Source: Adhaeribacter arboris (GTDB taxonomy: Bacteria > Bacteroidota > Bacteroidia > Cytophagales > Hymenobacteraceae). From it: a stretch of DNA of 64,000 bases. The stretch is taken from positions 3,224,001 to 3,288,000 of the forward strand of contig NZ_PYFT01000001.1 in the NCBI RefSeq assembly GCF_003023845.1, given 5' to 3'. Each line of letters begins with the position of its first letter. Within the stretch, counting starts at the first letter, position 1. Shown here piece after piece: positions 1 through 64,000 of this stretch. A program made the translations under genes and the position numbers. Below the pieces are notes generated by a model. That model was not told the DNA's origin, ran no database searches, and worked only from the letters and a program-made list of their open reading frames with translations.

Positions 1-1936
1 CTACGGAAGTAGTACCAACTAGAACCGGCCGACCGGCAGCGGTTAATTCCTGAATTTCTTCGGCTACGGCATTAAATTTCTCACGTACGGTTTTATAAAC
101 TTTATCGTGGCGATCTTCGCGGACTACTGGTTTGTTGGTAGGAATTGTAACTACATCCAGCTTATAAATTTCCCAGAATTCGCCGGCTTCTGTTTCGGCG
201 GTACCCGTCATTCCGCAAAGTTTGTGGTACATCCGGAAGTAGTTCTGCAGAGTAACGGTAGCATAGGTTTGGGTGGCATCTTCTACCCGTACGTTTTCTT
301 TTGCTTCAATTGCTTGGTGTAAGCCATCGGAATAGCGACGTCCTTCCATTACCCGGCCGGTTTGCTCATCCACAATTTTCACCTTACGATCTTCGGTAAC
401 AATGTATTCCACATCGCGCTCGAATAAAGTATAGGCCTTCAGAAGCTGGTTAATGGTATGAATCCGTTGCGACTTTTCGGCAAAGTCGTTCATTAATTTT
501 TCTTTGCGGTGCAGCCGTTCTTCGTCCGTAGCCGATTTATCGTTTTCGATGTTAGCCAGTTCGGTACCAATATCCGGCAGAATGAAGAAGTTAGGATCTT
601 CGCCCTGACCGGTAATCATATCAAGACCTTTTTCGGTAAGCTCGATGTTGTTATTTTTTTCGTCGATGGTAAAGTAAAGGGGCGCATCGGCTTCGGGCAT
701 TTGGCGGGCATTATCCTGCAGATAGAAATTTTCGGTTCTTTGCAAAGCCGCTCGAATACCGGTTTCACCTAAAAATTTAATAAGTGGTTTGTTTTTAGGT
801 AAACCGCGATAAGCTCGGAACAAAGATAAACCACCTTCTTTTTCATTACCTTCTTTCAATAAACGTTTGGCTTCAACCAAAAAGTTACCCGTTACTTTTT
901 TCTGCGCTTCCACCAGCATCGAAATACGTGGTTTCAAATCGTAGAATTCGTGTTCGTCGCCACGCGGCACCGGGCCTGAAATAATTAAAGGAGTACGGGC
1001 ATCATCAATTAAAACGGAGTCAACCTCATCTACCATGGCAAAGTGATGCTTGCGCTGCACTAACTCATCCGGATTCCGGGCCATATTGTCGCGCAGGTAA
1101 TCAAAGCCGAACTCATTATTGGTTCCGTAAGTAATATCCGCCTGGTAGGCCTGGCGGCGATTATCGGTATTAGGCTGATGTTTATCAATACAGTCGATAG
1201 ATATACCATGGAACTCAAACAATGGCGCCATCCATTCGGAGTCACGTTTAGCCAGGTAATCGTTTACGGTTACTACGTGTACTCCGCGCTTGGCTAAAGC
1301 ATTCAGAAAAGCTGGCAAAGTAGCCACTAAGGTTTTACCCTCACCCGTACCCATTTCGGCAATTTTACCTTGGTGCAAAACAATACCGCCAATTAACTGT
1401 ACATCGTAATGGAGCATATCCCAGGTAATTTCGTTACCGGCAGCCATCCATTTGTTAGCCCAAATAGCTTTATCTCTTTCTAAACGAACATTAGGTTTAC
1501 GCGCCGCTGTTGCCCGGTCAATTTCGGTAGCGGTTACTACTAACTGGCCGTTTTCTTTAAACCGGCGAGCGGTTTCTTTTACAATGGCGAATGCTTGTGG
1601 CAACACCTCCATTAAAACCAATTCCAATTGTTTGTTCCGGTCTTTTTCCAGAGTGTCAATTTCAGAAAATATATTTTCTTTCTGCATAATATCCAACTCG
1701 GGTTCGTTGGTAACCCGTTGGTGTAAGGCAGAAATTTTAGCATCAATTTCCGTTAGTCGTTCATCTATTATAGATTTGACCGCCTGGGTTCTTTGACGGA
1801 GTTCATCATCCGAGATAGCAGCTAGTCTGGCATATTCTTCATTGATTTGTCCCACGTACGGGGTTACTTCTTTAATATCACGTTCGGATTTGGTGCCGAA
1901 TATTTTGGCAACTGTTTTTCCAATAAAATCGAACAT
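1..1936 (-). CDS. secA: Preprotein translocase ATPase SecA, 3' end cut off by window edge
   Basis: SecA is the motor ATPase that pushes unfolded preproteins through SecYEG. The first 645 residues are visible, starting [15 protein letters not shown]; the rest lies beyond base 1. A Walker A motif (MGTGEGKT, about residues 195-202) and a Walker B/DEAD-like motif ([14 protein letters not shown], near 300) mark the first nucleotide-binding domain. The last visible motif ([11 protein letters not shown]) belongs to the second. In E. coli SecA that motif lies near residue 400, so this protein carries over 200 extra residues, as large Bacteroidota SecA proteins do. Much of the extra length sits between Walker B and NBD2 (about residues 315-530). 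The ATG at 1936 has a -7-like box 34 bases upstream. The gene is monocistronic as far as visible. Confidence 0.97.
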
Positions 1937-1969
1937 CGCTTGTCGTTAAAAATTAATATAGATGTAGGT

Positions 1970-1977
1970 CAAAATTA
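1970..1977 (-). promoter_or_regulatory. Candidate -7 promoter element for secA
   Basis: On the minus strand TAATTTTG matches the Bacteroidota -7 consensus TAnnTTTG exactly and lies 33 bases before the secA ATG. No clear TTG -33 box is seen at the usual 19-21 base spacing, so the call rests on the -7 match and position. Confidence 0.45.
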
Positions 1978-2346
1978 CAGGGTTTTTCTGAAATATCGGT
2001 ATAAAGTAATGTAAAACAATCGGGCTTTACCAACCCAACGGCTACCAATATGGCAGAGCACCTCCTGTTAACAACAAAAAATTAGCCTAAATAATTTAGG
2101 TACTCTAATTATTATAGATGGTTTTAAATTACAATCACGTTTTTTATTCTGTTAATCAATCAAATTCAACTATTATTCCGCTACAAACACTCTTACTGAC
2201 TTAGCAACATAAAAAAATGAGTCGTTTTAACTTTTTTCAAAAATAAGTTTCTGCCTTTCTCTACAACTTAATAAGCTGACTATTCGTCAGGAAACTATCT
2301 AAATACCTTCGTTTTTTCAGTTATTTACTTAGTTTTTGAAACGCAT

Positions 2347-2387
2347 AAAAAAACCTGTGCTGGTAAATACATTTCCGGCACAGGTTT
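2347..2387 (-). terminator. Intrinsic terminator after ppx-like gene
   Basis: A perfect 10-base-pair stem (AAACCTGTGC with GCACAGGTTT; arms 2351-2360 and 2378-2387) is followed on the minus strand by a run of T. It lies 21 bases past the stop of the gene ending at 2409. Confidence 0.85.
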
Positions 2388-2408
2388 ATAACTCAAAAGT
2401 TAGAACTT

Positions 2409-3353
2409 TTATTTTTCGGCAAATCGCAACTGTTCACTTAGTAATCCTTCTTTTAAAGCATAGGAGGACACTCGGATTTTGTTTAGTTCGTAGTTTTCCA
2501 GTACATGATCAATCAAAATACATGCTACTACAATCATATCGACGCGCATTTCCATCATACCCGGTATAGCTAAACGCTCAGAACGCGTTTTTTTAAGAAT
2601 GTCGTCGTAAATTTCGTAGAAGTCGGATAAAGCTAAGTCTGACTCTGTACATGGGTCACAGGTACGATCGAGTCCTTTACGCCGGACATCAATATCACAA
2701 AGTGTATCGAAAGTGCCGGAAGAACCAATTAAGGCGCAAGGTTTATACTGGGCTATTGCTTCGGTTAAAGGTTCTAATTCTTTTTCTAAAAACTCCATTT
2801 CCGCTTCCATATCCGCCGCTGAGATAGGATCGGTGATAAAGAATCTATCCATCAGGCGTTGTGCCCCAATTTCAAAACTCTGTTTCCAGAAAATGGTATC
2901 GCCATCACAAATAATACATTCTACACTGCCACCGCCAATATCGATAATTAAGCTTCGTTCGGAACCAATTTCGAGCGCCGATTTAACGCCGTAATAAATT
3001 AACTCGGCTTCCCGGTCACCGGAGATAACTTCCACCTCAATGCCTGTCTGCTCCTGAATAGCCGTAATTAATTTAATTCCGTTAGCGGCATTCCGTACTG
3101 CACTGGTGGCTACTGCCCTTACTTCTGAAACCTCGTATTTCTCTATTTCAGTTTTGAAATTAGTTAGAGTTTGTAGCGCTCTTTCCACAGCATCAGGGGC
3201 AATGGCTCCTCTGCTAATACCATCCTGGCCCAATTTAACCGATTCTTTTAGCTTTACTAAAGGCTCTGGCTCGCCATTGGAATTAATTTCGGCAATTAAT
3301 AAATGAAAGGTATTGGTACCCATATCAATAAGGGCAAGGCGACGGTTTTTCAT
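2409..3353 (-). CDS. Ppx/GppA family exopolyphosphatase-like phosphatase
   Basis: Member of the Ppx/GppA branch of the sugar kinase/Hsp70/actin ATPase fold, which hydrolyses polyphosphate or the gamma-phosphate of pppGpp. The 314 residues carry the N-terminal phosphate-binding motif (DMGTNTFHLLIAE, residues 10-22), the conserved AVATSAVRNA segment, SGDREAELIYYGV, and the second phosphate loop LIIDIGGGSVE. It has the short single-lobe length, about 310 residues, and lacks the C-terminal HD-like domain of E. coli Ppx/GppA (about 500 residues). Its ATG overlaps the stop of the methyltransferase gene by 4 bases (ATGA), implying translational coupling. Polyphosphatase versus guanosine pentaphosphatase cannot be decided from sequence. 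Confidence 0.88.
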   Translation of the reverse strand: MKNRRLALIDMGTNTFHLLIAEINSNGEPEPLVKLKESVKLGQDGISRGAIAPDAVERALQTLTNFKTEIEKYEVSEVRAVATSAVRNAANGIKLITAIQEQTGIEVEVISGDREAELIYYGVKSALEIGSERSLIIDIGGGSVECIICDGDTIFWKQSFEIGAQRLMDRFFITDPISAADMEAEMEFLEKELEPLTEAIAQYKPCALIGSSGTFDTLCDIDVRRKGLDRTCDPCTESDLALSDFYEIYDDILKKTRSERLAIPGMMEMRVDMIVVACILIDHVLENYELNKIRVSSYALKEGLLSEQLRFAEK

Positions 3354-4264
3354 TTAGTATCTATTTTGTTGTACAAAACGGTGCTAAAGCGGTAAAAGGT
3401 TCCCAAAGGCAATTTACGTTGGCCACGATCTTGTAAATAAATCTCTCCTACTTCCTGATTTGCTTTGACATGGGTATTAAAATTTTGGCTAATCAAATTT
3501 TCCAGAATTAAACCGGAAAATCCTAAAGAATACAAATTAATAAGAAAGAAGTTATCCGTTGGATCTAATAGCTGCGCGCATAATTTTAGTAGCTCGTTTA
3601 ATTCATCTTCTAACTGCCATTTTTCACCATTTGGTCCCCGACCGTAAGCGGGCGGGTCTAGGATTAAGCCTTGGTAAATATTACCGCGTTTTACTTCCCG
3701 GCGCGCAAACTTCATAGCGTCTTCAACAATCCACCGGATTTGGTCTAAGTTACTGGCTTCCATGTTTTCGCGGGCCCAATAATTTACTTGCTTCACCGAG
3801 TCTAGGTGCGTTACATCGGCATTGGCTGCTTTCGCCGCTAAAGAAGCCGCCCCGGTATAAGCGAATAGATTTAATATTTTTGGCGCTTTCGATTTTAATT
3901 GCCTAGCAGCCTCGTAAATAAATTTCCAGTTGGGATCCTGCTCCGGGAATAACCCCACGTGTTTAAAAGAAGATAACCCCAGCCGGAAGCGCAGTTTCAT
4001 CTCCTGGTATTCATATTTAATAAACCATTGTTCTGCCATTCCCCGACGTAATTGCCATTGACCTTTTTCCGTGCTACCTTTTTCCCGTTTAAATATAGCC
4101 TGGGCTAAGCGCTCCCATTCCGACGGCGGTAAATGTTTATCCCAAATGGCCTGCGGTTCGGGGCGGGCAAGGATGTAGTCTCCGAAGCGTTCCAGTTTTT
4201 CGAAATTCCCGGAATCTATCAGTTCGTAATCGGGCCAGTTACTAACGGTAAGAAAAGAATACAT
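3350..4264 (-). CDS. Class I SAM-dependent methyltransferase, RlmI/COG1092-like
   Basis: Predicted S-adenosylmethionine-dependent RNA methyltransferase. In its 304 residues a Rossmann glycine motif, NLFAYTGAASLAAKAA, sits at about 140-155. The acidic ribose-binding region follows (VTHLDSVKQVNYWARENME), then the catalytic-type motif LILDPPAYGRGP near 200-212, typical of COG1092 enzymes such as the 23S rRNA cytosine methyltransferase RlmI. Unlike RlmI it has no PUA domain at the N-terminus. It is the first gene of a two-gene unit with the Ppx/GppA homologue. The substrate is unknown and a DNA/RNA N-methyltransferase activity is not excluded. Confidence 0.82.
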   Translation of the reverse strand: MYSFLTVSNWPDYELIDSGNFEKLERFGDYILARPEPQAIWDKHLPPSEWERLAQAIFKREKGSTEKGQWQLRRGMAEQWFIKYEYQEMKLRFRLGLSSFKHVGLFPEQDPNWKFIYEAARQLKSKAPKILNLFAYTGAASLAAKAANADVTHLDSVKQVNYWARENMEASNLDQIRWIVEDAMKFARREVKRGNIYQGLILDPPAYGRGPNGEKWQLEDELNELLKLCAQLLDPTDNFFLINLYSLGFSGLILENLISQNFNTHVKANQEVGEIYLQDRGQRKLPLGTFYRFSTVLYNKIDTK

Positions 4265-4589
4265 GAATATTTATTAACAGGTAATACATTTTAGGACACT
4301 AATAGTAATTCTTCAGCCTAATTTTGAGTGATTTAAACAGCTTCTTCATTATCTAGCATCTATTTAATTCAATACGTTATTAGGAATTCTAAAAGATAAT
4401 CACAAAAATAATAATTCCTGTTTTAGTGTTCGCCTTAACTTCTCTTCGTAACGGTTGTAAAAAAATTGGCGCATGGAAAAAACGTAATAAAAAGGACATT
4501 ATTAGAGTTCTTTCTCTTCTTTTTCAGATATATCTATATTATTCCTGGTCAGAAAAGAATAAACTTGCAGTTTCGTATTTAGTTGAATT
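4265..4589. other. Divergent intergenic region upstream of dapF
   Basis: 325 AT-rich bases between the divergent methyltransferase and dapF genes, so it must hold both promoters. The closest -7-like string on the plus strand is TAAACTTG at about 4559, one mismatch from TAnnTTTG and about 24 bases before the dapF ATG. Nothing comparable was found for the minus-strand gene. No ORF or RNA gene seen. Confidence 0.45.
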
Positions 4590-5366
4590 ATGAACGTTAC
4601 TTTTCACAAATACCAGGGTACCGGCAATGATTTTATCATGATTGATAATCGGGAATTATTTTTTGATACCCGTAACCATAACTTGATTGCGCAGCTTTGC
4701 GAGCGCCGCATGGGTATAGGTGCCGATGGTTTCATTTTATTGCAGAACCGGGAAGGCTATGATTTTGAGATGGTTTACTTTAATGCCGATGGACGGCCCG
4801 GCTCGATGTGCGGCAACGGCGGCCGTTGCACGGTACAATTTGCCCGGGCGTTAGGAGTTATTACCGATAAAGCTTTTTTCCTGGCCGCCGATGGTAACCA
4901 TTACGCTACCGTAGATAATACCGGACTAGTATCTTTAAAAATGAACGATGTTCACCAAGTAGAAACAGGTTTGGATTATTATTATTTAAACACAGGTTCC
5001 CCGCATTATGTGCAGTTTGTAGATGCTCTTGATGAACTCAATGTTTTTGCAGAAGGGCGCGATATCCGGTACAACGAGCGGTTTAAGTTAGAAGGCACGA
5101 ACGTAAATTTTGCTCAACTGCAACCCGAAGCTGCTCTGTTTGTACGCACCTACGAACGCGGCGTAGAAGACGAAACCTTTTCTTGCGGAACGGGCGTCAC
5201 GGCCACCGCACTTGCGGCTAGTTATAGAGGCGCTACCAGCCCGGTTTCTATAAAAACATTAGGCGGTAATTTACAAGTGGCTTTTGAGGTAAGTGCTACT
5301 GGTTTTACCAATATTTATTTAATTGGTCCGGCTCAGTACGTTTTTACCGGCACCGTAGAGGTGTAA
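4590..5366 (+). CDS. dapF: Diaminopimelate epimerase
   Basis: Interconverts LL- and meso-diaminopimelate in the lysine/peptidoglycan pathway, in the cytoplasm. The 258-residue protein has both catalytic cysteines in their motifs: C74 in SMCGNGGRC and C199 in ETFSCGTGVTA. The N-terminal HKYQGTGNDFIMID and NADG signatures of the two-lobed PLP-independent epimerase fold are present. Length is slightly short of E. coli DapF (274). The gene is followed 17 bases later by a GNAT acetyltransferase in the same direction and probably forms an operon with it. Other lysine genes are not adjacent. Confidence 0.97.
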   Translation: MNVTFHKYQGTGNDFIMIDNRELFFDTRNHNLIAQLCERRMGIGADGFILLQNREGYDFEMVYFNADGRPGSMCGNGGRCTVQFARALGVITDKAFFLAADGNHYATVDNTGLVSLKMNDVHQVETGLDYYYLNTGSPHYVQFVDALDELNVFAEGRDIRYNERFKLEGTNVNFAQLQPEAALFVRTYERGVEDETFSCGTGVTATALAASYRGATSPVSIKTLGGNLQVAFEVSATGFTNIYLIGPAQYVFTGTVEV

Positions 5367-5383
5367 TGGCGTAATAACCCACT

Positions 5384-5905
5384 ATGTTTTTACAAGGCGA
5401 ACATATTTATTTACGCGCTCTGGAGCCAAGTGATCTTGATTTTTTATACAGTTTAGAAAACGATACTGCTATTTGGCCGGTAAGTAATACTACTACTCCA
5501 TTTGCCAAACATGTATTGCAGCAGTATCTGGAGCAAGCTGCGGCAGATATTTACACGATAAAACAATTACGGTTACTCATCAATACGCACCAGCATTGGG
5601 CTGTAGGAACTATAGATTTATTTGATTTTGAACCTATTCACCAACGAGCAGGGGTGGGAATTGTAATTGCTCCTCCTTTCCGGCAACAACGCTACGCCAC
5701 CGAAGCGCTACAATTAATACTAAAATATTGCCGGGAACACCTGTTCTTGCATCAGGTTTTTTGTTCTGTCAGTAATGATAATGTAAGCAGTTTACGTTTG
5801 TTCGAGAGTGCAGGCTTCTTAGCTGTAGGTATTCGTCGAGAATGGATAAGAACGCCGAAAGGTTGGCAAGATGTTATAGAATTTCAAAAAATTTTGGCGG
5901 ATTAA
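5384..5905 (+). CDS. GNAT family N-acetyltransferase (RimJ/RimL-type)
   Basis: Predicted acetyl-CoA-dependent N-acetyltransferase of 173 residues. The opening LQGEHIYLRALEPSDLDFLY is typical of the RimJ/RimL/SpeG branch. The acetyl-CoA loop appears as PPFRQQRYATEAL (about 99-111), and the family motif VSNDNVSSLRLFESAGF follows at about 128-144. The substrate could be a protein N-terminus, a polyamine or a small amine; the sequence does not say which. It lies 17 bases after dapF and is likely co-transcribed. No clear terminator directly follows it. Confidence 0.85.
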   Translation: MFLQGEHIYLRALEPSDLDFLYSLENDTAIWPVSNTTTPFAKHVLQQYLEQAAADIYTIKQLRLLINTHQHWAVGTIDLFDFEPIHQRAGVGIVIAPPFRQQRYATEALQLILKYCREHLFLHQVFCSVSNDNVSSLRLFESAGFLAVGIRREWIRTPKGWQDVIEFQKILAD

Positions 5906-6377
5906 ATTTTTCTTCTTTAAATATTTATACTGTTAATTTGTTTGATTCAAAAGCCGAAAACTCCTTTTCTATAATTATAAATTTAACCTTAGCTTAATTA
6001 TATAGTTGAAGGTTATATTTTAAATAAAATACAATTTTCTTCTTAAAAATACCTAGAACCAACCGTTAAGTTGCTTTTGAACGACTAAGTTTTATAGTAT
6101 TTTCTTTTCACAACATAATTGTATAATTGTATTTTTTACAGGAATAATATTATATTCTTCTTTCCTATTTTGGAATTTATACGGATTAAGGGGTAAGCAT
6201 TTCTACTTAAAACAGAAGTTTATTAGGCTTATTTTTGATATACGCAATATCTTTTTAAAAAATATTGCGTATTAGTCCTTATATAAGCAAAACCTTATTG
6301 CTGATTAGCTTTCGTTGAAAATTTCTTAATAAATTTCAAATTTATTTAAAGTGACAAAATAACTGTACGTAATCTCT
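5906..6377. other. AT-rich intergenic region upstream of polysaccharide cassette
   Basis: About 470 bases, strongly AT-rich, with no credible ORF. The only clear structure is a long inverted repeat at 6241-6271. The promoter of the glycosyltransferase at 6378 is expected here, but no exact TAnnTTTG box was found just upstream of that gene. Confidence 0.5.
6241..6271. repeat. 31-base nearly perfect palindrome
   Basis: Arms TACGCAATAT (6241-6250) and ATATTGCGTA (6262-6271) flank a centre that is itself almost self-complementary (TTTTTAAAAA plus one C). It lies about 335 bases after the GNAT stop and 106 bases before the glycosyltransferase ATG. It could be a weak terminator or an operator; neither is shown by the sequence. 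Confidence 0.6.
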
Positions 6378-7628
6378 ATGCTAAAATTTGACCAGAATAG
6401 TTCTTTGAATCCTGAAGCAAAAAACATAATAGCTACCGCTAAACCCGCTGCCCTGAATGACGCAAATGCCCTTAGCCCTACCGCTGATGTAAATCAACTC
6501 GAAAACTTTATCCAGAATATGCCGGATATTGTTTGTTTATCGCATTTACGTTGGGATTTTGTATACCAGCGACCGCAGCATTTACTTTCGCGTTTTGCGA
6601 AACATGGGCGATTATTCTTCTTTGAAGAACCGCAATTCTATCATGGTGCCCAACCACATCTGGATATAAGCCGCCGCGAGGATAACGTACATATTGTAGT
6701 AGCGCATTTACCCCATGGTTTAACGCCGCAGGAATCAGATGCTATTCAGATTAACTTAGTAAATGAGTTTATTCAAGAGCAGCAAATTAAGCAATTTATT
6801 GCCTGGTATTATACGCCTATGGCCTTGGAAGTATATGGCCATTTAGAACCCGCTTTAACCGTTTACGATTGCATGGACGAACTTTCTGCCTTTAAAGGAG
6901 CTTCGCCGCGCCTACGTGAACTAGAGGCTGACCTTTTCAAGAAAGCTGACCTGGTATTTACGGGTGGGCACAGTATTTACGAATCAAAACGTACGCAGCA
7001 CCCGGAAGTATATGCCTTTCCGAGCAGTATTGATAAAGCCCATTTCGCTCAAGCTCGCACAGAAATTGTTGAACCCGAAGATCAAAAAAATATTCCGCAT
7101 CCCCGTTTTGGTTTCTACGGCGTGGTAGATGAACGTTTTGATATTGAATTGTTACGCGAAGTAGCCGCAATGCGCCCGGATTGGCATTGGGTAATTATTG
7201 GTCCCGTAGTTAAAATTGATCCTGCTACTTTACCACAGGCTGAAAACATTCATTATCTGGGCGGGAAAAGTTATAAAGAATTACCCACTTATTTAAGCTC
7301 TTGGGATGTAGCTACTATGCCCTTTGCTATAAATGAATCTACTAAATATATCAGCCCTACTAAAACACCCGAATACTTAGCCGGTGGCAAACCTGTAGTA
7401 TCTACCCCAATCCGGGATGTAATACGCCCTTACGGCGATCAAGGATTGGTACATATTGCTGCTACTCCCCCTGAGTTTGTTGAGGCTCTGGAAAAAGCAT
7501 TACTGCAACGTAACGATTCAGAATGGCTTGCCCAAACAGATGCTTTTTTAGCCAATATCTCCTGGGATCATACCTGGCAGAATATGGTAAACTTAATTCA
7601 AATTGCTATCACCGAAAAATCAAAGTAA
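6378..7628 (+). CDS. Glycosyltransferase, GT4-like family (polysaccharide cassette)
   Basis: Predicted GT-B fold glycosyltransferase of 416 residues. The first 48 residues are non-conserved and look disordered. The catalytic part opens with DIVCLSHLRWDFVYQRPQHL, a motif of glycosyltransferases that act in exopolysaccharide or O-antigen clusters. The C-terminal nucleotide-sugar lobe carries PHPRFGFYGVVDERFD and the segment ISPTKTPEYLAGGKPVV, where the family's conserved donor-binding glutamate falls (TPEYLAGG). UDP-galactopyranose mutase follows 53 bases after its stop, suggesting that UDP-galactofuranose or a related sugar is the donor; that link is inference. An internal ATG at codon 49 is an alternative start. 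Confidence 0.82.
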   Translation: MLKFDQNSSLNPEAKNIIATAKPAALNDANALSPTADVNQLENFIQNMPDIVCLSHLRWDFVYQRPQHLLSRFAKHGRLFFFEEPQFYHGAQPHLDISRREDNVHIVVAHLPHGLTPQESDAIQINLVNEFIQEQQIKQFIAWYYTPMALEVYGHLEPALTVYDCMDELSAFKGASPRLRELEADLFKKADLVFTGGHSIYESKRTQHPEVYAFPSSIDKAHFAQARTEIVEPEDQKNIPHPRFGFYGVVDERFDIELLREVAAMRPDWHWVIIGPVVKIDPATLPQAENIHYLGGKSYKELPTYLSSWDVATMPFAINESTKYISPTKTPEYLAGGKPVVSTPIRDVIRPYGDQGLVHIAATPPEFVEALEKALLQRNDSEWLAQTDAFLANISWDHTWQNMVNLIQIAITEKSK

Positions 7629-7681
7629 GCTCCTAGCTTTAAACTAACCCAAATTGTTAAACTATTAAATTGAGAAACTCT

Positions 7682-8875
7682 ATGTTCGACTATCTTATTG
7701 TTGGAGCTGGCTTTGCCGGAAGTGTATTGGCCGAACGCCTTGCTACCCGTTCTAATAAAAAAGTATTAATTATTGACAAAAGATCGCACATTGCCGGAAA
7801 CGCATTCGATCATTACAATGAAGAAGGTATTTTAGTCCATAAATACGGGCCTCATATTTTCCATACCAATTCCAAAGACGTTTTCGATTATTTGTCACAA
7901 TTTACCGATTGGCGTTCGTATGAGCACCGCGTGTTAGCCAGCGTAGATGGACAGTTAGTACCTATTCCGATTAACCTAGATACTATTAATAAATTATATG
8001 GCTTAAACCTTACTTCTTTTGAGTTAGAAGACTGGTTTGAGTCGGTAGCGGAGCAAGTGCCCGTAGTACGTACATCCGAAGATGTTGTGGTAAGTAAAGT
8101 GGGCCGTGAATTATATGAAAAATTCTTCCGGAATTATACTCGTAAACAATGGGGCATGGACCCATCAGAACTAGATAAATCTGTTACTTCCCGGGTACCT
8201 ACCCGCACCAACCGCGATAACCGGTACTTCACCGATACGTATCAGGCGATGCCTTTAAATGGTTTTACAGCTATGTTCGAGAAAATGCTGGCGCACCCGA
8301 ACATTAAAATAATGCTGAATACCGACTACAAGGAAATTGTAGACGTGATTCCGTTTAAGGAAATGATTTTTACTGGGCCCGTAGATGAATATTTTGATTA
8401 TCAGTTCGGTAAATTGCCTTATCGCTCCCTGGATTTTAAACACGAAACATTAAATACCGAAACTTTCCTGCCAACGGCGGTGGTAAACTATCCGAACGAA
8501 CACGCTTATACCCGGATAACTGAATTTAAATACTTAACCGGTCAAAAACATCCGAAAACCAGCGTGGTTTATGAATACCCACAAGCCGACGGAGACCCTT
8601 ATTATCCGGTTCCACGGCCAGAAAATGCCGAGTTGTATAATAAATACAAAAAATTAGCCGATCAAACCCCGAATGTTCACTTTGTAGGCCGGTTAGCTAC
8701 TTATAAATACTATAACATGGATCAGGTGGTAGCCCAGGCACTTACACTGTATAAAAAACTTACCGAGAAAACAGAAGAAGATAAATCCATTGCAGAAATT
8801 GAGAAGATCGTAGTAAAAGGAAAATCTTTGAACGGGTCTATTATCAAAATCTCCAGTAAAAATGGCGATCATTGA
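7682..8875 (+). CDS. glf: UDP-galactopyranose mutase
   Basis: Flavoenzyme converting UDP-galactopyranose to UDP-galactofuranose, the donor for galactofuranose in surface glycans. The protein starts MFDYLIVGAGFAGSVLAERL with the FAD-binding GxGxxG motif. It also shows HIAGNAFDHYNEEGILVHKYGPHIFHTN, split here around the conserved GPHIFHT, the FRNYTRKQWG active-site region and the C-terminal FVGRLATYKYYNMDQVV FAD-contact motif. I chose the ATG at 7682; a TTG twelve bases earlier is in frame but less likely. A tail of about 25 residues (EKTEEDKSIAEIEK onward) exceeds the usual family end. Its last 14 bases overlap the next gene, indicating translational coupling. Confidence 0.96.
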   Translation: MFDYLIVGAGFAGSVLAERLATRSNKKVLIIDKRSHIAGNAFDHYNEEGILVHKYGPHIFHTNSKDVFDYLSQFTDWRSYEHRVLASVDGQLVPIPINLDTINKLYGLNLTSFELEDWFESVAEQVPVVRTSEDVVVSKVGRELYEKFFRNYTRKQWGMDPSELDKSVTSRVPTRTNRDNRYFTDTYQAMPLNGFTAMFEKMLAHPNIKIMLNTDYKEIVDVIPFKEMIFTGPVDEYFDYQFGKLPYRSLDFKHETLNTETFLPTAVVNYPNEHAYTRITEFKYLTGQKHPKTSVVYEYPQADGDPYYPVPRPENAELYNKYKKLADQTPNVHFVGRLATYKYYNMDQVVAQALTLYKKLTEKTEEDKSIAEIEKIVVKGKSLNGSIIKISSKNGDH

Positions 8876-11099
8876 TTTATGGGGCGGAGTTGAATGCAGT
8901 TGTAACCGGGTAGGAGAACAGTTCTTCGACCAGTTAAGCAGAAACGGTCATCGGGATCGCATAAGTGATCTGGATCTATTTGCCTCCTTAGGAATAAAAA
9001 AATTGCGTTACCCAGTGCTTTGGGAGCACGTTGCTCCTCAAAGCCTGGACACGCCAAACTGGTCTTGGTCGGATGAAAGATTGCAGCGTTTGCAGCAATT
9101 AAAAATCGACCCCATTGTTGGTTTGGTCCACCACGGTAGCGGGCCGATTTATACCAATTTAGCAAGTGATAATTTTGCGCCTTTACTAGCGCAATATGCC
9201 CGAATGGTAGCAGAACGCTATCCTTGGGTTAACTATTATACTCCCGTTAACGAACCCCTCACTACCGCCCGGTTTAGCTGCCTTTATGGTTTTTGGTATC
9301 CGCATCAAACCTCCGATAAAGATTTTGTTCGGGCATTATTAAATCAGGTAAAAGGTACTAAACTTGCTATGCAAGCCATCCGGCAAATTAATCCGGATGC
9401 CAAGTTGGTTCAAACGGAAGATTTAGGAAAATCGCATAGCACCAAACTACTAGCCTATCAGGCAGAATTTGAAAACGAGCGCCGATGGTTAACCTTCGAT
9501 TTACTGTGCGGTAAGGTTACTCCTGAACATAAACTTTGGCAGTATTTAATAACTACGGGCCTTTCCGCGGAGGAATTACTCGAATTTGTTGAAAGCCCTC
9601 TCCCGCCCGATATTTTCGGAATTAACCATTATATCACCAGCGAACGGTACTTAGATGAGCATTTGTCTATTTTCCCGCTGCATACGCACGGTAATAACGG
9701 CCGGCATAAATACGCCGATGTAGAAGCTGTACGGGTAAAAGGGGTAGAACGAGCCGGAATTAAAGAATTATTGCAAGAAGCCTGGCAACGCTATCAAGGG
9801 GTCATTGCCATTACGGAGGCGCACCTATGCTGTACCCGCGAAGAACAAATGCGCTGGTTTATGGAAATTTGGGAGGCAGCTACCGAACTGAATCAAGCTG
9901 GGGTGAATTGTCTGGCGGTAACTGCCTGGGCTCTTATTGGTTCTTACGATTGGAACTCGTTGCTTACCCGTAGCAACGGCCATTACGAAAATGGAATTTT
10001 TGATTTACGGATAGGAACTCAACCCTGGCCAACCGCTTTAGCCGGTATGCTGAAAAGCCTGAGTCAAACCGGAAAGTACCACCACGATGTATTGCAGCAC
10101 AAAGGGTGGTGGGACCGGGAAGAACGTTACGCGTACCGGCACGGAGATCCCTATATCTTTAAGCCTACGCATAAACCCATTCTGGACCATAAACAACGAC
10201 CAGTGCTCATAACAGGAGCTACTGGCACGCTGGGACAAGCCTTTGGCCGCATTTGCCAGGACCGAGGATTACACTATTATTTAGTAAGCCGGGCCGAAAT
10301 GGATATTACCAATCCGGAATCTGTTAAATATGCGGTAGCTCGCTATAATCCCTGGGCTATTGTGAATGCGGCCGGCTATGTGCGCATAGACGATGCGGAA
10401 AGAGAACCCAATAAATGCTACCGGGCAAATACGACAGGCCCCATTTTATTAGCGAAAATTTGCAAAGCAGCTAATATTCAACTCTTAACTTTTTCTTCGG
10501 ATTTAGTTTTTGATGGCAGTAAAGCTGGCCCTTATGTGGAGGAGGATCAACCGAATCCCCAAAATGTATATGGTAATAGTAAATTCCTAGCTGAAAAAGA
10601 AATACTACGCATTCTGCCGGAAGCTTTAATAATCAGGTCAAGTGCTTTTTTTGGAATTTGGGACCGGGATAACTTTGTTCACTTTGCTCTAAAATCATTC
10701 CTGCAAGGTATTCCCTTTGCGGCAGTAAACGATGTAAAAATTTCAGCTACTTATGTGCCGGACTTGGTGCAACATTCCTTAGATTTATTAATTGATCGGG
10801 CGAATGGTATCTGGCATTTAACTAATTCAGGAGACTTTACCTGGGCAGAATTAGCGGAATTAATAGCAGATATTGCTCTTTTAAAGGATGTACATATAGA
10901 AAGGCAACCCATCTCGTCTTTTAACCTGCCGGCTTATCGGCCAAAGAATTCAGCGTTAGAAAGCACTAAATCTTATATCATGCCATCGATAGAAAATGCT
11001 CTGCATCGTTGTATTCCAGAAATTATGCAAACGTTGGCTCGAGAAAGGACTTCTGGAGATAAAGATCTATTTCCTGCAGAAGAAAAGCTAAGCGGTTAA
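8862..11099 (+). CDS. Fusion protein: GH1-like glycosidase domain plus RmlD-like sugar-nucleotide reductase
   Basis: A 745-residue two-domain protein. Residues 1-430 resemble family 1 glycoside hydrolases, with a TPVNEP motif placing a potential acid/base glutamate at E131 and a second glutamate in AITEA at E319, where the nucleophile is expected. Residues 446-725 resemble dTDP-4-dehydrorhamnose reductase (RmlD, extended short-chain dehydrogenase fold): NAD(P) motif TGATGTLG at 451-458, SSDLVFDG with S545/S546, and the YxxxK pair Y570/K574. It overlaps glf by 14 bases, ending a three-gene polysaccharide cassette, and a terminator follows. The GH1 half may be a glycosidase or a carbohydrate-binding scaffold. 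The RmlD half probably makes or modifies a deoxysugar donor. Product and substrate are unknown. Confidence 0.85.
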   Translation: MAIIDLWGGVECSCNRVGEQFFDQLSRNGHRDRISDLDLFASLGIKKLRYPVLWEHVAPQSLDTPNWSWSDERLQRLQQLKIDPIVGLVHHGSGPIYTNLASDNFAPLLAQYARMVAERYPWVNYYTPVNEPLTTARFSCLYGFWYPHQTSDKDFVRALLNQVKGTKLAMQAIRQINPDAKLVQTEDLGKSHSTKLLAYQAEFENERRWLTFDLLCGKVTPEHKLWQYLITTGLSAEELLEFVESPLPPDIFGINHYITSERYLDEHLSIFPLHTHGNNGRHKYADVEAVRVKGVERAGIKELLQEAWQRYQGVIAITEAHLCCTREEQMRWFMEIWEAATELNQAGVNCLAVTAWALIGSYDWNSLLTRSNGHYENGIFDLRIGTQPWPTALAGMLKSLSQTGKYHHDVLQHKGWWDREERYAYRHGDPYIFKPTHKPILDHKQRPVLITGATGTLGQAFGRICQDRGLHYYLVSRAEMDITNPESVKYAVARYNPWAIVNAAGYVRIDDAEREPNKCYRANTTGPILLAKICKAANIQLLTFSSDLVFDGSKAGPYVEEDQPNPQNVYGNSKFLAEKEILRILPEALIIRSSAFFGIWDRDNFVHFALKSFLQGIPFAAVNDVKISATYVPDLVQHSLDLLIDRANGIWHLTNSGDFTWAELAELIADIALLKDVHIERQPISSFNLPAYRPKNSALESTKSYIMPSIENALHRCIPEIMQTLARERTSGDKDLFPAEEKLSG

Positions 11100-11123
11100 G
11101 TCTAATTCTAAGAATTTAATAGT

Positions 11124-11154
11124 AAAAAGCTGTTCGTAATCTGGGCAGCTTTTT
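11124..11154 (+). terminator. Intrinsic terminator of polysaccharide cassette
   Basis: Stem AAAAAGCTG/CAGCTTTTT with a 13-base loop, followed by a T-rich tract, 24 bases after the fusion gene stop. Confidence 0.8.
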
Positions 11155-11243
11155 ATTTTTGTTTTAGTTAAGATGAAAGCTCATAACTTTACCGTAATGT
11201 TTTCATCAGTCATGTCAATACGTCAGAGTTAAAGAATAAACTC

Positions 11244-11251
11244 TACTTTTG
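11244..11251 (+). promoter_or_regulatory. Candidate -7 promoter element for Ldh-family gene
   Basis: TACTTTTG matches TAnnTTTG exactly and lies 28 bases before the ATG at 11280. No clear -33 TTG is found at normal spacing. Confidence 0.45.
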
Positions 11252-11279
11252 GCTTCAGTCATTACAATTTAGCTTCACT

Positions 11280-12341
11280 ATGTATTCTTACGATCATCTT
11301 TATACCTTTACCAAACAAGTCTTTCAAAGTATTGGCTGCCCCGAAGAAGATGCTGATTTAGCTACGGAAGTATTATTATCTGCCGATCTAAGAGGCATTG
11401 ACTCACATGGTATTGCCCGGCTAATTGGTTACGTACGCCTCTGGGAAACAAACCGGATTAATGCTACTCCAGACGTAAAAGTAGTACACGAGACACCCAG
11501 TACAGCGGTAGTAGACGGAGACAGCGGTTTAGGTTTAGTAGTTGCTCCCCACGCAATGGAAATTGCCATACAAAAAGCCCAAGTAGCTGGTACTGGTTGG
11601 GTTTCAGTAAAAAATTCAAATCATTTTGGTATTGCGGGTTACCATGCCATGAAAGCCTTAGCAAAAGATATGATTGGTATAGCTATGACCAATGCCAGCC
11701 CGTTGGTTGCGCCTACTAATTCTTTAGAACGTTTATTAGGAACCAATCCTATTGCGGTAGCTATACCGGCGAATGAACAACCCGCGTTTGTAGCGGATTT
11801 TGCTACCACTACTGCAGCCAATGGTAAACTAGAAATTTTACAACGTAAGAATCAAGAAGCACCCCTTGGCTGGATACAAGACGCCCAAGGTCAAAACTCT
11901 ACTAATCCAAACGAACTAAAAGCAGGAGGAGCGCTAATGCCTTTAGGAGGAGAAACCGGCAGCCACAAAGGCTATTGTTTAGGTTCTATCGTTGATATAT
12001 TTTCGGCAGTTTTATCAGGAGCCAATTATGGCCCTTGGGTACCACCCTTTGTAAGTTTTTTGCCCTTACCAACTAACCCCGTAGGAGCAGGCATCGGACA
12101 TTTTTTTGGAGCTATGCGTATAGATGCTTTTCGTCCGGCTGATGAATTTAAAACCCACATGGATAATTGGATTACTACGTTCCGCCAGTCCAAAGCTAAA
12201 TCAGAAGAAACACCTGTTCTTATTCCGGGTGATCCGGAAAGAATAATGGCGGCAAAACGCTTTCAAGAAGGTATTCCGCTTTTAGATCCCGTAGTAAAAG
12301 ATTTAGAATCGTTAGCAAATAAATTTTCTTTATCCTTTTAA
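11280..12341 (+). CDS. Ldh family (malate/L-lactate dehydrogenase type 2) oxidoreductase
   Basis: NAD(P)-dependent oxidoreductase of the Ldh_2 family, unrelated to classical Rossmann lactate dehydrogenases. Members reduce or oxidise 2-oxo/2-hydroxy acids such as malate, sulfolactate or ureidoglycolate. The 353 residues contain the conserved ADLRGIDSHGIARL (about 40-53), the VKNSNHFGIAGYHA segment with the family histidine (about 108-121), and the MTNASPLVAPTNSLERLLGTNP cofactor region, shortened here to its core GTNPIAVAIP. It is a single-gene unit with its own -7 box and a shared terminator. The exact substrate cannot be told. Confidence 0.87.
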   Translation: MYSYDHLYTFTKQVFQSIGCPEEDADLATEVLLSADLRGIDSHGIARLIGYVRLWETNRINATPDVKVVHETPSTAVVDGDSGLGLVVAPHAMEIAIQKAQVAGTGWVSVKNSNHFGIAGYHAMKALAKDMIGIAMTNASPLVAPTNSLERLLGTNPIAVAIPANEQPAFVADFATTTAANGKLEILQRKNQEAPLGWIQDAQGQNSTNPNELKAGGALMPLGGETGSHKGYCLGSIVDIFSAVLSGANYGPWVPPFVSFLPLPTNPVGAGIGHFFGAMRIDAFRPADEFKTHMDNWITTFRQSKAKSEETPVLIPGDPERIMAAKRFQEGIPLLDPVVKDLESLANKFSLSF

Positions 12342-12347
12342 AGTAAA

Positions 12348-12384
12348 ACAAAAGGGCCTTTCTTGATGAGAAAGGCCCTTTTGT
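12348..12384. terminator. Bidirectional terminator between convergent genes
   Basis: A perfect 16-base-pair stem (arms 12348-12363 and 12369-12384, core GGGCCTTTCT) with a 5-base loop. A-rich on the left and T-rich on the right, it serves both the Ldh gene (plus) and the L,D-transpeptidase gene (minus). Confidence 0.9.
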
Positions 12385-12404
12385 TCTAACTTTTATTCTA
12401 TATT

Positions 12405-13232
12405 TTAAATAATAGAATTACCTACTGATGAATAGTACGCCAAAGCTGTTTCGGCATCTAGGTAATCCGAATTATATTCTTTTTTATTGGCGTGAATAAA
12501 CAAACAAGTTTTACCTTTAACAGCTTCAATAATTTGTTGATGGTTTTCCATAGGTAAAGCAGGACAACCTTGGCTTCGACCCAAACGACCGTGCTGCGCA
12601 ATAAAAGCATCACTTACATAATCAGCACCATGCATTACTACGCAACGTTCCAGCGCATTTGTATTAAAATCTTTATCTAAACCAACTAGCTTTAAGGATT
12701 TTCCATGTTTACCCATGTAAATATCTTGGGTAACGTAAAATCCTAAACTGCTTTTCTCCGAGCTAACGGTATTGTCAAAATTTTCGGCCATGTTTTCACC
12801 GGAATTTTTACCATGTGCTACCAAGGAGTTAAACAAAACTTTCTTACCTGCTAAATCAATAACCCAAAGACGTTTTTCGGTAGATGGCTTGTTAAAATCA
12901 ACAACTGTCAGCAACTTTTTATCGGATAGTTGACCTTGAGCTTTCAAGTTCAGATAACCTAATAAGGCATCATTAAAAACATCCAGCGATAAGCCACTTT
13001 TTTCTAAACTAATTTCTTCGTAAAGCTTATAAACATCTACCTGAAAAGCCGCAAAACGTAATGCTTCTGCATTAGCAGCTGATAAATGAGTATTTTCCGA
13101 CTTAGTTTTATAACTTCCGGCTGGTAATGGAAAGTGCGCAAAGAAAAAAGGCGCCAAAAAAGGAATAATCCGGCGAACGCGGCGATTGCCTTTCTTTACC
13201 TTTCGAATAATATCTCTATTTTCCTGTTTCAT
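12405..13232 (-). CDS. Murein L,D-transpeptidase catalytic domain (YkuD_2-type) protein
   Basis: Predicted envelope enzyme making or editing peptidoglycan cross-links. Of 275 residues, the first 45 contain basic residues and a hydrophobic stretch (IIPFLAPFFFAHFPLPAG), a signal or anchor. The catalytic block lies near the C-terminus: a histidine in CVVMHGADYVSDAFI, then GRLGRSQGCPALP with catalytic cysteine C223, the signature of the YkuD_2 group (PF13645) rather than classical YkuD. The preceding region (VDFNKPSTEKRLWVIDLAGKK) is the beta-rich start of the domain. It is a single-gene unit with a terminator shared with the convergent neighbour. The natural peptide substrate is unknown. Confidence 0.85.
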   Translation of the reverse strand: MKQENRDIIRKVKKGNRRVRRIIPFLAPFFFAHFPLPAGSYKTKSENTHLSAANAEALRFAAFQVDVYKLYEEISLEKSGLSLDVFNDALLGYLNLKAQGQLSDKKLLTVVDFNKPSTEKRLWVIDLAGKKVLFNSLVAHGKNSGENMAENFDNTVSSEKSSLGFYVTQDIYMGKHGKSLKLVGLDKDFNTNALERCVVMHGADYVSDAFIAQHGRLGRSQGCPALPMENHQQIIEAVKGKTCLFIHANKKEYNSDYLDAETALAYYSSVGNSII

Positions 13233-13701
13233 TGCTGTTTCTTTTTATAGAAAAATAATACCTTCTAAGCTGCCTCAGAATTGTATTATACGTTATAAAC
13301 AATTTTAAGGCTGGCAATTTACCACTCTTAATTTGTACAAATTCGATATTTACCCTCTAAACACAATATACTTTTTTATAGTTCATAGATAATTATTGCT
13401 GAGACAAGCTGTGAAAGGAACTTAGAAAACCACGTACATTCGCACCAATTAGCTAATAAATAGTTGTAATATTTTAAATTTCAAAATGGGATTAACGTAT
13501 TACTGGTTATACTTTATAAGAGTGAATAATTTAAATTATCCATGTAGAACTATCATTAGTTCGGTAATCTACACCTCGAAAAGAAACAACTTATTACTAC
13601 TGAGTTATAGGCCTAAATACCATTATTATCTCAGTAGTTCATTTTAATTAGCTAGCATAATGAAATAGAAGCGCAATAATATTTTACTGTGTCTTATCTA
13701 G
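13233..13701. other. Intergenic region upstream of L,D-transpeptidase gene
   Basis: About 470 bases, AT-rich, with stop codons in every frame and no RNA gene visible. It should hold the promoter of the minus-strand transpeptidase gene, but no exact TAnnTTTG was found close to its start. A 14-base palindrome lies at 13330-13343. Confidence 0.5.
13330..13343. repeat. 14-base perfect palindrome
   Basis: AATTTGTACAAATT is fully self-complementary and lies about 100 bases upstream of the transpeptidase ATG. It has the size of a dimeric repressor or activator site; no regulator is visible nearby. Confidence 0.4.
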
Positions 13702-13738
13702 AATAAGAAAGCCCTGCTTAGAACAGGGCTTTCTTATT
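13702..13738 (-). terminator. Intrinsic terminator after ftsB/divIC-like gene
   Basis: Perfect 15-base-pair stem (arms 13702-13716 and 13724-13738, core GCCCTG/CAGGGC) with a 7-base loop, 23 bases after the stop of the gene ending at 13762. Confidence 0.85.
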
Positions 13739-13761
13739 ACAACCTTATCTAAGTATAATTT

Positions 13762-14061
13762 TTACTTCTTCGGCTTTTTTACTAAAATAAATACTTCTTC
13801 ACCCGGCCGTTTCATGTAGTATTTTTCCCGGGCATATTTTTCTAGTAATTCCGGATTACTCATCAGCTCCGTACGATCTTTTTGTACTTCCGCTATTTTC
13901 TGAACATAATATTCTTTATCGGCTTCCAAATCATTCAATTTCTTACTCATTTGATATTGAGTCATAAAATCATTCGAATCAAAAAATACCATCCATATCA
14001 GGAAAGTAACAGTAGAAATAAAATAAAAACTTCTGATAAATCTTGGCAACTGTATCTGCAT
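13762..14061 (-). CDS. Septum formation initiator family protein (FtsB/DivIC-like)
   Basis: Small bitopic division protein expected to work with FtsL and FtsQ/DivIB at the septum. In 99 residues a single membrane helix (FYFISTVTFLIWMVFFDS, about 12-29) is followed by a coiled coil (MSKKLNDLEADKEYYVQKIAEVQ, given here in part: LNDLEADKEYYVQKIAEV). The family-typical NPELLEKYAREKYYMKRPGEEVFIL motif ends the protein, with the core AREKYYMKRPGEEV. The gene follows eno, as is common in Bacteroidota. The eno terminator lies 21 bases upstream and a -7-like box ends only 4 bases before the ATG, so its mRNA leader may be extremely short. Confidence 0.88.
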   Translation of the reverse strand: MQIQLPRFIRSFYFISTVTFLIWMVFFDSNDFMTQYQMSKKLNDLEADKEYYVQKIAEVQKDRTELMSNPELLEKYAREKYYMKRPGEEVFILVKKPKK

Positions 14062-14065
14062 AAAT

Positions 14066-14073
14066 CAAATATA
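14066..14073 (-). promoter_or_regulatory. Candidate -7 element of ftsB-like gene abutting eno terminator
   Basis: TATATTTG on the minus strand matches TAnnTTTG and ends 4 bases before the ATG. A TTTG 23 bases further upstream, inside the eno terminator loop, could be the -33 box. A start here would give a leaderless or nearly leaderless mRNA. Confidence 0.35.
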
Positions 14074-14082
14074 AATAAAAAA

Positions 14083-14115
14083 GCAGGACGGTAAAACAAA
14101 TAGTTACCGTCCTGC
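14083..14115 (-). terminator. Intrinsic terminator after eno
   Basis: Perfect 12-base-pair stem GCAGGACGGTAA/TTACCGTCCTGC followed on the minus strand by six T, 21 bases past the eno stop. Confidence 0.9.
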
Positions 14116-14136
14116 CAAAGAAATTTTATTTTACTT

Positions 14137-15417
<1,281 letters not shown>

Positions 15418-15460
15418 TTATAAGTGGTTAAAATTTATGATATGGAAACGTTACCGGTTG

Positions 15461-15494
15461 CAATACTACTAATTATGTCCTAGAAAACTTCAAA
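15461..15494 (-). promoter_or_regulatory. eno: Possible eno promoter
   Basis: Minus-strand TTTG (15491-15494) and TAGTATTG (15461-15468, one mismatch to TAnnTTTG) are 22 bases apart and the -7 box lies 46 bases before the eno ATG. Confidence 0.35.
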
Positions 15495-15499
15495 CTGCT

Positions 15500-16603
15500 C
15501 TAAGCATTTTTAAGTAATTGAATAAAATTATCGAAGAGATAATTTGAATCATGTGGGCCTGGAGAAGATTCAGGATGGTATTGCACGGAAAATGCTTTTT
15601 TACCTTTTATCCGGATACCTTCAATGGTGCCATCATTTAAGTTGATATGAGTAACTTCTACTTGGTCATTATTCTTAACCGCTTCTCCATCTACAGCAAA
15701 ACCATGGTTTTGAGATGTAACTTCACATTTTCCTGTAATTAAATTTTTAACTGGATGATTCAAACCTCTATGACCGTTATGCATTTTATAAGTTGCAATG
15801 CCATTGGCTTGAGCTAAAACCTGATGACCCATACAAATGCCAAATAAAGGTTTATCGCGATCCAAGATTCGATTAACACTCTCCACTGCTTGTGTAGTTG
15901 CAGCCGGATCCCCTGGCCCGTTCGATATAAAGTAACCATCAGGCCCCCAAGCTTCCATTTCATCGAAAGAGGTATCGTACGGAAAAACTTTGCACTCACA
16001 TCCCCGGCTTACCAAATTATGTATGATGTTCCTTTTTACACCTAAATCTAGGATAGCCACCTTAAATTCTACCTTATCTGGTTTCATTATATACTCATCC
16101 CTCGTACTAACCTGCGATGCCAGTTCTAAACCATCCATAGAAGGAGTAGCTGCTAATTTTTCTTTAAGAACTTCTACATCTAAAATATCAGAAGAAATTA
16201 TTGCATTCATAGCCCCTTTATTGCGTATATGCCGGACTAATTCTCGGGTATCAATTTCACAAATGCCAACAACACCAGCTTTCTCAAAATATTCTTGTAG
16301 CGAACCCTCCGCTGAGCGTCTGGAAAAAAAATCAGAAAATTCTTTACAAACTAGACCCTTAATTTGGACTTGCTTAGATTCTACTTCCTGATTAAGTACC
16401 CCATAATTACCTACGTGCGAAACTGTTGTAATCACGATTTGTCCGTAATAAGATGGATCCGTAAATATCTCCTGATACCCTGTCATTCCGGTATTAAAAC
16501 AAAGTTCGCCTGAATTTGTACCGGTACAGCCAAGACTCTTACCTTTCCATTGGGTACCGTCCGCTAATAATAAAATAGCGTCAACTGCTTTCTTTTCTTT
16601 CAT
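15500..16603 (-). CDS. carA: Carbamoyl-phosphate synthase small (glutaminase) subunit
   Basis: Glutamine amidotransferase subunit that feeds ammonia to CarB for pyrimidine and arginine synthesis. The 367-residue form starts at ATG 16603 (MKEKKAVDAILLLADG). An in-frame TTG at 16621 is rejected because it almost touches the upstream terminator. The N-terminal CPSase_sm_chain domain has GELCFNTGMTGYQEIFTDPSY, whose core is NTGMTGYQEIFTDPSYYGQ. The class I glutaminase domain has the nucleophile elbow FGICMGHQVLAQ and the His/Glu pair in SVQYHPESSPGPHD. carB is not adjacent. The promoter candidate at 16619-16626 overlaps the terminator of the ribosomal operon. Confidence 0.96.
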   Translation of the reverse strand: MKEKKAVDAILLLADGTQWKGKSLGCTGTNSGELCFNTGMTGYQEIFTDPSYYGQIVITTVSHVGNYGVLNQEVESKQVQIKGLVCKEFSDFFSRRSAEGSLQEYFEKAGVVGICEIDTRELVRHIRNKGAMNAIISSDILDVEVLKEKLAATPSMDGLELASQVSTRDEYIMKPDKVEFKVAILDLGVKRNIIHNLVSRGCECKVFPYDTSFDEMEAWGPDGYFISNGPGDPAATTQAVESVNRILDRDKPLFGICMGHQVLAQANGIATYKMHNGHRGLNHPVKNLITGKCEVTSQNHGFAVDGEAVKNNDQVEVTHINLNDGTIEGIRIKGKKAFSVQYHPESSPGPHDSNYLFDNFIQLLKNA

Positions 16604-16618
16604 AGATGTAATGTTTTG

Positions 16619-16626
16619 CAAAAATA
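16619..16626 (-). promoter_or_regulatory. carA: Candidate carA -7 element fused to upstream terminator tail
   Basis: TATTTTTG on the minus strand is an exact TAnnTTTG and starts at the base after the rplQ-operon hairpin, so the terminator's T-tract forms part of it. It ends 15 bases before the carA ATG. No clear -33 TTG is seen at normal spacing. Confidence 0.4.
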
Positions 16627-16658
16627 AAAAGGGATATGATTTAAGTCATATCCCTTTT
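16627..16658 (-). terminator. Terminator of the ribosomal protein/rpoA operon
   Basis: Stem AAAAGGGATATGA/TCATATCCCTTTT (13 pairs, 6-base loop) followed by T-rich sequence on the minus strand, 28 bases after the rplQ stop and 23 bases before the carA ATG. Confidence 0.85.
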
Positions 16659-16686
16659 AAAAATTATTGTAAAATTTAAATATTTA

Positions 16687-17214
16687 TTAAACATCCTGAA
16701 CATTTTCAGAATTAGATGTTGAACTATCAACTGAATTGGCGTTATTTTCTGTTGCACCAGCGTTTGAAGAGCTTTCACTTTCCTTTCTTTTTCCGCCTCT
16801 TCTTCTTGTTCTGGTTTTAGTTTCAGTGGCTTTAGCTGCTGTCCCTAACATTGCTTCGTTATAATCAACTAACTCAATGATGCACATATCGGCATTATCT
16901 CCTAAACGGTTTCCTGTTTTTAGAATACGAGTATATCCCCCAGGACGATTAGCAATTTTACTTGATACTTGATCAAAAAGTTCTTTTAAGGATTCTTTAT
17001 TTTGCAAGTAAGAGAAAATAGTTCTTCTCGAGTGAGTTGTATCGTTTTTTGATTTGGTTAATAGAGGCTCTACATATTTACGCAAAGCTTTTGCTTTTGC
17101 TATGGTAGTAGATACGCGCTTATGCAGAATCAATGAGGATGCCATATTAGACAACATTGCCTTTCTATGAGCGGAAGTCCTGCCTAAATGATTAATTTTT
17201 TTACCGTGTCTCAT
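16687..17214 (-). CDS. rplQ: 50S ribosomal protein L17 with C-terminal extension
   Basis: Large-subunit protein near the exit tunnel. The conserved core ([20 protein letters not shown] to about residue 124) matches L17. A further 50 residues form a low-complexity tail, first Arg/Lys-rich ([12 protein letters not shown]) then Ser/Asn/Glu-rich ([17 protein letters not shown]). E. coli L17 has 127 residues; this has 175. The gene is the last of the alpha operon, 5 bases after rpoA, and is followed by a terminator. Confidence 0.97.
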
Positions 17215-17219
17215 TTTAG

Positions 17220-18209
17220 TTAATCTTCATCTAATTTGTATTTGGAAAGATCCATTCCAAAATTTAGTCCTTTTTCTTCCACTAAGTTTTCCAACTCAGT
17301 AAGGGATTTCTTTCCAAAATTACGGAACTTCATCATATCCTGCATATCTAATTGCACTAGATCGCCTAATGTTTTTATATCAGCAGCCTTTAAGCAATTA
17401 TAAGCACGTACAGAAAGATCCATATCATGCAAAGGAGTTTTTAAAACCTTTCGCATGTGCAACATTTCTTCATCTACTGCTTCTTCTTCTTCAGGCTTAG
17501 CAGTTTCAAAAGTCATTGTGCTGTCGGAGAACAACATAAAGTGTTGTATTAATATATGGGCAGCTCCTTTTAAAGCTTCTTCCGGGTGAATAGAACCATC
17601 AGTTTGAATATCAATTAACAACTTTTCATAGTCAGTCTTTTGCTCAACCCGTGTATTTTCAATGCTATATTTAACGTTTTTAATTGGCGTAAAAATAGCA
17701 TCAATAGCAATCTGTCCAAACACCTGCTCATTTGGTTTGTTTTCATCTGCCGGAACATAACCTCTTCCTTTTTGAAGGGTAAGTTCTACCTCTAAATTTA
17801 CAGAAGGCTCTAAATGACAAATAACCAAATCAGGGTTTAAAACTTGAAACCCATTAGTAAATCTGTTAATATCTCCTGCTTGAAAAGTATTCTTATTAGA
17901 GATAGTAACAGTAATTTTATCTTCAATGGCTTCATTTATCTTTTTGAATCTTACCATTTTCAGATTAAGTATAATTTCAGAGACGTCCTCCATTACACCT
18001 TCAATGGTTGAGAATTCATGTAACACTCCAGGGATTCGAACCGCTGTAATGGCGTAACCTTCCAAAGAAGATAATAAAATTCTTCTTAAGGCATTACCAA
18101 TTGTTACACCGTATCCTTTTTCCAAAGGCTTAAATTCAAATTGACCATGAAAGTCGTCGGCTTTCTCCATTACGACTTTCTCTGGCATTTGAAAAGCTAA
18201 TATTGACAT
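17220..18209 (-). CDS. rpoA: DNA-directed RNA polymerase subunit alpha
   Basis: Assembly scaffold of RNA polymerase. Exactly 329 residues, as in E. coli. The N-terminal dimerisation domain shows [20 protein letters not shown] (about 33-52). A linker rich in Glu ([12 protein letters not shown], near 240) precedes the C-terminal domain, with [20 protein letters not shown] and [15 protein letters not shown], the helix-hairpin-helix that binds UP-element DNA and regulators. It sits between rpsD (43 bases upstream) and rplQ in the conserved order. Confidence 0.99.
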
Positions 18210-18252
18210 ATAGTGTAATATTATAAATAGTTAAAAATACAATCCGGAACAA

Positions 18253-18858
18253 TTATTTCGAGTAAAGCTCGACAATTAATTGCTCTTGAATTTTTTCCGG
18301 AATTTGATCTCTTTCCGGTTCAGAAACGAATTTTCCAATCATTTCTTTTCCATCCCATTCCAACCAATTAAATTGACGGGAATTACGAGCACTCAGGCTA
18401 GTAGTAATTGCTTCTAGAGATTTTGATTTCTCGCGAACAGCTACAATCTGACCAGGTTTTAAACTATAGGATGCTACATTTACTATTGCTCCATCAACTA
18501 AAATATGTTTATGCAAAACAAGTTGGCGGGCAGCTCTGCGTGTGGGAGCTATACCTAAGCGATAAACCGTATTATCTAATCTTGCTTCGAGTAAACGAAG
18601 TAAGTTTTCGCCGGTAATACCACCTTTCCGATGAGCTTTATCAAATAAATTAGCAAATTGTTTTTCTAAAACACCATAAAGGTATTTAGCCTTTTGCTTT
18701 TCCATCAACTGGATAGCATATTCCGATTGTTTTTTTCTTCTTCCCCTACCATGCATACCTGGAGGGTAAGCTTTTTTCTGTAGGGCTTTACTTGCACCGA
18801 AAATGGGCTCGTTAAATCTTCTTGAAATTTTGGTTTTAGGACCAGTATATCGTGCCAT
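18253..18858 (-). CDS. rpsD: 30S ribosomal protein S4 (zinc-free form)
   Basis: Primary 16S rRNA-binding protein and assembly initiator. At 201 residues the start [20 protein letters not shown] lacks the N-terminal cysteines of zinc-binding S4. The S4 RNA-binding domain ([20 protein letters not shown], about 93-112) is intact. In many bacteria S4 represses its own operon; no leader structure for this is evident here. It is separated by 41 bases from rpsK. Confidence 0.98.
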
Positions 18859-18899
18859 TATTTTATGTGGACAGGACCCATAAAGGTCCTTAATTAAAA

Positions 18900-19292
18900 T
18901 TAAACTCTTCTACGCTTTGGAGGTCTGCAACCATTATGCGGCAAAGGAGTAACATCTTTAATGGTTGTAATTTCTATACCTGCACCTTGGACCGTACGAA
19001 TTGCCGATTCTCTACCCGCACCAGGACCCTTTACAAATACTTCTGCCTTACGAAGGCCTAGTTCATGAGCTACTCTAGCGCAATCTGAAGCAGCCATTTG
19101 TGCCGCATATGGAGTATTCTTTTTGGAACCTTTAAAACCCATTTTACCTGCCGATGCCCAAGAGATTACTTGACCATTGTTGTTCGTAATGGAGATTATA
19201 ATATTATTAAAAGAAGCTTTAATGTGTACTTGACCAGTAGATTCTACTACTACTACACGCTTTTTGGCTTTATCTTTTCTCTTTTGAGCCAT
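18900..19292 (-). CDS. rpsK: 30S ribosomal protein S11
   Basis: Platform protein of the small subunit beside the Shine-Dalgarno/anti-Shine-Dalgarno site. 130 residues (E. coli 129), with [32 protein letters not shown] and the C-terminal [15 protein letters not shown] typical of S11. It follows rpsM by 10 bases in the alpha operon. Confidence 0.98.
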
Positions 19293-19302
19293 TTTCTATT
19301 AA

Positions 19303-19680
19303 TTATTTAGTAGCTTTTTTCTTGTTAGCAACTGTTTTACGCTTACCTTTTCTCGTCCGAGAATTGTTTTTAGTACGCTGGCCTCTCACAGGCAAGCCCT
19401 TTCTATGACGAAGACCACGATATGATCCTATATCCATTAAGCGTTTTATATGCAACTGTACTTCGGAACGTAAAACACCTTCCGTCTTATGTTCAGTAGC
19501 AATAACATTACGAATGGCACCAGCTTCTTCTTCGGTCCACTCATTTACCTTTTTATCCCAATTAACACCAGCTTTGTTTAAAATCGATTGTGAAGCTCTT
19601 CTACCTATACCATAGATATAAGTTAAAGCTATTTCGCCTCTTTTTTTATCTGGGATATCTACTCCTGCTATTCTAGCCAT
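19303..19680 (-). CDS. rpsM: 30S ribosomal protein S13
   Basis: Head protein contacting the P-site tRNA and the subunit bridge. I take the ATG at 19680 ([19 protein letters not shown], 125 residues); a TTG two codons earlier is in frame but unlikely. Helix-hairpin-helix [15 protein letters not shown] and the C-terminal basic tail [18 protein letters not shown] are present. Upstream is rpmJ with a 14-base gap. Confidence 0.97.
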
Positions 19681-19694
19681 ATACAATAATATAT

Positions 19695-19811
19695 TTACCC
19701 TTGTCTTTGTTTATAACGTGGATTTTTCTTGTTTATAACGTAAAGCTTTCCTTTACGCCGAATTACCTTACAATCAACGCTCCTTTTTTTAATAGATGCT
19801 TTAACTTTCAT
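19695..19811 (-). CDS. rpmJ: 50S ribosomal protein L36 (zinc-free form)
   Basis: A 38-residue protein, read directly from the sequence: [20 protein letters not shown], then [18 protein letters not shown]. The length and C-terminal KQRQG are standard for L36. Of the CxxC...C...H zinc ligands only one cysteine remains (C14), so this is a zinc-independent variant. It lies 2 bases after infA and 14 before rpsM. Confidence 0.97.
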
Positions 19812-19813
19812 TT

Positions 19814-20032
19814 TTATTTATATCTATAAACTATTCTACCTTTTGATAAATCATATGGCGACATCTCAATTTTAACTTTATCACCTGGCAGAATTTTAAT
19901 GTAGTGCATCCGCATCTTACCAGATATATGTGAAATTACTTGATGTCCATTTTCTAATTCTACCCGAAACATTGCATTGGACAATGCCTCAACTATTGTC
20001 CCATCTTGTTCGATAGAAGACTGTTTAGCCAT
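19814..20032 (-). CDS. infA: Translation initiation factor IF-1
   Basis: Binds the 30S A site during initiation. 72 residues, the same length as E. coli IF-1. The OB-fold includes [38 protein letters not shown] and the C-terminal [15 protein letters not shown]. It lies between map (3 bases) and rpmJ (2 bases). Confidence 0.99.
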
Positions 20033-20035
20033 AAA

Positions 20036-20806
20036 TTATTCTTCTTCCTTATCTATATATTTAAAAGTTGTTAATATTTCAGCTTGTTCTTTTCGAACCA
20101 CAACTGTATGCTCAAAGTGGGCAGAAGGTGAATTATCTTTTGTTCTAATAGTCCACCCATCATCTTCTTGCACAATATTCTTTCCTCCTAAGTTGACCAT
20201 GGGTTCAATAGCAATCACTAAACCTTCTTGTAACTTTAAACCGGATCCCCGCTTACCATAATTAGGCACTTCTGGTGCTTCATGTAGGCTTTTACCAATA
20301 CCATGTCCAACCAATTCCCGAACTACCGAAAAATTATTTTTTTCCACGTGATTTTGAACAGCAAAACAAACGTCTCCTAACCTATTACCAGCTACAGCTT
20401 TTGAAATTCCTAAATAAAGTGATTCCTTCGTTATAGTTAATAATTTTTCTAACTCTTTTGATACTTCACCAACCATGTGAGTATAGGCAGAATCTGTATG
20501 GTACCCTTTGAATAAAACTCCACAATCAATAGTAACAATATCTCCGCTTTTTAGTTCATATTTCCCTGGTATGCCATGTACTACAACAGAATTAACCGAT
20601 ATACAAAGACTAGCTTTAAATCCATTATATCCTTTAAATGATGGTTTACCTCCATTATCTAATATAAACTCTTCTGCTCTTTTATCTAACTCTTCTGTTG
20701 TTACACCTTCTTTGATAAGCTTAGACACTTCACCATGAGCCTTGCCTAAAACTTGAGCGCCTTCTCTAAGTAATTCGATTTCTTCCTCTGTTTTATAACA
20801 AATCAT
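20036..20806 (-). CDS. map: Type I methionine aminopeptidase
   Basis: Removes the initiator methionine from nascent proteins. 256 residues. The metal ligands are seen in their motifs: VTIDCGVLFKGYHTDSAYT (two aspartates), LVGHGIGKSLHEAPEVPNY (histidine, in GHGIGKSLHEAP), VIAIEPMVNLG (glutamate), and HFEHTVVV near the end. Placed between secY and infA in the usual spc operon order, with 1-3 base spacers that imply coupled translation. Confidence 0.98.
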   Translation of the reverse strand: MICYKTEEEIELLREGAQVLGKAHGEVSKLIKEGVTTEELDKRAEEFILDNGGKPSFKGYNGFKASLCISVNSVVVHGIPGKYELKSGDIVTIDCGVLFKGYHTDSAYTHMVGEVSKELEKLLTITKESLYLGISKAVAGNRLGDVCFAVQNHVEKNNFSVVRELVGHGIGKSLHEAPEVPNYGKRGSGLKLQEGLVIAIEPMVNLGGKNIVQEDDGWTIRTKDNSPSAHFEHTVVVRKEQAEILTTFKYIDKEEE

Positions 20807-20807
20807 T

Positions 20808-22124
20808 TTAAGAGGCCAAAGCGATATTTTGAGATCTACCTTTTAGTTTACCAGATTTCATCATACCATCATAATGGCGCATTAAAAGATAACTTTCAAT
20901 TTGATTTAATGTATCTAGTACCACTCCAACCATAATAATTAAAGAAGTACCACCAAAAAAAGCAGAAAACTCTCTTGTTACTCCAAACAATAAGGCAATA
21001 GCAGGAAAAATAGCAATAATGGCTAAAAATAAAGCTCCTGGTAATGTAATTTTATCAAGTACATCACCTATGTATTCCGAAGTAGCAATACCTGGTTTAA
21101 CTCCTGGAATAAATCCCCCACTTCTCTTCAAGTCATTCGAAATCTGGTCTGGATTAACACTAATAGCTGTATAAAAGTAAGTAAAAACTAAAATTAGAAA
21201 TCCAAACAAGAAGTTATACTGCCAACTCGTATAGTCAGAAAATGTAGTACCAATGTAAGATGCTGTTTCACTTGTATCACGCCAAATAGATGCTATTAAG
21301 GCAGGAATAAACATTAGAGACTGAGCAAATATTATTGGCATTACGCCTGCCGCGTTAACTTTTAATGGAATAAATTGTCTTTGTCCGCTATACTGAGTAG
21401 AACCACCAATTTGCTTTGCATATTGCACCGGAATTCTACGAACAGCTTGTGTAAGCATAACTACAGCCATTATAACCAAATAAAGAACAAATAATTCCAA
21501 AAGAAAAATTAAGGCTCCGTTTAACCGTTTAGAAAGAATCTCTTGTAAAATGGCGCTTGGTATTCTAGAAACTATTCCAATCATTATCAACATGGAGATA
21601 CCATTGCCAATACCTTTATCTGTAATTTTTTCACCTAACCACATGCAAAACATAGTTCCAGCTGTTAGAATAATTACAGAAGAAACAGTAAACAATATAT
21701 TACTAACTGCTATTGCTTCAGCATTTATTGTAGCAATAAAACCAATAGATTGAGCAGCTGTTATAGCAATAGTTAAAACTCTGGTGTATTGATTTATTTT
21801 CTTTTTTCCAGATTCGCCTTCTTTTTGAAGCTTTTGAAAGTAAGGAACTGCAATTGTTAAAAGTTGTAAAACAATCGAAGCTGATATATAAGGCATTATT
21901 CCTAATGCAAAAATAGATGCATTACTAAATGCTCCACCAAGTAGTGTATCTAAAAGACCAAAGATACCTTGAGAGTTTGATTGTAGTTTAGACGAGTCAA
22001 TGCCAGGTAATACAACGTAAGAACCTAATCTAAAAATAGCAATAAAACCTAAGGTATTCAGAATACGAGTCCTTAGGTCTTCAATTGCAAAAATGTTTTT
22101 AATAGTTGTAATAAATTTTTTCAT
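20808..22124 (-). CDS. secY: Preprotein translocase channel subunit SecY
   Basis: Pore subunit of the SecYEG inner-membrane translocon. 438 residues with about ten hydrophobic helices. Start region IEDLRTRILNTLGFIAIFRL, plug region ALGIMPYISASIVLQLL, cytoplasmic loop RRIPVQYAKQIGG, and the SecA/ribosome-contacting loop RSGGFIPGVKPGIATSEYI are all visible. It lies between rplO (10 bases) and map (1 base). Its partner secE is at 46661 in this window. Confidence 0.98.
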   Translation of the reverse strand: MKKFITTIKNIFAIEDLRTRILNTLGFIAIFRLGSYVVLPGIDSSKLQSNSQGIFGLLDTLLGGAFSNASIFALGIMPYISASIVLQLLTIAVPYFQKLQKEGESGKKKINQYTRVLTIAITAAQSIGFIATINAEAIAVSNILFTVSSVIILTAGTMFCMWLGEKITDKGIGNGISMLIMIGIVSRIPSAILQEILSKRLNGALIFLLELFVLYLVIMAVVMLTQAVRRIPVQYAKQIGGSTQYSGQRQFIPLKVNAAGVMPIIFAQSLMFIPALIASIWRDTSETASYIGTTFSDYTSWQYNFLFGFLILVFTYFYTAISVNPDQISNDLKRSGGFIPGVKPGIATSEYIGDVLDKITLPGALFLAIIAIFPAIALLFGVTREFSAFFGGTSLIIMVGVVLDTLNQIESYLLMRHYDGMMKSGKLKGRSQNIALAS

Positions 22125-22134
22125 AAAATGAACT

Positions 22135-22584
22135 TTATACTACAACAACAGTTTTTCCACCAGCACTTTCAATTGCTTCAATCGCTGATTTTGAAAAAGC
22201 ATGTGCATGAACTTCTAAAGAATCTTCTACACTTCCACGTCCTAAAATTTTAACTTTATCTTTTTTTGAAACTAAACCGTGTGATTTCAAGAAGGCAAAA
22301 TCAACAATTTTTACATCTTTACTGGCCACCAATGAATTTATAACATCTAAATTTACTGAAGCGTATTCAACTCTATTAAAATTCTTAAAGCCAAATTTAG
22401 GTACTCTCCTTTGTAGAGGCATCTGACCACCTTCAAAACCAACTTTGCTTGAATATCCAGATCTAGATTTTGCACCTTTATGGCCACGAGTAGAAGTTCC
22501 ACCCCGACCAGATCCAGTACCCCGCCCAATTCTCTTCCTATCCTTCACTGATCCAGCGGCTGGTTGTAACGAACTTAAATTCAT
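22135..22584 (-). CDS. rplO: 50S ribosomal protein L15
   Basis: Large-subunit assembly protein. 149 residues (E. coli 144), with the glycine-rich N-terminal stretch GRGTGSGRGGTSTRGHKGAK and RRVPKFGFKNFNRVEYASVN typical of L15. One base separates it from rpmD upstream. Confidence 0.98.
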   Translation of the reverse strand: MNLSSLQPAAGSVKDRKRIGRGTGSGRGGTSTRGHKGAKSRSGYSSKVGFEGGQMPLQRRVPKFGFKNFNRVEYASVNLDVINSLVASKDVKIVDFAFLKSHGLVSKKDKVKILGRGSVEDSLEVHAHAFSKSAIEAIESAGGKTVVVV

Positions 22585-22585
22585 A

Positions 22586-22765
22586 TTATAATTCTTTTAT
22601 ATCTACTAAGTGATGAACTTTACGAATCATACCAACAATCTGAGGAGTATTTTCAACTAATACAGATTTGCTTATTTTGCCTAAACCTAAAGCTTTAATA
22701 GTTAACTTTTGTTTAGCTGGACTATCAATAATACTTTTAACTTGGGTAATTTTTATTTGCGCCAT
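22586..22765 (-). CDS. rpmD: 50S ribosomal protein L30
   Basis: Read directly from the sequence: 59 residues starting MAQIKITQVKSIIDSPAKQK, with KALGLGKISKSVLVENTPQI and a VGMIRKVHHLV segment, matching L30 in length and motif order. The position between rpsE (4 bases) and rplO (1 base) is the conserved one. Confidence 0.96.
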   Translation of the reverse strand: MAQIKITQVKSIIDSPAKQKLTIKALGLGKISKSVLVENTPQIVGMIRKVHHLVDIKEL

Positions 22766-22769
22766 TGTG

Positions 22770-23288
22770 TTATCCGTTAAAAACTTTGGAAAGATTAACG
22801 CCCCTTTGTTGTGCTACTGCTAATGGATCCCGCATTTTAGACAATGCATCAAACGTAGCTTTAACCACATTATGAGGATTTGAAGATCCTTTTGATTTAG
22901 CCAACACATCCTTAATACCAGCACTTTCAAAAACTGCCCGCATAGCACCACCTGCAATTACACCAGTACCAGCAGCAGCTGGTTTAACTAATACAAACCC
23001 ACCTGAATACTTACCTTCAATGGAGTGAGGAACAGTGTGATGATAAACAGGAATTTTTACTAAGTTTTTCTTAGCATCATCGATTCCTTTTGCTATTGCA
23101 TCCGTTACCTCATTAGCTTTGCCTAAACCATAACCTACTACTCCATTTCCATCACCTACTACTACAATAGCCGAAAAACTAAAGCGACGCCCACCTTTAA
23201 CTACTTTAGCAACACGTTTGATAGCAACAACTTTTTCTTTGAGGTCTATCTCGCTTGCTCTTACAACTCTTAAACTATTCTTTGACAT
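22770..23288 (-). CDS. rpsE: 30S ribosomal protein S5
   Basis: Decoding-fidelity protein at the mRNA entry side. 172 residues, with the double-stranded RNA-binding fold [20 protein letters not shown] and [20 protein letters not shown], and the C-terminal [15 protein letters not shown]. In the spc operon, 3 bases after rplR. Confidence 0.98.
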
Positions 23289-23291
23289 ATA

Positions 23292-23642
23292 TTAGAATTT
23301 AAGGCCTCCACTTCGGGCACCTTCAGCTAATGATTTTACTCTTCCGTGGTATAAATAACCAGATCTATCAAAAACAACTTCGGAGATTCCAAGTTCTTGA
23401 GCTTTACTGGCCAATGTCTTTCCAACAAGCGAGGACATTTCGATTTTAGATGAGGTTTCACTCTCAATTGATGGAGATGAAACTGACACTAAAGTTTTTC
23501 CCGCTAGATCATCTATAAGCTGAGCATATATTGCTTTATTACTTCTGAAAACCGATAAGCGAGGCTTTGTAGCCGTACCAGAAATTTTAGTTCTGATATT
23601 CCGTCTTATTCTTAATCTTCTTTCTGATTTTTGAACTGACAT
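23292..23642 (-). CDS. rplR: 50S ribosomal protein L18
   Basis: Binds 5S rRNA in the central protuberance with L5. 116 residues (E. coli 117). [20 protein letters not shown] and the final [20 protein letters not shown] are L18 signatures. Located between rplF (9 bases) and rpsE. Confidence 0.98.
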
Positions 23643-23651
23643 TGTTAATTT

Positions 23652-24206
23652 TTATTTAGATGCTGTTTTACCAGCTTTTCTTCTAACATTTTCCCCTACG
23701 AAACGAATACCTTTACCTTTATATGGTTCCACTTTGCGTAAAGACTTTATCTTAGCGGCAACTTGACCAATCAATTGTTTATCGATACTCTCCAAAATAA
23801 TAACTGGAGCTTTACCTTTTTCCGTTACTGCACTTGCAGAAACTTCCTTTGGCAAAGCCAAAAATATATTATGAGAATAACCTAAAGATAATTCTAATGT
23901 ATTATTAGTTGCTGTGGCCTTAAATCCTACTCCAACTAATTCTAATTGTTCTTTAAATCCCTGGCTAACACCAATAATCATATTATTTATTAAAGATCTA
24001 TAAAGACCGTGAAGCGCCTTGTGCCGCTTTTGCTCGGTAGGTCTACCAACAACAAGTTGTCCATCTTTTTTTGTTAAAAGAATATCTCGATCCACTTGAG
24101 TTTCAAGTGAACCCTTTGGTCCTTTAACTTTTACTAAATTATTTGAGTTAAGAGTAACTTCTACGTTACCAGGAAGCTCAATGGGTAATTTTCCAATCCG
24201 TGACAT
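23652..24206 (-). CDS. rplF: 50S ribosomal protein L6
   Basis: Sits by the GTPase-associated centre. 184 residues (E. coli 177). MSRIGKLPIELPGNVEV, VKGPKGSLET, and the C-terminal RKVEPYKGKGIRFVGENVRR mark L6. 11 bases after rpsH. Confidence 0.98.
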   Translation of the reverse strand: MSRIGKLPIELPGNVEVTLNSNNLVKVKGPKGSLETQVDRDILLTKKDGQLVVGRPTEQKRHKALHGLYRSLINNMIIGVSQGFKEQLELVGVGFKATATNNTLELSLGYSHNIFLALPKEVSASAVTEKGKAPVIILESIDKQLIGQVAAKIKSLRKVEPYKGKGIRFVGENVRRKAGKTASK

Positions 24207-24217
24207 ACTTCAATAAA

Positions 24218-24616
24218 TTAATAAACGTAACAAAGAACTTCCCCACCAATATTTAACCCCTTAGCTTCTTTTTCAGTCATCACTCCCTGCGATGTAGATA
24301 AAATTGCCACACCTAAGCCATTTAGAACTCGTGGTAAGTTTTCGAAATGAACATATTTGCGCAATCCAGGCTTACTAATTCTTTCTAAGTTAACAATTGC
24401 AGATTGCTTTGTGCTAGGATTATATTTTAATGCAATTTTAATTGTTCCCTGAACAGAAGAGTTATCAAAGCGGTAACTTTGAATATATCCTTTTTCGTGT
24501 AACACACGAGTGATTTCTTTTTTAATTTTGCTAGATGGAATTTCAACTATCCTATGATTTGCTTTTATAGCATTACGCAGTCTAGTTAAATAATCTGCAA
24601 TTGGATCTGTATTCAT
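24218..24616 (-). CDS. rpsH: 30S ribosomal protein S8
   Basis: Central-domain 16S rRNA binder and, in E. coli, the translational repressor of the spc operon. 132 residues with MNTDPIADYLTRLRNAIKAN at the start and STSQGVMTEKEAKGLNIGGE near the end. Unusually for this operon, 83 bases separate it from rpsN, and that gap contains a -7 promoter box. Confidence 0.98.
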   Translation of the reverse strand: MNTDPIADYLTRLRNAIKANHRIVEIPSSKIKKEITRVLHEKGYIQSYRFDNSSVQGTIKIALKYNPSTKQSAIVNLERISKPGLRKYVHFENLPRVLNGLGVAILSTSQGVMTEKEAKGLNIGGEVLCYVY

Positions 24617-24652
24617 TATATATAAAATTTATATAGCTCTTTTTTGGAGCCG

Positions 24653-24660
24653 CAAAGATA
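24653..24660 (-). promoter_or_regulatory. Candidate internal promoter (-7 box) between rpsN and rpsH
   Basis: TATCTTTG followed by C on the minus strand is a textbook Bacteroidota -7 box, in the largest gap of the spc cluster and 36 bases before the rpsH ATG. A -33 TTG at the usual spacing is not clear. A 5-pair hairpin (GGCTC with GAGCT) lies in the would-be leader at about 24634-24652. Confidence 0.5.
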
Positions 24661-24699
24661 CAAACTTCTAAACAATTATCTAGTTTGATAAAAGAAAAT

Positions 24700-24969
24700 T
24701 TACCAGCTTGACTTTGTTACTCCTGGTATTTTACCAGCTGATGCTAAATCACGGAATATAACCCTAGAGATTCCAAACTTCCGAATATAACCTCTTGGAC
24801 GACCGGACAACTTACATCTATTATGTAATCTTACGGGAGAAGCATTACGTGGCAACTTATCTAAGCCTTCATAATCTCCAGCCGCTTTTAATTCTTTTCT
24901 TTTAGCAGCATACTTTTCTACTGCTTTTTGTTTTTTTAATTCGCGGGCCTTTACTGATTCTTTAGCCAT
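24700..24969 (-). CDS. rpsN: 30S ribosomal protein S14 (zinc-free form)
   Basis: Head protein of the small subunit. 89 residues, the long type without the CxxC zinc knuckle: only one cysteine occurs, in the conserved [21 protein letters not shown]-terminal half is a charged helix ([20 protein letters not shown]). It follows rplE by 3 bases. Confidence 0.97.
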
Positions 24970-24972
24970 TAC

Positions 24973-25527
24973 TTATTTCTTTAAATTTTGAAACGGCATT
25001 CCAAATGCTTTGAGTAATTCATAGCTTTCCTCATCATTTTGAGCCGTAGTAACAAAAGTAATATCCATTCCAGAAATAGCTTTAATTTTATCGATACTTA
25101 TTTCCGGAAATATTATCTGCTCTTTTACACCAAGTGTATAATTGCCGCGTCCATCGAACCCTTTATCGTTAATTCCTCTAAAGTCTCTAACGCGTGGTAA
25201 AGCTATAGTCAACAGTCGATCCATAAACTCGTACATTTGATCTCCTCTCAATGTTACTCGCGCGCCTATAGGCATACCTTCCCTAAGTTTAAAGTTAGAG
25301 ACAGAATTTTTTGCTTTGGTAGCAACAGCTTTTTGCCCTGTTATTGTTGTGAGTTCATCCACTCCGATATCAACTAGCTTTTTGTCTGCAACAGCGCTAC
25401 CAATGCCTTTGTTAATACAAATTTTGGTTATACGTGGTACTTGCATAATGCTCTTGTACTGAAATCTTTCTTTCAGCTGAGACACTATCTCTTTCTGATA
25501 TTTTTCTTTTAATCTCGCAGTTGCCAT
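24973..25527 (-). CDS. rplE: 50S ribosomal protein L5
   Basis: 5S rRNA-binding protein contacting the P-site tRNA elbow. 184 residues. [36 protein letters not shown] and the [20 protein letters not shown] loop are characteristic. One base from rplX. Confidence 0.98.
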
Positions 25528-25528
25528 T

Positions 25529-25864
25529 TTAGATTAATTCTCCTGATTTCTTTGAATAACGCTGCAATTTACCTTCTGCATTGTTTTTCTTGCCTGTTCT
25601 AGTAGCTTGACCATTTTCTATTAACATAACATTACTAGCATGAATATAAGCTTCTTTTTGGGTGATACCACCATTAGGAGATTTAGCACTTGGTTTATTA
25701 TGTTTAGTTACCCTATTTAAACCTTCTACAATCACCTTACTGGCACTTGTATTTACAGAAACTATACGTCCAGTTTTTCCTCTCTCATTTCCTGCAATTA
25801 CTTTGACGGTATCACCCGTCTTTACATGCAATTTATGAGTCTTATTTATTGTCGCTTTCATCAT
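25529..25864 (-). CDS. rplX: 50S ribosomal protein L24
   Basis: Assembly initiator of the large subunit. 111 residues with the KOW motif [19 protein letters not shown] and [15 protein letters not shown]. Two adjacent ATG codons (25864, 25861) could serve as start; the first directly abuts the rplN stop. Confidence 0.97.
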
Positions 25865-26233
25865 TTATAATACTTCAGGGGCTAACGAAACAATTTTCAT
25901 GAATTGTTTTTCACGCAATTCACGAGCAACAGGGCCAAAAATACGAGTACCTCTTGGTTCATCATTGTTATTTAAAAGAACCGCTGCGTTATCATCAAAC
26001 CGAATATAAGATCCGTCTTTCCGACGGATTTCTTTTTTGGTTCGAACAACTACTGCCTTTGAAACAGATCCTTTCTTAACGTTACCCGAGGTTAAAGCAG
26101 ATTTAACCGTTACAATTATTTTATCTCCAATAGAAGCGTACTTTTTTCCTGTACCGCCTAATACCCTAATACATAGTACTTCTTTGGCGCCACTATTGTC
26201 AGCAACTGATAATCTTGATTCTTGCTGTATCAT
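25865..26233 (-). CDS. rplN: 50S ribosomal protein L14
   Basis: Intersubunit bridge protein. 122 residues (E. coli 123): [20 protein letters not shown], the [20 protein letters not shown] core and C-terminal [13 protein letters not shown] are all standard. Follows rpsQ by 4 bases. Confidence 0.98.
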
Positions 26234-26237
26234 TTTT

Positions 26238-26495
26238 TTATTTAGCCCTTTCTATGATTTCAACTAAACGCCAATTCTTCGTTTTACTTAACGGTCGTGT
26301 TTCCATTATGCGAACCGTATCTCCAATCCCACACTCATTTCTTTCATCATGAGCTGTAAACTTTGTGGATTTAGAAACAAATTTTCCATATATAGGATGC
26401 TTCATTTTACTTTCCACAATTACCGTTATTGACTTGTCCATTTTATTTGAAACAACTCTCCCGGTCTTTTCTTTTCTTAAATTTCTCGCTTCCAT
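26238..26495 (-). CDS. rpsQ: 30S ribosomal protein S17
   Basis: Early-binding OB-fold protein of the 16S 5' domain. 85 residues: [35 protein letters not shown] and [20 protein letters not shown] mark S17. Five bases after rpmC. Confidence 0.98.
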
Positions 26496-26500
26496 TATTT

Positions 26501-26704
26501 TTACTTTTGAGTATCTTGTAACTCTCGGTTACGAAGCTCAGTATTTAGTTTTGCGATATTTTTACGAGATTCCTTTATTTTCAAAGGATTTTCCAATGGC
26601 GAAATAGAATGTGCAAAACGCAAGTTTTGGCTATTAGTCTTTTCTACAGCTAGGCGCTCTCTTAATTCCTCCAAAGTAAGCGCTTTAATATCAGAGTATT
26701 TCAT
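26501..26704 (-). CDS. rpmC: 50S ribosomal protein L29
   Basis: Exit-tunnel rim protein that helps dock SRP and trigger factor. 67 residues, two helices: [20 protein letters not shown] and [20 protein letters not shown]. Two bases after rplP. Confidence 0.97.
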
Positions 26705-26706
26705 AA

Positions 26707-27129
26707 TTAATTTTCAACGTAATCTCTACGTACAACAAATTTTGTTCGCACTGGCAACTTTTGTGCTGCTAACCGCAATGACTCTTGAGCTGTAGCCAAA
26801 TCAACACCATCAGATTCAAATAAGATTGTTCCTGGTTTAATTACTGCTACCCAATATTCAGGCGAGCCTTTTCCTTTACCCATCCGAACCTCTGCAGGCT
26901 TTTTAGTAATAGGCTTATCCGGGAAAATTCTTATCCAAACTTGACCTTCTCTTTTCATTGCACGAGTCATAGCAATCCGAGCAGCTTCAATTTGCCGGCT
27001 TGTTATCCAAGATGCTTCTAATGATTTAATTGCAAAAGTTCCAAACGAGATGGTACTGCCACGTTGAGCTAGTCCCGTTACGCGGCCTTTATGCATTTTT
27101 CTATATACAGTTCTTTTCGGCTGTAACAT
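26707..27129 (-). CDS. rplP: 50S ribosomal protein L16
   Basis: Contacts the A-site tRNA. 140 residues: [40 protein letters not shown], and the [20 protein letters not shown] loop. 33 bases downstream of rpsC. Confidence 0.98.
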
Positions 27130-27162
27130 TTATAATATCTTTTACTTAAGAAGTTACTTTAA

Positions 27163-28002
27163 TTACCGGCGTCCTCCACCTTTATTGCCTGAACCCCGGT
27201 TGTTGTTTCCACGACTACCACGATCATTTCTATCTCCTCGATCATTACGATCACCCCGATTTCTAGCGTTCCGATCTCCTCCTCTATCACCTCGCTCGTT
27301 TGTCCGTTCTCCACGAGGAGAGCTGGCGGCTGCATTTGCTGGCTTAGCTGGTTCTTGATTTGGGGATAAATCCTTCTTTCCAAATACTTCGCCTTTAAAT
27401 ATCCATACCTTAATTCCTAGTTTGCCATATACTGTTTGTGCTTCAGATAAAGCATAATCAATATCGGCTCTTAAAGTATGTAAAGGAGTACGACCTTCTT
27501 TATAATGCTCGGTTCGTGCCATTTCAGCTCCACCAAGACGTCCTGATACTTGTATTTTAACTCCTTCTGCACCAACTCTTATTGCGGAAGCAATAGCTTG
27601 CTTCATTGCTCTTCTGAAGGAAATACGCGCTTGTAACTGTTGTGCAACAGATTCACCTACTAGCTTAGCATCTAATTCAGGTCTCTTTATTTCGAAGATA
27701 TTAATCTGAACGTCCTTATTAGTTATCTTCTTTAATTCTTCTTTAATTTTATCAACTTCTTGACCACCTTTACCAATTACAACTCCTGGACGAGCGGTGT
27801 TAATAGTAATTGTTATTCTTTTTAATGTTCTTTCTAAAACAATTTTAGAAATACCACCTTTAGGAATACGTGCAAGAATATATTTTCTTATTTTCTCATC
27901 TTCGATAAGTTTTTCAGCAAAATCTTTTCCGCCATACCAGTTGGAGTCCCATCCTTTGATGACACCTAATCTAAAACCTACCGGATTAACTTTTTGTCCC
28001 AT
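27163..28002 (-). CDS. rpsC: 30S ribosomal protein S3 with RG-rich C-terminal tail
   Basis: mRNA-entry protein of the 30S head. Residues 1-211 are a normal S3: [22 protein letters not shown] domain with [13 protein letters not shown], and [20 protein letters not shown]. Residues 212-279 form an added low-complexity tail of Arg, Gly, Asp and Asn, with a near-repeat [13 protein letters not shown] at about 250-262 and ending [10 protein letters not shown]. coli S3 has 233 residues; this has 279. Such RG-rich tails bind RNA in other proteins, but its role here is unknown. Seven bases after rplV. Confidence 0.98.
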
Positions 28003-28009
28003 TGTTAAA

Positions 28010-28399
28010 TTATTTGGCGTTATTCAAATTATCCGAAACACTTATTAAATTTTCTTCTGAAATGCTATCAACAATCAAAGTAACATGATTCGAACGTTTT
28101 CTGATTCTGTGTCCACGCCCTTGCGGCGCAGGCCGTAATCTTTTTAACATTTTACCTTCATCTACAAAGATTTCTTTGATAACTAAATTGGCATCTTCTA
28201 AACGGATATTTTCATTTTTCTGCTGCCAGTTAGATAATGCAGATAGTAAGAGTTTTTCTATTCGCTCCGCACCAGAATTAGCTTCAAACTTTAGCAGACC
28301 CAAAGCTTTGTTAACACTCTTCCCGCGGACTAAGTTCGCTACCAACCGCATTTTACGTGGTGATGTTGGTACGTTTTTCAGTTTAGCAATTGCTTCCAT
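28010..28399 (-). CDS. rplV: 50S ribosomal protein L22
   Basis: Lines the exit tunnel with an extended hairpin. 129 residues (E. coli 110). [20 protein letters not shown] at the N-terminus and [20 protein letters not shown] in the tunnel loop. The extra residues follow the loop at the C-terminus ([17 protein letters not shown]). Two bases after rpsS. Confidence 0.97.
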
Positions 28400-28401
28400 A
28401 A

Positions 28402-28680
28402 CTATCTTTTGCCTTTATCTTTTTTAGCCACGTGCCCACGAAAATTGCGAGTCGGAGCAAATTCACCAAGTTTATGTCCAACCATGTTTTCCGTCACGTA
28501 TACCGGAATAAACTTATTTCCATTATGTACTGCAAAGGTATGCCCAACAAAATCGGGTGAAATCATAGACCGGCGAGACCAAGTTTTTATAACAGCTTTC
28601 TTGCCAGATCCATCCATTGCAGTTACCTTATTCTCGAGCCTGAAGTCAATATAAGGCCCTTTCTTTAATGATCTTCCCAT
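28402..28680 (-). CDS. rpsS: 30S ribosomal protein S19
   Basis: 30S head protein by the A-site finger bridge. 92 residues, the same as E. coli. [39 protein letters not shown] and [20 protein letters not shown]. Its ATG overlaps the rplB stop by one base. Confidence 0.98.
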
Positions 28681-29507
28681 TATTTATTTTTACCTCTATT
28701 AACAATCAGGTTTTCTGAATATTTATTTTTATTTCTAGTTTTTCTACCTTTCGCATATAAGCCTTTGCGTGAGCGAGGATGGCCTCCAGAAGATTTACCT
28801 TCACCTCCACCCATCGGATGATCTACTGGGTTCATTGCTACACCACGTACTCTTGGTCGGATACCTAACCAACGGCTTCTTCCTGCTTTACCTAAGTTTT
28901 CATTCATGTGATCTGCATTGGATACAGTACCTACTGTAGCCTGGCATTTCACCAGAACCATACGCATTTCACCAGATGGTAATTTAAGAGTTGCATATTT
29001 GCTTTCACGGGCTACTAATTGTGCATACGTTCCAGCACTTCTTGCTAATGTTCCGCCATTACCTGGCATTAATTCAATATTATGAACAATAGTACCTAAT
29101 GGAATATCTGTTAATGGCAAACAATTACCAACCTCAGGAGCTATTCCAGGACCTGAAATAACTGTACTTCCAACTTTTAACCCAACTGGAGCTAGAATAT
29201 AACTTTTCTCCCCATCAGCATAATAGATTAAAGCAATACGTGCAGTCCGGTTTGGATCATACTCAATTGATTTTACTGTAGCTGGAATTCCATGCTTGGT
29301 TCTTTTAAAATCAATTATCCGGTATTGCTTCTTATGACCACCACCAATATACCGCATGGTCATTTTACCAGAATCATTTCTACCACCAGATTTTGATATA
29401 GGTGCCAACAAAGATTTCTCGGGAGTACTAGAAGTAATTTCTTCAAACTCCGGCGCTATTCTAAATCTTTGACCTGGTGTTGTTGGTCTTAGTTTTTTTA
29501 ATGCCAT
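28680..29507 (-). CDS. rplB: 50S ribosomal protein L2
   Basis: Peptidyl-transferase-centre and subunit-association protein. 275 residues. [20 protein letters not shown], the OB/SH3 core, and the conserved C-terminal [20 protein letters not shown], whose histidine is essential for peptidyl transfer in E. coli studies. Five bases after rplW. Confidence 0.99.
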
Positions 29508-29512
29508 TTTTA

Positions 29513-29800
29513 TTATATGTTATTATAAAAATCAATGATGTCACCTTTCTTCAAAGTAACTATTGCTTTTTTTACAGTAGGTTTACGACCTGAAACAACT
29601 CCTGCTTTTGTGTTTTTAGTTTTTAGTTTTCCTTGAACACGCATTGTTGCTACCTTTTCTACTGTAACTCCATATATTTTTTCTATTTGCTTTTTTATCT
29701 CTACTTTATTAGCATTCTTGCCAACTTCAAAAGCATACTTTCCACTCTCATTTAGAGCAGTCATTTTCTCTGTAACTAGAGGTCTTTTTAAAATATCCAT
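29513..29800 (-). CDS. rplW: 50S ribosomal protein L23
   Basis: Tunnel-exit docking protein for SRP and trigger factor. 95 residues: [40 protein letters not shown]. Two bases after rplD. Confidence 0.97.
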
Positions 29801-29802
29801 CT

Positions 29803-30432
29803 TTATTTGTTATAGAATTGCTCTAATGTATTCACACCTTCTTCTGTTAAAAGCAATGTGTCGGAGTTCAACAAATCGTAAGTAGTTAAGTTAGCAGCCG
29901 TAGAAACTTTTACCTTAGGTAAATTACGGGTTGAAAGAAAAAGATTTTGGTTTATCTCAGAAGTTACAATTAGTGTTTTTTTACCACTTACTTTCAAGTT
30001 GGTTAATATACCAGTAAAGTCCTTGGTTTTTGGCTGTGATAATTGGATTGACTCTAATAAAACTATTTTGTTATCACGAACTAATGAGGATAAAGCAGAA
30101 ATTCTTGCTAATGCTTTTACTTTTTTATTTAATTTAAAAGAATAATCACGTGGTCTGGGACCAAATACACGGCCCCCTCCTATAAATACTGGAGACTTCA
30201 TAGAACCCGCCCGTGCTCCGCCTGTGCCTTTTTGCTTTTTCAGCTTCTTGGTTGTTCCAGAAACTTCATTACGCTCTTTTGCTTTATGTGTACCTTGCCT
30301 TTGATTTGCCAGGTATTGTTTCACATCTAGATACATAGCATGCTCATTTGGTTCAATTCCAAAGATTGCATCTGAAAGACTTACCTTTCTGCCCGTATCC
30401 TGTCCATTAATGTTTAATACAGAAAGTTCCAT
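29803..30432 (-). CDS. rplD: 50S ribosomal protein L4
   Basis: Tunnel-constriction protein, in E. coli also the S10-operon repressor. 209 residues. The loop GTTKKLKKQKGTGGARAGSM and FIGGGRVFGPRPRDYSFKLN are standard. One base after rplC. Confidence 0.98.
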   Translation of the reverse strand: MELSVLNINGQDTGRKVSLSDAIFGIEPNEHAMYLDVKQYLANQRQGTHKAKERNEVSGTTKKLKKQKGTGGARAGSMKSPVFIGGGRVFGPRPRDYSFKLNKKVKALARISALSSLVRDNKIVLLESIQLSQPKTKDFTGILTNLKVSGKKTLIVTSEINQNLFLSTRNLPKVKVSTAANLTTYDLLNSDTLLLTEEGVNTLEQFYNK

Positions 30433-30433
30433 T

Positions 30434-31051
30434 CTATTTTTCTAATACAACAAATGAATTTTTGGCACCAGGAACAGAGCCACTAACAAGAATTAAATTT
30501 TTATCGGCTAAAACCCGCATAACTCTTAAATTTTGAATTTTTACGCGGTTATTCCCCATTCTTCCAGCCATTCGCATTCCTTTGAAAACTCTTGAGGGCC
30601 AAGAGCAGGCACCAATTGAACCAGGGTGTCTGGCACGGTTATGCTGACCATGGGTTTGGCCACCAACACCACTAAAATTATAGCGTTTCACAACACCTTG
30701 AAAGCCTTTTCCTTTTGAAGTTCCTACTACATCTAAAAACTCACCTTCTTCAAAAAGGTCAACTCCTATAGTATCGCCTAGCTGAAAACTTTCATTTTCT
30801 GTTCTAAATTCAACAACTTTGGCTTTTGCTGTTGAATTTGCTTTTTTGAAGTGGCCTGCTAATGCACGCGACACCTTCTTTTCCTTAACTTCACCAAAGC
30901 CGACTTGTACAGCTTGGTATCCATCCACTTCAACTGTTTTTACCTGTGTTACAACACACGGCCCTGCTTGGATAAGCGTAGCCGCTATGCTTTTTCCATC
31001 AGGAGTGAAGAGGCTTGTCATTCCGATTTTTTTACCGATAATTCCAGGCAT
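30434..31051 (-). CDS. rplC: 50S ribosomal protein L3
   Basis: Early assembly protein near the peptidyl-transferase centre. 205 residues: [20 protein letters not shown], then [20 protein letters not shown] and [20 protein letters not shown], read here as [19 protein letters not shown]. It is the first gene after a terminator and has a strong promoter, so it heads its own transcription unit instead of following rpsJ. Confidence 0.98.
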
Positions 31052-31076
31052 TCTACTTTATATTATTTAAATACAA

Positions 31077-31097
31077 CCCTTAACTTTTTATTAAGGG
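31077..31097 (-). promoter_or_regulatory. Hairpin in the rplC mRNA leader
   Basis: CCCTTAA and TTAAGGG pair around a 7-base loop just after the rplC promoter's expected start point, 26 bases before the ATG. There is no T-tract next to it, so it is not an obvious terminator. It could be part of an autoregulatory leader. Confidence 0.45.
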
Positions 31098-31101
31098 AGT
31101 G

Positions 31102-31136
31102 CAAAGATACTAAATTTAAAATTATATATGCAAAAA
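31102..31136 (-). promoter_or_regulatory. Promoter of the rplC-rplQ superoperon
   Basis: Minus strand: TTTTTG (31131-31136) as -33, 21 bases spacing, TATCTTTG (31102-31109) as -7, about 50 bases before the rplC ATG. Both boxes fit the Bacteroidota sigma consensus. Confidence 0.75.
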
Positions 31137-31164
31137 TTTATTTTACAAATATTCATTTATTTAA

Positions 31165-31194
31165 AAAAAAACCAGAGAATAACCCTGGTTTTTT
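31165..31194 (-). terminator. Intrinsic terminator after rpsJ
   Basis: Stem AAAAAACCAG/CTGGTTTTTT with a 9-base loop followed by a run of T on the minus strand, 26 bases past the rpsJ stop. Confidence 0.85.
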
Positions 31195-31219
31195 CATTAT
31201 CAATGAACGAAATACAACG

Positions 31220-31525
31220 TCAAACTTTAATTTCAACGTCTACTCCACTGGGTAATTCTAATTTCATTAAAGCATCTACCGTTTTTGAACTGGTTGAATA
31301 AATATCTACCAATCTTTTATAAGTACATAATTGAAATTGCTCACGTGCTTTCTTATTTACGTGAGGAGAGCGAAGAACAGTAAATTTGTCTTTTTCTGTA
31401 GGCAATGGAATTGGGCCGCTTACAATCGCACCGGTAGCTTTAACTGCCTTCACGATTTTTTCAGACGACTTGTCAACCAAGTTGTGATCGTAAGACTTTA
31501 GTTTTATTCTAATTTTTTGATTCAT
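31220..31525 (-). CDS. rpsJ: 30S ribosomal protein S10
   Basis: 30S head protein, known also as the NusB partner NusE in antitermination. 101 residues: [20 protein letters not shown], then [20 protein letters not shown]. Here it ends the str-type unit rpsL-rpsG-fusA-rpsJ, 11 bases after fusA, and is cut off from rplC by a terminator. In E. coli it heads the S10 operon. Confidence 0.98.
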
Positions 31526-31536
31526 CTTATTTACAA

Positions 31537-33636
31537 CTATTTTCCTGTACCTTTAATTTTTGCCACAATAGCTTCGGCCAAATTTTGTGGCACTTGCTCA
31601 TAGTGGGAGAATGTTAAATTTGCTGTAGCTCTTCCAGATGTTAAAGTTCTTAAATCCGTTACATAACCAAATAGCTCAGATAAAGGAACGTCTGCTTTTA
31701 CAACCTGTGAACCTGCTTTTGTGTCCATTCCTTTCATTAAACCTCTCCTTCTATTCAAATCTCCGGTTACTGGACCGGTATATTCATCAGGAGTGATTAC
31801 TTCCAAAGCCATTATAGGTTCTAATAATTTTGGAGCACATTTACGAGCTGCTTCTTTAAAGCCTTGTCGAGCCGCCAATTCAAAAGATAATGCATCTGAA
31901 TCCACTTCATGGTATGATCCATGGAACAAACGTACTCGCATTGATTCAATTGGGAAGCCAGCAAGTACCCCGTCTTTCATAGCTTCTTCGAAGCCTTTCT
32001 GAATGGCTGGTATAAATTCTTTTGGAATTACCCCTCCAACTATGGCATTAACAAACTCTAATCCTGTTTTTTCATCAGTTCTTGGTCCAATTTCAAAAAC
32101 AATATCACCGAATTTACCTCTACCACCAGATTGCTTTTTGTAAGTTTCTCTGTGTTCAACGCTTTTCGTGATTGTTTCTTTATAGGCAACTTGTGGTGCA
32201 CCCTGGTTTATTTCTACCTTGAACTCTCTTTTTAGTCGGTCCATGATAATTTCCAAGTGCAATTCACCCATTCCTCTCAGAATTGTTTGACCAGTTTCCT
32301 GATCAGTGTGAACTTGCAAAGTTGGATCTTCTTCCACTAATTTACCAATAGCCATACCCATTTTGTCCGCATCTGCTTGGGTTTTAGGTTCAATAGCGTA
32401 TCCTATAACTGGTTCTGGAAAGTCCATAGCTTCCAAGACGATTTTGGCATCTTGCGCGCATAGTGTATCTCCAGTTTTAATATCTTTAAATCCTACTACT
32501 GCGCCAATATCCCCTGCACTTAATCTTTCAATTGCATTTTGCTTATTAGCATGCATCTGAAAAATACGTGATATACGTTCCTTATTGTTAGAACGAGTAT
32601 TGTATACGTAAGAACCAGATTCTAACACTCCGGAGTATGCCCGAATAAAGCAAAGACGACCTACATAAGGGTCAGTAGCAATTTTAAAAGCTAAAGCAGC
32701 AAATGGTTCCGTTTCAGAAGGCTTTCTTGCTACTTCTTCACCAGTATCTGGATTCGTTCCTTTTATACTTTCTTTATCTAAAGGAGATGGACACAACGCC
32801 ATTACGTAATCCAGCATTGTTTGTACTCCTTTGTTCTTAAAAGAAGATCCACAAAGCATTGGTACGATAGCCATGTCAATAGTAGCTTTTCTTAAAGCTG
32901 ACAGGATTTCATCCTCGGTGATAGATTCCGGATCATCAAAGTATTTTTCCATTAAGCTTTCATCATACTCTGCTACTGCCTCTAATAATTTTTCCCGGTA
33001 TTGAGTAGCTTCTTCCAGCATATCATCCGGAATAGGAACTTCAATAAAGGTCATTCCTTTATCCTGTTCATTCCATTCGATACCCCGGAAATTAACTAAA
33101 TCCACCACCCCGCGAAAATTATCCTCTGCACCAATAGGTAATTGTAAGGCAACTGCATTGCTTCCCAGCATTTCTTTTACTTGTCTTACAACAGCTAAGA
33201 AATCCGCACCTGAGCGATCCATTTTATTCACGAATCCGATTCGAGCTACGTTATAGTTGTTTGCTAATCGCCAGTTAGTTTCAGATTGAGGCTCTACCCC
33301 ATCTACAGCACTAAATAAAAATACTAATCCATCTAATACTCTTAATGAACGATTTACTTCAACAGTAAAGTCAACGTGTCCTGGAGTATCAATAATGTTA
33401 ATATGGTACTTGTTACCTCTGTAATCCCAATTAACGGTTGTTGCAGCAGAAGTAATGGTAATACCTCTTTCCTGTTCCTGTTCCATCCAGTCCATAGTTG
33501 CAGCTCCATCATGAACTTCACCTATTTTGTGGCTTACTCCAGAATAGTAAAGAATACGTTCTGTTGTAGTAGTTTTACCGGCATCAATATGCGCAGCAAT
33601 CCCAATATTCCTTGTATATTTTAAATCGCGAGCCAT
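31537..33636 (-). CDS. fusA: Elongation factor G
   Basis: GTPase driving translocation. 699 residues (E. coli 704). G1 motif [16 protein letters not shown]2/G3 [12 protein letters not shown] and DTPGHVDF, G4 [10 protein letters not shown]; domain [17 protein letters not shown] and domain [21 protein letters not shown]. It lies between rpsG (2 bases) and rpsJ (11 bases). tuf is not next to it but at 47063. Confidence 0.99.
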
Positions 33637-33638
33637 TA

Positions 33639-34106
33639 TTAAAATCTAAAATGTGAGAAGGCTTTATTTGCTTCAGCCATCCGGTGGGTATCGTCCTTTT
33701 TCTTAACAGCAGCACCTTCTCCTTTAGCTGCAGCAATTATTTCTCCAGCTAATTTATCTGTCATTGTTTTTTCTCCCCGCTTTCTTGCGTACAGAATCAT
33801 CCATTTAATTCCTAACGAAATTTTTCTATCTGGTCTAACTTCCGTAGGAACCTGAAAAGTTGCTCCACCAACACGGCGGCTTTTCACCTCAACGCTAGGC
33901 ATAATATTATTTAAAGCTTTTTTCCAAGTCTCTAAACCGTTTTCCTTTGTCCGTTTTTCTACTGCTTCACAAGCATCATAGAAAATGTTGTAAGCAATAC
34001 TCTTTTTACCATCATACATCAGGTAGTTTACAAAACGGGTCACCAAAGTTTCTTTGTACTTTGGATCTGGAAGAAGAACTCTATTTTTAGGTTTTGCTTT
34101 TCTCAT
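33639..34106 (-). CDS. rpsG: 30S ribosomal protein S7
   Basis: Initiates head assembly and contacts the E-site tRNA. 155 residues: [40 protein letters not shown], and a C-terminal [15 protein letters not shown]. 17 bases after rpsL and 2 before fusA. Confidence 0.98.
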
Positions 34107-34123
34107 TTTTTAATACACTAATA

Positions 34124-34549
34124 TTATTTCTTTTTACCCGGTGCTGGTTTACCTCCTTTTGCGGCAGCTGCTTGTCCTGGTTTAGGTCGCTTTGCTCCGT
34201 ATTTAGATCTTCTTTGTAATCTTCCGTTTACCCCAGCAGTATCCAACGCACCACGAATAATATGATATCTTACTCCAGGCAAATCCTTTACTCTACCACC
34301 CCGAATTAATACAATAGAGTGTTCCTGTAAATTATGGCCTTCTCCCGGAATGTAGGCATTTACCTCTTTCCCATTAGTTAATCGTACCCGCGCCACTTTA
34401 CGCATGGCAGAATTTGGCTTTTTTGGAGTGGTTGTGTAAACACGGGTACACACGCCTCTTCTCTGCGGGCATGAGTCTAAGGCAGGAGATTTGGATTTAG
34501 ATGTTAATTTTTCTCTACCCTTTCTTACTAATTGCTGTATAGTAGGCAT
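34124..34549 (-). CDS. rpsL: 30S ribosomal protein S12
   Basis: Decoding-centre protein. 141 residues against 124 in E. coli; the surplus is a C-terminal Lys/Gly/Ala/Pro tail ([20 protein letters not shown]). The streptomycin-determining regions [17 protein letters not shown] and [18 protein letters not shown] carry the wild-type lysines, so no resistance change is visible. It starts the str-type unit with a promoter 46 bases upstream. Confidence 0.98.
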
Positions 34550-34594
34550 TTACTAATTTTTTATTATTAAATGGTGTTATTCTAAATTGGATTG

Positions 34595-34630
34595 CAAAGG
34601 TATATAAAATACTTTTCAATATCAAAAAAA
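34595..34630 (-). promoter_or_regulatory. Promoter of rpsL-rpsG-fusA-rpsJ
   Basis: Minus strand: TTTTTTTG (34623-34630) as -33, 20-base spacer, TACCTTTG (34595-34602) as -7, 45 bases before the rpsL ATG. Confidence 0.75.
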
Positions 34631-34768
34631 TTAATAAAGTAATTATGAAGCACTTACTGATTTTATTCACTTAAAGATAGTTTCTATCTATTTGTTTATT
34701 TGTCCTTATTATAAAACAACAATTTAACAATATTTCTCTTACACTAAATTAGGGTCTAATAGTAAAAT

Positions 34769-34957
34769 TTAATCTTGAATTTCTTTAATTGTTGCTTTTA
34801 GTTTTGCGTATTGCAGTTCTACCTTTTCTTTAGTACTTGAATCTTCTTCCTTCAAAACGATTACTTTTACTTGTCCTTTGTATATGTTCTTATATTCATC
34901 CGGAAGTTGTATTATTCCGTTTGGCTCTATCGTTGTATTGAACTCTATTGCATCCAT
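34769..34957 (-). CDS. Small hypothetical protein, 62 residues
   Basis: Not recognised with confidence. The sequence begins MDAIEFNTTIEPNGIIQLPD, followed by EYKNIYKGQVKVIVLKEED and a short charged helix (TKEKVELQYAKLKATIKEIQ). The first half has the strand-turn-strand look of small AbrB/antitoxin-like proteins, with the second half as a possible partner-binding helix; that is only a resemblance. No toxin-like gene is beside it. It stands alone between the rpoC-unit terminator and the rpsL promoter, and no exact -7 box was found upstream. Confidence 0.6.
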   Translation of the reverse strand: MDAIEFNTTIEPNGIIQLPDEYKNIYKGQVKVIVLKEEDSSTKEKVELQYAKLKATIKEIQD

Positions 34958-35051
34958 ACATTTTATTATTAGTGTGTTATGCTTTACGTTAAATACACGT
35001 TTTCTGAAAGTATTTTTTAAGTTTATTGTATTAATGGATTCTTTATAATAG

Positions 35052-35085
35052 AAAAAAGCCCTTGTTGATTACAACAAGGGCTTTT
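35052..35085 (-). terminator. Terminator of the rpoBC operon
   Basis: Perfect 14-pair stem AAAAGCCCTTGTTG/CAACAAGGGCTTTT with a 4-base loop (ATTA) and flanking T on the minus strand, 19 bases past the DUF3467 stop. Confidence 0.9.
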
Positions 35086-35104
35086 ACATAAACCTTAATA
35101 AATA

Positions 35105-35428
35105 TCAAGCTTCACCTATATTATTTCCAAAGTTCATTGGAAAGCTAGGTTCTTCTTGGGTTTGTTTTATGGTTCCAAAAGAACTTTCGAAGCGTTGAAT
35201 GTTATCTGCTAGTGCTGCTAATAATCTTTTTGCATGTTCTGGAGTAATAACTATTCTGGCTTTTACCTTTGCTTTTGGAATGCCTGGCATTAAACGGATA
35301 AAATCAATTACAAATTCACTGCTTGAATGAGCAATCATTGCCAAATTAGCGTACTCTCCTTCCGCTATCTCTTCCGATAGCTCAATATTAATTTGATTTT
35401 GATCGCTCTTTGGCGTCTCTTTTGCCAT
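35105..35428 (-). CDS. DUF3467 domain protein
   Basis: A 107-residue protein of unknown function. The middle (GEYANLAMIAHSSSEFVIDF, IRLMPGIPKAKVKARIVITP, EHAKRLLAALADNIQRFE) matches the DUF3467 pattern; the ends are polar and look disordered. The gene begins 3 bases after the rpoC stop and is followed by the operon terminator, so it is co-transcribed with RNA polymerase genes. This placement is common in Bacteroidota. A link to transcription is suggested by context only. Confidence 0.85.
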   Translation of the reverse strand: MAKETPKSDQNQINIELSEEIAEGEYANLAMIAHSSSEFVIDFIRLMPGIPKAKVKARIVITPEHAKRLLAALADNIQRFESSFGTIKQTQEEPSFPMNFGNNIGEA

Positions 35429-35431
35429 TGT

Positions 35432-38400
35432 TTATCTATTTTGTAATTCTGATTGTCTTGCTTTAGTGGTTTGTTTAGAAGCAATTAAAGCATCGTATTC
35501 TTCTTTTGAACCAACAATCAAGTTATTATACTCTCGTAAACCAGTACCTGCAGGGATTAAGTGACCTACAATTACGTTTTCTTTCAAACCTAACAGTTCG
35601 TCTGCTTTACCTTTTATGGCGGCCTCGCTTAATACTTTAGTAGTTTCTTGGAAGGATGCAGCTGAAATCCAGCTTTGAGTACCTAAAGATGCTTGCGTAA
35701 TACCTTGTAAGGTTGGTTTAGATACTGCTGGTTGAGCATCACGCACCGTTACCGGACGAAGATCCCGACGCTTTAAGCTTGAGTTTTCATCACGTAAACG
35801 GCGAGAAGTTACGATTTGACCTGGTTTTAAATTAGTTGAATCACCTGAGTCTTCCACTACTTTCATGTCGATGATAGTATCATTTTCTTCCATGAAAGTA
35901 ACTTTATCCACTACTTGATTTTCAAGGAAGGTGGTATCACCCGGATCAATTACCATAACTTTTTGCATCATCTGACGAACTACTACTTCAATGTGCTTGT
36001 CATTAATTTTGACACCTTGTAAGCGGTACACTTCCTGGATTTCATTTACTAAGTACTCCTGTACAGCACCTGGACCTTGAATATTTAGAATATCCGTTGG
36101 GGTAATAGCTCCATCTGATAATGGTAAACCGGCCCGAACAAAATCATTGTCTTGCACCAGAATGTGTTTCGACAATGGCACCATATATTTCTTCTTCACT
36201 CCATCTTTCGATTCGATGAAGATTTCTCGGTTACCACGTTTTACACCTCCATAAGATACAACACCATCAATTTCGGAAACAACCGCCGGGTTGGATGGAT
36301 TACGGGCTTCGAACAATTCTGTTACTCGCGGCAGACCTCCGGTTATATCTCTTGTTTTACCAATTGCCCGTGGTATTTTTGCTAATATTTGGCCAGCACG
36401 GATTTGTTCTCCATCTTCAACCGTTAAATGGGCTCCAACCGGAATATTATAACCTTTGCTCTCACCATTGCTCGGATTTACGACAATGGATGGATTCTGC
36501 GTCTTATCTTTCGTTTCAATAATAACTTTTTCACGGTGACCTGTTTGCTCGTCAGATTCCTCCCGGAATGTGATACCTTCAATAAGAGCTTCGTAGCTGA
36601 TGAGACCATCAAACTCCGAAAGAATTACCGCATTATATGGATCCCAAGCACATATTTCATCTCCTTTCGTGATTGTCTGTCCTTCTTCTACAGTTAAGAA
36701 AGAACCATAAGGTACGTGATTAGAAATTAAAATTTTATTTGTACCTGGCTCAACAATTCTTACTTCTCCGGAACGACCCATTACTACTTTTACAGTATTA
36801 CCTTCGTTATTAATTGTCTCAATGGTCCGGACATCTTCAAACTCTACTACCCCGTTGAATTTGGCACGAATAGCTGCATCTACTGCAATGTTTGAAGCAG
36901 TACCACCTACGTGGAATGTACGAAGAGTTAACTGAGTACCTGGTTCACCAATTGATTGAGCTGCAATAACTCCAACTGCTTCTCCTTTCTGAACCATTCG
37001 GCCAGAAGAAAGATTACGTCCATAGCATTTTGCACAGATACCGCGCTTACTTTCGCAAGTTAATACCGAACGAATTTCTATTGTTTCGATACTGGTAGCT
37101 TCAATTCTTCTGGTAATTTCCTCCGTAATTTCGCTTCCAGCTTCCAAAATCATTTCATTGTTAATTGGGTCAATTACGTCGTGCACATTTACTCGGCCCA
37201 AAATACGTTCAGAAAGAGATTCTACTATATCTTCATTATCTTTTAAAGCGCTTACTTCCAGACCGCGTAAAGTACCGCAATCTTCTTCATTCACAATAAC
37301 ATCTTGCGATACGTCAACCAAACGGCGAGTTAGGTAACCAGCATCAGCTGTTTTAAGTGCTGTATCTGCTAAACCTTTTCTTGCACCGTGTGTGGAAATA
37401 AAATACTCAATTACATCTAACCCTTCTTTAAAGTTAGAAAGAATTGGGTTTTCAATGATTTCACCTACAGAGCCCTGTAAAGACTTCTGCGGTTTTGCCA
37501 TTAATCCCCGCATACCTCCTAGCTGACGAATTTGCTCTCTGGAACCACGAGCTCCGGAGTGCATCATCATATAGATAGAGTTAAAACCTTGATCATCTTT
37601 TTCTAGACGACTCATTAAAGTTTCCGTAATTTGGTTATTAATACGGGTCCAAATATCAATCACTTGGTTATAACGCTCATTATCGGTAATCAAACCCATT
37701 GAGTAATTAGCCCATACCGCATCTACATCTCTTTTTGCTTGCTCAACCAGTATATCCTTTTCTTTCGGAATTACGATATCACCTAAGCCCATTGACAGAC
37801 CACCTTTATAGGCTGACTGGAAGCCTAAGGTTTTAATGTCATCCAGGAACTGAGCAGTCCGCGCCATACCAGTTGCTTTAAACACCCGGGATATAATTTG
37901 CTGCAGCTTTTTCTTAGTTAGCAACTCGTCTACGAAACCAACTTCCTCTGGCACAAACTGATTAAATAATACTCGGCCAGCTACTGTTTCAATTACTTTC
38001 GTAACGATGCGGTCATTTTCATCCAGAACGTTCGTTCTAACTTTGATATAGGCATGCTTAGATAATTGCCCTTCGTTAATGGCAATAATTACTTCTTCCG
38101 CACTATAGAAAGTTCTACCTTCCCCAACAATAGTTTCGTTTTCAGTGGTACGCTTGCCTTTTGTAACATAATACAATCCTAGTACCATGTCCTGAGAAGG
38201 CACTGCAATTGGCGCACCGTTTGCCGGGTTTAAGATATTATGAGAAGCAAGCATGAGCATAGAAGCTTCCAAAATAGCAGCTGGTCCTAGTGGAACGTGA
38301 ACCGCCATCTGGTCACCATCAAAGTCAGCGTTGAATGCCGTACATACTAATGGATGTAATTGGATTGCCTTTCCTTCAATCAATTTTGGCTGGAAGGCTT

Positions 38401-39745
38401 GGATACCTAAACGGTGGAGTGTAGGAGCTCGGTTAAGCAAAACAGGATGTCCTTTTAGAACATTTTCTAAAATATCCCAAACCACTGGATCTTTACGATC
38501 AACTATTTTCTTTGCTGACTTAACGGTTTTAACAATTCCCCGCTCAATTAGTTTTCGAATAATAAATGGCTTAAAAAGCTCAGCTGCCATATTCTTAGGC
38601 AAACCGCACTCGTGTAATTTAAGCTCCGGACCTACCACAATAACCGAACGACCAGAATAGTCAACCCGCTTACCTAATAAGTTCTGACGGAAACGGCCTT
38701 GTTTACCTTTCAGCATATCCGAAAGAGACTTTAAAGCCCGGTTACCTTCCGCACGAACTGCATTTACTTTACGGGAGTTGTCGAACAAAGAGTCAACGGC
38801 TTCCTGTAACATGCGTTTTTCGTTACGTAAAATAACTTCCGGTGCCTTAATTTCAATTAAGCGCTTCAGACGGTTGTTCCGAATAATAACACGGCGGTAT
38901 AAGTCATTTAAGTCGGAAGTTGCGAAACGCCCCCCATCCAATGGTACTAATGGGCGTAATTCTGGTGGAATAACGGGCACCATCCGGATAACCATCCATT
39001 CTGGTTTATTTTCAATCCGGGTAGCGGCATCCCGGAAAGCTTCTACTACTCGCAAACGCTTTAAGGCTTCCCCTTTACGTTGCTGAGAAGTTTCATGTGC
39101 CGCAGAATAGCGCAATTCGTAAGATAGATCATCAAGGTTAATCCGGGTTAATAATAACTCCAGAGCTTCAGCACCCATTTTTGCAATAAATTTATTTGGG
39201 TCACTGTTGTCCAGCATTTGATTTTCCCGCGGAAGCTTGTCAATCATATCCAAGTATTCATCTTCCGTTAAGAAGTCTAAGGTATTTACCCCATCTTCAG
39301 CTAAAATACCAGGCTGCACTACTACATACCGTTCATAATAAATTATTTGGTCGAGTTTTTTGGTAGGTAAGCCTAATAGATAACCTATTTTATTTGGCAA
39401 TGATTTGAAGTACCAGATATGAGCAACTGGTACTACTAATTCAATATGCCCCATGCGTTCGCGACGTACTTTTTTCTCCGTAACTTCTACCCCGCAACGA
39501 TCACAGATAATACCTTTATATCTAATTCTTTTGTATTTACCGCAGTGACATTCCCAATCTTTTACCGGACCAAAGATTCGCTCACAGAACAATCCTCCCA
39601 TTTCTGGTTTGTAAGTTCTGTAGTTAATGGTTTCCGGCTTAGTTACTTCACCGTTTGACCGCTCCAAAATGGATTCTGGAGAAGAAAGGCTAATCGTAAT
39701 TTTGGAGAAGTCCTGAACTAATTTTTTATTTTTTGCAAATGTCAT
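35432..39745 (-). CDS. rpoC: DNA-directed RNA polymerase subunit beta-prime
   Basis: Catalytic subunit, 1437 residues. N-terminal zinc ribbon [20 protein letters not shown], active-site [15 protein letters not shown] with the three Mg aspartates, bridge-helix/trigger-loop region [19 protein letters not shown], and the second zinc site [16 protein letters not shown] are all intact. It is 102 bases downstream of rpoB; the gap contains a strong hairpin. DUF3467 follows. Confidence 0.99.
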
Positions 39746-39796
39746 TTTTCAGATTTGAAAATTTTACAATTTGTCTCTTTAAAGAATAGAACGAAT

Positions 39797-39830
39797 ATTA
39801 GGCAAGAAACATTTCTATTTCTTGCCTAAT
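39797..39830 (-). repeat. Hairpin in the rpoB-rpoC gap
   Basis: Perfect 13-pair inverted repeat ATTAGGCAAGAAA/TTTCTTGCCTAAT with an 8-base loop. On the minus strand it is followed by ATTCGTTC, not a T-run, so it is unlikely to be a full terminator. It may be an attenuator, RNase III site or mRNA stabiliser. Confidence 0.7.
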
Positions 39831-39847
39831 TATTATTGCTACCCAAA

Positions 39848-42800
39848 TTAATCTAATGTGATTTCGAGCGCCAAACCTCTTAATTCGTGGATCAATACAT
39901 TAAATGATTCCGGAATATTCGGTTTTGGCAACACGTCTCCTTTTACAATGGCCTCGTACGCTTTCGCTCTACCAATCACATCATCTGATTTTACGGTTAA
40001 GATTTCCTGCAGTACATGCGAAGCACCAAATGCTTCCAATGCCCACACTTCCATCTCTCCGAAACGCTGACCACCAAACTGGGCTTTACCACCTAATGGC
40101 TGCTGCGTAATTAATGAATATGGTCCAATAGAACGGGCGTGCATCTTATCATCTACCAAGTGGCCTAGTTTAAGCATGTAAATCACTCCAACTGTTACCG
40201 GTTGGTCGAATTTATCACCTGTTAAACCATCATATAGATATGTACGGCCATAACGAGGCACTCCTGCTTCGGCTAACTCTGCAGATACTTGTTCTTCGGA
40301 AGCACCGTCGAATATAGGAGTAGCGTATTTTTTACCTAGCTTTAAACCAGCCCATCCCAATACTGTTTCGTAAATCTGACCAATGTTCATCCGCGAAGGT
40401 ACCCCTAATGGATTTAAAACGATATCCATTGGTGTGCCATCTTCCAGGAATGGCATATCTTCTTCCCGAACGATACGTGCTACTACCCCTTTATTACCGT
40501 GACGTCCAGCCATTTTATCACCTACTTTGAGCTTCCGCTTCTTGGCAATATAAACTTTCGCTAATTGCACAATACCGGCAGGTAATTCATCTCCCACTTC
40601 TAAGGTAAAGCGTTCCCGTTTGAATCGAGCTGAAATATTGTTACGGCGCTTGTTATAATTTTTAACTAGCTCAATAACCATATTGTTGATTCGATCATCA
40701 GCGGTCCAGTTTTCCAGAATTAAATCTTTAAACAAGTTAACTTCTTCCGGAACAGCATAGTTGCTTTCATCCTTATAAGGGTTTTTATCCGGAAATAAGT
40801 TTTCGGCTATATTTTTCCGGGAGAATTTCACGCCTTTCGACATGATTTCATCTCCGAATTTATGTTTAATACCGTTGGTTAATTGTCCGTCAAGCAATTG
40901 GGTTAACTTATCCACCATTATGTTTTTAACAGCTTTTAGTTCACTGTTATAATGGGATTTTAAGTCTTCCACTTCTTTCTTAGACTTCGCCCGCAAATTT
41001 TTATCTTTCTTCGGCCGAGAGAATAATTTAGTCTCAATTACTACCCCATTCAGTGAAGGTGGTGCTTTAAGCGATGCATCTTTCACATCACCCGCTTTAT
41101 CTCCAAAAATGGCCCGTAACAGTTTCTCCTCGGGAGTAGGATCCGTTTCTCCTTTTGGTGTAATTTTACCTATTAGAATATCACCTTCTTTTACTTCAGC
41201 ACCCCGACGAATGATACCATTTTCATCTAAATTTCGCACAGCTTCTTCGCTAACATTTGGAATCTCCGAAGTTAATTCTTCTTCTCCCCGTTTGGTCTCA
41301 CGAACTTCCAGCTCGAATTCTTCAATGTGGATAGAGGTAAATACATCATCCCGGACAACTTTTTCCGAAATAACGATAGCATCCTCGAAGTTATATCCTT
41401 GCCATGGCATGAATGCTACTTGCAAGTTACGGCCTAATGCTAATTCCCCATCATTAGTTGCATAACCTTCGCACAAGGCTTGGCCTTTTCTAACTATCTC
41501 ACCTGTATGTACTATTGGTGTTAAATTAATACAGGTATCCTGGTTCGTTCTCCGGAATTTAATAAGATCATAGGTTACATATTCAGCATCAAAGCTTACT
41601 AACTTATCATCTTCGCTCAGGTCATATTTCACAACTACCTTAGTTGCATCTACATATTCCACCACCCCGGATCCTTCCGCTACAATTAAGGTACGAGAAT
41701 CAATAGCCGCCCGGCCCTCCAAACCAGTTCCAACAATAGGAGCCTGTGGTTTCAGCAAAGGCACTGCCTGGCGTTGCATGTTCGACCCCATTAATGCCCG
41801 GTTTGCATCATCGTGTTCCAAAAATGGAATTAAGGAAGCTGCAACCGATACAATTTGATTCGGTGCTACGTCCATGTAAGTATAAGTAGATGGTTCAGTC
41901 ACCGGAAAGTCACCTTCAAAACGGCCTTTTACTCTATCCGTTAAGAAATTACCACCTTCATCAATAACCGCATTTGCCTGAGCAATATGGTGCGTATCTT
42001 CTTCTTCCGCAGTTAAATAAACTACACCTGTTTCTACTTCTACTTTACCATCTGTAACTTTACGGTAAGGAGTTTCAATAAAACCCATATTATTTACCCG
42101 TGCGTGTACGCACAAGGAAGAAATTAGACCAATATTAGGTCCTTCCGGGGTTTCAATTGTACAAAGGCGACCATAATGAGTATAGTGAACGTCACGTACT
42201 TCAAAACCTGCTCTTTCCCGAGAAAGACCGCCTGGCCCAAGAGCAGAAACCCGCCGTTTGTGCGTAATCTCAGCTAGTGGGTTCGTTTGGTCCATAAACT
42301 GAGACAATTGGTTAGTACCAAAGAAGGAGTTGATAACGGAAGAAAGAGTCCGGGCATTGATCAAATCAACCGGCTTAAATTCTTCATTATCCCGCACATT
42401 CATCCGCTCTTTAATGGTACGAGCCATACGAGCTAATCCTACTCCAAATTGAGCATATAGTTGCTCGCCAACAGTACGAACCCGACGATTACTTAAATGG
42501 TCAATATCATCTACAACTGCTTTAGAGTTGATCAAACCAATCAAGTATTTTACAATAAGCACAATATCTTCATTCGTAAGTACCTTTGCGTCCCAGTTAT
42601 TATCCAGTCCTAGTTTCTTGTTAATCCGATAACGACCAACGTCACCTAAATCATAACGCTTATCCGAGAAGAATAACTTTTGAATGATATCTCTCGCAGT
42701 TTCTACATCGGGAGCTTCTGTATTCCGCAATTGACGATAAATTTGTTCAACCGCTTCTTGTTCAGAATTCGAATTATCTTTTTGTAAAGTATTGTAGATA

Positions 42801-43720
42801 ATAGTATAATCGGCAATATTTACATTTTCACGGTGAAGAATAATTGATTTTGCTCCTGAATCCAGAATAGTATCTATATCTTCTTCTGTTAACGTAGAAT
42901 CACGTTCTAATAGAACCTCATTCCGATCTATAGAAACTACTTCACCAGTATCTTCGTCCACAAAGTCTTCCGTCCAAGTACGTAGTACCCGAGCAGCTAA
43001 CTTACGTCCTACTGCTTTTTTCATAGTTTTTTTGTCTGCTGGCACTTCTTCAGATAAACCAAATAAATCCAGAATATCTTTATCTGTTCCATAGCCGATA
43101 GCCCGTAGCAGAGTAGTAACAGGAAATTTTTTCTTGCGGTCTATATAGGCATACATAACGTTATTTACGTCTGTAGCGAATTCTATCCAAGATCCTTTAA
43201 ATGGAATAATGCGAGCGGAGTATAACTTAGTACCGTTTGTATGTTTACTTTGCGCGAAGAATACACCTGGTGAACGGTGTAATTGAGAAACGATAACCCG
43301 TTCGGCGCCATTTATTACAAATGACCCTTTTTCTGTCATGTAAGGAATATTCCCTAAAAAAACTTCCTGCTCTATTGTTTCAAAATCCTCATTGTCTTCA
43401 TCATTACAGATTAGACGCAGCTTAGCTTTTAAAGGAACAGAATACGTTAATCCTCTGTCAATGCATTCATCAACTGAATATTTAGGTGGATCAACATGGT
43501 AATCGATAAACTCAAGCACAAAATTTTCCCGGGAATCGGATATAGGAAAATTTTCTGCAAATACTTTAAATAATCCTTCGTCCGTCCGGTTCTCGGCGGG
43601 TGTTTCTAATTGAAAGAAATCACGAAAAGATTGAAGCTGAACATCGAGAAAATCGGGATAATCAATTACTGGGGTAATCGAAGCGAAGTTAATCCGCTCA
43701 GTTATTTTATGTTTAGCCAA
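39848..43720 (-). CDS. rpoB: DNA-directed RNA polymerase subunit beta
   Basis: 1290 residues. The rifampicin pocket reads [20 protein letters not shown] then [10 protein letters not shown], with the aspartate, histidine and serine that mutate in resistant strains all wild type. Also visible are [17 protein letters not shown], the conserved [13 protein letters not shown] (here [15 protein letters not shown]), [16 protein letters not shown] and the C-terminal [20 protein letters not shown]. 154 bases separate it from rplL, with a hairpin in between. Confidence 0.99.
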
Positions 43721-43816
43721 AACTTTGAAATTTAAAGTTTATAAACTTATTTAGTAAATCTCTTTTAAGGAGATTATAAAGTCTGTATCAAAAGTCTTTT
43801 TGGTACAAACAGGAAA

Positions 43817-43840
43817 AGACCTGACTAAATTGCCAGGTCT
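43817..43840 (-). terminator. Partial terminator/attenuator between rplL and rpoB
   Basis: AGACCTG/CAGGTCT (7 pairs, 10-base loop) followed on the minus strand by TTTTCC. The short T-tract suggests partial termination. E. coli has an attenuator at the same place that lowers rpoBC relative to rplJL. Confidence 0.55.
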
Positions 43841-43874
43841 ACTTATTGGTAGGAGCTGTAAGCTAAATAATAAA

Positions 43875-44258
43875 TTATTTTACCTCCACTTCAGCACCAG
43901 CTTCTTCTAGTGATTTTTTAAGAGATTCTGCTTCATCCTTAGCTACACCTTCTTTTAACGGTTTCGGAGCTGCATCAACTAACTCTTTTGCCTCTTTCAA
44001 GCCTAAACCAGTTAACTCTTTCACTAACTTAACAACTGCTAGTTTAGAAGCACCGGCACTTTTAAGTACTACATCAAAAGCTGTTTTTTCTTCAACTGCA
44101 GGAGCATCTGATCCACCAGCAGCACCGCCGGCTACCATTACAGGAGCTGCAGCTGCCGGCTCAATGCCGTATTCATCCTTTAGGATTGTAGCTAGTTCAT
44201 TTACCTCTTTTACAGTTAAATTAACTAACTGCTCAGCGAATGCTTTTAAATCTGCCAT
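43875..44258 (-). CDS. rplL: 50S ribosomal protein L7/L12
   Basis: Multi-copy stalk protein recruiting translation GTPases. 127 residues: helical N-terminal dimer domain ([20 protein letters not shown]), Ala/Gly hinge ([20 protein letters not shown]), and the C-terminal domain with [20 protein letters not shown] and [20 protein letters not shown]. 40 bases after rplJ. Confidence 0.98.
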
Positions 44259-44298
44259 TTTTATAAAAAATTAAAAGTTATTTATTTATTATTTATGA

Positions 44299-44841
44299 TT
44301 ATTCTTTTTCGGATAAGGTTTTCAGAATACCTGCCAATTTATTGCCACTTCCTTGTAGAGCTGAGATAACGTTTTTAGCAGGAGATTGTAGTAAACTAAT
44401 TATTTCACCAATTAAGTCTTGCTTAGATTTAATAGTGCTTAATACTTCTAGGTTTTCTGCCCCTACAAATACATCACTATCTATATAAGCTCCCTTAAAT
44501 ACAGGTTTAGCCTCTACTCCTTTGCCGTATGCTTCAGCTTTATAAAAGCTCTTTAATAGTTTTGCCGGTTCACTTCCAGATTCTTTAGAAAACAAAATTC
44601 CGGATTGGCCTTTTAACGCCTCATCCATTGCAGAAGTATCTGCATCTAAAGTATCTAAAGCCTTACGGATTAAAGTATTTTTATAAACTTTATACTCCAT
44701 TCCTCTATCGTAGCACAATCTCCTAAAACGGTTAATGGCTGCTACAGTAAGACCAGCGGCATTAGTGATGTAAAAAAATTGGTGGGTTGAGAACTTTTCT
44801 GTTAATTCGTCAACTATCGCTTGTTTTTCTTCCCTTGTCAT
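44299..44841 (-). CDS. rplJ: 50S ribosomal protein L10
   Basis: Stalk base that carries L7/L12 dimers. 180 residues: MTREEKQAIVDELTEKFSTH, then FYITNAAGLTVAAINRFRRL, with a helical C-terminus (LQGSGNKLAGILKTLSEKE) that binds L7/L12. Only 4 bases follow the rplA stop, so the long L10-binding leader used for autoregulation in E. coli has no room here. Confidence 0.98.
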   Translation of the reverse strand: MTREEKQAIVDELTEKFSTHQFFYITNAAGLTVAAINRFRRLCYDRGMEYKVYKNTLIRKALDTLDADTSAMDEALKGQSGILFSKESGSEPAKLLKSFYKAEAYGKGVEAKPVFKGAYIDSDVFVGAENLEVLSTIKSKQDLIGEIISLLQSPAKNVISALQGSGNKLAGILKTLSEKE

Positions 44842-44845
44842 TCTC

Positions 44846-45544
44846 TTATTTTCCTGAAGTTAAACTTGGATCTACGGAAACTGCAGGACTCATTGTGCTT
44901 GACAATGTTATACTCTTAATATAAGTTCCCTTGGCAGAAGATGGTTTTAAACGATTTAAAGTAGAAATTACTTCAGAAGCATTTTCCGCTAATTTATCTG
45001 GCGAAAAAGAAACCTTTCCTATACTTGTATGAATAATTCCGGTTTTATCTACCTTAAAATCAATCTTACCTGCTTTAACTTCTCTTACTGCTTTTCCTAC
45101 TTCTGGCGTTACTGTGCCGGATTTTGGATTAGGCATCAGGTTACGAGGTCCTAAAATCCGCCCTAATCTACCTACTTTTGCCATTACGGAAGGCATAGTT
45201 ATAATAACATCTACATCCGTCCAGCCTTTTTCAATTTTTTGGATATACTCATCCAAGCCAACGTAATCTGCACCCGCATCCCTTGCTTCTTGCTCTTTGT
45301 CTGGTGTACAAAGAACTAAAACCCGAACAGTTTTACCCGTTCCATGTGGTAATGTAGCAATACCCCGAACCATTTGATCTGCTTTCCGTGGATCAACGCC
45401 CAAACGAACATCAATGTCAACCGAAGCATCAAATTTGGTAAAAGTAATATCTTTAACTACTCCGGCAGCATCCAATAAAGAGTAATCTTTGTTTAAATCT
45501 ACTTTTGCTAAAGCAGCTTTTCTGTTTTTAGTATTTTTAGCCAT
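44846..45544 (-). CDS. rplA: 50S ribosomal protein L1
   Basis: Mobile L1 stalk protein that helps tRNA leave the E site. 232 residues: [20 protein letters not shown], then [20 protein letters not shown] and [20 protein letters not shown], signatures of L1. 9 bases after rplK. Confidence 0.98.
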
Positions 45545-45553
45545 AACTCCTAC

Positions 45554-45997
45554 TTATTCGCTCCAAGGAGCTTTACCCGTTACCGTTATTCCCATACTAC
45601 GCGCCGTACCTGCTACTAATTTCATAGCAGATTCTATTTTAAATGCATTAAGGTCTGGCATTTTAGTTTCGGCAATCGTTCTTACTTGGTCCCAAGTTAC
45701 TGATCCAACTTTGTTACGGTTAGGTTCTTTTGAGCCGCTTTTAATTTTTGCCGCATCTAATAATAATACAGGAGCCGGTGGAGTTTTAATAACAAAGTCG
45801 AATGACTTATCTGTGTAGATGGTGATTAACACCGGACATATTTGGCCGGCTTTATCCTGGGTTCTAGCATTAAATTGCTTACAAAATTCCATGATGTTTA
45901 AGCCTTTTGAGCCAAGTGCAGGTCCAATCGGCGGTGATGGATTCGCAGCGCCTCCCTTTACCTGAAGTTTCAGGTAACCTTTTATTTCTTTTGCCAT
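45554..45997 (-). CDS. rplK: 50S ribosomal protein L11
   Basis: GTPase-centre protein. 147 residues: [20 protein letters not shown] (start), [20 protein letters not shown], and the rRNA-binding C-terminal domain with [20 protein letters not shown]. It is 95 bases downstream of nusG; that leader contains short inverted repeats (TTAGC/GCTAA) but no clear terminator. Confidence 0.98.
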
Positions 45998-46092
45998 TTT
46001 TTTATACTTAGCTTTAGCCGTTAGCTAAATGCTTATAAATATTAGTTGTACTCCTATATAAATCTGGTATCCGGAGTAATCATTACCAGTTA

Positions 46093-46650
46093 TTAAGATT
46101 CTTTTTCTACTTGCATGTAGTTCAACTCAACGGGTGTGTTTCTTCCAAAAATTTTCACCATCACGTTAAGTTTCTTTCTTTCTTCAAATACCTCTTCAAC
46201 AGTGCCGGAAAAACCATTAAATGGTCCATCCATCACTTTCACAGTTTCTCCAACAATAAACGGAGATTCTAAAGTTTCTTCTGTTTCATCGGTTTCATCT
46301 ACTTTCCCCAGAATACGGTTTACTTCTGACAAACGTAGCGGAACGGGTTTTTTCATTGCCGAACCTTCATTTGAACCTAAGAAACCAATAACGCCCGGAG
46401 TACTGATAATAATATGCTCGGCTTCACCGTGAGATAAATCGGCATGTATAAGAATGTAGCCTGGGAAAAAGTTACGCTCTCGTACCCGCTTCTTACCATT
46501 CCGCATTTCGTAAACTTTTTCTGCCGGAATCAGAACTTGTGGCACGTATTCCGTAAGATCCTGTCTGGATATTTCTGTTTCAAGATAAGATTTAGCTTTC
46601 TTTTCCTGACCACTAACTGCACGTACTACATACCATTTTAAATCTGCCAT
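46093..46650 (-). CDS. nusG: Transcription termination/antitermination factor NusG
   Basis: Elongation factor linking RNA polymerase to Rho or the ribosome. 185 residues: NGN domain [20 protein letters not shown] and [20 protein letters not shown], then a linker and the KOW domain [20 protein letters not shown]. 10 bases after secE. Confidence 0.98.
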
Positions 46651-46660
46651 TCACTATAAG

Positions 46661-46852
46661 TTAAAACTGGTTGTAGAACCAAGACAATGTTGAATCGTAC
46701 AAAAAGTCCATCAAGCCAACAACAATCGCAAATACAACTGAACCTATTAATACTAATACCGAACTATTCTGCAGTTCGGTATACTTAGGCCATGAAACAC
46801 GATGCCTCATTTCCTCAATTGTATCATGGATATATTTTCTTACTTTTTCCAT
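46661..46852 (-). CDS. secE: Preprotein translocase subunit SecE
   Basis: Small clamp subunit of SecYEG with one membrane helix. 63 residues: an amphipathic helix (KVRKYIHDTIEEMRHRVSWP), the conserved WPKYTELQNSSVLV motif and the membrane segment VLIGSVVFAIVVGLMDFLY. I use the ATG at 46852; a GTG further upstream would start inside the tRNA-Trp gene. The tRNA gene ends 27 bases before this ATG. Confidence 0.96.
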   Translation of the reverse strand: MEKVRKYIHDTIEEMRHRVSWPKYTELQNSSVLVLIGSVVFAIVVGLMDFLYDSTLSWFYNQF

Positions 46853-46879
46853 CACCTTCAAAACAGACGAATCTATAAG

Positions 46880-46952
46880 CACGGGTGGAGAGACTCGAAC
46901 TCCCAGCCAATGGTTTTGGAGACCACTACTCTACCAATTGAGCTACACCCGT
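46880..46952 (-). tRNA. trnW: tRNA-Trp (anticodon CCA)
   Basis: 73-base cloverleaf: acceptor ACGGGTG/CACCCGT, D-arm, anticodon loop CTCCAAA (anticodon CCA), T-loop TTCGAGT, discriminator G. The 3' CCA is not encoded. It lies between tuf and secE, the common bacterial position. Confidence 0.97.
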
Positions 46953-46960
46953 AAAAAAAT

Positions 46961-46985
46961 GCACACCATTTTTAAAATGGAGTGC
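46961..46985. repeat. Inverted repeat just upstream of tRNA-Trp
   Basis: GCACACCATTTT and AAAATGGAGTGC pair with a single A/A mismatch around one base. It spans from the end of the -7 box to 9 bases before the tRNA 5' end and would fold in the primary transcript. A precursor-processing hairpin is one possibility. Confidence 0.6.
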
Positions 46986-47015
46986 AAATTTAATAATTTT
47001 ATATAAAGAAACAAA
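46985..47015 (-). promoter_or_regulatory. Promoter of tRNA-Trp-secE-nusG-rplK unit
   Basis: Minus strand: TTTG (47012-47015) as -33, 19-base spacer, TAAATTTG (46985-46992) as -7, about 33 bases before the tRNA. The -33 overlaps the end of the tuf terminator stem. Confidence 0.7.
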
Positions 47016-47047
47016 TCCGCTCCTGAATTTTATTTCAAGAGCGGATT
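47014..47047 (-). terminator. Terminator after tuf
   Basis: AATCCGCTC/GAGCGGATT outer stem (9 pairs) with an inner TGAA/TTCA pair set; followed on the minus strand by TTGTTTCTTT. 15 bases after the tuf stop. Confidence 0.75.
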
Positions 47048-47062
47048 GTATTTTTAGTTTAT

Positions 47063-48250
47063 TTAGTCTAAAATCTCAGTAACCTGACCAGCACCTACAG
47101 TACGACCACCTTCGCGGATCGCAAAACGTAAGCCTTTTTCCATTGCTACTTTGTTAATTAATTTAACAGTAATAGTAATGTTATCACCCGGCATAACCAT
47201 TTCTACACCTTCTGGCAAAACAATTTCACCAGTTACGTCCGTAGTACGCAAGTAGAACTGCGGACGATATTTGTTAAAGAATGGAGTGTGACGACCACCT
47301 TCTTCTTTTGAAAGAACGTATACTTCCGCTTTGAATTCGGCGTGAGGCTTAACAGAACCTGGCTTACAAATAACCATACCGCGACGGATTTGATCTTTGT
47401 CAATACCACGCAATAACAACCCTACGTTATCACCGGCTTCACCTCTGTCCAATATTTTGCGGAACATTTCCACTCCTGTAACAGTAGATTTTAAACCTTC
47501 GGCCCCCATACCTAAAATATCTACTTGCTCACCAGAGTTAATTACACCCCGCTCAATACGACCCGTAGCTACAGTACCCCGACCTGTGATTGAGAACACG
47601 TCTTCAACCGGCATCAAGAAAGGAAGATCTGTTAAACGAGTTGGAATTGGAATAAAGTTATCTACCGCATCCATTAATTCTTCGATGGTAGCTACCCATT
47701 TAGCATCTCCATTTAAGCCACCTAAAGCAGAACCTTGAATTACCGGAATGTTATCGCCATCGAAATCATAGAATGATAATAATTCCCGGATTTCCATTTC
47801 TACCAGTTCCAATAATTCCGGATCGTCTACCATGTCCACTTTGTTCATGAAAACAACTAGCTGAGGCACACCTACCTGACGAGCTAACAGAATATGCTCA
47901 CGAGTTTGCGGCATAGGGCCATCAGTAGCAGCTACTACCAATATAGCACCATCCATCTGAGCAGCACCGGTAACCATGTTTTTAACGTAGTCAGCGTGAC
48001 CAGGGCAGTCTACGTGAGCATAGTGACGGTTAGCTGTAGCATATTCTACGTGCGAAGTATTAATTGTAATACCACGTTCTTTTTCTTCGGGAGCGTTATC
48101 GATAGAGGAGAAATCTCTTTTCTCGGCAAGACCTTTGTTCGCTAAAACCTGAGTGATAGCGGCAGTCAGGGTTGTTTTACCGTGGTCAACGTGCCCGATG
48201 GTACCGATGTTAACGTGCGGCTTCGAGCGATCAAAATTTTCTTTTGCCAT
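47063..48250 (-). CDS. tuf: Elongation factor Tu
   Basis: Delivers aminoacyl-tRNA to the ribosome. 395 residues. GTPase motifs [44 protein letters not shown] and MNKVDMVDD are intact; domain [20 protein letters not shown] and the C-terminal [18 protein letters not shown] are standard. It is encoded inside a tRNA cluster (Tyr-Gly-Thr-tuf-Trp), a common Bacteroidota layout, and not with fusA. Confidence 0.99.
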
Positions 48251-48302
48251 TTTATTTATTATCTAATTTGTTAAATTTTTGATTGTTATTGTAATATATA
48301 AA

Positions 48303-48336
48303 TCCGCTTAACAAGCATACAGCTCGGCTAAGCGGA
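48303..48336 (-). repeat. Hairpin between tRNA-Thr and tuf
   Basis: TCCGCTTA/TAAGCGGA (8 pairs, 18-base loop) in the tuf leader, followed on the minus strand by TTTATATATT. Possible attenuator or processing element between the tRNA and mRNA parts of the transcript. Confidence 0.55.
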
Positions 48337-48347
48337 AAATGTTATTG

Positions 48348-48419
48348 AGCCAACGATGGGAATTGAACCCACGACCCCTTCCTTACCAAGGAAGTACTCT
48401 ACCCCTGAGCTACGTCGGC
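48348..48419 (-). tRNA. trnT: tRNA-Thr (anticodon GGT)
   Basis: 72-base cloverleaf: acceptor GCCGACG/CGTTGGC (one G-T pair), anticodon stem CTTCC/GGAAG around loop TTGGTAA (anticodon GGT), T-loop TTCAATT, discriminator T. No encoded CCA. Confidence 0.97.
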
Positions 48420-48425
48420 AGCTAA

Positions 48426-48470
48426 AAGATTAAAGAACTGCCTTATTTTAAAGGCCAGTTCTTTAATCTT
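48426..48470 (-). repeat. Long hairpin between tRNA-Gly and tRNA-Thr
   Basis: Perfect 15-pair outer stem AAGATTAAAGAACTG/CAGTTCTTTAATCTT with an inner CCTT/AAGG extension. On the minus strand four T follow. It fits a processing site or an intervening attenuator in the tRNA operon. Confidence 0.75.
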
Positions 48471-48478
48471 GGTATTAG

Positions 48479-48551
48479 AGCGGGAGACGAGGTTCGAACC
48501 CGCGACCTACAGCTTGGAAGGCTGTCGCTCTACCAACTGAGCTACTCCCGC
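48479..48551 (-). tRNA. trnG: tRNA-Gly (anticodon TCC)
   Basis: 73-base cloverleaf: acceptor GCGGGAG/CTCCCGC, anticodon stem ACAGC/GCTGT around loop CTTCCAA (anticodon TCC), T-loop TTCGAAC, discriminator T. No encoded CCA. Confidence 0.97.
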
Positions 48552-48617
48552 TTGTTTTATTTAAAGAATGGCAGGCAGTTTGAAAACTTCAATTATATCC
48601 ACTCTTCTGGCTTTATG

Positions 48618-48700
48618 TGGGGAGAGAAGGATTCGAACCTTCGAAGTATCACTACAACGGAGTTACAGTCCGTCCCATTTGGCCGCTCTGGAATCTCCCC
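48618..48700 (-). tRNA. trnY: tRNA-Tyr (anticodon GTA)
   Basis: 83-base class II tRNA: acceptor GGGGAGA/TCTCCCC, anticodon loop CTGTAAC (anticodon GTA), long variable arm, T-loop TTCGAAT, discriminator A. First gene of the tRNA-tuf unit. Confidence 0.97.
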
Positions 48701-48761
48701 CGGCTTACATTAATCTAAGAACTTTTTCCTTACAGTAGCCCTGCTATTTCGTAAGGAGTTG

Positions 48762-48792
48762 CAAAATTAGATGCTTTTTTTTCTTTATCAAA
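48762..48792 (-). promoter_or_regulatory. Promoter of tRNA-Tyr-Gly-Thr-tuf unit
   Basis: Minus strand: TTTG (48789-48792) as -33, 19-base spacer, TAATTTTG (48762-48769) as -7, about 60 bases before tRNA-Tyr. Strong match to the Bacteroidota consensus. Confidence 0.75.
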
Positions 48793-48839
48793 TTTTTCTG
48801 TAAAAAAGTTACAAGAATTTAGCACTTGTAAAACCTACT

Positions 48840-51410
48840 TTACTCCGCCATACTATTATATATTCGAATAAGTTTAGGATCTTTTTCTTTGGCTTTGATA
48901 TCCGTTAGAAGCGCTCTTTGAGCTTCCGTATCAGTGGCAATGCTTAATGCCTGAAAGGCAGCTAGCCGGACGAAATAGGTTTCGTGATGCCGTGCTATAT
49001 CCTCGAGTTTAGCTAAGCCTTGCTTTATATCTACTTGTGCACTAAAGTTCATCAGATAACCCCCAAAGTTTTGGGTAAAGAAATATAAGTTCTCTCCTTT
49101 AACAGTCTCTATGTTTCTGATAAACCAGTCAAAATAGACGGGACCGCCAAAACGAGCGTAATAACCAGATAAAGCTTTTAAAACTTCGTTATTAGTAGTG
49201 TTATCAAATTGCTTTAATAATGGACCTACTTGGCCGTTTTTAGTAGTAATAAATCCTTCAATACCTGCCGCGACTACGGCATAAGATGAATCCGTAAGAG
49301 CTTGTTCTAGAATTGGGTTAGCATTAAAATTAGGAAATGTGGCAATTGCTGTTACCGCATCTGCTCTTACAATACTTTTCTTATCTTTTTTAACTATTGC
49401 TTGCAAATCATCTAATACTGTTTTGGCTTCTGTGCCCGTATACTTGGCAAGAGCCGTTAACGCTGCTGACCGGATCTCTGGTGTTTCATCTTTTAAGGCT
49501 GTACGCAGCATTTTCAAAATTTGCGGTTCATTTACTTTATCGGTTAACTCAGTAATAGCTTCGTACTTAGCTAAGTACTGGTTCACATTATAGAACTGAT
49601 AAAGTAATTCCGCTTCGGTTTTCGAATGATCGACTTTAGCCAAAAGTTGCTGTTCGGCATCGAATAAAATTAAGTTAGGTTTAGAGCTTACCGGTAACGT
49701 AAAAGTTTGTCGGGCCTTGGTTATTAAAAGGTTGTGTTCTTTTTTCTGGTTTCCTTCCCAAACAACAACTTTGACCGGTAATTTATAAATAGGAGTATAA
49801 ACTGAATCCTGTTGTTGAACTACGGTTAGCTGAACTTGCCCGTTTTGGTAAATATGCTCTATTTTTAAATCGGGATGGCCGGGTTTTAAAAACCATTGAT
49901 CAAAAAACCAATTTAAATCCTCACCGGTTACATCCTCGAAAGCAATTCTTAGTTCAGCTAATTCCACGGAAGAAAACTGGTGAGCAATCAGGTAATTTTT
50001 TAATGCTGTGAAAAATGCCTCATCACCTACATAATTCCGTAGCATGTGCAATACTCTCCCGCCTTTTGCGTAAGAATGGCTATCGAACATGTCTTCTTTA
50101 TCCAGGTAATAATAGCGGATTAAAGGTTCTTGTTTTGTTTCTGATTCGGCTAAGTATTCGTTTAGTTCTTTTAAATTTAGGACATCTGCTGCCGCTTTGC
50201 CGTACTTGTATTCTTCCCAAAGATACTCACTGTAATTTGCAAAAGATTCGTTTAGCGGCAGGTTAGCCCAACTTTCCATGGTAACCAAATCGCCAAACCA
50301 TTGGTGAAAAAGTTCGTGCGCAATAATAAAGTCCCAATTAGTATCTTGTAATTCCCGCTTGGTTAGCTGCAGACTTTCCATAAAAACGGAAGCCGTGGTA
50401 TTCTCCATAGCCCCGGAAACATAATCGCGCACTACCACCGAAGCGTATTTTTGCCACGGAAAATCTACCCCCAGTTTCTTAGAAAAAAACTCTATCATTT
50501 CGGGAGTATGACCAAAAACGGCTTTCGCGGTATTAGCATATTGGGGTTCCACGTAATAATCCACGTTCAGATTACGCCATTTGTCACGAATTACCGCAAA
50601 GTCTCCCACGGCAATCATAGCCAAATAAGGAGCATGCGGTTTATCCATTTTCCAGTAATCGGTACGGGTTCCATCCGGGTTCTTTTTAGAGGATATAAGT
50701 AACCCGTTCGAGAGGGTAACATATTTTGAATCAACCGTTAGGTATATTTCCTGCGTCATGCGTTCATTCGGAACATCAATAGTAGGCATCCAGGCCGAGT
50801 TTGCCTCCGTTTCTCCTTGGGTCCAGATTTGCTGGGGTTTGTTGGGTTCCTTTCCCAATGGATTAATAAAGTACAAGCCTTTATCGGAGGTAATAGCGGC
50901 ACTTCCTTTTACTTGCAGATTGTTAGGATTAGCGATATAGTTAATTTGAATTTTATATTCCTGATTTCGAGTATAGGTTTTATCAAGTTTAACTGTAAGC
51001 TTTAGATCATTATAGGTATAAGTTAGATTCTTCTCAACAGAGCCAGTTATCAGCTTTATACTTTGAATGGTAAAGCCTTTCGCATCGAGAATAACAGCAT
51101 TTTGTGGGTAGAAAAACGGTTTTAAAGTTAAAATGGCTTCTCCAATAGCTTGCTGTTTCGTCCAGTCAAAACGCAGTCTTAAGTGGGTATGAATTAAATC
51201 TGATAACCGGGTTGCAGTTGGATTATAATGCCCCTTTTTAGAAGCCCATTCCGGAATACCATCAGTTATTTTTCGGGTTGTATCAGCTAAAGGCGTTAAA
51301 GCGGTTGTACTTATAATGGGCGCTTTACCAGTGGATGCGTTTATTTTACAACCTGCCCCCACCGCCAACATAATTATTAAACTTAGCCCACCCCAAAACT
51401 TATCATTCAT
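48840..51410 (-). CDS. M1 family metallopeptidase (aminopeptidase N-like) with HEAT-like C-terminus
   Basis: Predicted secreted zinc aminopeptidase of 856 residues from ATG 51410. The N-terminus MNDKFWGGLSLIIMLAVGAG then C is a probable lipoprotein-type signal peptide, although GAG before the cysteine is not an ideal lipobox. The exopeptidase motif appears as SGAMENTTASVF. The zinc site is HELFHQWFGD (H365, E366, H369) with the third ligand E388 in NLPLNESFANY. After the catalytic domain, about residues 620-850 form alpha-helical HEAT-like repeats (EIRSAALTALAKY, IVRADAVTAIATF). A longer start at 51449 is possible but would bury the signal. Its substrate range is unknown. Confidence 0.9.
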   Translation of the reverse strand: MNDKFWGGLSLIIMLAVGAGCKINASTGKAPIISTTALTPLADTTRKITDGIPEWASKKGHYNPTATRLSDLIHTHLRLRFDWTKQQAIGEAILTLKPFFYPQNAVILDAKGFTIQSIKLITGSVEKNLTYTYNDLKLTVKLDKTYTRNQEYKIQINYIANPNNLQVKGSAAITSDKGLYFINPLGKEPNKPQQIWTQGETEANSAWMPTIDVPNERMTQEIYLTVDSKYVTLSNGLLISSKKNPDGTRTDYWKMDKPHAPYLAMIAVGDFAVIRDKWRNLNVDYYVEPQYANTAKAVFGHTPEMIEFFSKKLGVDFPWQKYASVVVRDYVSGAMENTTASVFMESLQLTKRELQDTNWDFIIAHELFHQWFGDLVTMESWANLPLNESFANYSEYLWEEYKYGKAAADVLNLKELNEYLAESETKQEPLIRYYYLDKEDMFDSHSYAKGGRVLHMLRNYVGDEAFFTALKNYLIAHQFSSVELAELRIAFEDVTGEDLNWFFDQWFLKPGHPDLKIEHIYQNGQVQLTVVQQQDSVYTPIYKLPVKVVVWEGNQKKEHNLLITKARQTFTLPVSSKPNLILFDAEQQLLAKVDHSKTEAELLYQFYNVNQYLAKYEAITELTDKVNEPQILKMLRTALKDETPEIRSAALTALAKYTGTEAKTVLDDLQAIVKKDKKSIVRADAVTAIATFPNFNANPILEQALTDSSYAVVAAGIEGFITTKNGQVGPLLKQFDNTTNNEVLKALSGYYARFGGPVYFDWFIRNIETVKGENLYFFTQNFGGYLMNFSAQVDIKQGLAKLEDIARHHETYFVRLAAFQALSIATDTEAQRALLTDIKAKEKDPKLIRIYNSMAE

Positions 51411-51467
51411 ATTCCGGATTGTTTTTAAATTTGCCGGCAATTTCTGCATTTACTTCCGGATTTCAAT

Positions 51468-51475
51468 TATCTTTG
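51468..51475 (+). promoter_or_regulatory. Candidate -7 element for biotin carrier gene
   Basis: TATCTTTG on the plus strand matches TAnnTTTG and ends 23 bases before the ATG at 51499. A good -33 TTG at 19-21 bases is not seen. Confidence 0.5.
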
Positions 51476-51498
51476 ACCCCCAAAAGAATATCTTTACT

Positions 51499-51996
51499 AT
51501 GCTACAAGTAAAAACTGCTAACGGAAATACATGGCAGGTCGATATTAAAAAAGAAACAATACTTGTAGACAATTCTATTTTTTCCTGGGACTTTGTACCT
51601 CTAAGTCCAAACCGGTTTCACATTATTCAGAATCATCAATCCTATACTGCTGAAGTAGTAAAAGCCGATTATACTACTAAAACCTTTACCATTAAAATAA
51701 ACGGGATTTCGTACGAACTTGCCCTTCAGGATCGCTTTGACTTGTTATTGGATAAACTGGGGATGGGACAGGTGAATAGCAAAAAAATCAACGAAGTAAA
51801 AGCGCCTATGCCCGGACTTATTTTGGATATAAAAGTTAAAGTTGGGCAGGAAGTAAAAAAAGGTGATTCTATTGTGATTCTGGAAGCCATGAAAATGGAA
51901 AATATTTTAAAATCGCCGGGTGATGGCACAGTAAAAGCCATTAAAGTTGCCGTGCGCCAGAACGTAGAAAAAAATCAGGTAATTTTAGAGTTCTGA
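51499..51996 (+). CDS. Biotin carboxyl carrier-type (biotin/lipoyl) protein
   Basis: A 165-residue protein ending in a biotinyl domain: KAPMPGLILDIKVKVGQEVK (101-120) and the biotin site EAMKMEN with lysine K132, then VEKNQVILEF. The first 95 residues are a separate beta-rich region without a known motif. It resembles the carrier subunit of acyl-CoA carboxylases (propionyl/methylcrotonyl or oxaloacetate decarboxylase type). No carboxylase or transferase gene is adjacent, so its partner must be elsewhere. I start at 51499; an in-frame ATG at 51316 runs through the aminopeptidase gene and is rejected. Confidence 0.88.
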   Translation: MLQVKTANGNTWQVDIKKETILVDNSIFSWDFVPLSPNRFHIIQNHQSYTAEVVKADYTTKTFTIKINGISYELALQDRFDLLLDKLGMGQVNSKKINEVKAPMPGLILDIKVKVGQEVKKGDSIVILEAMKMENILKSPGDGTVKAIKVAVRQNVEKNQVILEF

Positions 51997-52189
51997 TTGG
52001 TTATGATGGAATACTTTTTAAAGGTTAAAGTATACTAGCTTAATCGCGTCTGTTAAGAACTAATCAATTATTTATTAGACATTTACCTTTATACTAAGTA
52101 AGAATAAAATTGCGGTTTTTAGCCATAAAGAGAAAATTAAGTTTTTTACAAATAATAGCCATAGCATATTGACTACGGACAATAAATAA

Positions 52190-52900
52190 ATGAAATACAA
52201 ACGAATTCTTTTAAAACTAAGTGGTGAAGCGTTGATGGGCGATCAGCAATACGGTATTGATACCAAACGCCTGATTCAATACGCACACGAAATTAAAGGC
52301 GCTGCCGATTTAGGCGCCGAGATTGCAGTAGTAATTGGTGGTGGAAATATTTACCGCGGTTCACAAGCCGAATCAATGGGTCTGGATCGGGTACAGGGTG
52401 ATTATATGGGTATGCTGGCCACGGTTATTAACAGTATGGCTTTACAAAGTGCGCTCGAAAAAGAAGGCATTAGTACCCGGCTATTATCCGGAATTAATAT
52501 TCAACAAGTATGCGAACCATACATTCGCCGGCGCGCGATGCGCCACTTAGAGAAAAACCGAGTAGTAATATTTGGCGCGGGTATTGGCAGCCCATATTTT
52601 ACTACTGATTCTGCTGCTAGTTTACGGGCCGTTGAAATTGAAGCGGATGTAGTTTTAAAAGGAACCCGCGTAGATGGAATCTACTCGGCCGATCCGGAAA
52701 AAGACCCTACTGCTGTTCGCTTTACCCATTTAACTTTTCAGGATGTTTTTGAGCAAAACCTGAACGTAATGGATATGACAGCTTTTACTCTTTGTAAAGA
52801 AAATGATTTACCCATTATTGTATTTGATATGAACCGTGCGGGTAACTTGCGTCGTATACTAGATGGCGACGATTCAGTGGGCACTTTGGTATCTTCTTAA
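52190..52900 (+). CDS. pyrH: Uridylate kinase
   Basis: Phosphorylates UMP to UDP, feeding all pyrimidine and UDP-sugar synthesis. 236 residues: [31 protein letters not shown] and [17 protein letters not shown], with [20 protein letters not shown], all UMP kinase (amino acid kinase fold) motifs. frr follows after 140 bases, the usual pyrH-frr order. No exact -7 box was found just upstream. Confidence 0.98.
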
Positions 52901-53040
52901 AGAAAGCACTAGCTAATTAATAAAGTTATTGTTTAAAGCATTTCAGCTTTTAATTATTTAAAATATTCCTTTTTTGTATACGTTTAGCGTTAGAGTTTCT
53001 TAACCGAAACCCTGGGCAACAATTATCTATAAAAAATAAT

Positions 53041-53604
53041 ATGGAAGAAGAAATTCAGTTTTATCTCAGCGAAGCAGAAGAATCAATGGCGAAAGCCTTG
53101 CAGCATACCAGCATTGAATTAAGTAAAATTCGGGCAGGAAAAGCTTCACCAGCCATGATTGAAGATTTGCGGGTGGATTATTACGGCACTCCTACTCCTA
53201 TTTCGCAGGTTGCCAACATTAGTACGCCCGACACGCGTACCCTGTTAATAAAGCCATGGGAAAAGAATATGCTGGGTGAAATTAACAAAGCTATCAAAAA
53301 CAGTGATTTAGGTCTTAACCCGTTGCAGGAAGCCGATGCGGTACGTTTGAATATTCCGGCATTAACCGAACAACGTCGCCGTGATTTAGTGAAACAAGCC
53401 AAAGGCGAAGGCGAAAGCGGGAAAGTAAGAGTTAGAAATATTCGGAAAGATGTGAATGATTCCCTTCGCAAATTATTGAAGGAAGGTGCCGCCGAAGATT
53501 CTATTAAAGATGCCGAAACAAAAGTGCAGAAGTTAACCGACTCTTATATTGTTAAAGTAGATGATTTACTTAGCAAAAAAGAAACGGAAATAATGACCAT
53601 TTGA
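53041..53604 (+). CDS. frr: Ribosome recycling factor
   Basis: Splits post-termination ribosomes together with EF-G. 187 residues: three-helix-bundle segments (SEAEESMAKALQHTSIELSK, IRAGKASPAMIEDLRVDYYG), then TPISQVANISTPDTRTLLIK (beta domain) and RRDLVKQAKGEGESGKVRVR. A strong terminator follows 10 bases after the stop. Confidence 0.98.
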   Translation: MEEEIQFYLSEAEESMAKALQHTSIELSKIRAGKASPAMIEDLRVDYYGTPTPISQVANISTPDTRTLLIKPWEKNMLGEINKAIKNSDLGLNPLQEADAVRLNIPALTEQRRRDLVKQAKGEGESGKVRVRNIRKDVNDSLRKLLKEGAAEDSIKDAETKVQKLTDSYIVKVDDLLSKKETEIMTI

Positions 53605-53613
53605 TTTTACATA

Positions 53614-53673
53614 TTTACCAAAAGCAAAAAGCCTCTCTGTAAATTTACAAAGAGGCTTTTTGCTTTTGGTAAA
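53614..53673. terminator. Very strong terminator after frr
   Basis: A 60-base inverted repeat with perfect 23-pair arms (53614-53636 and 53651-53673, core GCCTCT/AGAGGC). The loop includes the 12-base palindrome TGTAAATTTACA. T-rich flanks on both strands allow bidirectional action. Confidence 0.9.
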
Positions 53674-53914
53674 CTTTTACTTAATCCTCACTCCTTCATA
53701 GAATTTTACAGGTATTTCATTTTTGTTGTAAAAGCAACAATGAAAATTCCAAAAGCACTGATTTGCGATTTTAATTATCATTTGTATTTCAAGTAAAACT
53801 CTGAATGATAAGACATAAGCAAAATTTCTAAATTAAAACCCGCAAAAACATTATCTTACCACATAAAAGCTTCGTTTACTCGGTGCAAATACTTTACGAA
53901 AGAAAAAAGTCTGT
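53674..53914. other. Intergenic region upstream of glgB
   Basis: 241 bases (310 with the terminator). An imperfect inverted repeat at about 53715-53745 (TTTCAT and GTTG with CAAC and ATGAAA around TAAAAG) could be a regulatory site. TACTTTAC at about 53889 is one mismatch from a -7 box. No gene seen. Confidence 0.4.
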
Positions 53915-55945
53915 ATGGAAGAGATAGATAACACCCCGCAGTTAATTAAAGATGATGGCTGGCTAAGCCCGTACGAACCAGAAATACTCGCTCGTCAGAA
54001 CCGGTACGCTCAAACTCTAGAAGAAATACAGAAAAAGTACGGGTCGCTTCCTGATTTTGCCAATCAGCACCATTATTTAGGTATAAATTATGATCCTAAG
54101 AACGAAGGTTGGTGGTATCGGGAGTGGGCTCCGGCAGCTTTTCAGCTTTATTTGATCGGCGATTTTAACGATTGGAATCGTACTAGCCACCCTTTGCATA
54201 AAAATGAACAAGGCATTTGGGAGATTTTTTTACCTGATAAAGAATATACTAATCGGTTTGGTCACGAAACAAAGGTAAAAGTACACGTTATCGCTGCCAA
54301 TGGCAATCTCGATCGTATTCCCCCGTATATCCGGCGAGCCGTACAAGATCCGGTAAGCTACGATTTTGCGGGTCAGGTTTGGCTACCAAATGAGCCATTT
54401 ATCTGGACGGATGAAGCTTTTGCTATCACTAACATAAAAGAACCGGTAATTTATGAATGCCATACCGGTATGGCTCAGGAAAAAGAAGGTGTAGGCACTT
54501 ACCGCGAATTTGCCGACCAGATTTTACCACGTATTCATCGGGATGGTTATAATTCTCTGCAGCTAATGGCGGTAATGGAACATCCTTATTACGGTTCATT
54601 TGGTTACCACGTATCTAATTTCTTTTGTCCTTCGTCGCGCTTCGGTACTCCCGAAGATTTAAAATACCTGGTTAATGAAGCTCATAATTTAGGTATTGCC
54701 GTAATTATGGATATAGTTCATTCGCACGCGGTAAAAAATATTGCCGAGGGTTTGGCTTTCTTCGATGGATCGGGTGATCAGTATTTTTATCCTGGTCCGC
54801 AGGGCTTCCATCCGGCTTGGGACTCCCGAATTTTTAATTATGAGAAACCAGAAGTACAGCAATTTTTACTATCGAATGTTAAATACTGGCTCGAAGAATT
54901 TCATTTCGATGGTTTCCGGTTCGATGGCGTTACTTCTATGCTGTACCTGCACCACGGCGAAGGAGTAGCTTTTGATCATTATAATAAATACTTCCGGGAA
55001 GGCGTGGATAATGCGGCCATTTTATACTTGCAATTGGCCACTTCTTTGGCTCAAGAAGTAAAACCGGGCGCCATTTGCATTGCCGAGGATATGAGCGGCA
55101 TGCCGGGTCTTTGCCGCACAATACCGGATGGAGGTATTGGCTTTGATTATCGCCTGGCGATGGGTATTCCAGATTATTGGATTAAACTCTTGAAGCACAC
55201 CCGTGATGAAGATTGGAACATTTACGAAATGTGGGGAGTGCTTACTAACCGCCGCTACCAAGAAAAAACCATCGCCTATGCCGAATCGCACGACCAAGCA
55301 TTGGTAGGAGATAAAACTTTAGCTTTTTGGCTCATGGATAAAGAAATGTACTTTCACATGAGTGCTGATGATCCTAATTTAATTATTGACCGCGGTATAG
55401 CCCTGCACAAACTAATTCGGCTTGTTACAATTTCCCTGGGCGGCGAAGGGTATTTGAACTTTATTGGTAACGAATTCGGCCACCCGGAATGGGTTGATTT
55501 TCCGCGCGAAGGTAATAATTGGAGCCATAAACACGCCCGGCGGCAATGGTCGCTCATCGATAACCCTAATTTAAAATATAAGTTTATGGGTAATTTCGAT
55601 CAGGCAATGATTAAAACAATTTTGAAATACCATATACTGGTTGCTCCCCAGGGTAAGCAGCTTAACATGGATTCTGCTAATAATATTATAGTTTTTGAAA
55701 GAGCTAATTTAATTTTCGTCTTTAATTTAAGTCCTCAAAATTCTGTATTCGGATATACTTTCACGGTACCTCAAGCAGGCACTTATCAGCTAATTTTAAA
55801 TTCCGACGATTCAGAATTCGGTGGATTTAACCGCATTGATCCAAGTGTGGAGTATTTTACTTACGAAGAGGAAAAAACGGCTAAATTACGCATCTATACC
55901 CCAAATCGTACGGCTCTGGTTTTTAAACTGAAAGACACTATCTAA
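53915..55945 (+). CDS. glgB: 1,4-alpha-glucan branching enzyme, eukaryotic-type
   Basis: GH13 enzyme adding alpha-1,6 branches to glycogen. 676 residues. An N-terminal CBM48-like beta sandwich (WWYREWAPAAFQLYLIGDFN, about 67-86) precedes the catalytic barrel, with nucleophile D337 in FRFDGVTSM, acid/base E391 in CIAEDMSG and D460 in ESHDQALVGDK. The motif FRFDGVTSMLYLHHG and the overall size resemble human/plant branching enzyme more than E. coli GlgB. It stands as a one-gene unit with its own terminator. Related alpha-glucan genes (glycosyltransferase, GH31) lie a few kilobases away. Confidence 0.94.
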   Translation: MEEIDNTPQLIKDDGWLSPYEPEILARQNRYAQTLEEIQKKYGSLPDFANQHHYLGINYDPKNEGWWYREWAPAAFQLYLIGDFNDWNRTSHPLHKNEQGIWEIFLPDKEYTNRFGHETKVKVHVIAANGNLDRIPPYIRRAVQDPVSYDFAGQVWLPNEPFIWTDEAFAITNIKEPVIYECHTGMAQEKEGVGTYREFADQILPRIHRDGYNSLQLMAVMEHPYYGSFGYHVSNFFCPSSRFGTPEDLKYLVNEAHNLGIAVIMDIVHSHAVKNIAEGLAFFDGSGDQYFYPGPQGFHPAWDSRIFNYEKPEVQQFLLSNVKYWLEEFHFDGFRFDGVTSMLYLHHGEGVAFDHYNKYFREGVDNAAILYLQLATSLAQEVKPGAICIAEDMSGMPGLCRTIPDGGIGFDYRLAMGIPDYWIKLLKHTRDEDWNIYEMWGVLTNRRYQEKTIAYAESHDQALVGDKTLAFWLMDKEMYFHMSADDPNLIIDRGIALHKLIRLVTISLGGEGYLNFIGNEFGHPEWVDFPREGNNWSHKHARRQWSLIDNPNLKYKFMGNFDQAMIKTILKYHILVAPQGKQLNMDSANNIIVFERANLIFVFNLSPQNSVFGYTFTVPQAGTYQLILNSDDSEFGGFNRIDPSVEYFTYEEEKTAKLRIYTPNRTALVFKLKDTI

Positions 55946-55985
55946 TACTTTGCGGCAAGAATTATAAATTAGGTTCACCATTAAT

Positions 55986-56014
55986 AAAAAGCAGGCTAAG
56001 CCCCTGCTTTTTTT
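55986..56014 (+). terminator. glgB: Intrinsic terminator after glgB
   Basis: AAAAAGCAGG/CCTGCTTTTT stem with 7-base loop and a long T-run, 41 bases after the glgB stop. Confidence 0.9.
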
Positions 56015-56148
56015 ATGCCTATTTTATTAAGCAATTTCGAAAGCTAAGAACAGAAAATTAAAAATTACTCAACAAGTAAGGTTGTTCATTATTCTAATTA
56101 TATAATTCTCAAAACGAGAACTATATATCGTGGATTTTGAAATAAATT

Positions 56149-56178
56149 ATTGTAAATTGTTTACAATTTGTTGTAAAT
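56149..56178. promoter_or_regulatory. Candidate operator upstream of the GMC oxidoreductase pair
   Basis: ATTGTAAA and TTTACAAT form a perfect 8-base inverted repeat around TTG (56149-56167). A third copy of TTGTAAAT follows at 56171-56178, 21 bases (about two helical turns) from the first. It ends 32 bases before the ATG at 56210. Confidence 0.45.
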
Positions 56179-56209
56179 ATTAATCTATTTTCTATTCAAA
56201 AACCACCTA

Positions 56210-56836
56210 ATGGACAGAAGAGAAGCCATGTTGCGAGTGGCCGCCTTAATGGGCAGCGCTATCTCTGCTCCCCTCCTATCAGGCCTATTATACAGTTGTC
56301 AAACTAAAACCGGCAACGACCAAGACACTAAAACTACCACTGTAGTCTCGGACAAGCATAAGGCAATGATTGAGGAAATCACGGAAGTTATTATTCCGAA
56401 AACGAGTACACCCGGCGCTAAAGAGGCCAAGGTACCCGAGTATGTTTTAATTATGCTCGCCGATTGCTACCCGGAGAAAGATCAGCAACGGTTCTTTAAA
56501 GGGTTAGATGCCTTGGATGAGCGGGCGAAGCAAGCCCACGGCACCGAGTTTTTAGATTGCAAACCGGAACAGCAATTAGCCTTGTTGCAGCAAGAAGAAG
56601 AAAAAGCTATGGCGGAACGGGCAGAACAAATGAAAATAAAAGCCAAGGCTACTACGCGTGAAGAAAAAGAAAAAGAAGATGAACTTCCTTTCTTTTCGAT
56701 GATGAAGGAAATGACGGTTGTTGGTTATTTTACTTCGGAACCCGGAGCAACAAAAGCTCTTGCCTATGTGCATGTACCTGGCCATTTCGAAGGCTGTACC
56801 GACTTAAAACCTGGTCAAAAAGCATGGGCTACTTAA
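56210..56836 (+). CDS. Gluconate 2-dehydrogenase subunit 3 family protein, Tat-signal
   Basis: Small subunit of periplasmic FAD/GMC dehydrogenases. 208 residues. The N-terminus MDRREAMLRVAALMGSAIS has a twin-arginine-type signal (RR at 3-4 followed by a hydrophobic core), and LLYSC at 26-30 looks like a lipobox, so it may be a Tat-exported lipoprotein. The middle (MIEEITEVIIPKTSTPGAKE) and the C-terminal VVGYFTSEPGATKALAYVHV, shown here in part, match the family. A lysine/glutamate-rich helix lies at about 125-160. The GMC partner follows after 70 bases. Confidence 0.88.
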   Translation: MDRREAMLRVAALMGSAISAPLLSGLLYSCQTKTGNDQDTKTTTVVSDKHKAMIEEITEVIIPKTSTPGAKEAKVPEYVLIMLADCYPEKDQQRFFKGLDALDERAKQAHGTEFLDCKPEQQLALLQQEEEKAMAERAEQMKIKAKATTREEKEKEDELPFFSMMKEMTVVGYFTSEPGATKALAYVHVPGHFEGCTDLKPGQKAWAT

Positions 56837-56906
56837 AAGCTACTGCTAGTTTATAACTGCATTTCAGCCAAAAGTAATATAATAATTTTCTAGATTTTTA
56901 ATATTC

Positions 56907-58607
56907 ATGAACATAAACGGTAAAGCAAAAGAACAAAATACCTACGATGCCATTGTTATTGGTTCGGGCATAAGCGGTGGTTGGGCAGCCAAGGAACTCA
57001 CTGAGAAAGGTCTGAAGGTAATAATGCTTGAAAGAGGCCGCAACGTAGAACACGTAAAAGATTATACCACGGCCATGAAACACCCTTGGGAGTTTACCCA
57101 CCGGGGTAAAATTACGTTAGCGCAAAAAGAAACCCACCCTTATCTGAGTCGCGATTACCCTTACAACGAAACAAACGAAAGCTTTTGGATTAACGATAAC
57201 GATGCTCCCTACAGCGAGAAAAAACGTTTCGACTGGTACCGGGGCAATATTGTAGGTGGAAAATCTATTATGTGGGGACGACAGTCTTATCGTTTAGCCG
57301 ACCTTGATTTTGAAGCCAACGCCAAGCAAGGCATTGCCGTAGACTGGCCCATTCGCTATAAAGATATAGCACCTTGGTACGACTACGTAGAAAAATTTGC
57401 CGGAATTAGCGGGTCCAAAGAAAATATACCCCACCTGCCCGATGGTGAATTTTTGCCTCCCATGGAGTTAAACTGTGTAGAAAAAGAAGTAAAAAAGCAT
57501 ATTGAAGCTAAATTTAAAGGGCGTCATTTAACTATTGGCCGGGTAGCCAATTTAACGCAGCCGCATAATGGTCGCGCTAATTGCCAATACCGTAATTTAT
57601 GTAGCCGCGGTTGCCCCTATGGTGCCTACTTCAGTACTCAATCTTCTACGTTACCAGCTGCCGTAAAAACAGGCAATCTTACCTTACGCCCTCATTCGCT
57701 GGTAAGTAATATTATTTACGACGAAAAATTAGGCAAAGCTACCGGCGTTACGGTTATAGATACCCAAACTAATGCTACCGTTGACTATTTCGCTAAAATT
57801 ATTTTTGTAAATGGCTCTACCCTGGGTAGCACCTTTGTTCTGTTAAATTCTACTTCTAATCGCTTTCCGAATGGCTTAGGTAATGGCAGTGGTCAGTTAG
57901 GCCATAACTTGATGGACCATCATTTCCGGATAGGTGCTTCCGGAGAAATGGACGGCTTTGATGACAAATACTATTATGGTCGCCGGGCGAATGGTATTTA
58001 CATTCCAAGGTTCCGGAACCTTGGCGATGAAAAACGGGATTACATCCGGGGTTTTGGCTACCAAGGAGGTGCCAGCCGCGACAGTTTTATGCGGGGCGTT
58101 GCCGAAATGGGTATTGGGGCTAACTTTAAAGAAGAAATTACCAAGCCTGGTAAATGGAAAATGAATTTAACTGGTTTTGGTGAATGCTTGCCTTACTACG
58201 AAAATCAAATAGCGTTAAACAAAGATCGCAAAGATAAGTGGGGCTTGCCTACCATAGATATTGATGCTGAATTTAAGGAGAATGAAATGAAAATGCGGAA
58301 AGATATGATGAACGATGCTGCCGAAATGTTGGATGCAGCGGGTTTGAAAAATGTCTCTACGTACGATAACGGTTCTTATCCGGGTATGGCCATTCACGAA
58401 ATGGGTACTGCCCGCATGGGTCGTGATCCTAAAACCTCGGTATTAAATGCTCATAATCAATTACACGAAGTAAAAAACGTATTTGTAACAGACGGGGCCT
58501 GCATGACTTCAGCAGCTTGCCAAAATCCTTCGTTAACGTATATGGCTTTAACTGCCCGTGCGGCGGATTTTGCCGTTTCTGAGTTAAAGAAAGGTAATAT
58601 TGCTTAA
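56907..58607 (+). CDS. GMC family oxidoreductase (partner of gluconate-dehydrogenase-type subunit 3)
   Basis: FAD-dependent sugar or alcohol dehydrogenase, 566 residues. FAD-binding DAIVIGSGISGGWAAKELTE (about 14-33), GGKSIMWGRQSYR, the cysteine cluster C226/C232/C236 in CQYRNLCSRGCPYGAYF, and the C-terminal IHEMGTARMGRDPKTSVLN with FVTDGACMTSAACQNPSLT. It has no signal peptide of its own and probably travels through Tat bound to the subunit 3 protein encoded upstream. No cytochrome c subunit is adjacent, so the electron acceptor is unknown. The substrate cannot be read from sequence; sugar lactone or alditol oxidation is plausible. Confidence 0.9.
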   Translation: MNINGKAKEQNTYDAIVIGSGISGGWAAKELTEKGLKVIMLERGRNVEHVKDYTTAMKHPWEFTHRGKITLAQKETHPYLSRDYPYNETNESFWINDNDAPYSEKKRFDWYRGNIVGGKSIMWGRQSYRLADLDFEANAKQGIAVDWPIRYKDIAPWYDYVEKFAGISGSKENIPHLPDGEFLPPMELNCVEKEVKKHIEAKFKGRHLTIGRVANLTQPHNGRANCQYRNLCSRGCPYGAYFSTQSSTLPAAVKTGNLTLRPHSLVSNIIYDEKLGKATGVTVIDTQTNATVDYFAKIIFVNGSTLGSTFVLLNSTSNRFPNGLGNGSGQLGHNLMDHHFRIGASGEMDGFDDKYYYGRRANGIYIPRFRNLGDEKRDYIRGFGYQGGASRDSFMRGVAEMGIGANFKEEITKPGKWKMNLTGFGECLPYYENQIALNKDRKDKWGLPTIDIDAEFKENEMKMRKDMMNDAAEMLDAAGLKNVSTYDNGSYPGMAIHEMGTARMGRDPKTSVLNAHNQLHEVKNVFVTDGACMTSAACQNPSLTYMALTARAADFAVSELKKGNIA

Positions 58608-58623
58608 CTTAAAGTTAAATTTT

Positions 58624-58663
58624 AAAACAAAACAGGCCGCAATTATGCGGCCTGTTTTGTTTT
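58624..58663. terminator. Bidirectional terminator between convergent genes
   Basis: Perfect 17-pair stem (arms 58624-58640 and 58647-58663, core ACAGGCCGC/GCGGCCTGT) with a 6-base loop, flanked by A-rich and T-rich tracts. Serves the GMC gene (plus) and the glycosyltransferase (minus). Confidence 0.9.
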
Positions 58664-58693
58664 ATTCAAAAGGTTATTTTAAAAGCAAAACTA

Positions 58694-60040
58694 TTATTCT
58701 ACAACTTTTTCAAAAATTTGAAGAATTTCTTCGGTTGATTTCTCCCAGGTAAGTTGTTCAATATCCTTGTAGGAATCGGCAATTACTTTGGAGCGCAATT
58801 CATCATCTTCCAGCAAGGAAATAATATGAGCCGCCATAGCATCGGTATCATTATAATCGGCTTTTAAAGCGCTGTGCAATACCTCGCCCACTCCCGATTG
58901 GTTAGAAATTACCGCCGGAACCCCAAATTGAGCCGCCTCAATGGCCGATAAGCCAAAAGGATCTGAAACAGACGGCATGCAATACACATCGGCTATAGCT
59001 AACAGGTTTTCTACTTTTTCGCGGTCTAGAAAGCCAGTAAACTCAAATTTGTTATCTAATTGCAGGTACTGATCCGAAGAAATAAGGTCTTGTAATTGAT
59101 TGCCTGTACCCGCCATTACAAATTGCACGTCTTTGTTTTTTTCTAAAACTTTAGAGGCAATATCCAGAAAATAAGAAGCTCCTTTTTGCTCCGTTACCCG
59201 GCCTAAGAATAACACGATTTTGTCTTCTTCAGGAGCTTTTTCTTTCCGTTTTTGTTGTTTTGGCTCAATACCATTGTAAACCGCCTGAATCCGATCGGCC
59301 GCAATCCCGTATTCATTTTGAATAATTTGAGACGTATATTCACTTACCGGAATAATAAAATCGGCTTTTTCCAGCGCTTGCTTTTCTAATTCGTAAATCC
59401 ATCCCTGGCTATCCTTACCAGCCCGGTCGTAACTTAAAGAGTGTACATGCACTACTAAAGGTTTACCACTCACCAGTTTTAATTCTACACCCGCCAGAAA
59501 CGTCATCCAATCGTGTGCATAAATTAAATCAAATTCTTTTTGCGAAGCTAAACGGGTAGCATACCGGGCATACTGAATTACCGCTGAGTTGGCATCCATA
59601 TTTTCCAGATTAGTTTGCCCAAATACGTTAAGCTCTTCTACCGGTTCCGAAAGCGTTACCGGATGATAAGCCAGTCTTGCGGCGGGCGCAACTGCTTCTT
59701 CCGTTTCAGCATCAGCACTCTGAGCTGGATAAGAAACTTCGGCAGGCAGGTCCTCTTCTGTTTGGTACGGCGTAATAGTAGAGGGAACATACATTACGTC
59801 GCCAAAAGCAGAATAATCCGGTTTAGTAAACTCAGCCTTAATATTTTGAATATCGATATTGTTCAGGCCAGTTAAATTAACATTTTGCAAAATAAAATCC
59901 GGATCGGATTTGGGTAGGATCAGTGTAAGATCGACCTTGTCGGCAAGAGACTTAGAGATACCGTAACAGGCAGTGCCTAATCCGCCGGAAACAATAGGGG
60001 GAAACTCCCAACCTAACATTAATACCTTTAGCTTTTTCAT
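58694..60040 (-). CDS. Glycosyltransferase family 4/glycogen-synthase-like protein
   Basis: GT-B glycosyltransferase of 448 residues from ATG 60040 (MKKLKVLMLGWEFPPIVSGG). WEFPPIVSGGLGTACYGISK resembles the donor loop of glycogen synthases and GT4 enzymes. FDLIYAHDWMTFLAGVELKL, VVHVHSLSYDRAG and the C-terminal KIVLFLGRVTEQKGASYFLD, VFLMPSVSDPFGLSAIEA-like VYCMPSVSDPFGLSAIEAAQ mark the catalytic lobe with the EX7E-type glutamate. An internal acidic stretch (residues about 115-150) is unusual. It is divergent from GH31 and convergent with the GMC pair. An alpha-glucan or other glycan acceptor is inferred from neighbours. Confidence 0.84.
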   Translation of the reverse strand: MKKLKVLMLGWEFPPIVSGGLGTACYGISKSLADKVDLTLILPKSDPDFILQNVNLTGLNNIDIQNIKAEFTKPDYSAFGDVMYVPSTITPYQTEEDLPAEVSYPAQSADAETEEAVAPAARLAYHPVTLSEPVEELNVFGQTNLENMDANSAVIQYARYATRLASQKEFDLIYAHDWMTFLAGVELKLVSGKPLVVHVHSLSYDRAGKDSQGWIYELEKQALEKADFIIPVSEYTSQIIQNEYGIAADRIQAVYNGIEPKQQKRKEKAPEEDKIVLFLGRVTEQKGASYFLDIASKVLEKNKDVQFVMAGTGNQLQDLISSDQYLQLDNKFEFTGFLDREKVENLLAIADVYCMPSVSDPFGLSAIEAAQFGVPAVISNQSGVGEVLHSALKADYNDTDAMAAHIISLLEDDELRSKVIADSYKDIEQLTWEKSTEEILQIFEKVVE

Positions 60041-60405
60041 GTAAATAACCTTTTTGAAAGTGTCAAACAGAACCAATAAAATTTATTTGTGAATTATTCC
60101 TATTTTTTAAGCAAATAATCTAAAATTACTATATATATTTACTAAAATTATTCATTGCAATTACTCTAAAGGGTATATACGAAAGATTACTTTTTAAACT
60201 TAATCAAAATAATGATTAAATTTTAGGTATTAATTAATCAACAGTTAGGCAGCTAACTAATATTTTCAACAAAACTAATAATTTTTTACAAATTTAGTAA
60301 TTAATTATTTATTACTATAAATAATTTTTAATAATAAATGTTATTTTTTATTGTAGTGTTTTTTCTGTTCCTCACCCCAATCAATTAAATTTTGCTATTG
60401 CTATT
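60041..60405. other. Divergent AT-rich regulatory region
   Basis: 365 bases, strongly AT-rich, between the divergent glycosyltransferase and GH31 genes. It has two short inverted repeats: TTAATCA/TGATTAA (60200-60219, 6-base spacer) and AGTTAG/CTAACT (60243-60258, 4-base spacer). No exact -7 box was found next to either gene. No ORF or RNA gene. Confidence 0.5.
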
Positions 60406-62826
60406 ATGGAAAATGTAATCCAAGAAGGTAATTATATGATAAATGACCTGGCAAACAGAAAAGGAGAACTGTTTCCGGGAACTATTATAAATTGTGAATT
60501 TGAAAATAACAATTTTTATTTTTATTGCGATAATAATGTTATTCTGCATTTAAAAGCAGTTACCGACAAAGTAATCCGGTTCCGGTACGCGGTAGATGGC
60601 GATTTTGAAAAAGACTTTTCGTATGCCCTAGCCGATACTTATGAACCGGAAATACCCACCTTGGAATTTAAAGAAAAAGCCGATCATTTTCGTATTACTA
60701 CCAATAGGATTATAATAACCGTTTGGAAAGAAAACCTATTAGTTAAAATTCTGGATAAATCCGGCACTATCCTTATTGAAGACGAAAGAGGATTTCATTG
60801 GGAATACGACCGCGAAACAGGTAACAATATTGTAAAGATATCGAAAAAAGTACAAAGCGGCGAGCACTACTACGGTCTCGGCGATAAGTCGTCTAACATG
60901 AACCTGCGGGGCCGTCGCGTACAAAATTGGGGCAGCGATACCTATGGCTACGGTAAAAACACGGACCCACTTTATAAAAATATTCCTTTTTACATTGGCT
61001 TGCACCAGAAAATTGCCTACGGTATGTTTTTCGATAACAGCTTCCGGAGCTTTTTTGATTTTGCCGCGGAACGTAGCAACGTAACCAGCTATTGGGCTTA
61101 TGGTGGCGAACTGAATTATTATTTTATCTACGGGCCCAAACTGGTAGAAGTAACCGAACAGTACACCTGCTTAACGGGCAAACCGGAATTGCCGCCCCTC
61201 TGGACATTAGGTTATCACCAATGTAAGTGGAGCTACTATCCCGAAGAAAAAGTAAAAGAAATTGCCGCTGGCTTCCGCGACCGGCAGATTCCCTGCGATG
61301 CGCTTTACCTGGATATTGATTATATGGAAGGTTTTCGATGCTTTACCTGGAGCAAAGAGTATTTCCCGAACCCAAAACGCATGTTGCAGGAACTAGCTCA
61401 GGACGGGTTTAAAATTGTAGTTATTATTGATCCTGGTATTAAAATAGACAAAGATTATTGGGTTTACCAGGAAGGTATGGCCAACGATTACTTCTGTCGG
61501 CGGGCCGATGGTCCATTGATGAAAGGTTCGGTATGGCCAGGTTTGTGTAATTTCCCGGATTATACCCGTCCGGATGTGCGGGAATGGTGGGCGGGCTTGT
61601 TTAAAAGCTTAATGGAAGTGGGCGTAAGAGGGGTATGGAATGACATGAATGAGCCAGCCGTATTTGAACAAGGCACTTTCCCCGATGATGTACGCTTTGA
61701 CTATGATGGCCACCCCTGCAGTCATAAAAAGGCCCATAATATTTACGGCATGCAAATGGCCCGTGCTACGTACATGGGGGTAAAAAAATATTCCTACCCT
61801 AACCGGCCTTTTACCATTACCCGTTCCGGCTACTCAGGTGTTCAGCGTTTTGCCTCTACCTGGACCGGCGATAACATTGCTAGTTGGGAACATATGTGGT
61901 TGGCTAATATTCAGTGTCAGCGCCTGAGTATTTCGGGTTATTCGTTTGCTGGCTCCGATATTGGAGGGTTTATTGAAACACCTTCCGGCGAATTATATAT
62001 CCGATGGTTAGCTTTAGGAATTTTCCACCCTTTTTGTCGTACCCACTCTTCCGGCGATCATGGCGATCAGGAACCGTGGTCGTTTGGTGAAGAAAATACA
62101 GCTTTAGCAAAGAAATTTATCCAGCTGCGCTATCAGTTCATGCCTTACATGTATACTACTTTCTGGCAATACGTTTCTAAAGGTACCCCCATGCTGAAGC
62201 CACTTGTTTACCTGGACCAATACGACTCGGAAACTTACTTGCGAATGGCTGAGTTTGGTTTAGGCGACAATTTACTCGTTTGCCCTATTACTCAGCCCGA
62301 AGCCGATGGCCGCTGGTTATATTTACCCCGTGGCAATTGGTATTATTACTGGACCGATGAATTAGTAACGGGCGGCAAAGAAATTTGGGCTCACGCTGGT
62401 TTAGATCGCATTCCTTTGTACGTACAAGCCGGAGCCGTTGTACCTATGGCTCCGGTACAGCAATACGTAGGCGAAAAAGAAATAGAAGAATTAACCTTAC
62501 ACGTTTACCATAAAAACGGCGCGCACGAAAGCACTCTCTTTGAAGATGCCGGAGAAGGTTATGGCTACGAAACAGGCGATTGTATGGTAAAGAAATTTAC
62601 CACGGTTGGCACTACGGCCAGTTTAAGTTTGCAGCAAACAGCCACCGGCGCGTTTATAGCTTCTTACCATACCTATAAAGTAGTGCTGCACGGTTTACCA
62701 TTTGAGATAACTTCCAGCGAGATGGATGATTATAGCCTGCCTATTAGCCAAATAATAAAAGATGAAAATCTAAAAACCCAAACAATTTATTTAAAAGCTG
62801 ATTTTAAAACATTGGCCTTAAAGTAA
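60406..62826 (+). CDS. Alpha-glucosidase, glycoside hydrolase family 31
   Basis: Hydrolyses alpha-glucosidic bonds. 806 residues. The N-terminal beta sandwich includes HYYGLGDKSSNMNLRGRRVQ and PFYIGLHQKIAYGMFFDNSF. The (beta/alpha)8 barrel carries the nucleophile D413 in GVWNDMNEPAVFE and acid/base D489 in WTGDNIASWEH, and the RSGYSGVQRFASTW segment. C-terminal beta domains have WYYYWTDELVTGG and RIPLYVQAGAVVPMAP, typical of GH31. No signal peptide is evident, so it is probably cytoplasmic. Alternative ATG at codon 11 (MINDLANRKG). Works naturally with the branching enzyme and glycosyltransferase next door. Confidence 0.95.
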   Translation: MENVIQEGNYMINDLANRKGELFPGTIINCEFENNNFYFYCDNNVILHLKAVTDKVIRFRYAVDGDFEKDFSYALADTYEPEIPTLEFKEKADHFRITTNRIIITVWKENLLVKILDKSGTILIEDERGFHWEYDRETGNNIVKISKKVQSGEHYYGLGDKSSNMNLRGRRVQNWGSDTYGYGKNTDPLYKNIPFYIGLHQKIAYGMFFDNSFRSFFDFAAERSNVTSYWAYGGELNYYFIYGPKLVEVTEQYTCLTGKPELPPLWTLGYHQCKWSYYPEEKVKEIAAGFRDRQIPCDALYLDIDYMEGFRCFTWSKEYFPNPKRMLQELAQDGFKIVVIIDPGIKIDKDYWVYQEGMANDYFCRRADGPLMKGSVWPGLCNFPDYTRPDVREWWAGLFKSLMEVGVRGVWNDMNEPAVFEQGTFPDDVRFDYDGHPCSHKKAHNIYGMQMARATYMGVKKYSYPNRPFTITRSGYSGVQRFASTWTGDNIASWEHMWLANIQCQRLSISGYSFAGSDIGGFIETPSGELYIRWLALGIFHPFCRTHSSGDHGDQEPWSFGEENTALAKKFIQLRYQFMPYMYTTFWQYVSKGTPMLKPLVYLDQYDSETYLRMAEFGLGDNLLVCPITQPEADGRWLYLPRGNWYYYWTDELVTGGKEIWAHAGLDRIPLYVQAGAVVPMAPVQQYVGEKEIEELTLHVYHKNGAHESTLFEDAGEGYGYETGDCMVKKFTTVGTTASLSLQQTATGAFIASYHTYKVVLHGLPFEITSSEMDDYSLPISQIIKDENLKTQTIYLKADFKTLALK

Positions 62827-62934
62827 CGAGACATTAGTATCAAGCTATTAGACCCTAGACTTTTCCCCTAACTGTTGATAATAGTGTTCTCCAACAATAA
62901 TCTCGAAATCTTATATTCTAAAGAGATAGTAACT

Positions 62935-63040
62935 GTTATACCCAATAGTATTAGTTACCTTCCATCAGGTTGATTTAAAAAATTGCTCCAGCCCGTCGTT
63001 TCCTTCGTTATGGCAGCTACTTGAAACAATTGGGTATTAC
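62935..63040. mobile_element. Possible MITE-like element, about 106 bases
   Basis: The ends GTTATACCCAAT (62935-62946) and ATTGGGTATTAC (63029-63040) are inverted repeats with one mismatch, and matching continues for a few bases inward. The inside has no ORF. Without a second copy in the window this is a suggestion, not a firm call; a long-loop hairpin is the alternative. Confidence 0.35.
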
Positions 63041-63066
63041 TTGAATAAAAATAGTGTAATTCATAT

Positions 63067-63108
63067 AAAACGAAAGCCATCTGATTCCTTCAGACGGCTT
63101 TTTGTTTT
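63067..63108. terminator. Bidirectional terminator between GH31 and fba
   Basis: AAAAC, AAAGCC and TCTGA blocks pair with TCAGA, GGCTTT and GTTTT (16 pairs, small bulges, 5-base loop). T-rich on the plus strand and A-rich on the left give function for both genes. Confidence 0.8.
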
Positions 63109-63126
63109 ATAGATTATAATAAGAAA

Positions 63127-64000
63127 TTAATTACGGTTTAAAGCGTTTAAGTCAGCAAATGCTTCTTTTAAACGATCAATAAAAGTTTGTTCGCCAGAAC
63201 GTAACCACACTCTTGGGTCATAATATTTTTTGTTGGGGCTATCTTCGCCTTCGGGGTTGCCAATCTGTGCCTGTAAGTAATCTTTTTTCTTTTCGTAGTA
63301 ATTCTTTACTCCGTCCCAAAACGCCCATTGCATATCCGTATCAATGTTCATTTTTACGGCACCGTACTCTATAGCCTGGGTAATTTTTTCTTTTTCGGAA
63401 CCGGAACCACCGTGGAACACAAAATTTACCGGATTAGCATCCGTTCCGTATTTCTGTTGAATGTAATCCTGCGAATTTTTTAAAATTTCCGGCCGCAACT
63501 CAACGTTGCCTGGTTTGTAAACCCCGTGTACGTTACCAAAGGCCGCAGCAATTGTAAAATGATCGCTGATGGCTTTTAAGGTTTCGTAAGCATAAGCTAC
63601 GTGTTCGGGTTGCGTATATAAATGCGAGCTATCTATATCTGAGTTGTCTACCCCATCTTCTTCCCCCCCGGTAACTCCTAATTCAATTTCTACCGTCATA
63701 CCTATTTTATTCATTCTTTCAAAATAGCGGGCGCAAGTTTCAATGTTTTCCTGGATATCTTCTTCCGATAAATCGAGCATGTGAGAGCTGTATAAGGGTT
63801 TACCATGCTGGGCATAAAACTTTTCACCAGCATCTAGTAAACCATCAATCCAGGGTAATAATTTTTTGGCAGCGTGGTCGGTATGTAACACAACCGGAAC
63901 GCCATAAGCTTCCGCCATTAAATGAACGTGGTGCGCTCCGGAAATACCACCAATAATGGCAGCTTTTTGAGCATCGTTACTTAAACCTTTACCGGCAAAA
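63127..64000 (-). CDS. fba: Class II fructose-1,6-bisphosphate aldolase, 5' end cut off by window end
   Basis: Zinc-dependent aldolase of glycolysis and gluconeogenesis. The visible 290 residues (beginning FAGKGLSNDAQKAAIIGGIS) cover most of a roughly 355-residue protein. The zinc ligands are seen: VVLHTDHAAKKLLPWIDGLL (histidine), the glutamate in EIELGVTGGEEDGVDN, AAFGNVHGVYKPGNVELRPE and NFVFHGGSGSEKEKITQAIE. The C-terminal PNKKYYDPRVWLRSGEQTFI is strongly conserved with E. coli FbaA. The start codon lies beyond base 64000. It converges on GH31 across a shared terminator. Confidence 0.97.
   Translation of the reverse strand, partial: FAGKGLSNDAQKAAIIGGISGAHHVHLMAEAYGVPVVLHTDHAAKKLLPWIDGLLDAGEKFYAQHGKPLYSSHMLDLSEEDIQENIETCARYFERMNKIGMTVEIELGVTGGEEDGVDNSDIDSSHLYTQPEHVAYAYETLKAISDHFTIAAAFGNVHGVYKPGNVELRPEILKNSQDYIQQKYGTDANPVNFVFHGGSGSEKEKITQAIEYGAVKMNIDTDMQWAFWDGVKNYYEKKKDYLQAQIGNPEGEDSPNKKYYDPRVWLRSGEQTFIDRLKEAFADLNALNRN

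Follow-up and report, generated by a model that had tools for sequence, protein, structure and literature searches.

A GH1 glycosidase joined to an RmlD-type reductase is encoded in a three-gene cassette with a glycosyltransferase and a UDP-galactopyranose mutase

The sequence analyzed here (the window) is a stretch of 64,000 nucleotides from Adhaeribacter arboris, and all features described below lie on its plus strand. A gap between the open reading frames at 5384-5905 and 6378-7628, presumed to be a promoter region (5906-6377), precedes a cassette of three genes. The first gene (6378-7628) encodes a TuaH-like glycosyltransferase (PF13692, 2.8e-9), which scored 76.6 bits against the TuaH model NF047676, under its cut-off of 550, and for which a sequence search at E 0.01 detected no related solved structure. 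The second gene, glf (7670-8875), encodes a UDP-galactopyranose mutase (PF03275), and its product exceeded the TIGR00031 equivalog cut-off (407.3 versus 303.75 bits). The glf start is listed as TTG, with an ATG located four codons further in. The third gene (8862-11099), whose start shares 14 bp with the end of glf, encodes a protein of 745 residues in which a glycoside hydrolase family 1 (GH1) half is joined to an RmlD-type short-chain dehydrogenase/reductase (SDR) half.

The initial annotation had described this protein as a fusion of two domains, which would have been undone by a stop or a frameshift near codons 430-446. Both Pfam domains scored over their gathering cut-offs in one intact open reading frame with no internal stop codon. 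All seven other genomes of the same genus retained the junction, with stop-free copies covering at least 727 of the 745 residues at 64-85% identity. An assembly or frameshift artefact was ruled out by these same-genus copies and by full-length orthologs, and the fusion is considered genuine because the family is present in many genomes, with full-length copies in distant phyla. The two halves are connected by a linker (residues about 408-446, positions 10083-10199) in which residues 420-443 had low pLDDT values. In sister genera the gene is split within this linker, and the split halves are still adjacent, from overlapping to about 15 bases apart. The structure model of the whole protein (mean pLDDT 66.4, pTM 0.55) was built from four sequences and is of moderate confidence; it served for fold assignment alone.

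The GH1 half comprises residues 1-407 (8862-10082). Glyco_hydro_1 (PF00232) was detected at residues 35-366 with 46.5 bits (gathering cut-off 22.6), and the model of residues 1-407 had the (beta/alpha)8 fold of GH1 enzymes when compared with Thermotoga maritima BglA (2j7h_A; also PDB 1od0), with a Z score of 29.7 and an rmsd of 3.4 over 357 aligned residues. The BglA rows were only 14-17% identical to the window protein, which scored 54.9 bits against the GH1 beta-glucosidase equivalog TIGR03356, under its cut-off of 478.5. As the initial annotation had proposed, E131 (9252-9254, in TPVNEP) and E319 (9816-9818, in ITEAH) are in register with the acid/base glutamate of the NEP motif and the nucleophile glutamate of the TEN motif of solved GH1 enzymes. 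E131, E319, H90 and W364 were invariant in all 41 distinct fusions, a set defined as full-length fusions of more than 650 residues and leaving out split, shortened and eroded copies; the two glutamates were also conserved in 98% or more of 80 GH1 halves. Among 13 standalone GH1 paralogs with about 30% identity, E131 was found in 12 and was lacking in one, and E319 was found in all 11 aligned there, the other two being gapped. The His, Asn-Tyr and Trp of the -1 subsite were also recognized in the alignments. In contrast to BglA, which has ITENG and HWDLP, members of the family have ITEAH or ITEVH and HHGSGP. They also have N15, and at position 363 mostly Asp or Gly, where we putatively place Q20 and E405 of BglA, the residues that contact O4/O6 of the sugar. 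We predict that the GH1 half is catalytically active, as a retaining beta-glycosidase or transglycosidase whose sugar pocket is altered, and it differs from characterized GH1 beta-glycosidases in being joined to an SDR.

The SDR half extends over residues about 447-720 (10200-11021; PF04321, 4.2e-60), and RmlD_sub_bind (PF04321) was detected at residues 448-704 with 203.7 bits (cut-off 27). Foldseek matched it to the Streptococcus pyogenes RmlD, GacA (4wpg, E 5.6e-17), and the A3 profile matched 3sc6 (4.1e-56); the assignment relies on sequence profiles, because the Foldseek TM-scores for the SDR part of the whole model were low. The VIA structure-match list consisted of GH1-type rows alone, which is no argument against RmlD. 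The reductase motifs reported earlier, TGATGTLG and Y570/K574, are present, and the stretch at 10497-10583 contains the catalytic residues S546, Y570 and K574. The half thus contains a whole Rossmann SDR domain with GxxGxLG and S/T-Y-K, together with the C-terminal part of RmlD. Across 75 SDR halves, a count that excludes matches of fewer than 200 residues and so leaves Sphingomonas aracearum, Mesorhizobium and Ensifer uncounted, S/T-Y-K was retained in 70 and G455 in 73. The SDR half nevertheless fell short of the dTDP-4-dehydrorhamnose reductase equivalog TIGR01214 (208.9 versus 224.05 bits), and it has SSDLVF in place of the STDYVF of solved RmlDs, with loss of the Tyr. In addition, the Trp of RTxW(L/V)(Y/F)G, presumably a substrate contact in RmlD and present in the four aligned solved RmlDs (as in RTSWLYG or RTAWVFG), is Ala at position 595 of the window protein and in 64 of the 75 family members. 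The same Trp was found in only one of four standalone RmlD-like genes of the genomes examined. In some lineages the SDR half has been lost, eroded or split off while the GH1 half is kept: in rhizobia, S. aracearum and Caballeronia it is missing, eroded or devoid of catalytic residues.

In the search of relatives, the family, fused or split, was found in 25 of 59 genomes, the window's own included. Full-length copies were also recovered from Cyanobacteria, Deinococcus, an Acidobacteria MAG, alphaproteobacteria and betaproteobacteria. The search for the same domain order that had been suggested with the initial annotation located fusions across several phyla, usually with the cassette as their gene neighborhood, and in the sequences compared the fused state occurred in all deep branches sampled, together with a split and losses. 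In the residue counts, sequences that were identical or came from loci re-cut at one place (for example L023/L071 and L099/L123) entered only once, and L106, displayed in the tree as GH1 only, is in fact a cut copy. No relative was present in the viral contigs scanned, so that a viral origin was rejected; a PHROGs match concerned the SDR half only, as a nucleotide-sugar epimerase. Plasmid records annotate one half of the protein, as family 1 glycosylhydrolase, sugar nucleotide-binding protein or SDR family oxidoreductase, or call it hypothetical.

The usual gene order was glycosyltransferase, a distinct clade of UDP-galactopyranose mutase, and GH1-SDR third. Transferase, glf and the family occurred together at 17 of 28 Bacteroidota loci (a label inferred from kinship and from the named relatives Runella and Paradesertivirga), the transferase without adjacent glf at four further loci, and neither gene at seven. 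Three of these four loci were in genomes that were searched (G046, G091 and G449), and the glf found elsewhere in them was of the ordinary type. The full cassette was also identified in Deinococcus aetherius, Gloeothece, rhizobia, Sphingobium and Caballeronia, and transferase and Glf form a single protein in Gloeothece and many sphingomonads. Neither gene was seen beside the copies of Deinococcus (ficus, QL22 and deserti), Novosphingobium and Microvirga, and six of the 26 Sphingomonadales stretches, each 15 kb long, likewise showed neither. Conversely, cassette-type glf and transferase occurred without the fusion at loci L107-L112 and L124-L126; in L111 and L112 they are followed by a protein of 503-508 residues for which a Pfam search gave no match.

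The cassette Glf passes the equivalog cut-off and yet forms its own clade: a single branch with support of 100 parted 67 cassette-type from five ordinary rows. Scores against the window's Glf, from which this division was taken, were 494-916 bits for the former and 281-310 bits for the latter. Where the stretch was long enough, the cassette-type gene adjoined or was fused to one transferase family, L118 being the sole case without a transferase within 15 kb; the label 'noGT' otherwise mostly denotes short loci ending before the transferase. The pairing of the fusion with glf that had been noted earlier is borne out by TIGR00031 for the neighboring gene and by a glf match in all 30 checked family-bearing genomes, whether fused, split or with the GH1 half alone. 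Of these matches, 29 were over the cut-off; the one in G521 covered profile positions 128-374 only (contig bases 43-744) and seems to derive from a gene truncated where the contig begins. By comparison, glf was found in 13 of 34 relatives without the family. This co-occurrence partly reflects kinship, because glf is common anyway in the window's own taxonomic family (present in 11 of 15 genomes that lack the fusion).

A motif of the general stress sigma factor EcfG was identified upstream of many alphaproteobacterial cassettes. An exploratory scan detected it at seven of 17 cassette starts and nine of 108 neighbors (p 0.0014). At newly fetched Sphingomonadales loci it was present with canonical spacing at 17 of 20 transferase(-Glf) starts, versus 0.53 expected, and at seven of 26 fusion starts, versus 0.76 expected; these loci are related and hence not independent. 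When 89 permuted motifs were applied to the 20 starts, the best matched nine and the mean was 0.85. The spacing was N17 in six new loci and N18 in 11 (N15 also in two), and published studies give the motif as GGAAC-N17-20-GTT (PMC6599016) or GGAAC-N16-CGTT (PMC7083833, PMC3892343). Most sites were located 159-209 bases upstream of the homology-defined start, whereas EcfG sites of Sphingomonas melonis are overrepresented within 100 bases of it, according to PMC6599016.

The motif GGAAC-N17/18-GTT precedes the cassette in many sphingomonads and in some rhizobia, Azospirillum and Microvirga. It was absent from three of the 20 new starts, from the starts of the transferase genes in S. yanoikuyae and Mesorhizobium 113-3-3, and from the whole transferase-Glf stretch of S. 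aracearum. The literature searched, supplementary tables excepted, contained no paper naming the cassette as a member of the EcfG regulon. Among the top genes of S. melonis, PMC6599016 tabulates a 'Glycosyltransferase' (#1750), 'Glycosidases' (#1751) and further transferases, which may or may not be cassette genes. EcfG control is proposed for alphaproteobacterial copies only. Upstream of the Bacteroidota transferases, the window's included, the motif was found in none of 29 cases, so that stress control in this phylum would be an extrapolation.

Several explanations for the joining of a hydrolase to a sugar reductase can be weighed against these results. The cassette might act on an exported glycan, adding or editing one of its galactofuranose or deoxysugar units, with the SDR half as an ordinary dTDP-4-keto-sugar reductase. 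The known bacterial products of Glf are mostly surface glycans, 28 of the 30 family-bearing genomes had rmlC over the cut-off, although this gene discriminates poorly when a rhamnose role is tested, and the scarcity of the RTxW Trp in standalone RmlD-like genes makes its absence from the SDR half a weak argument. The Caballeronia locus L094 adjoins capsule-type ABC genes. No conserved exporter, flippase, ligase or polymerase was seen, however, among the identified neighbors of family loci, nor was a membrane-like segment seen. The TIGR01214 score below the cut-off, the changes at substrate positions of solved RmlDs, the retention of further RmlD-like genes by the window genome and its relatives, and the failure to find rmlC in G521 and G696 (genome completeness not given) also argue against a surface role, which we regard as rather doubtful. 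Of the initial annotation, then, the domains, the glutamates, the SDR motif and the glf link stand, while its proposal of surface glycans is not supported.

Somewhat less probable still is a two-step catabolic or repair enzyme, in which the SDR would reduce a keto-glycoside, arising for example from oxidative damage, and the GH1 half would then hydrolyze it, with transferase and Glf as separate functions sharing the locus and promoter. Fusions often join adjacent pathway steps, a C4- or C6-altered sugar would fit N15 and the Asp or Gly at position 363, some copies lack a nearby transferase or glf, and a stress-type promoter occurs in sphingomonads. A single pathway better explains the linkage of transferase and glf over several phyla, however, and the decay of the SDR half next to a preserved GH1 half also argues against this enzyme. 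The same decay pattern, in which the eroding part is the SDR and not the GH1, weakens the idea of a catalytically silent GH1 half acting for the SDR as a regulatory scaffold or, as suggested earlier, a sugar-binding one. Silent klotho-type GH1 proteins exist, beta-klotho was among the fold matches, and identity to characterized GH1 enzymes was 12-22% in the structure-match rows; the four invariant residues of the fusions nonetheless make such a scaffold improbable.

The reading we tentatively prefer, while stopping short of calling it probable, is that a mobile cassette builds and then modifies a cytoplasmic glycoside, galactofuranosyl or related, and that the cassette is stress-induced in at least part of the alphaproteobacteria. 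Glf would produce UDP-galactofuranose, and the partner glycosyltransferase would pass the sugar to some acceptor. The GH1 half may then trim or transfer a sugar on the transferase product, and the SDR half would reduce a keto-sugar on the same route, aided by its closeness to the GH1 site. Confidence in this cassette reading is lowered because three genomes with transferase and fusion have an ordinary glf only, and because the EcfG sites lie farther from the start than those of S. melonis usually do. A dTDP-fucofuranose route of the Fcf1/Fcf2 type was also considered and may still apply: Glf scores over the UDP-galactopyranose mutase threshold, but that model might be unable to tell the two substrates apart.

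In conclusion, the whole protein marks a three-gene cassette that is common to several bacterial phyla and has a stress-type promoter in sphingomonads. The fusion offers a case in which a glycosidase is kept while the joined reductase decays. The cassette may belong to an uncharacterized stress-induced sugar pathway and provides a concrete entry to a possibly stress-linked sugar compound. A bolder and unlikely extension is a horizontally spread, previously unrecognized stress pathway in which Glf and a dedicated transferase would form a cytosolic galactofuranosyl glycoside, and GH1-SDR, its pocket retuned for a C4/C6-altered sugar, would reduce and transfer or release it. If this were true, the general stress response would include a galactofuranose-based metabolite, and synthesis rather than breakdown would be the task of a clade of GH1 enzymes.

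The open reading frame at 8862-11099 (forward strand) is intact and encodes a GH1 domain and an RmlD-type SDR domain, each scoring above its Pfam curated cutoff. Near full-length copies with 64-85% identity are present in seven other genomes of the same genus, indicating that the fusion is genuine and contradicting the alternative, raised in the initial annotation, of two ORFs joined by a sequencing error. The relatives search found the family, fused or as two adjacent genes, in 25 of 59 genomes, a count that takes in the window's own genome and G052, a genome with just a fragment at a contig end. The family is rare in wider draws: 5 of 395 genomes of the phylum (the window's own included, and one, L040/L076, with the GH1 half alone), and 3 of 289 and 26 of 396 genomes of the class and order of Sphingomonas aracearum, respectively. 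Plasmid-borne copies were found in Gloeothece, Deinococcus, Microvirga, Runella, Azospirillum, Caballeronia, Novosphingobium and Sphingobium; of the 551 plasmid records that matched at all, 19 have one place spanning 80% or more of the query. An Acidobacteria MAG and Paradesertivirga carry the family as well. In Azospirillum thermophilum, two diverged fusions lie within 8 kb (L053:9001-11283 and 14391-16817).

Every deep group sampled in an 80-row GH1 tree (Sphingomonadales, other alphaproteobacteria, Cyanobacteria, Acidobacteria, Deinococcus and Bacteroidota) contains the fused state, and the GH1-only label required five changes, with the cut copy L106 accounting for one; since the tree is unrooted, the direction of change is inferred. 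Split genes occur in one group of Bacteroidota genera, forming a single clade of seven rows with support of 99. The split falls at the domain linker in loci L012, L014, L015, L016 (near codon 430) and L026-L028, and the halves are still adjacent, with stop and start overlapping (CCATGATGG) or separated by as many as about 15 bases, as in TGAGCTATG; another junction reads TAGCTGATG. The stop is TGA in L012, L014 and L016 and TAG in L015, and the second gene keeps the frame of the first. This spacing looks like translational coupling. The two halves belong together, yet a single chain is not required.

In the window the fusion is preceded by a transferase gene (6378-7628) and glf (7670-8875). 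All three genes lie side by side in 17 of the 28 Bacteroidota family loci; the transferase and fusion occur without an adjacent glf in four (L035, L052, L071 and L077), and neither partner adjoins the fusion in seven. Three of the four genomes without adjacent glf were searched (G449, G046 and G091), and the glf found elsewhere was of the ordinary type. The trio or a near version of it was also found in Deinococcus aetherius (with a SARP-type regulator in between), Mesorhizobium, Ensifer, S. daechungensis and, divergently arranged, Caballeronia. A single polypeptide combines transferase and Glf in Gloeothece, Sphingobium, the S. aracearum genome and genome G696. Cassette-type Glf proteins (67 rows) scored 494-916 bits to the window's Glf versus 281-310 bits for the ordinary type (5 rows), and one branch with support of 100 parted the two. 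Transferase-glf pairs are retained in relatives without the fusion (L107-L112, L124-L126), and at locus L118 a cassette-type Glf occurs without a transferase in its 15 kb. In two of these relatives the pair is followed by a protein of 503-508 residues (L111:8828-10339; L112:9045-10571) with no Pfam match.

No further general cassette partner was found among the neighbours of the loci compared. Neighbours common within the window's family are of housekeeping type (SecA, DeoC-type aldolase, M20 peptidase, DapF, GNAT and Ppx/GppA), and one has no Pfam match. Of 39 alphaproteobacterial loci, 7 have a GH5 (cellulase-family) gene close to the fusion, all of them from sphingomonads and including L092 (9310-10377). 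Some alphaproteobacterial cassettes come with a second GT4 gene and an amidohydrolase (L122:7613-9694; L056:4533-6553). An Ldh_2 gene (11280-12341) lies 3' of the fusion in the window and L058-L060 only, and a SecA gene takes that place at twelve further loci of the window's family (Pfam assignment on L061). Because a SecA relative lies on the opposite strand at the window start, a rearrangement is suggested.

A scan of alphaproteobacterial loci identified EcfG-like sites near the cassette, with a windowed count of 7 of 17 cassette starts versus 9 of 108 neighbours (p 0.0014). A new sample then took in 26 loci of 25 further Sphingomonadales genomes, leaving out G450; a transferase(-Glf) gene was found within the 15 kb in 20 of them. 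GGAAC-N16-19-GTT was found on the correct strand within 350 bases upstream of 17 of these 20 starts versus 0.53 predicted from local density, and of 7 of 26 fusion starts versus 0.76 predicted. The loci are related, so these counts overstate independence. The 89 other letter permutations averaged 0.85, and the best (9 of 20), CGGAA, is a register shift of the same box. The spacing was N17 in 6 loci, N18 in 11 and N15 in 2, and the spacer sequences differ from locus to locus. The EcfG motifs in the literature are GGAAC-N17-20-GTT for Sphingomonas melonis (PMC6599016) and GGAAC-N16-CGTT for Sphingopyxis granuli and Rhizobium etli (PMC7083833, PMC3892343). Measured from the homology-based start, most sites here are 159-209 bases away, whereas the S. 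melonis sites are reported to be enriched within 100 bases of the coding start (PMC6599016); this requires assuming either a long leader or a true start lying further upstream. No motif was found at the cassette start of S. yanoikuyae, Mesorhizobium 113-3-3, S. aracearum or 3 of the 20 new loci, nor at any of 29 Bacteroidota transferase starts. The sole site in Mesorhizobium 113-3-3 is at the divergent amidohydrolase unit. In L056 an EcfG-like site lies immediately upstream of the amidohydrolase start, and in L122 a match falls inside the amidohydrolase gene. A table in PMC6599016 lists an EcfG-regulated 'Glycosyltransferase' (#1750) and 'Glycosidases' (#1751), which may or may not be cassette genes.

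Sequence alignment bore out the catalytic pair proposed initially, placing E131 at the NEP glutamate and E319 at the ITE/TEN glutamate of solved GH1 enzymes. E11, H90, H91, N130, E131, P132, E319, H321 and W364 are invariant in 41 of 41 distinct full-length fusions, and a predicted structure of moderate confidence matched GH1 over residues 1-407 (best 2j7h_A, Z 29.7, rmsd 3.4, 357 aligned, 17% identity). Position 363, which we take to correspond to BglA E405, is D in 30, G in 9 and E in 2 fusions; N15, kept in 35 of 41, would lie opposite BglA Q20, judging from the LWG start common to both. As Q20 and E405 of BglA hold O4 and O6 of the sugar, the pocket in this family may accept a sugar unusual at C4/C6. 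Standalone GH1 paralogs (about 30% identity) have E11 in 12 of 13 (D in the remaining one), E131 in 12 of 13 and E319 in all 11 of 13 that align there. Standalone GH1-like paralogs of 400-411 residues in the same broader clade include L115:10857-12089, which adjoins transferase-glf in genome G040, and G000:C1:5868218-5869246 (L002) of the window's own genome.

RmlD structures ranked first in the profile search with the SDR half (3sc6, 4.1e-56), which falls below the NCBI equivalog cutoff. S/T-Y-K is intact in 70 of 75 SDR halves, the exceptions being Deinococcus QL22 (K to R), G046, sphingomonad L139 (Y to F) and two Caballeronia copies. Solved RmlDs have STDYVF and RTSWLYG, whereas SSDLVF and R(T/S)xAFFG predominate in the family; this contrast is weaker than apparent, because four standalone RmlD-like genes of the same genomes have F at the STDYVF tyrosine and only one of the four has Trp at the second place. 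The SDR half is most likely an active SDR with an altered substrate.

Each domain is known, and databases already list the protein under names that cover part of it; the open-licence full text and listings searched yielded no publication about the fusion, the cassette or the cassette's stress promoter. None of the three cassette proteins has a membrane-type hydrophobic stretch (highest 19-residue mean 1.42) and no conserved exporter was seen among the cassette neighbours, so the proposed route is placed in the cytoplasm. Glf would supply UDP-Galf, the transferase would move Galf, the GH1 half would trim or transfer, and the SDR half would reduce a keto form; of these four steps, only the first has an equivalog-level assignment. 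Outside the 75 SDR halves compared, the SDR half is eroded in S. aracearum, its C-terminal part is shortened in two Mesorhizobium copies, and Ensifer has the GH1 half alone. Persistence of the GH1 half alongside decay of the SDR half points to the glycosidase step as the essential one.
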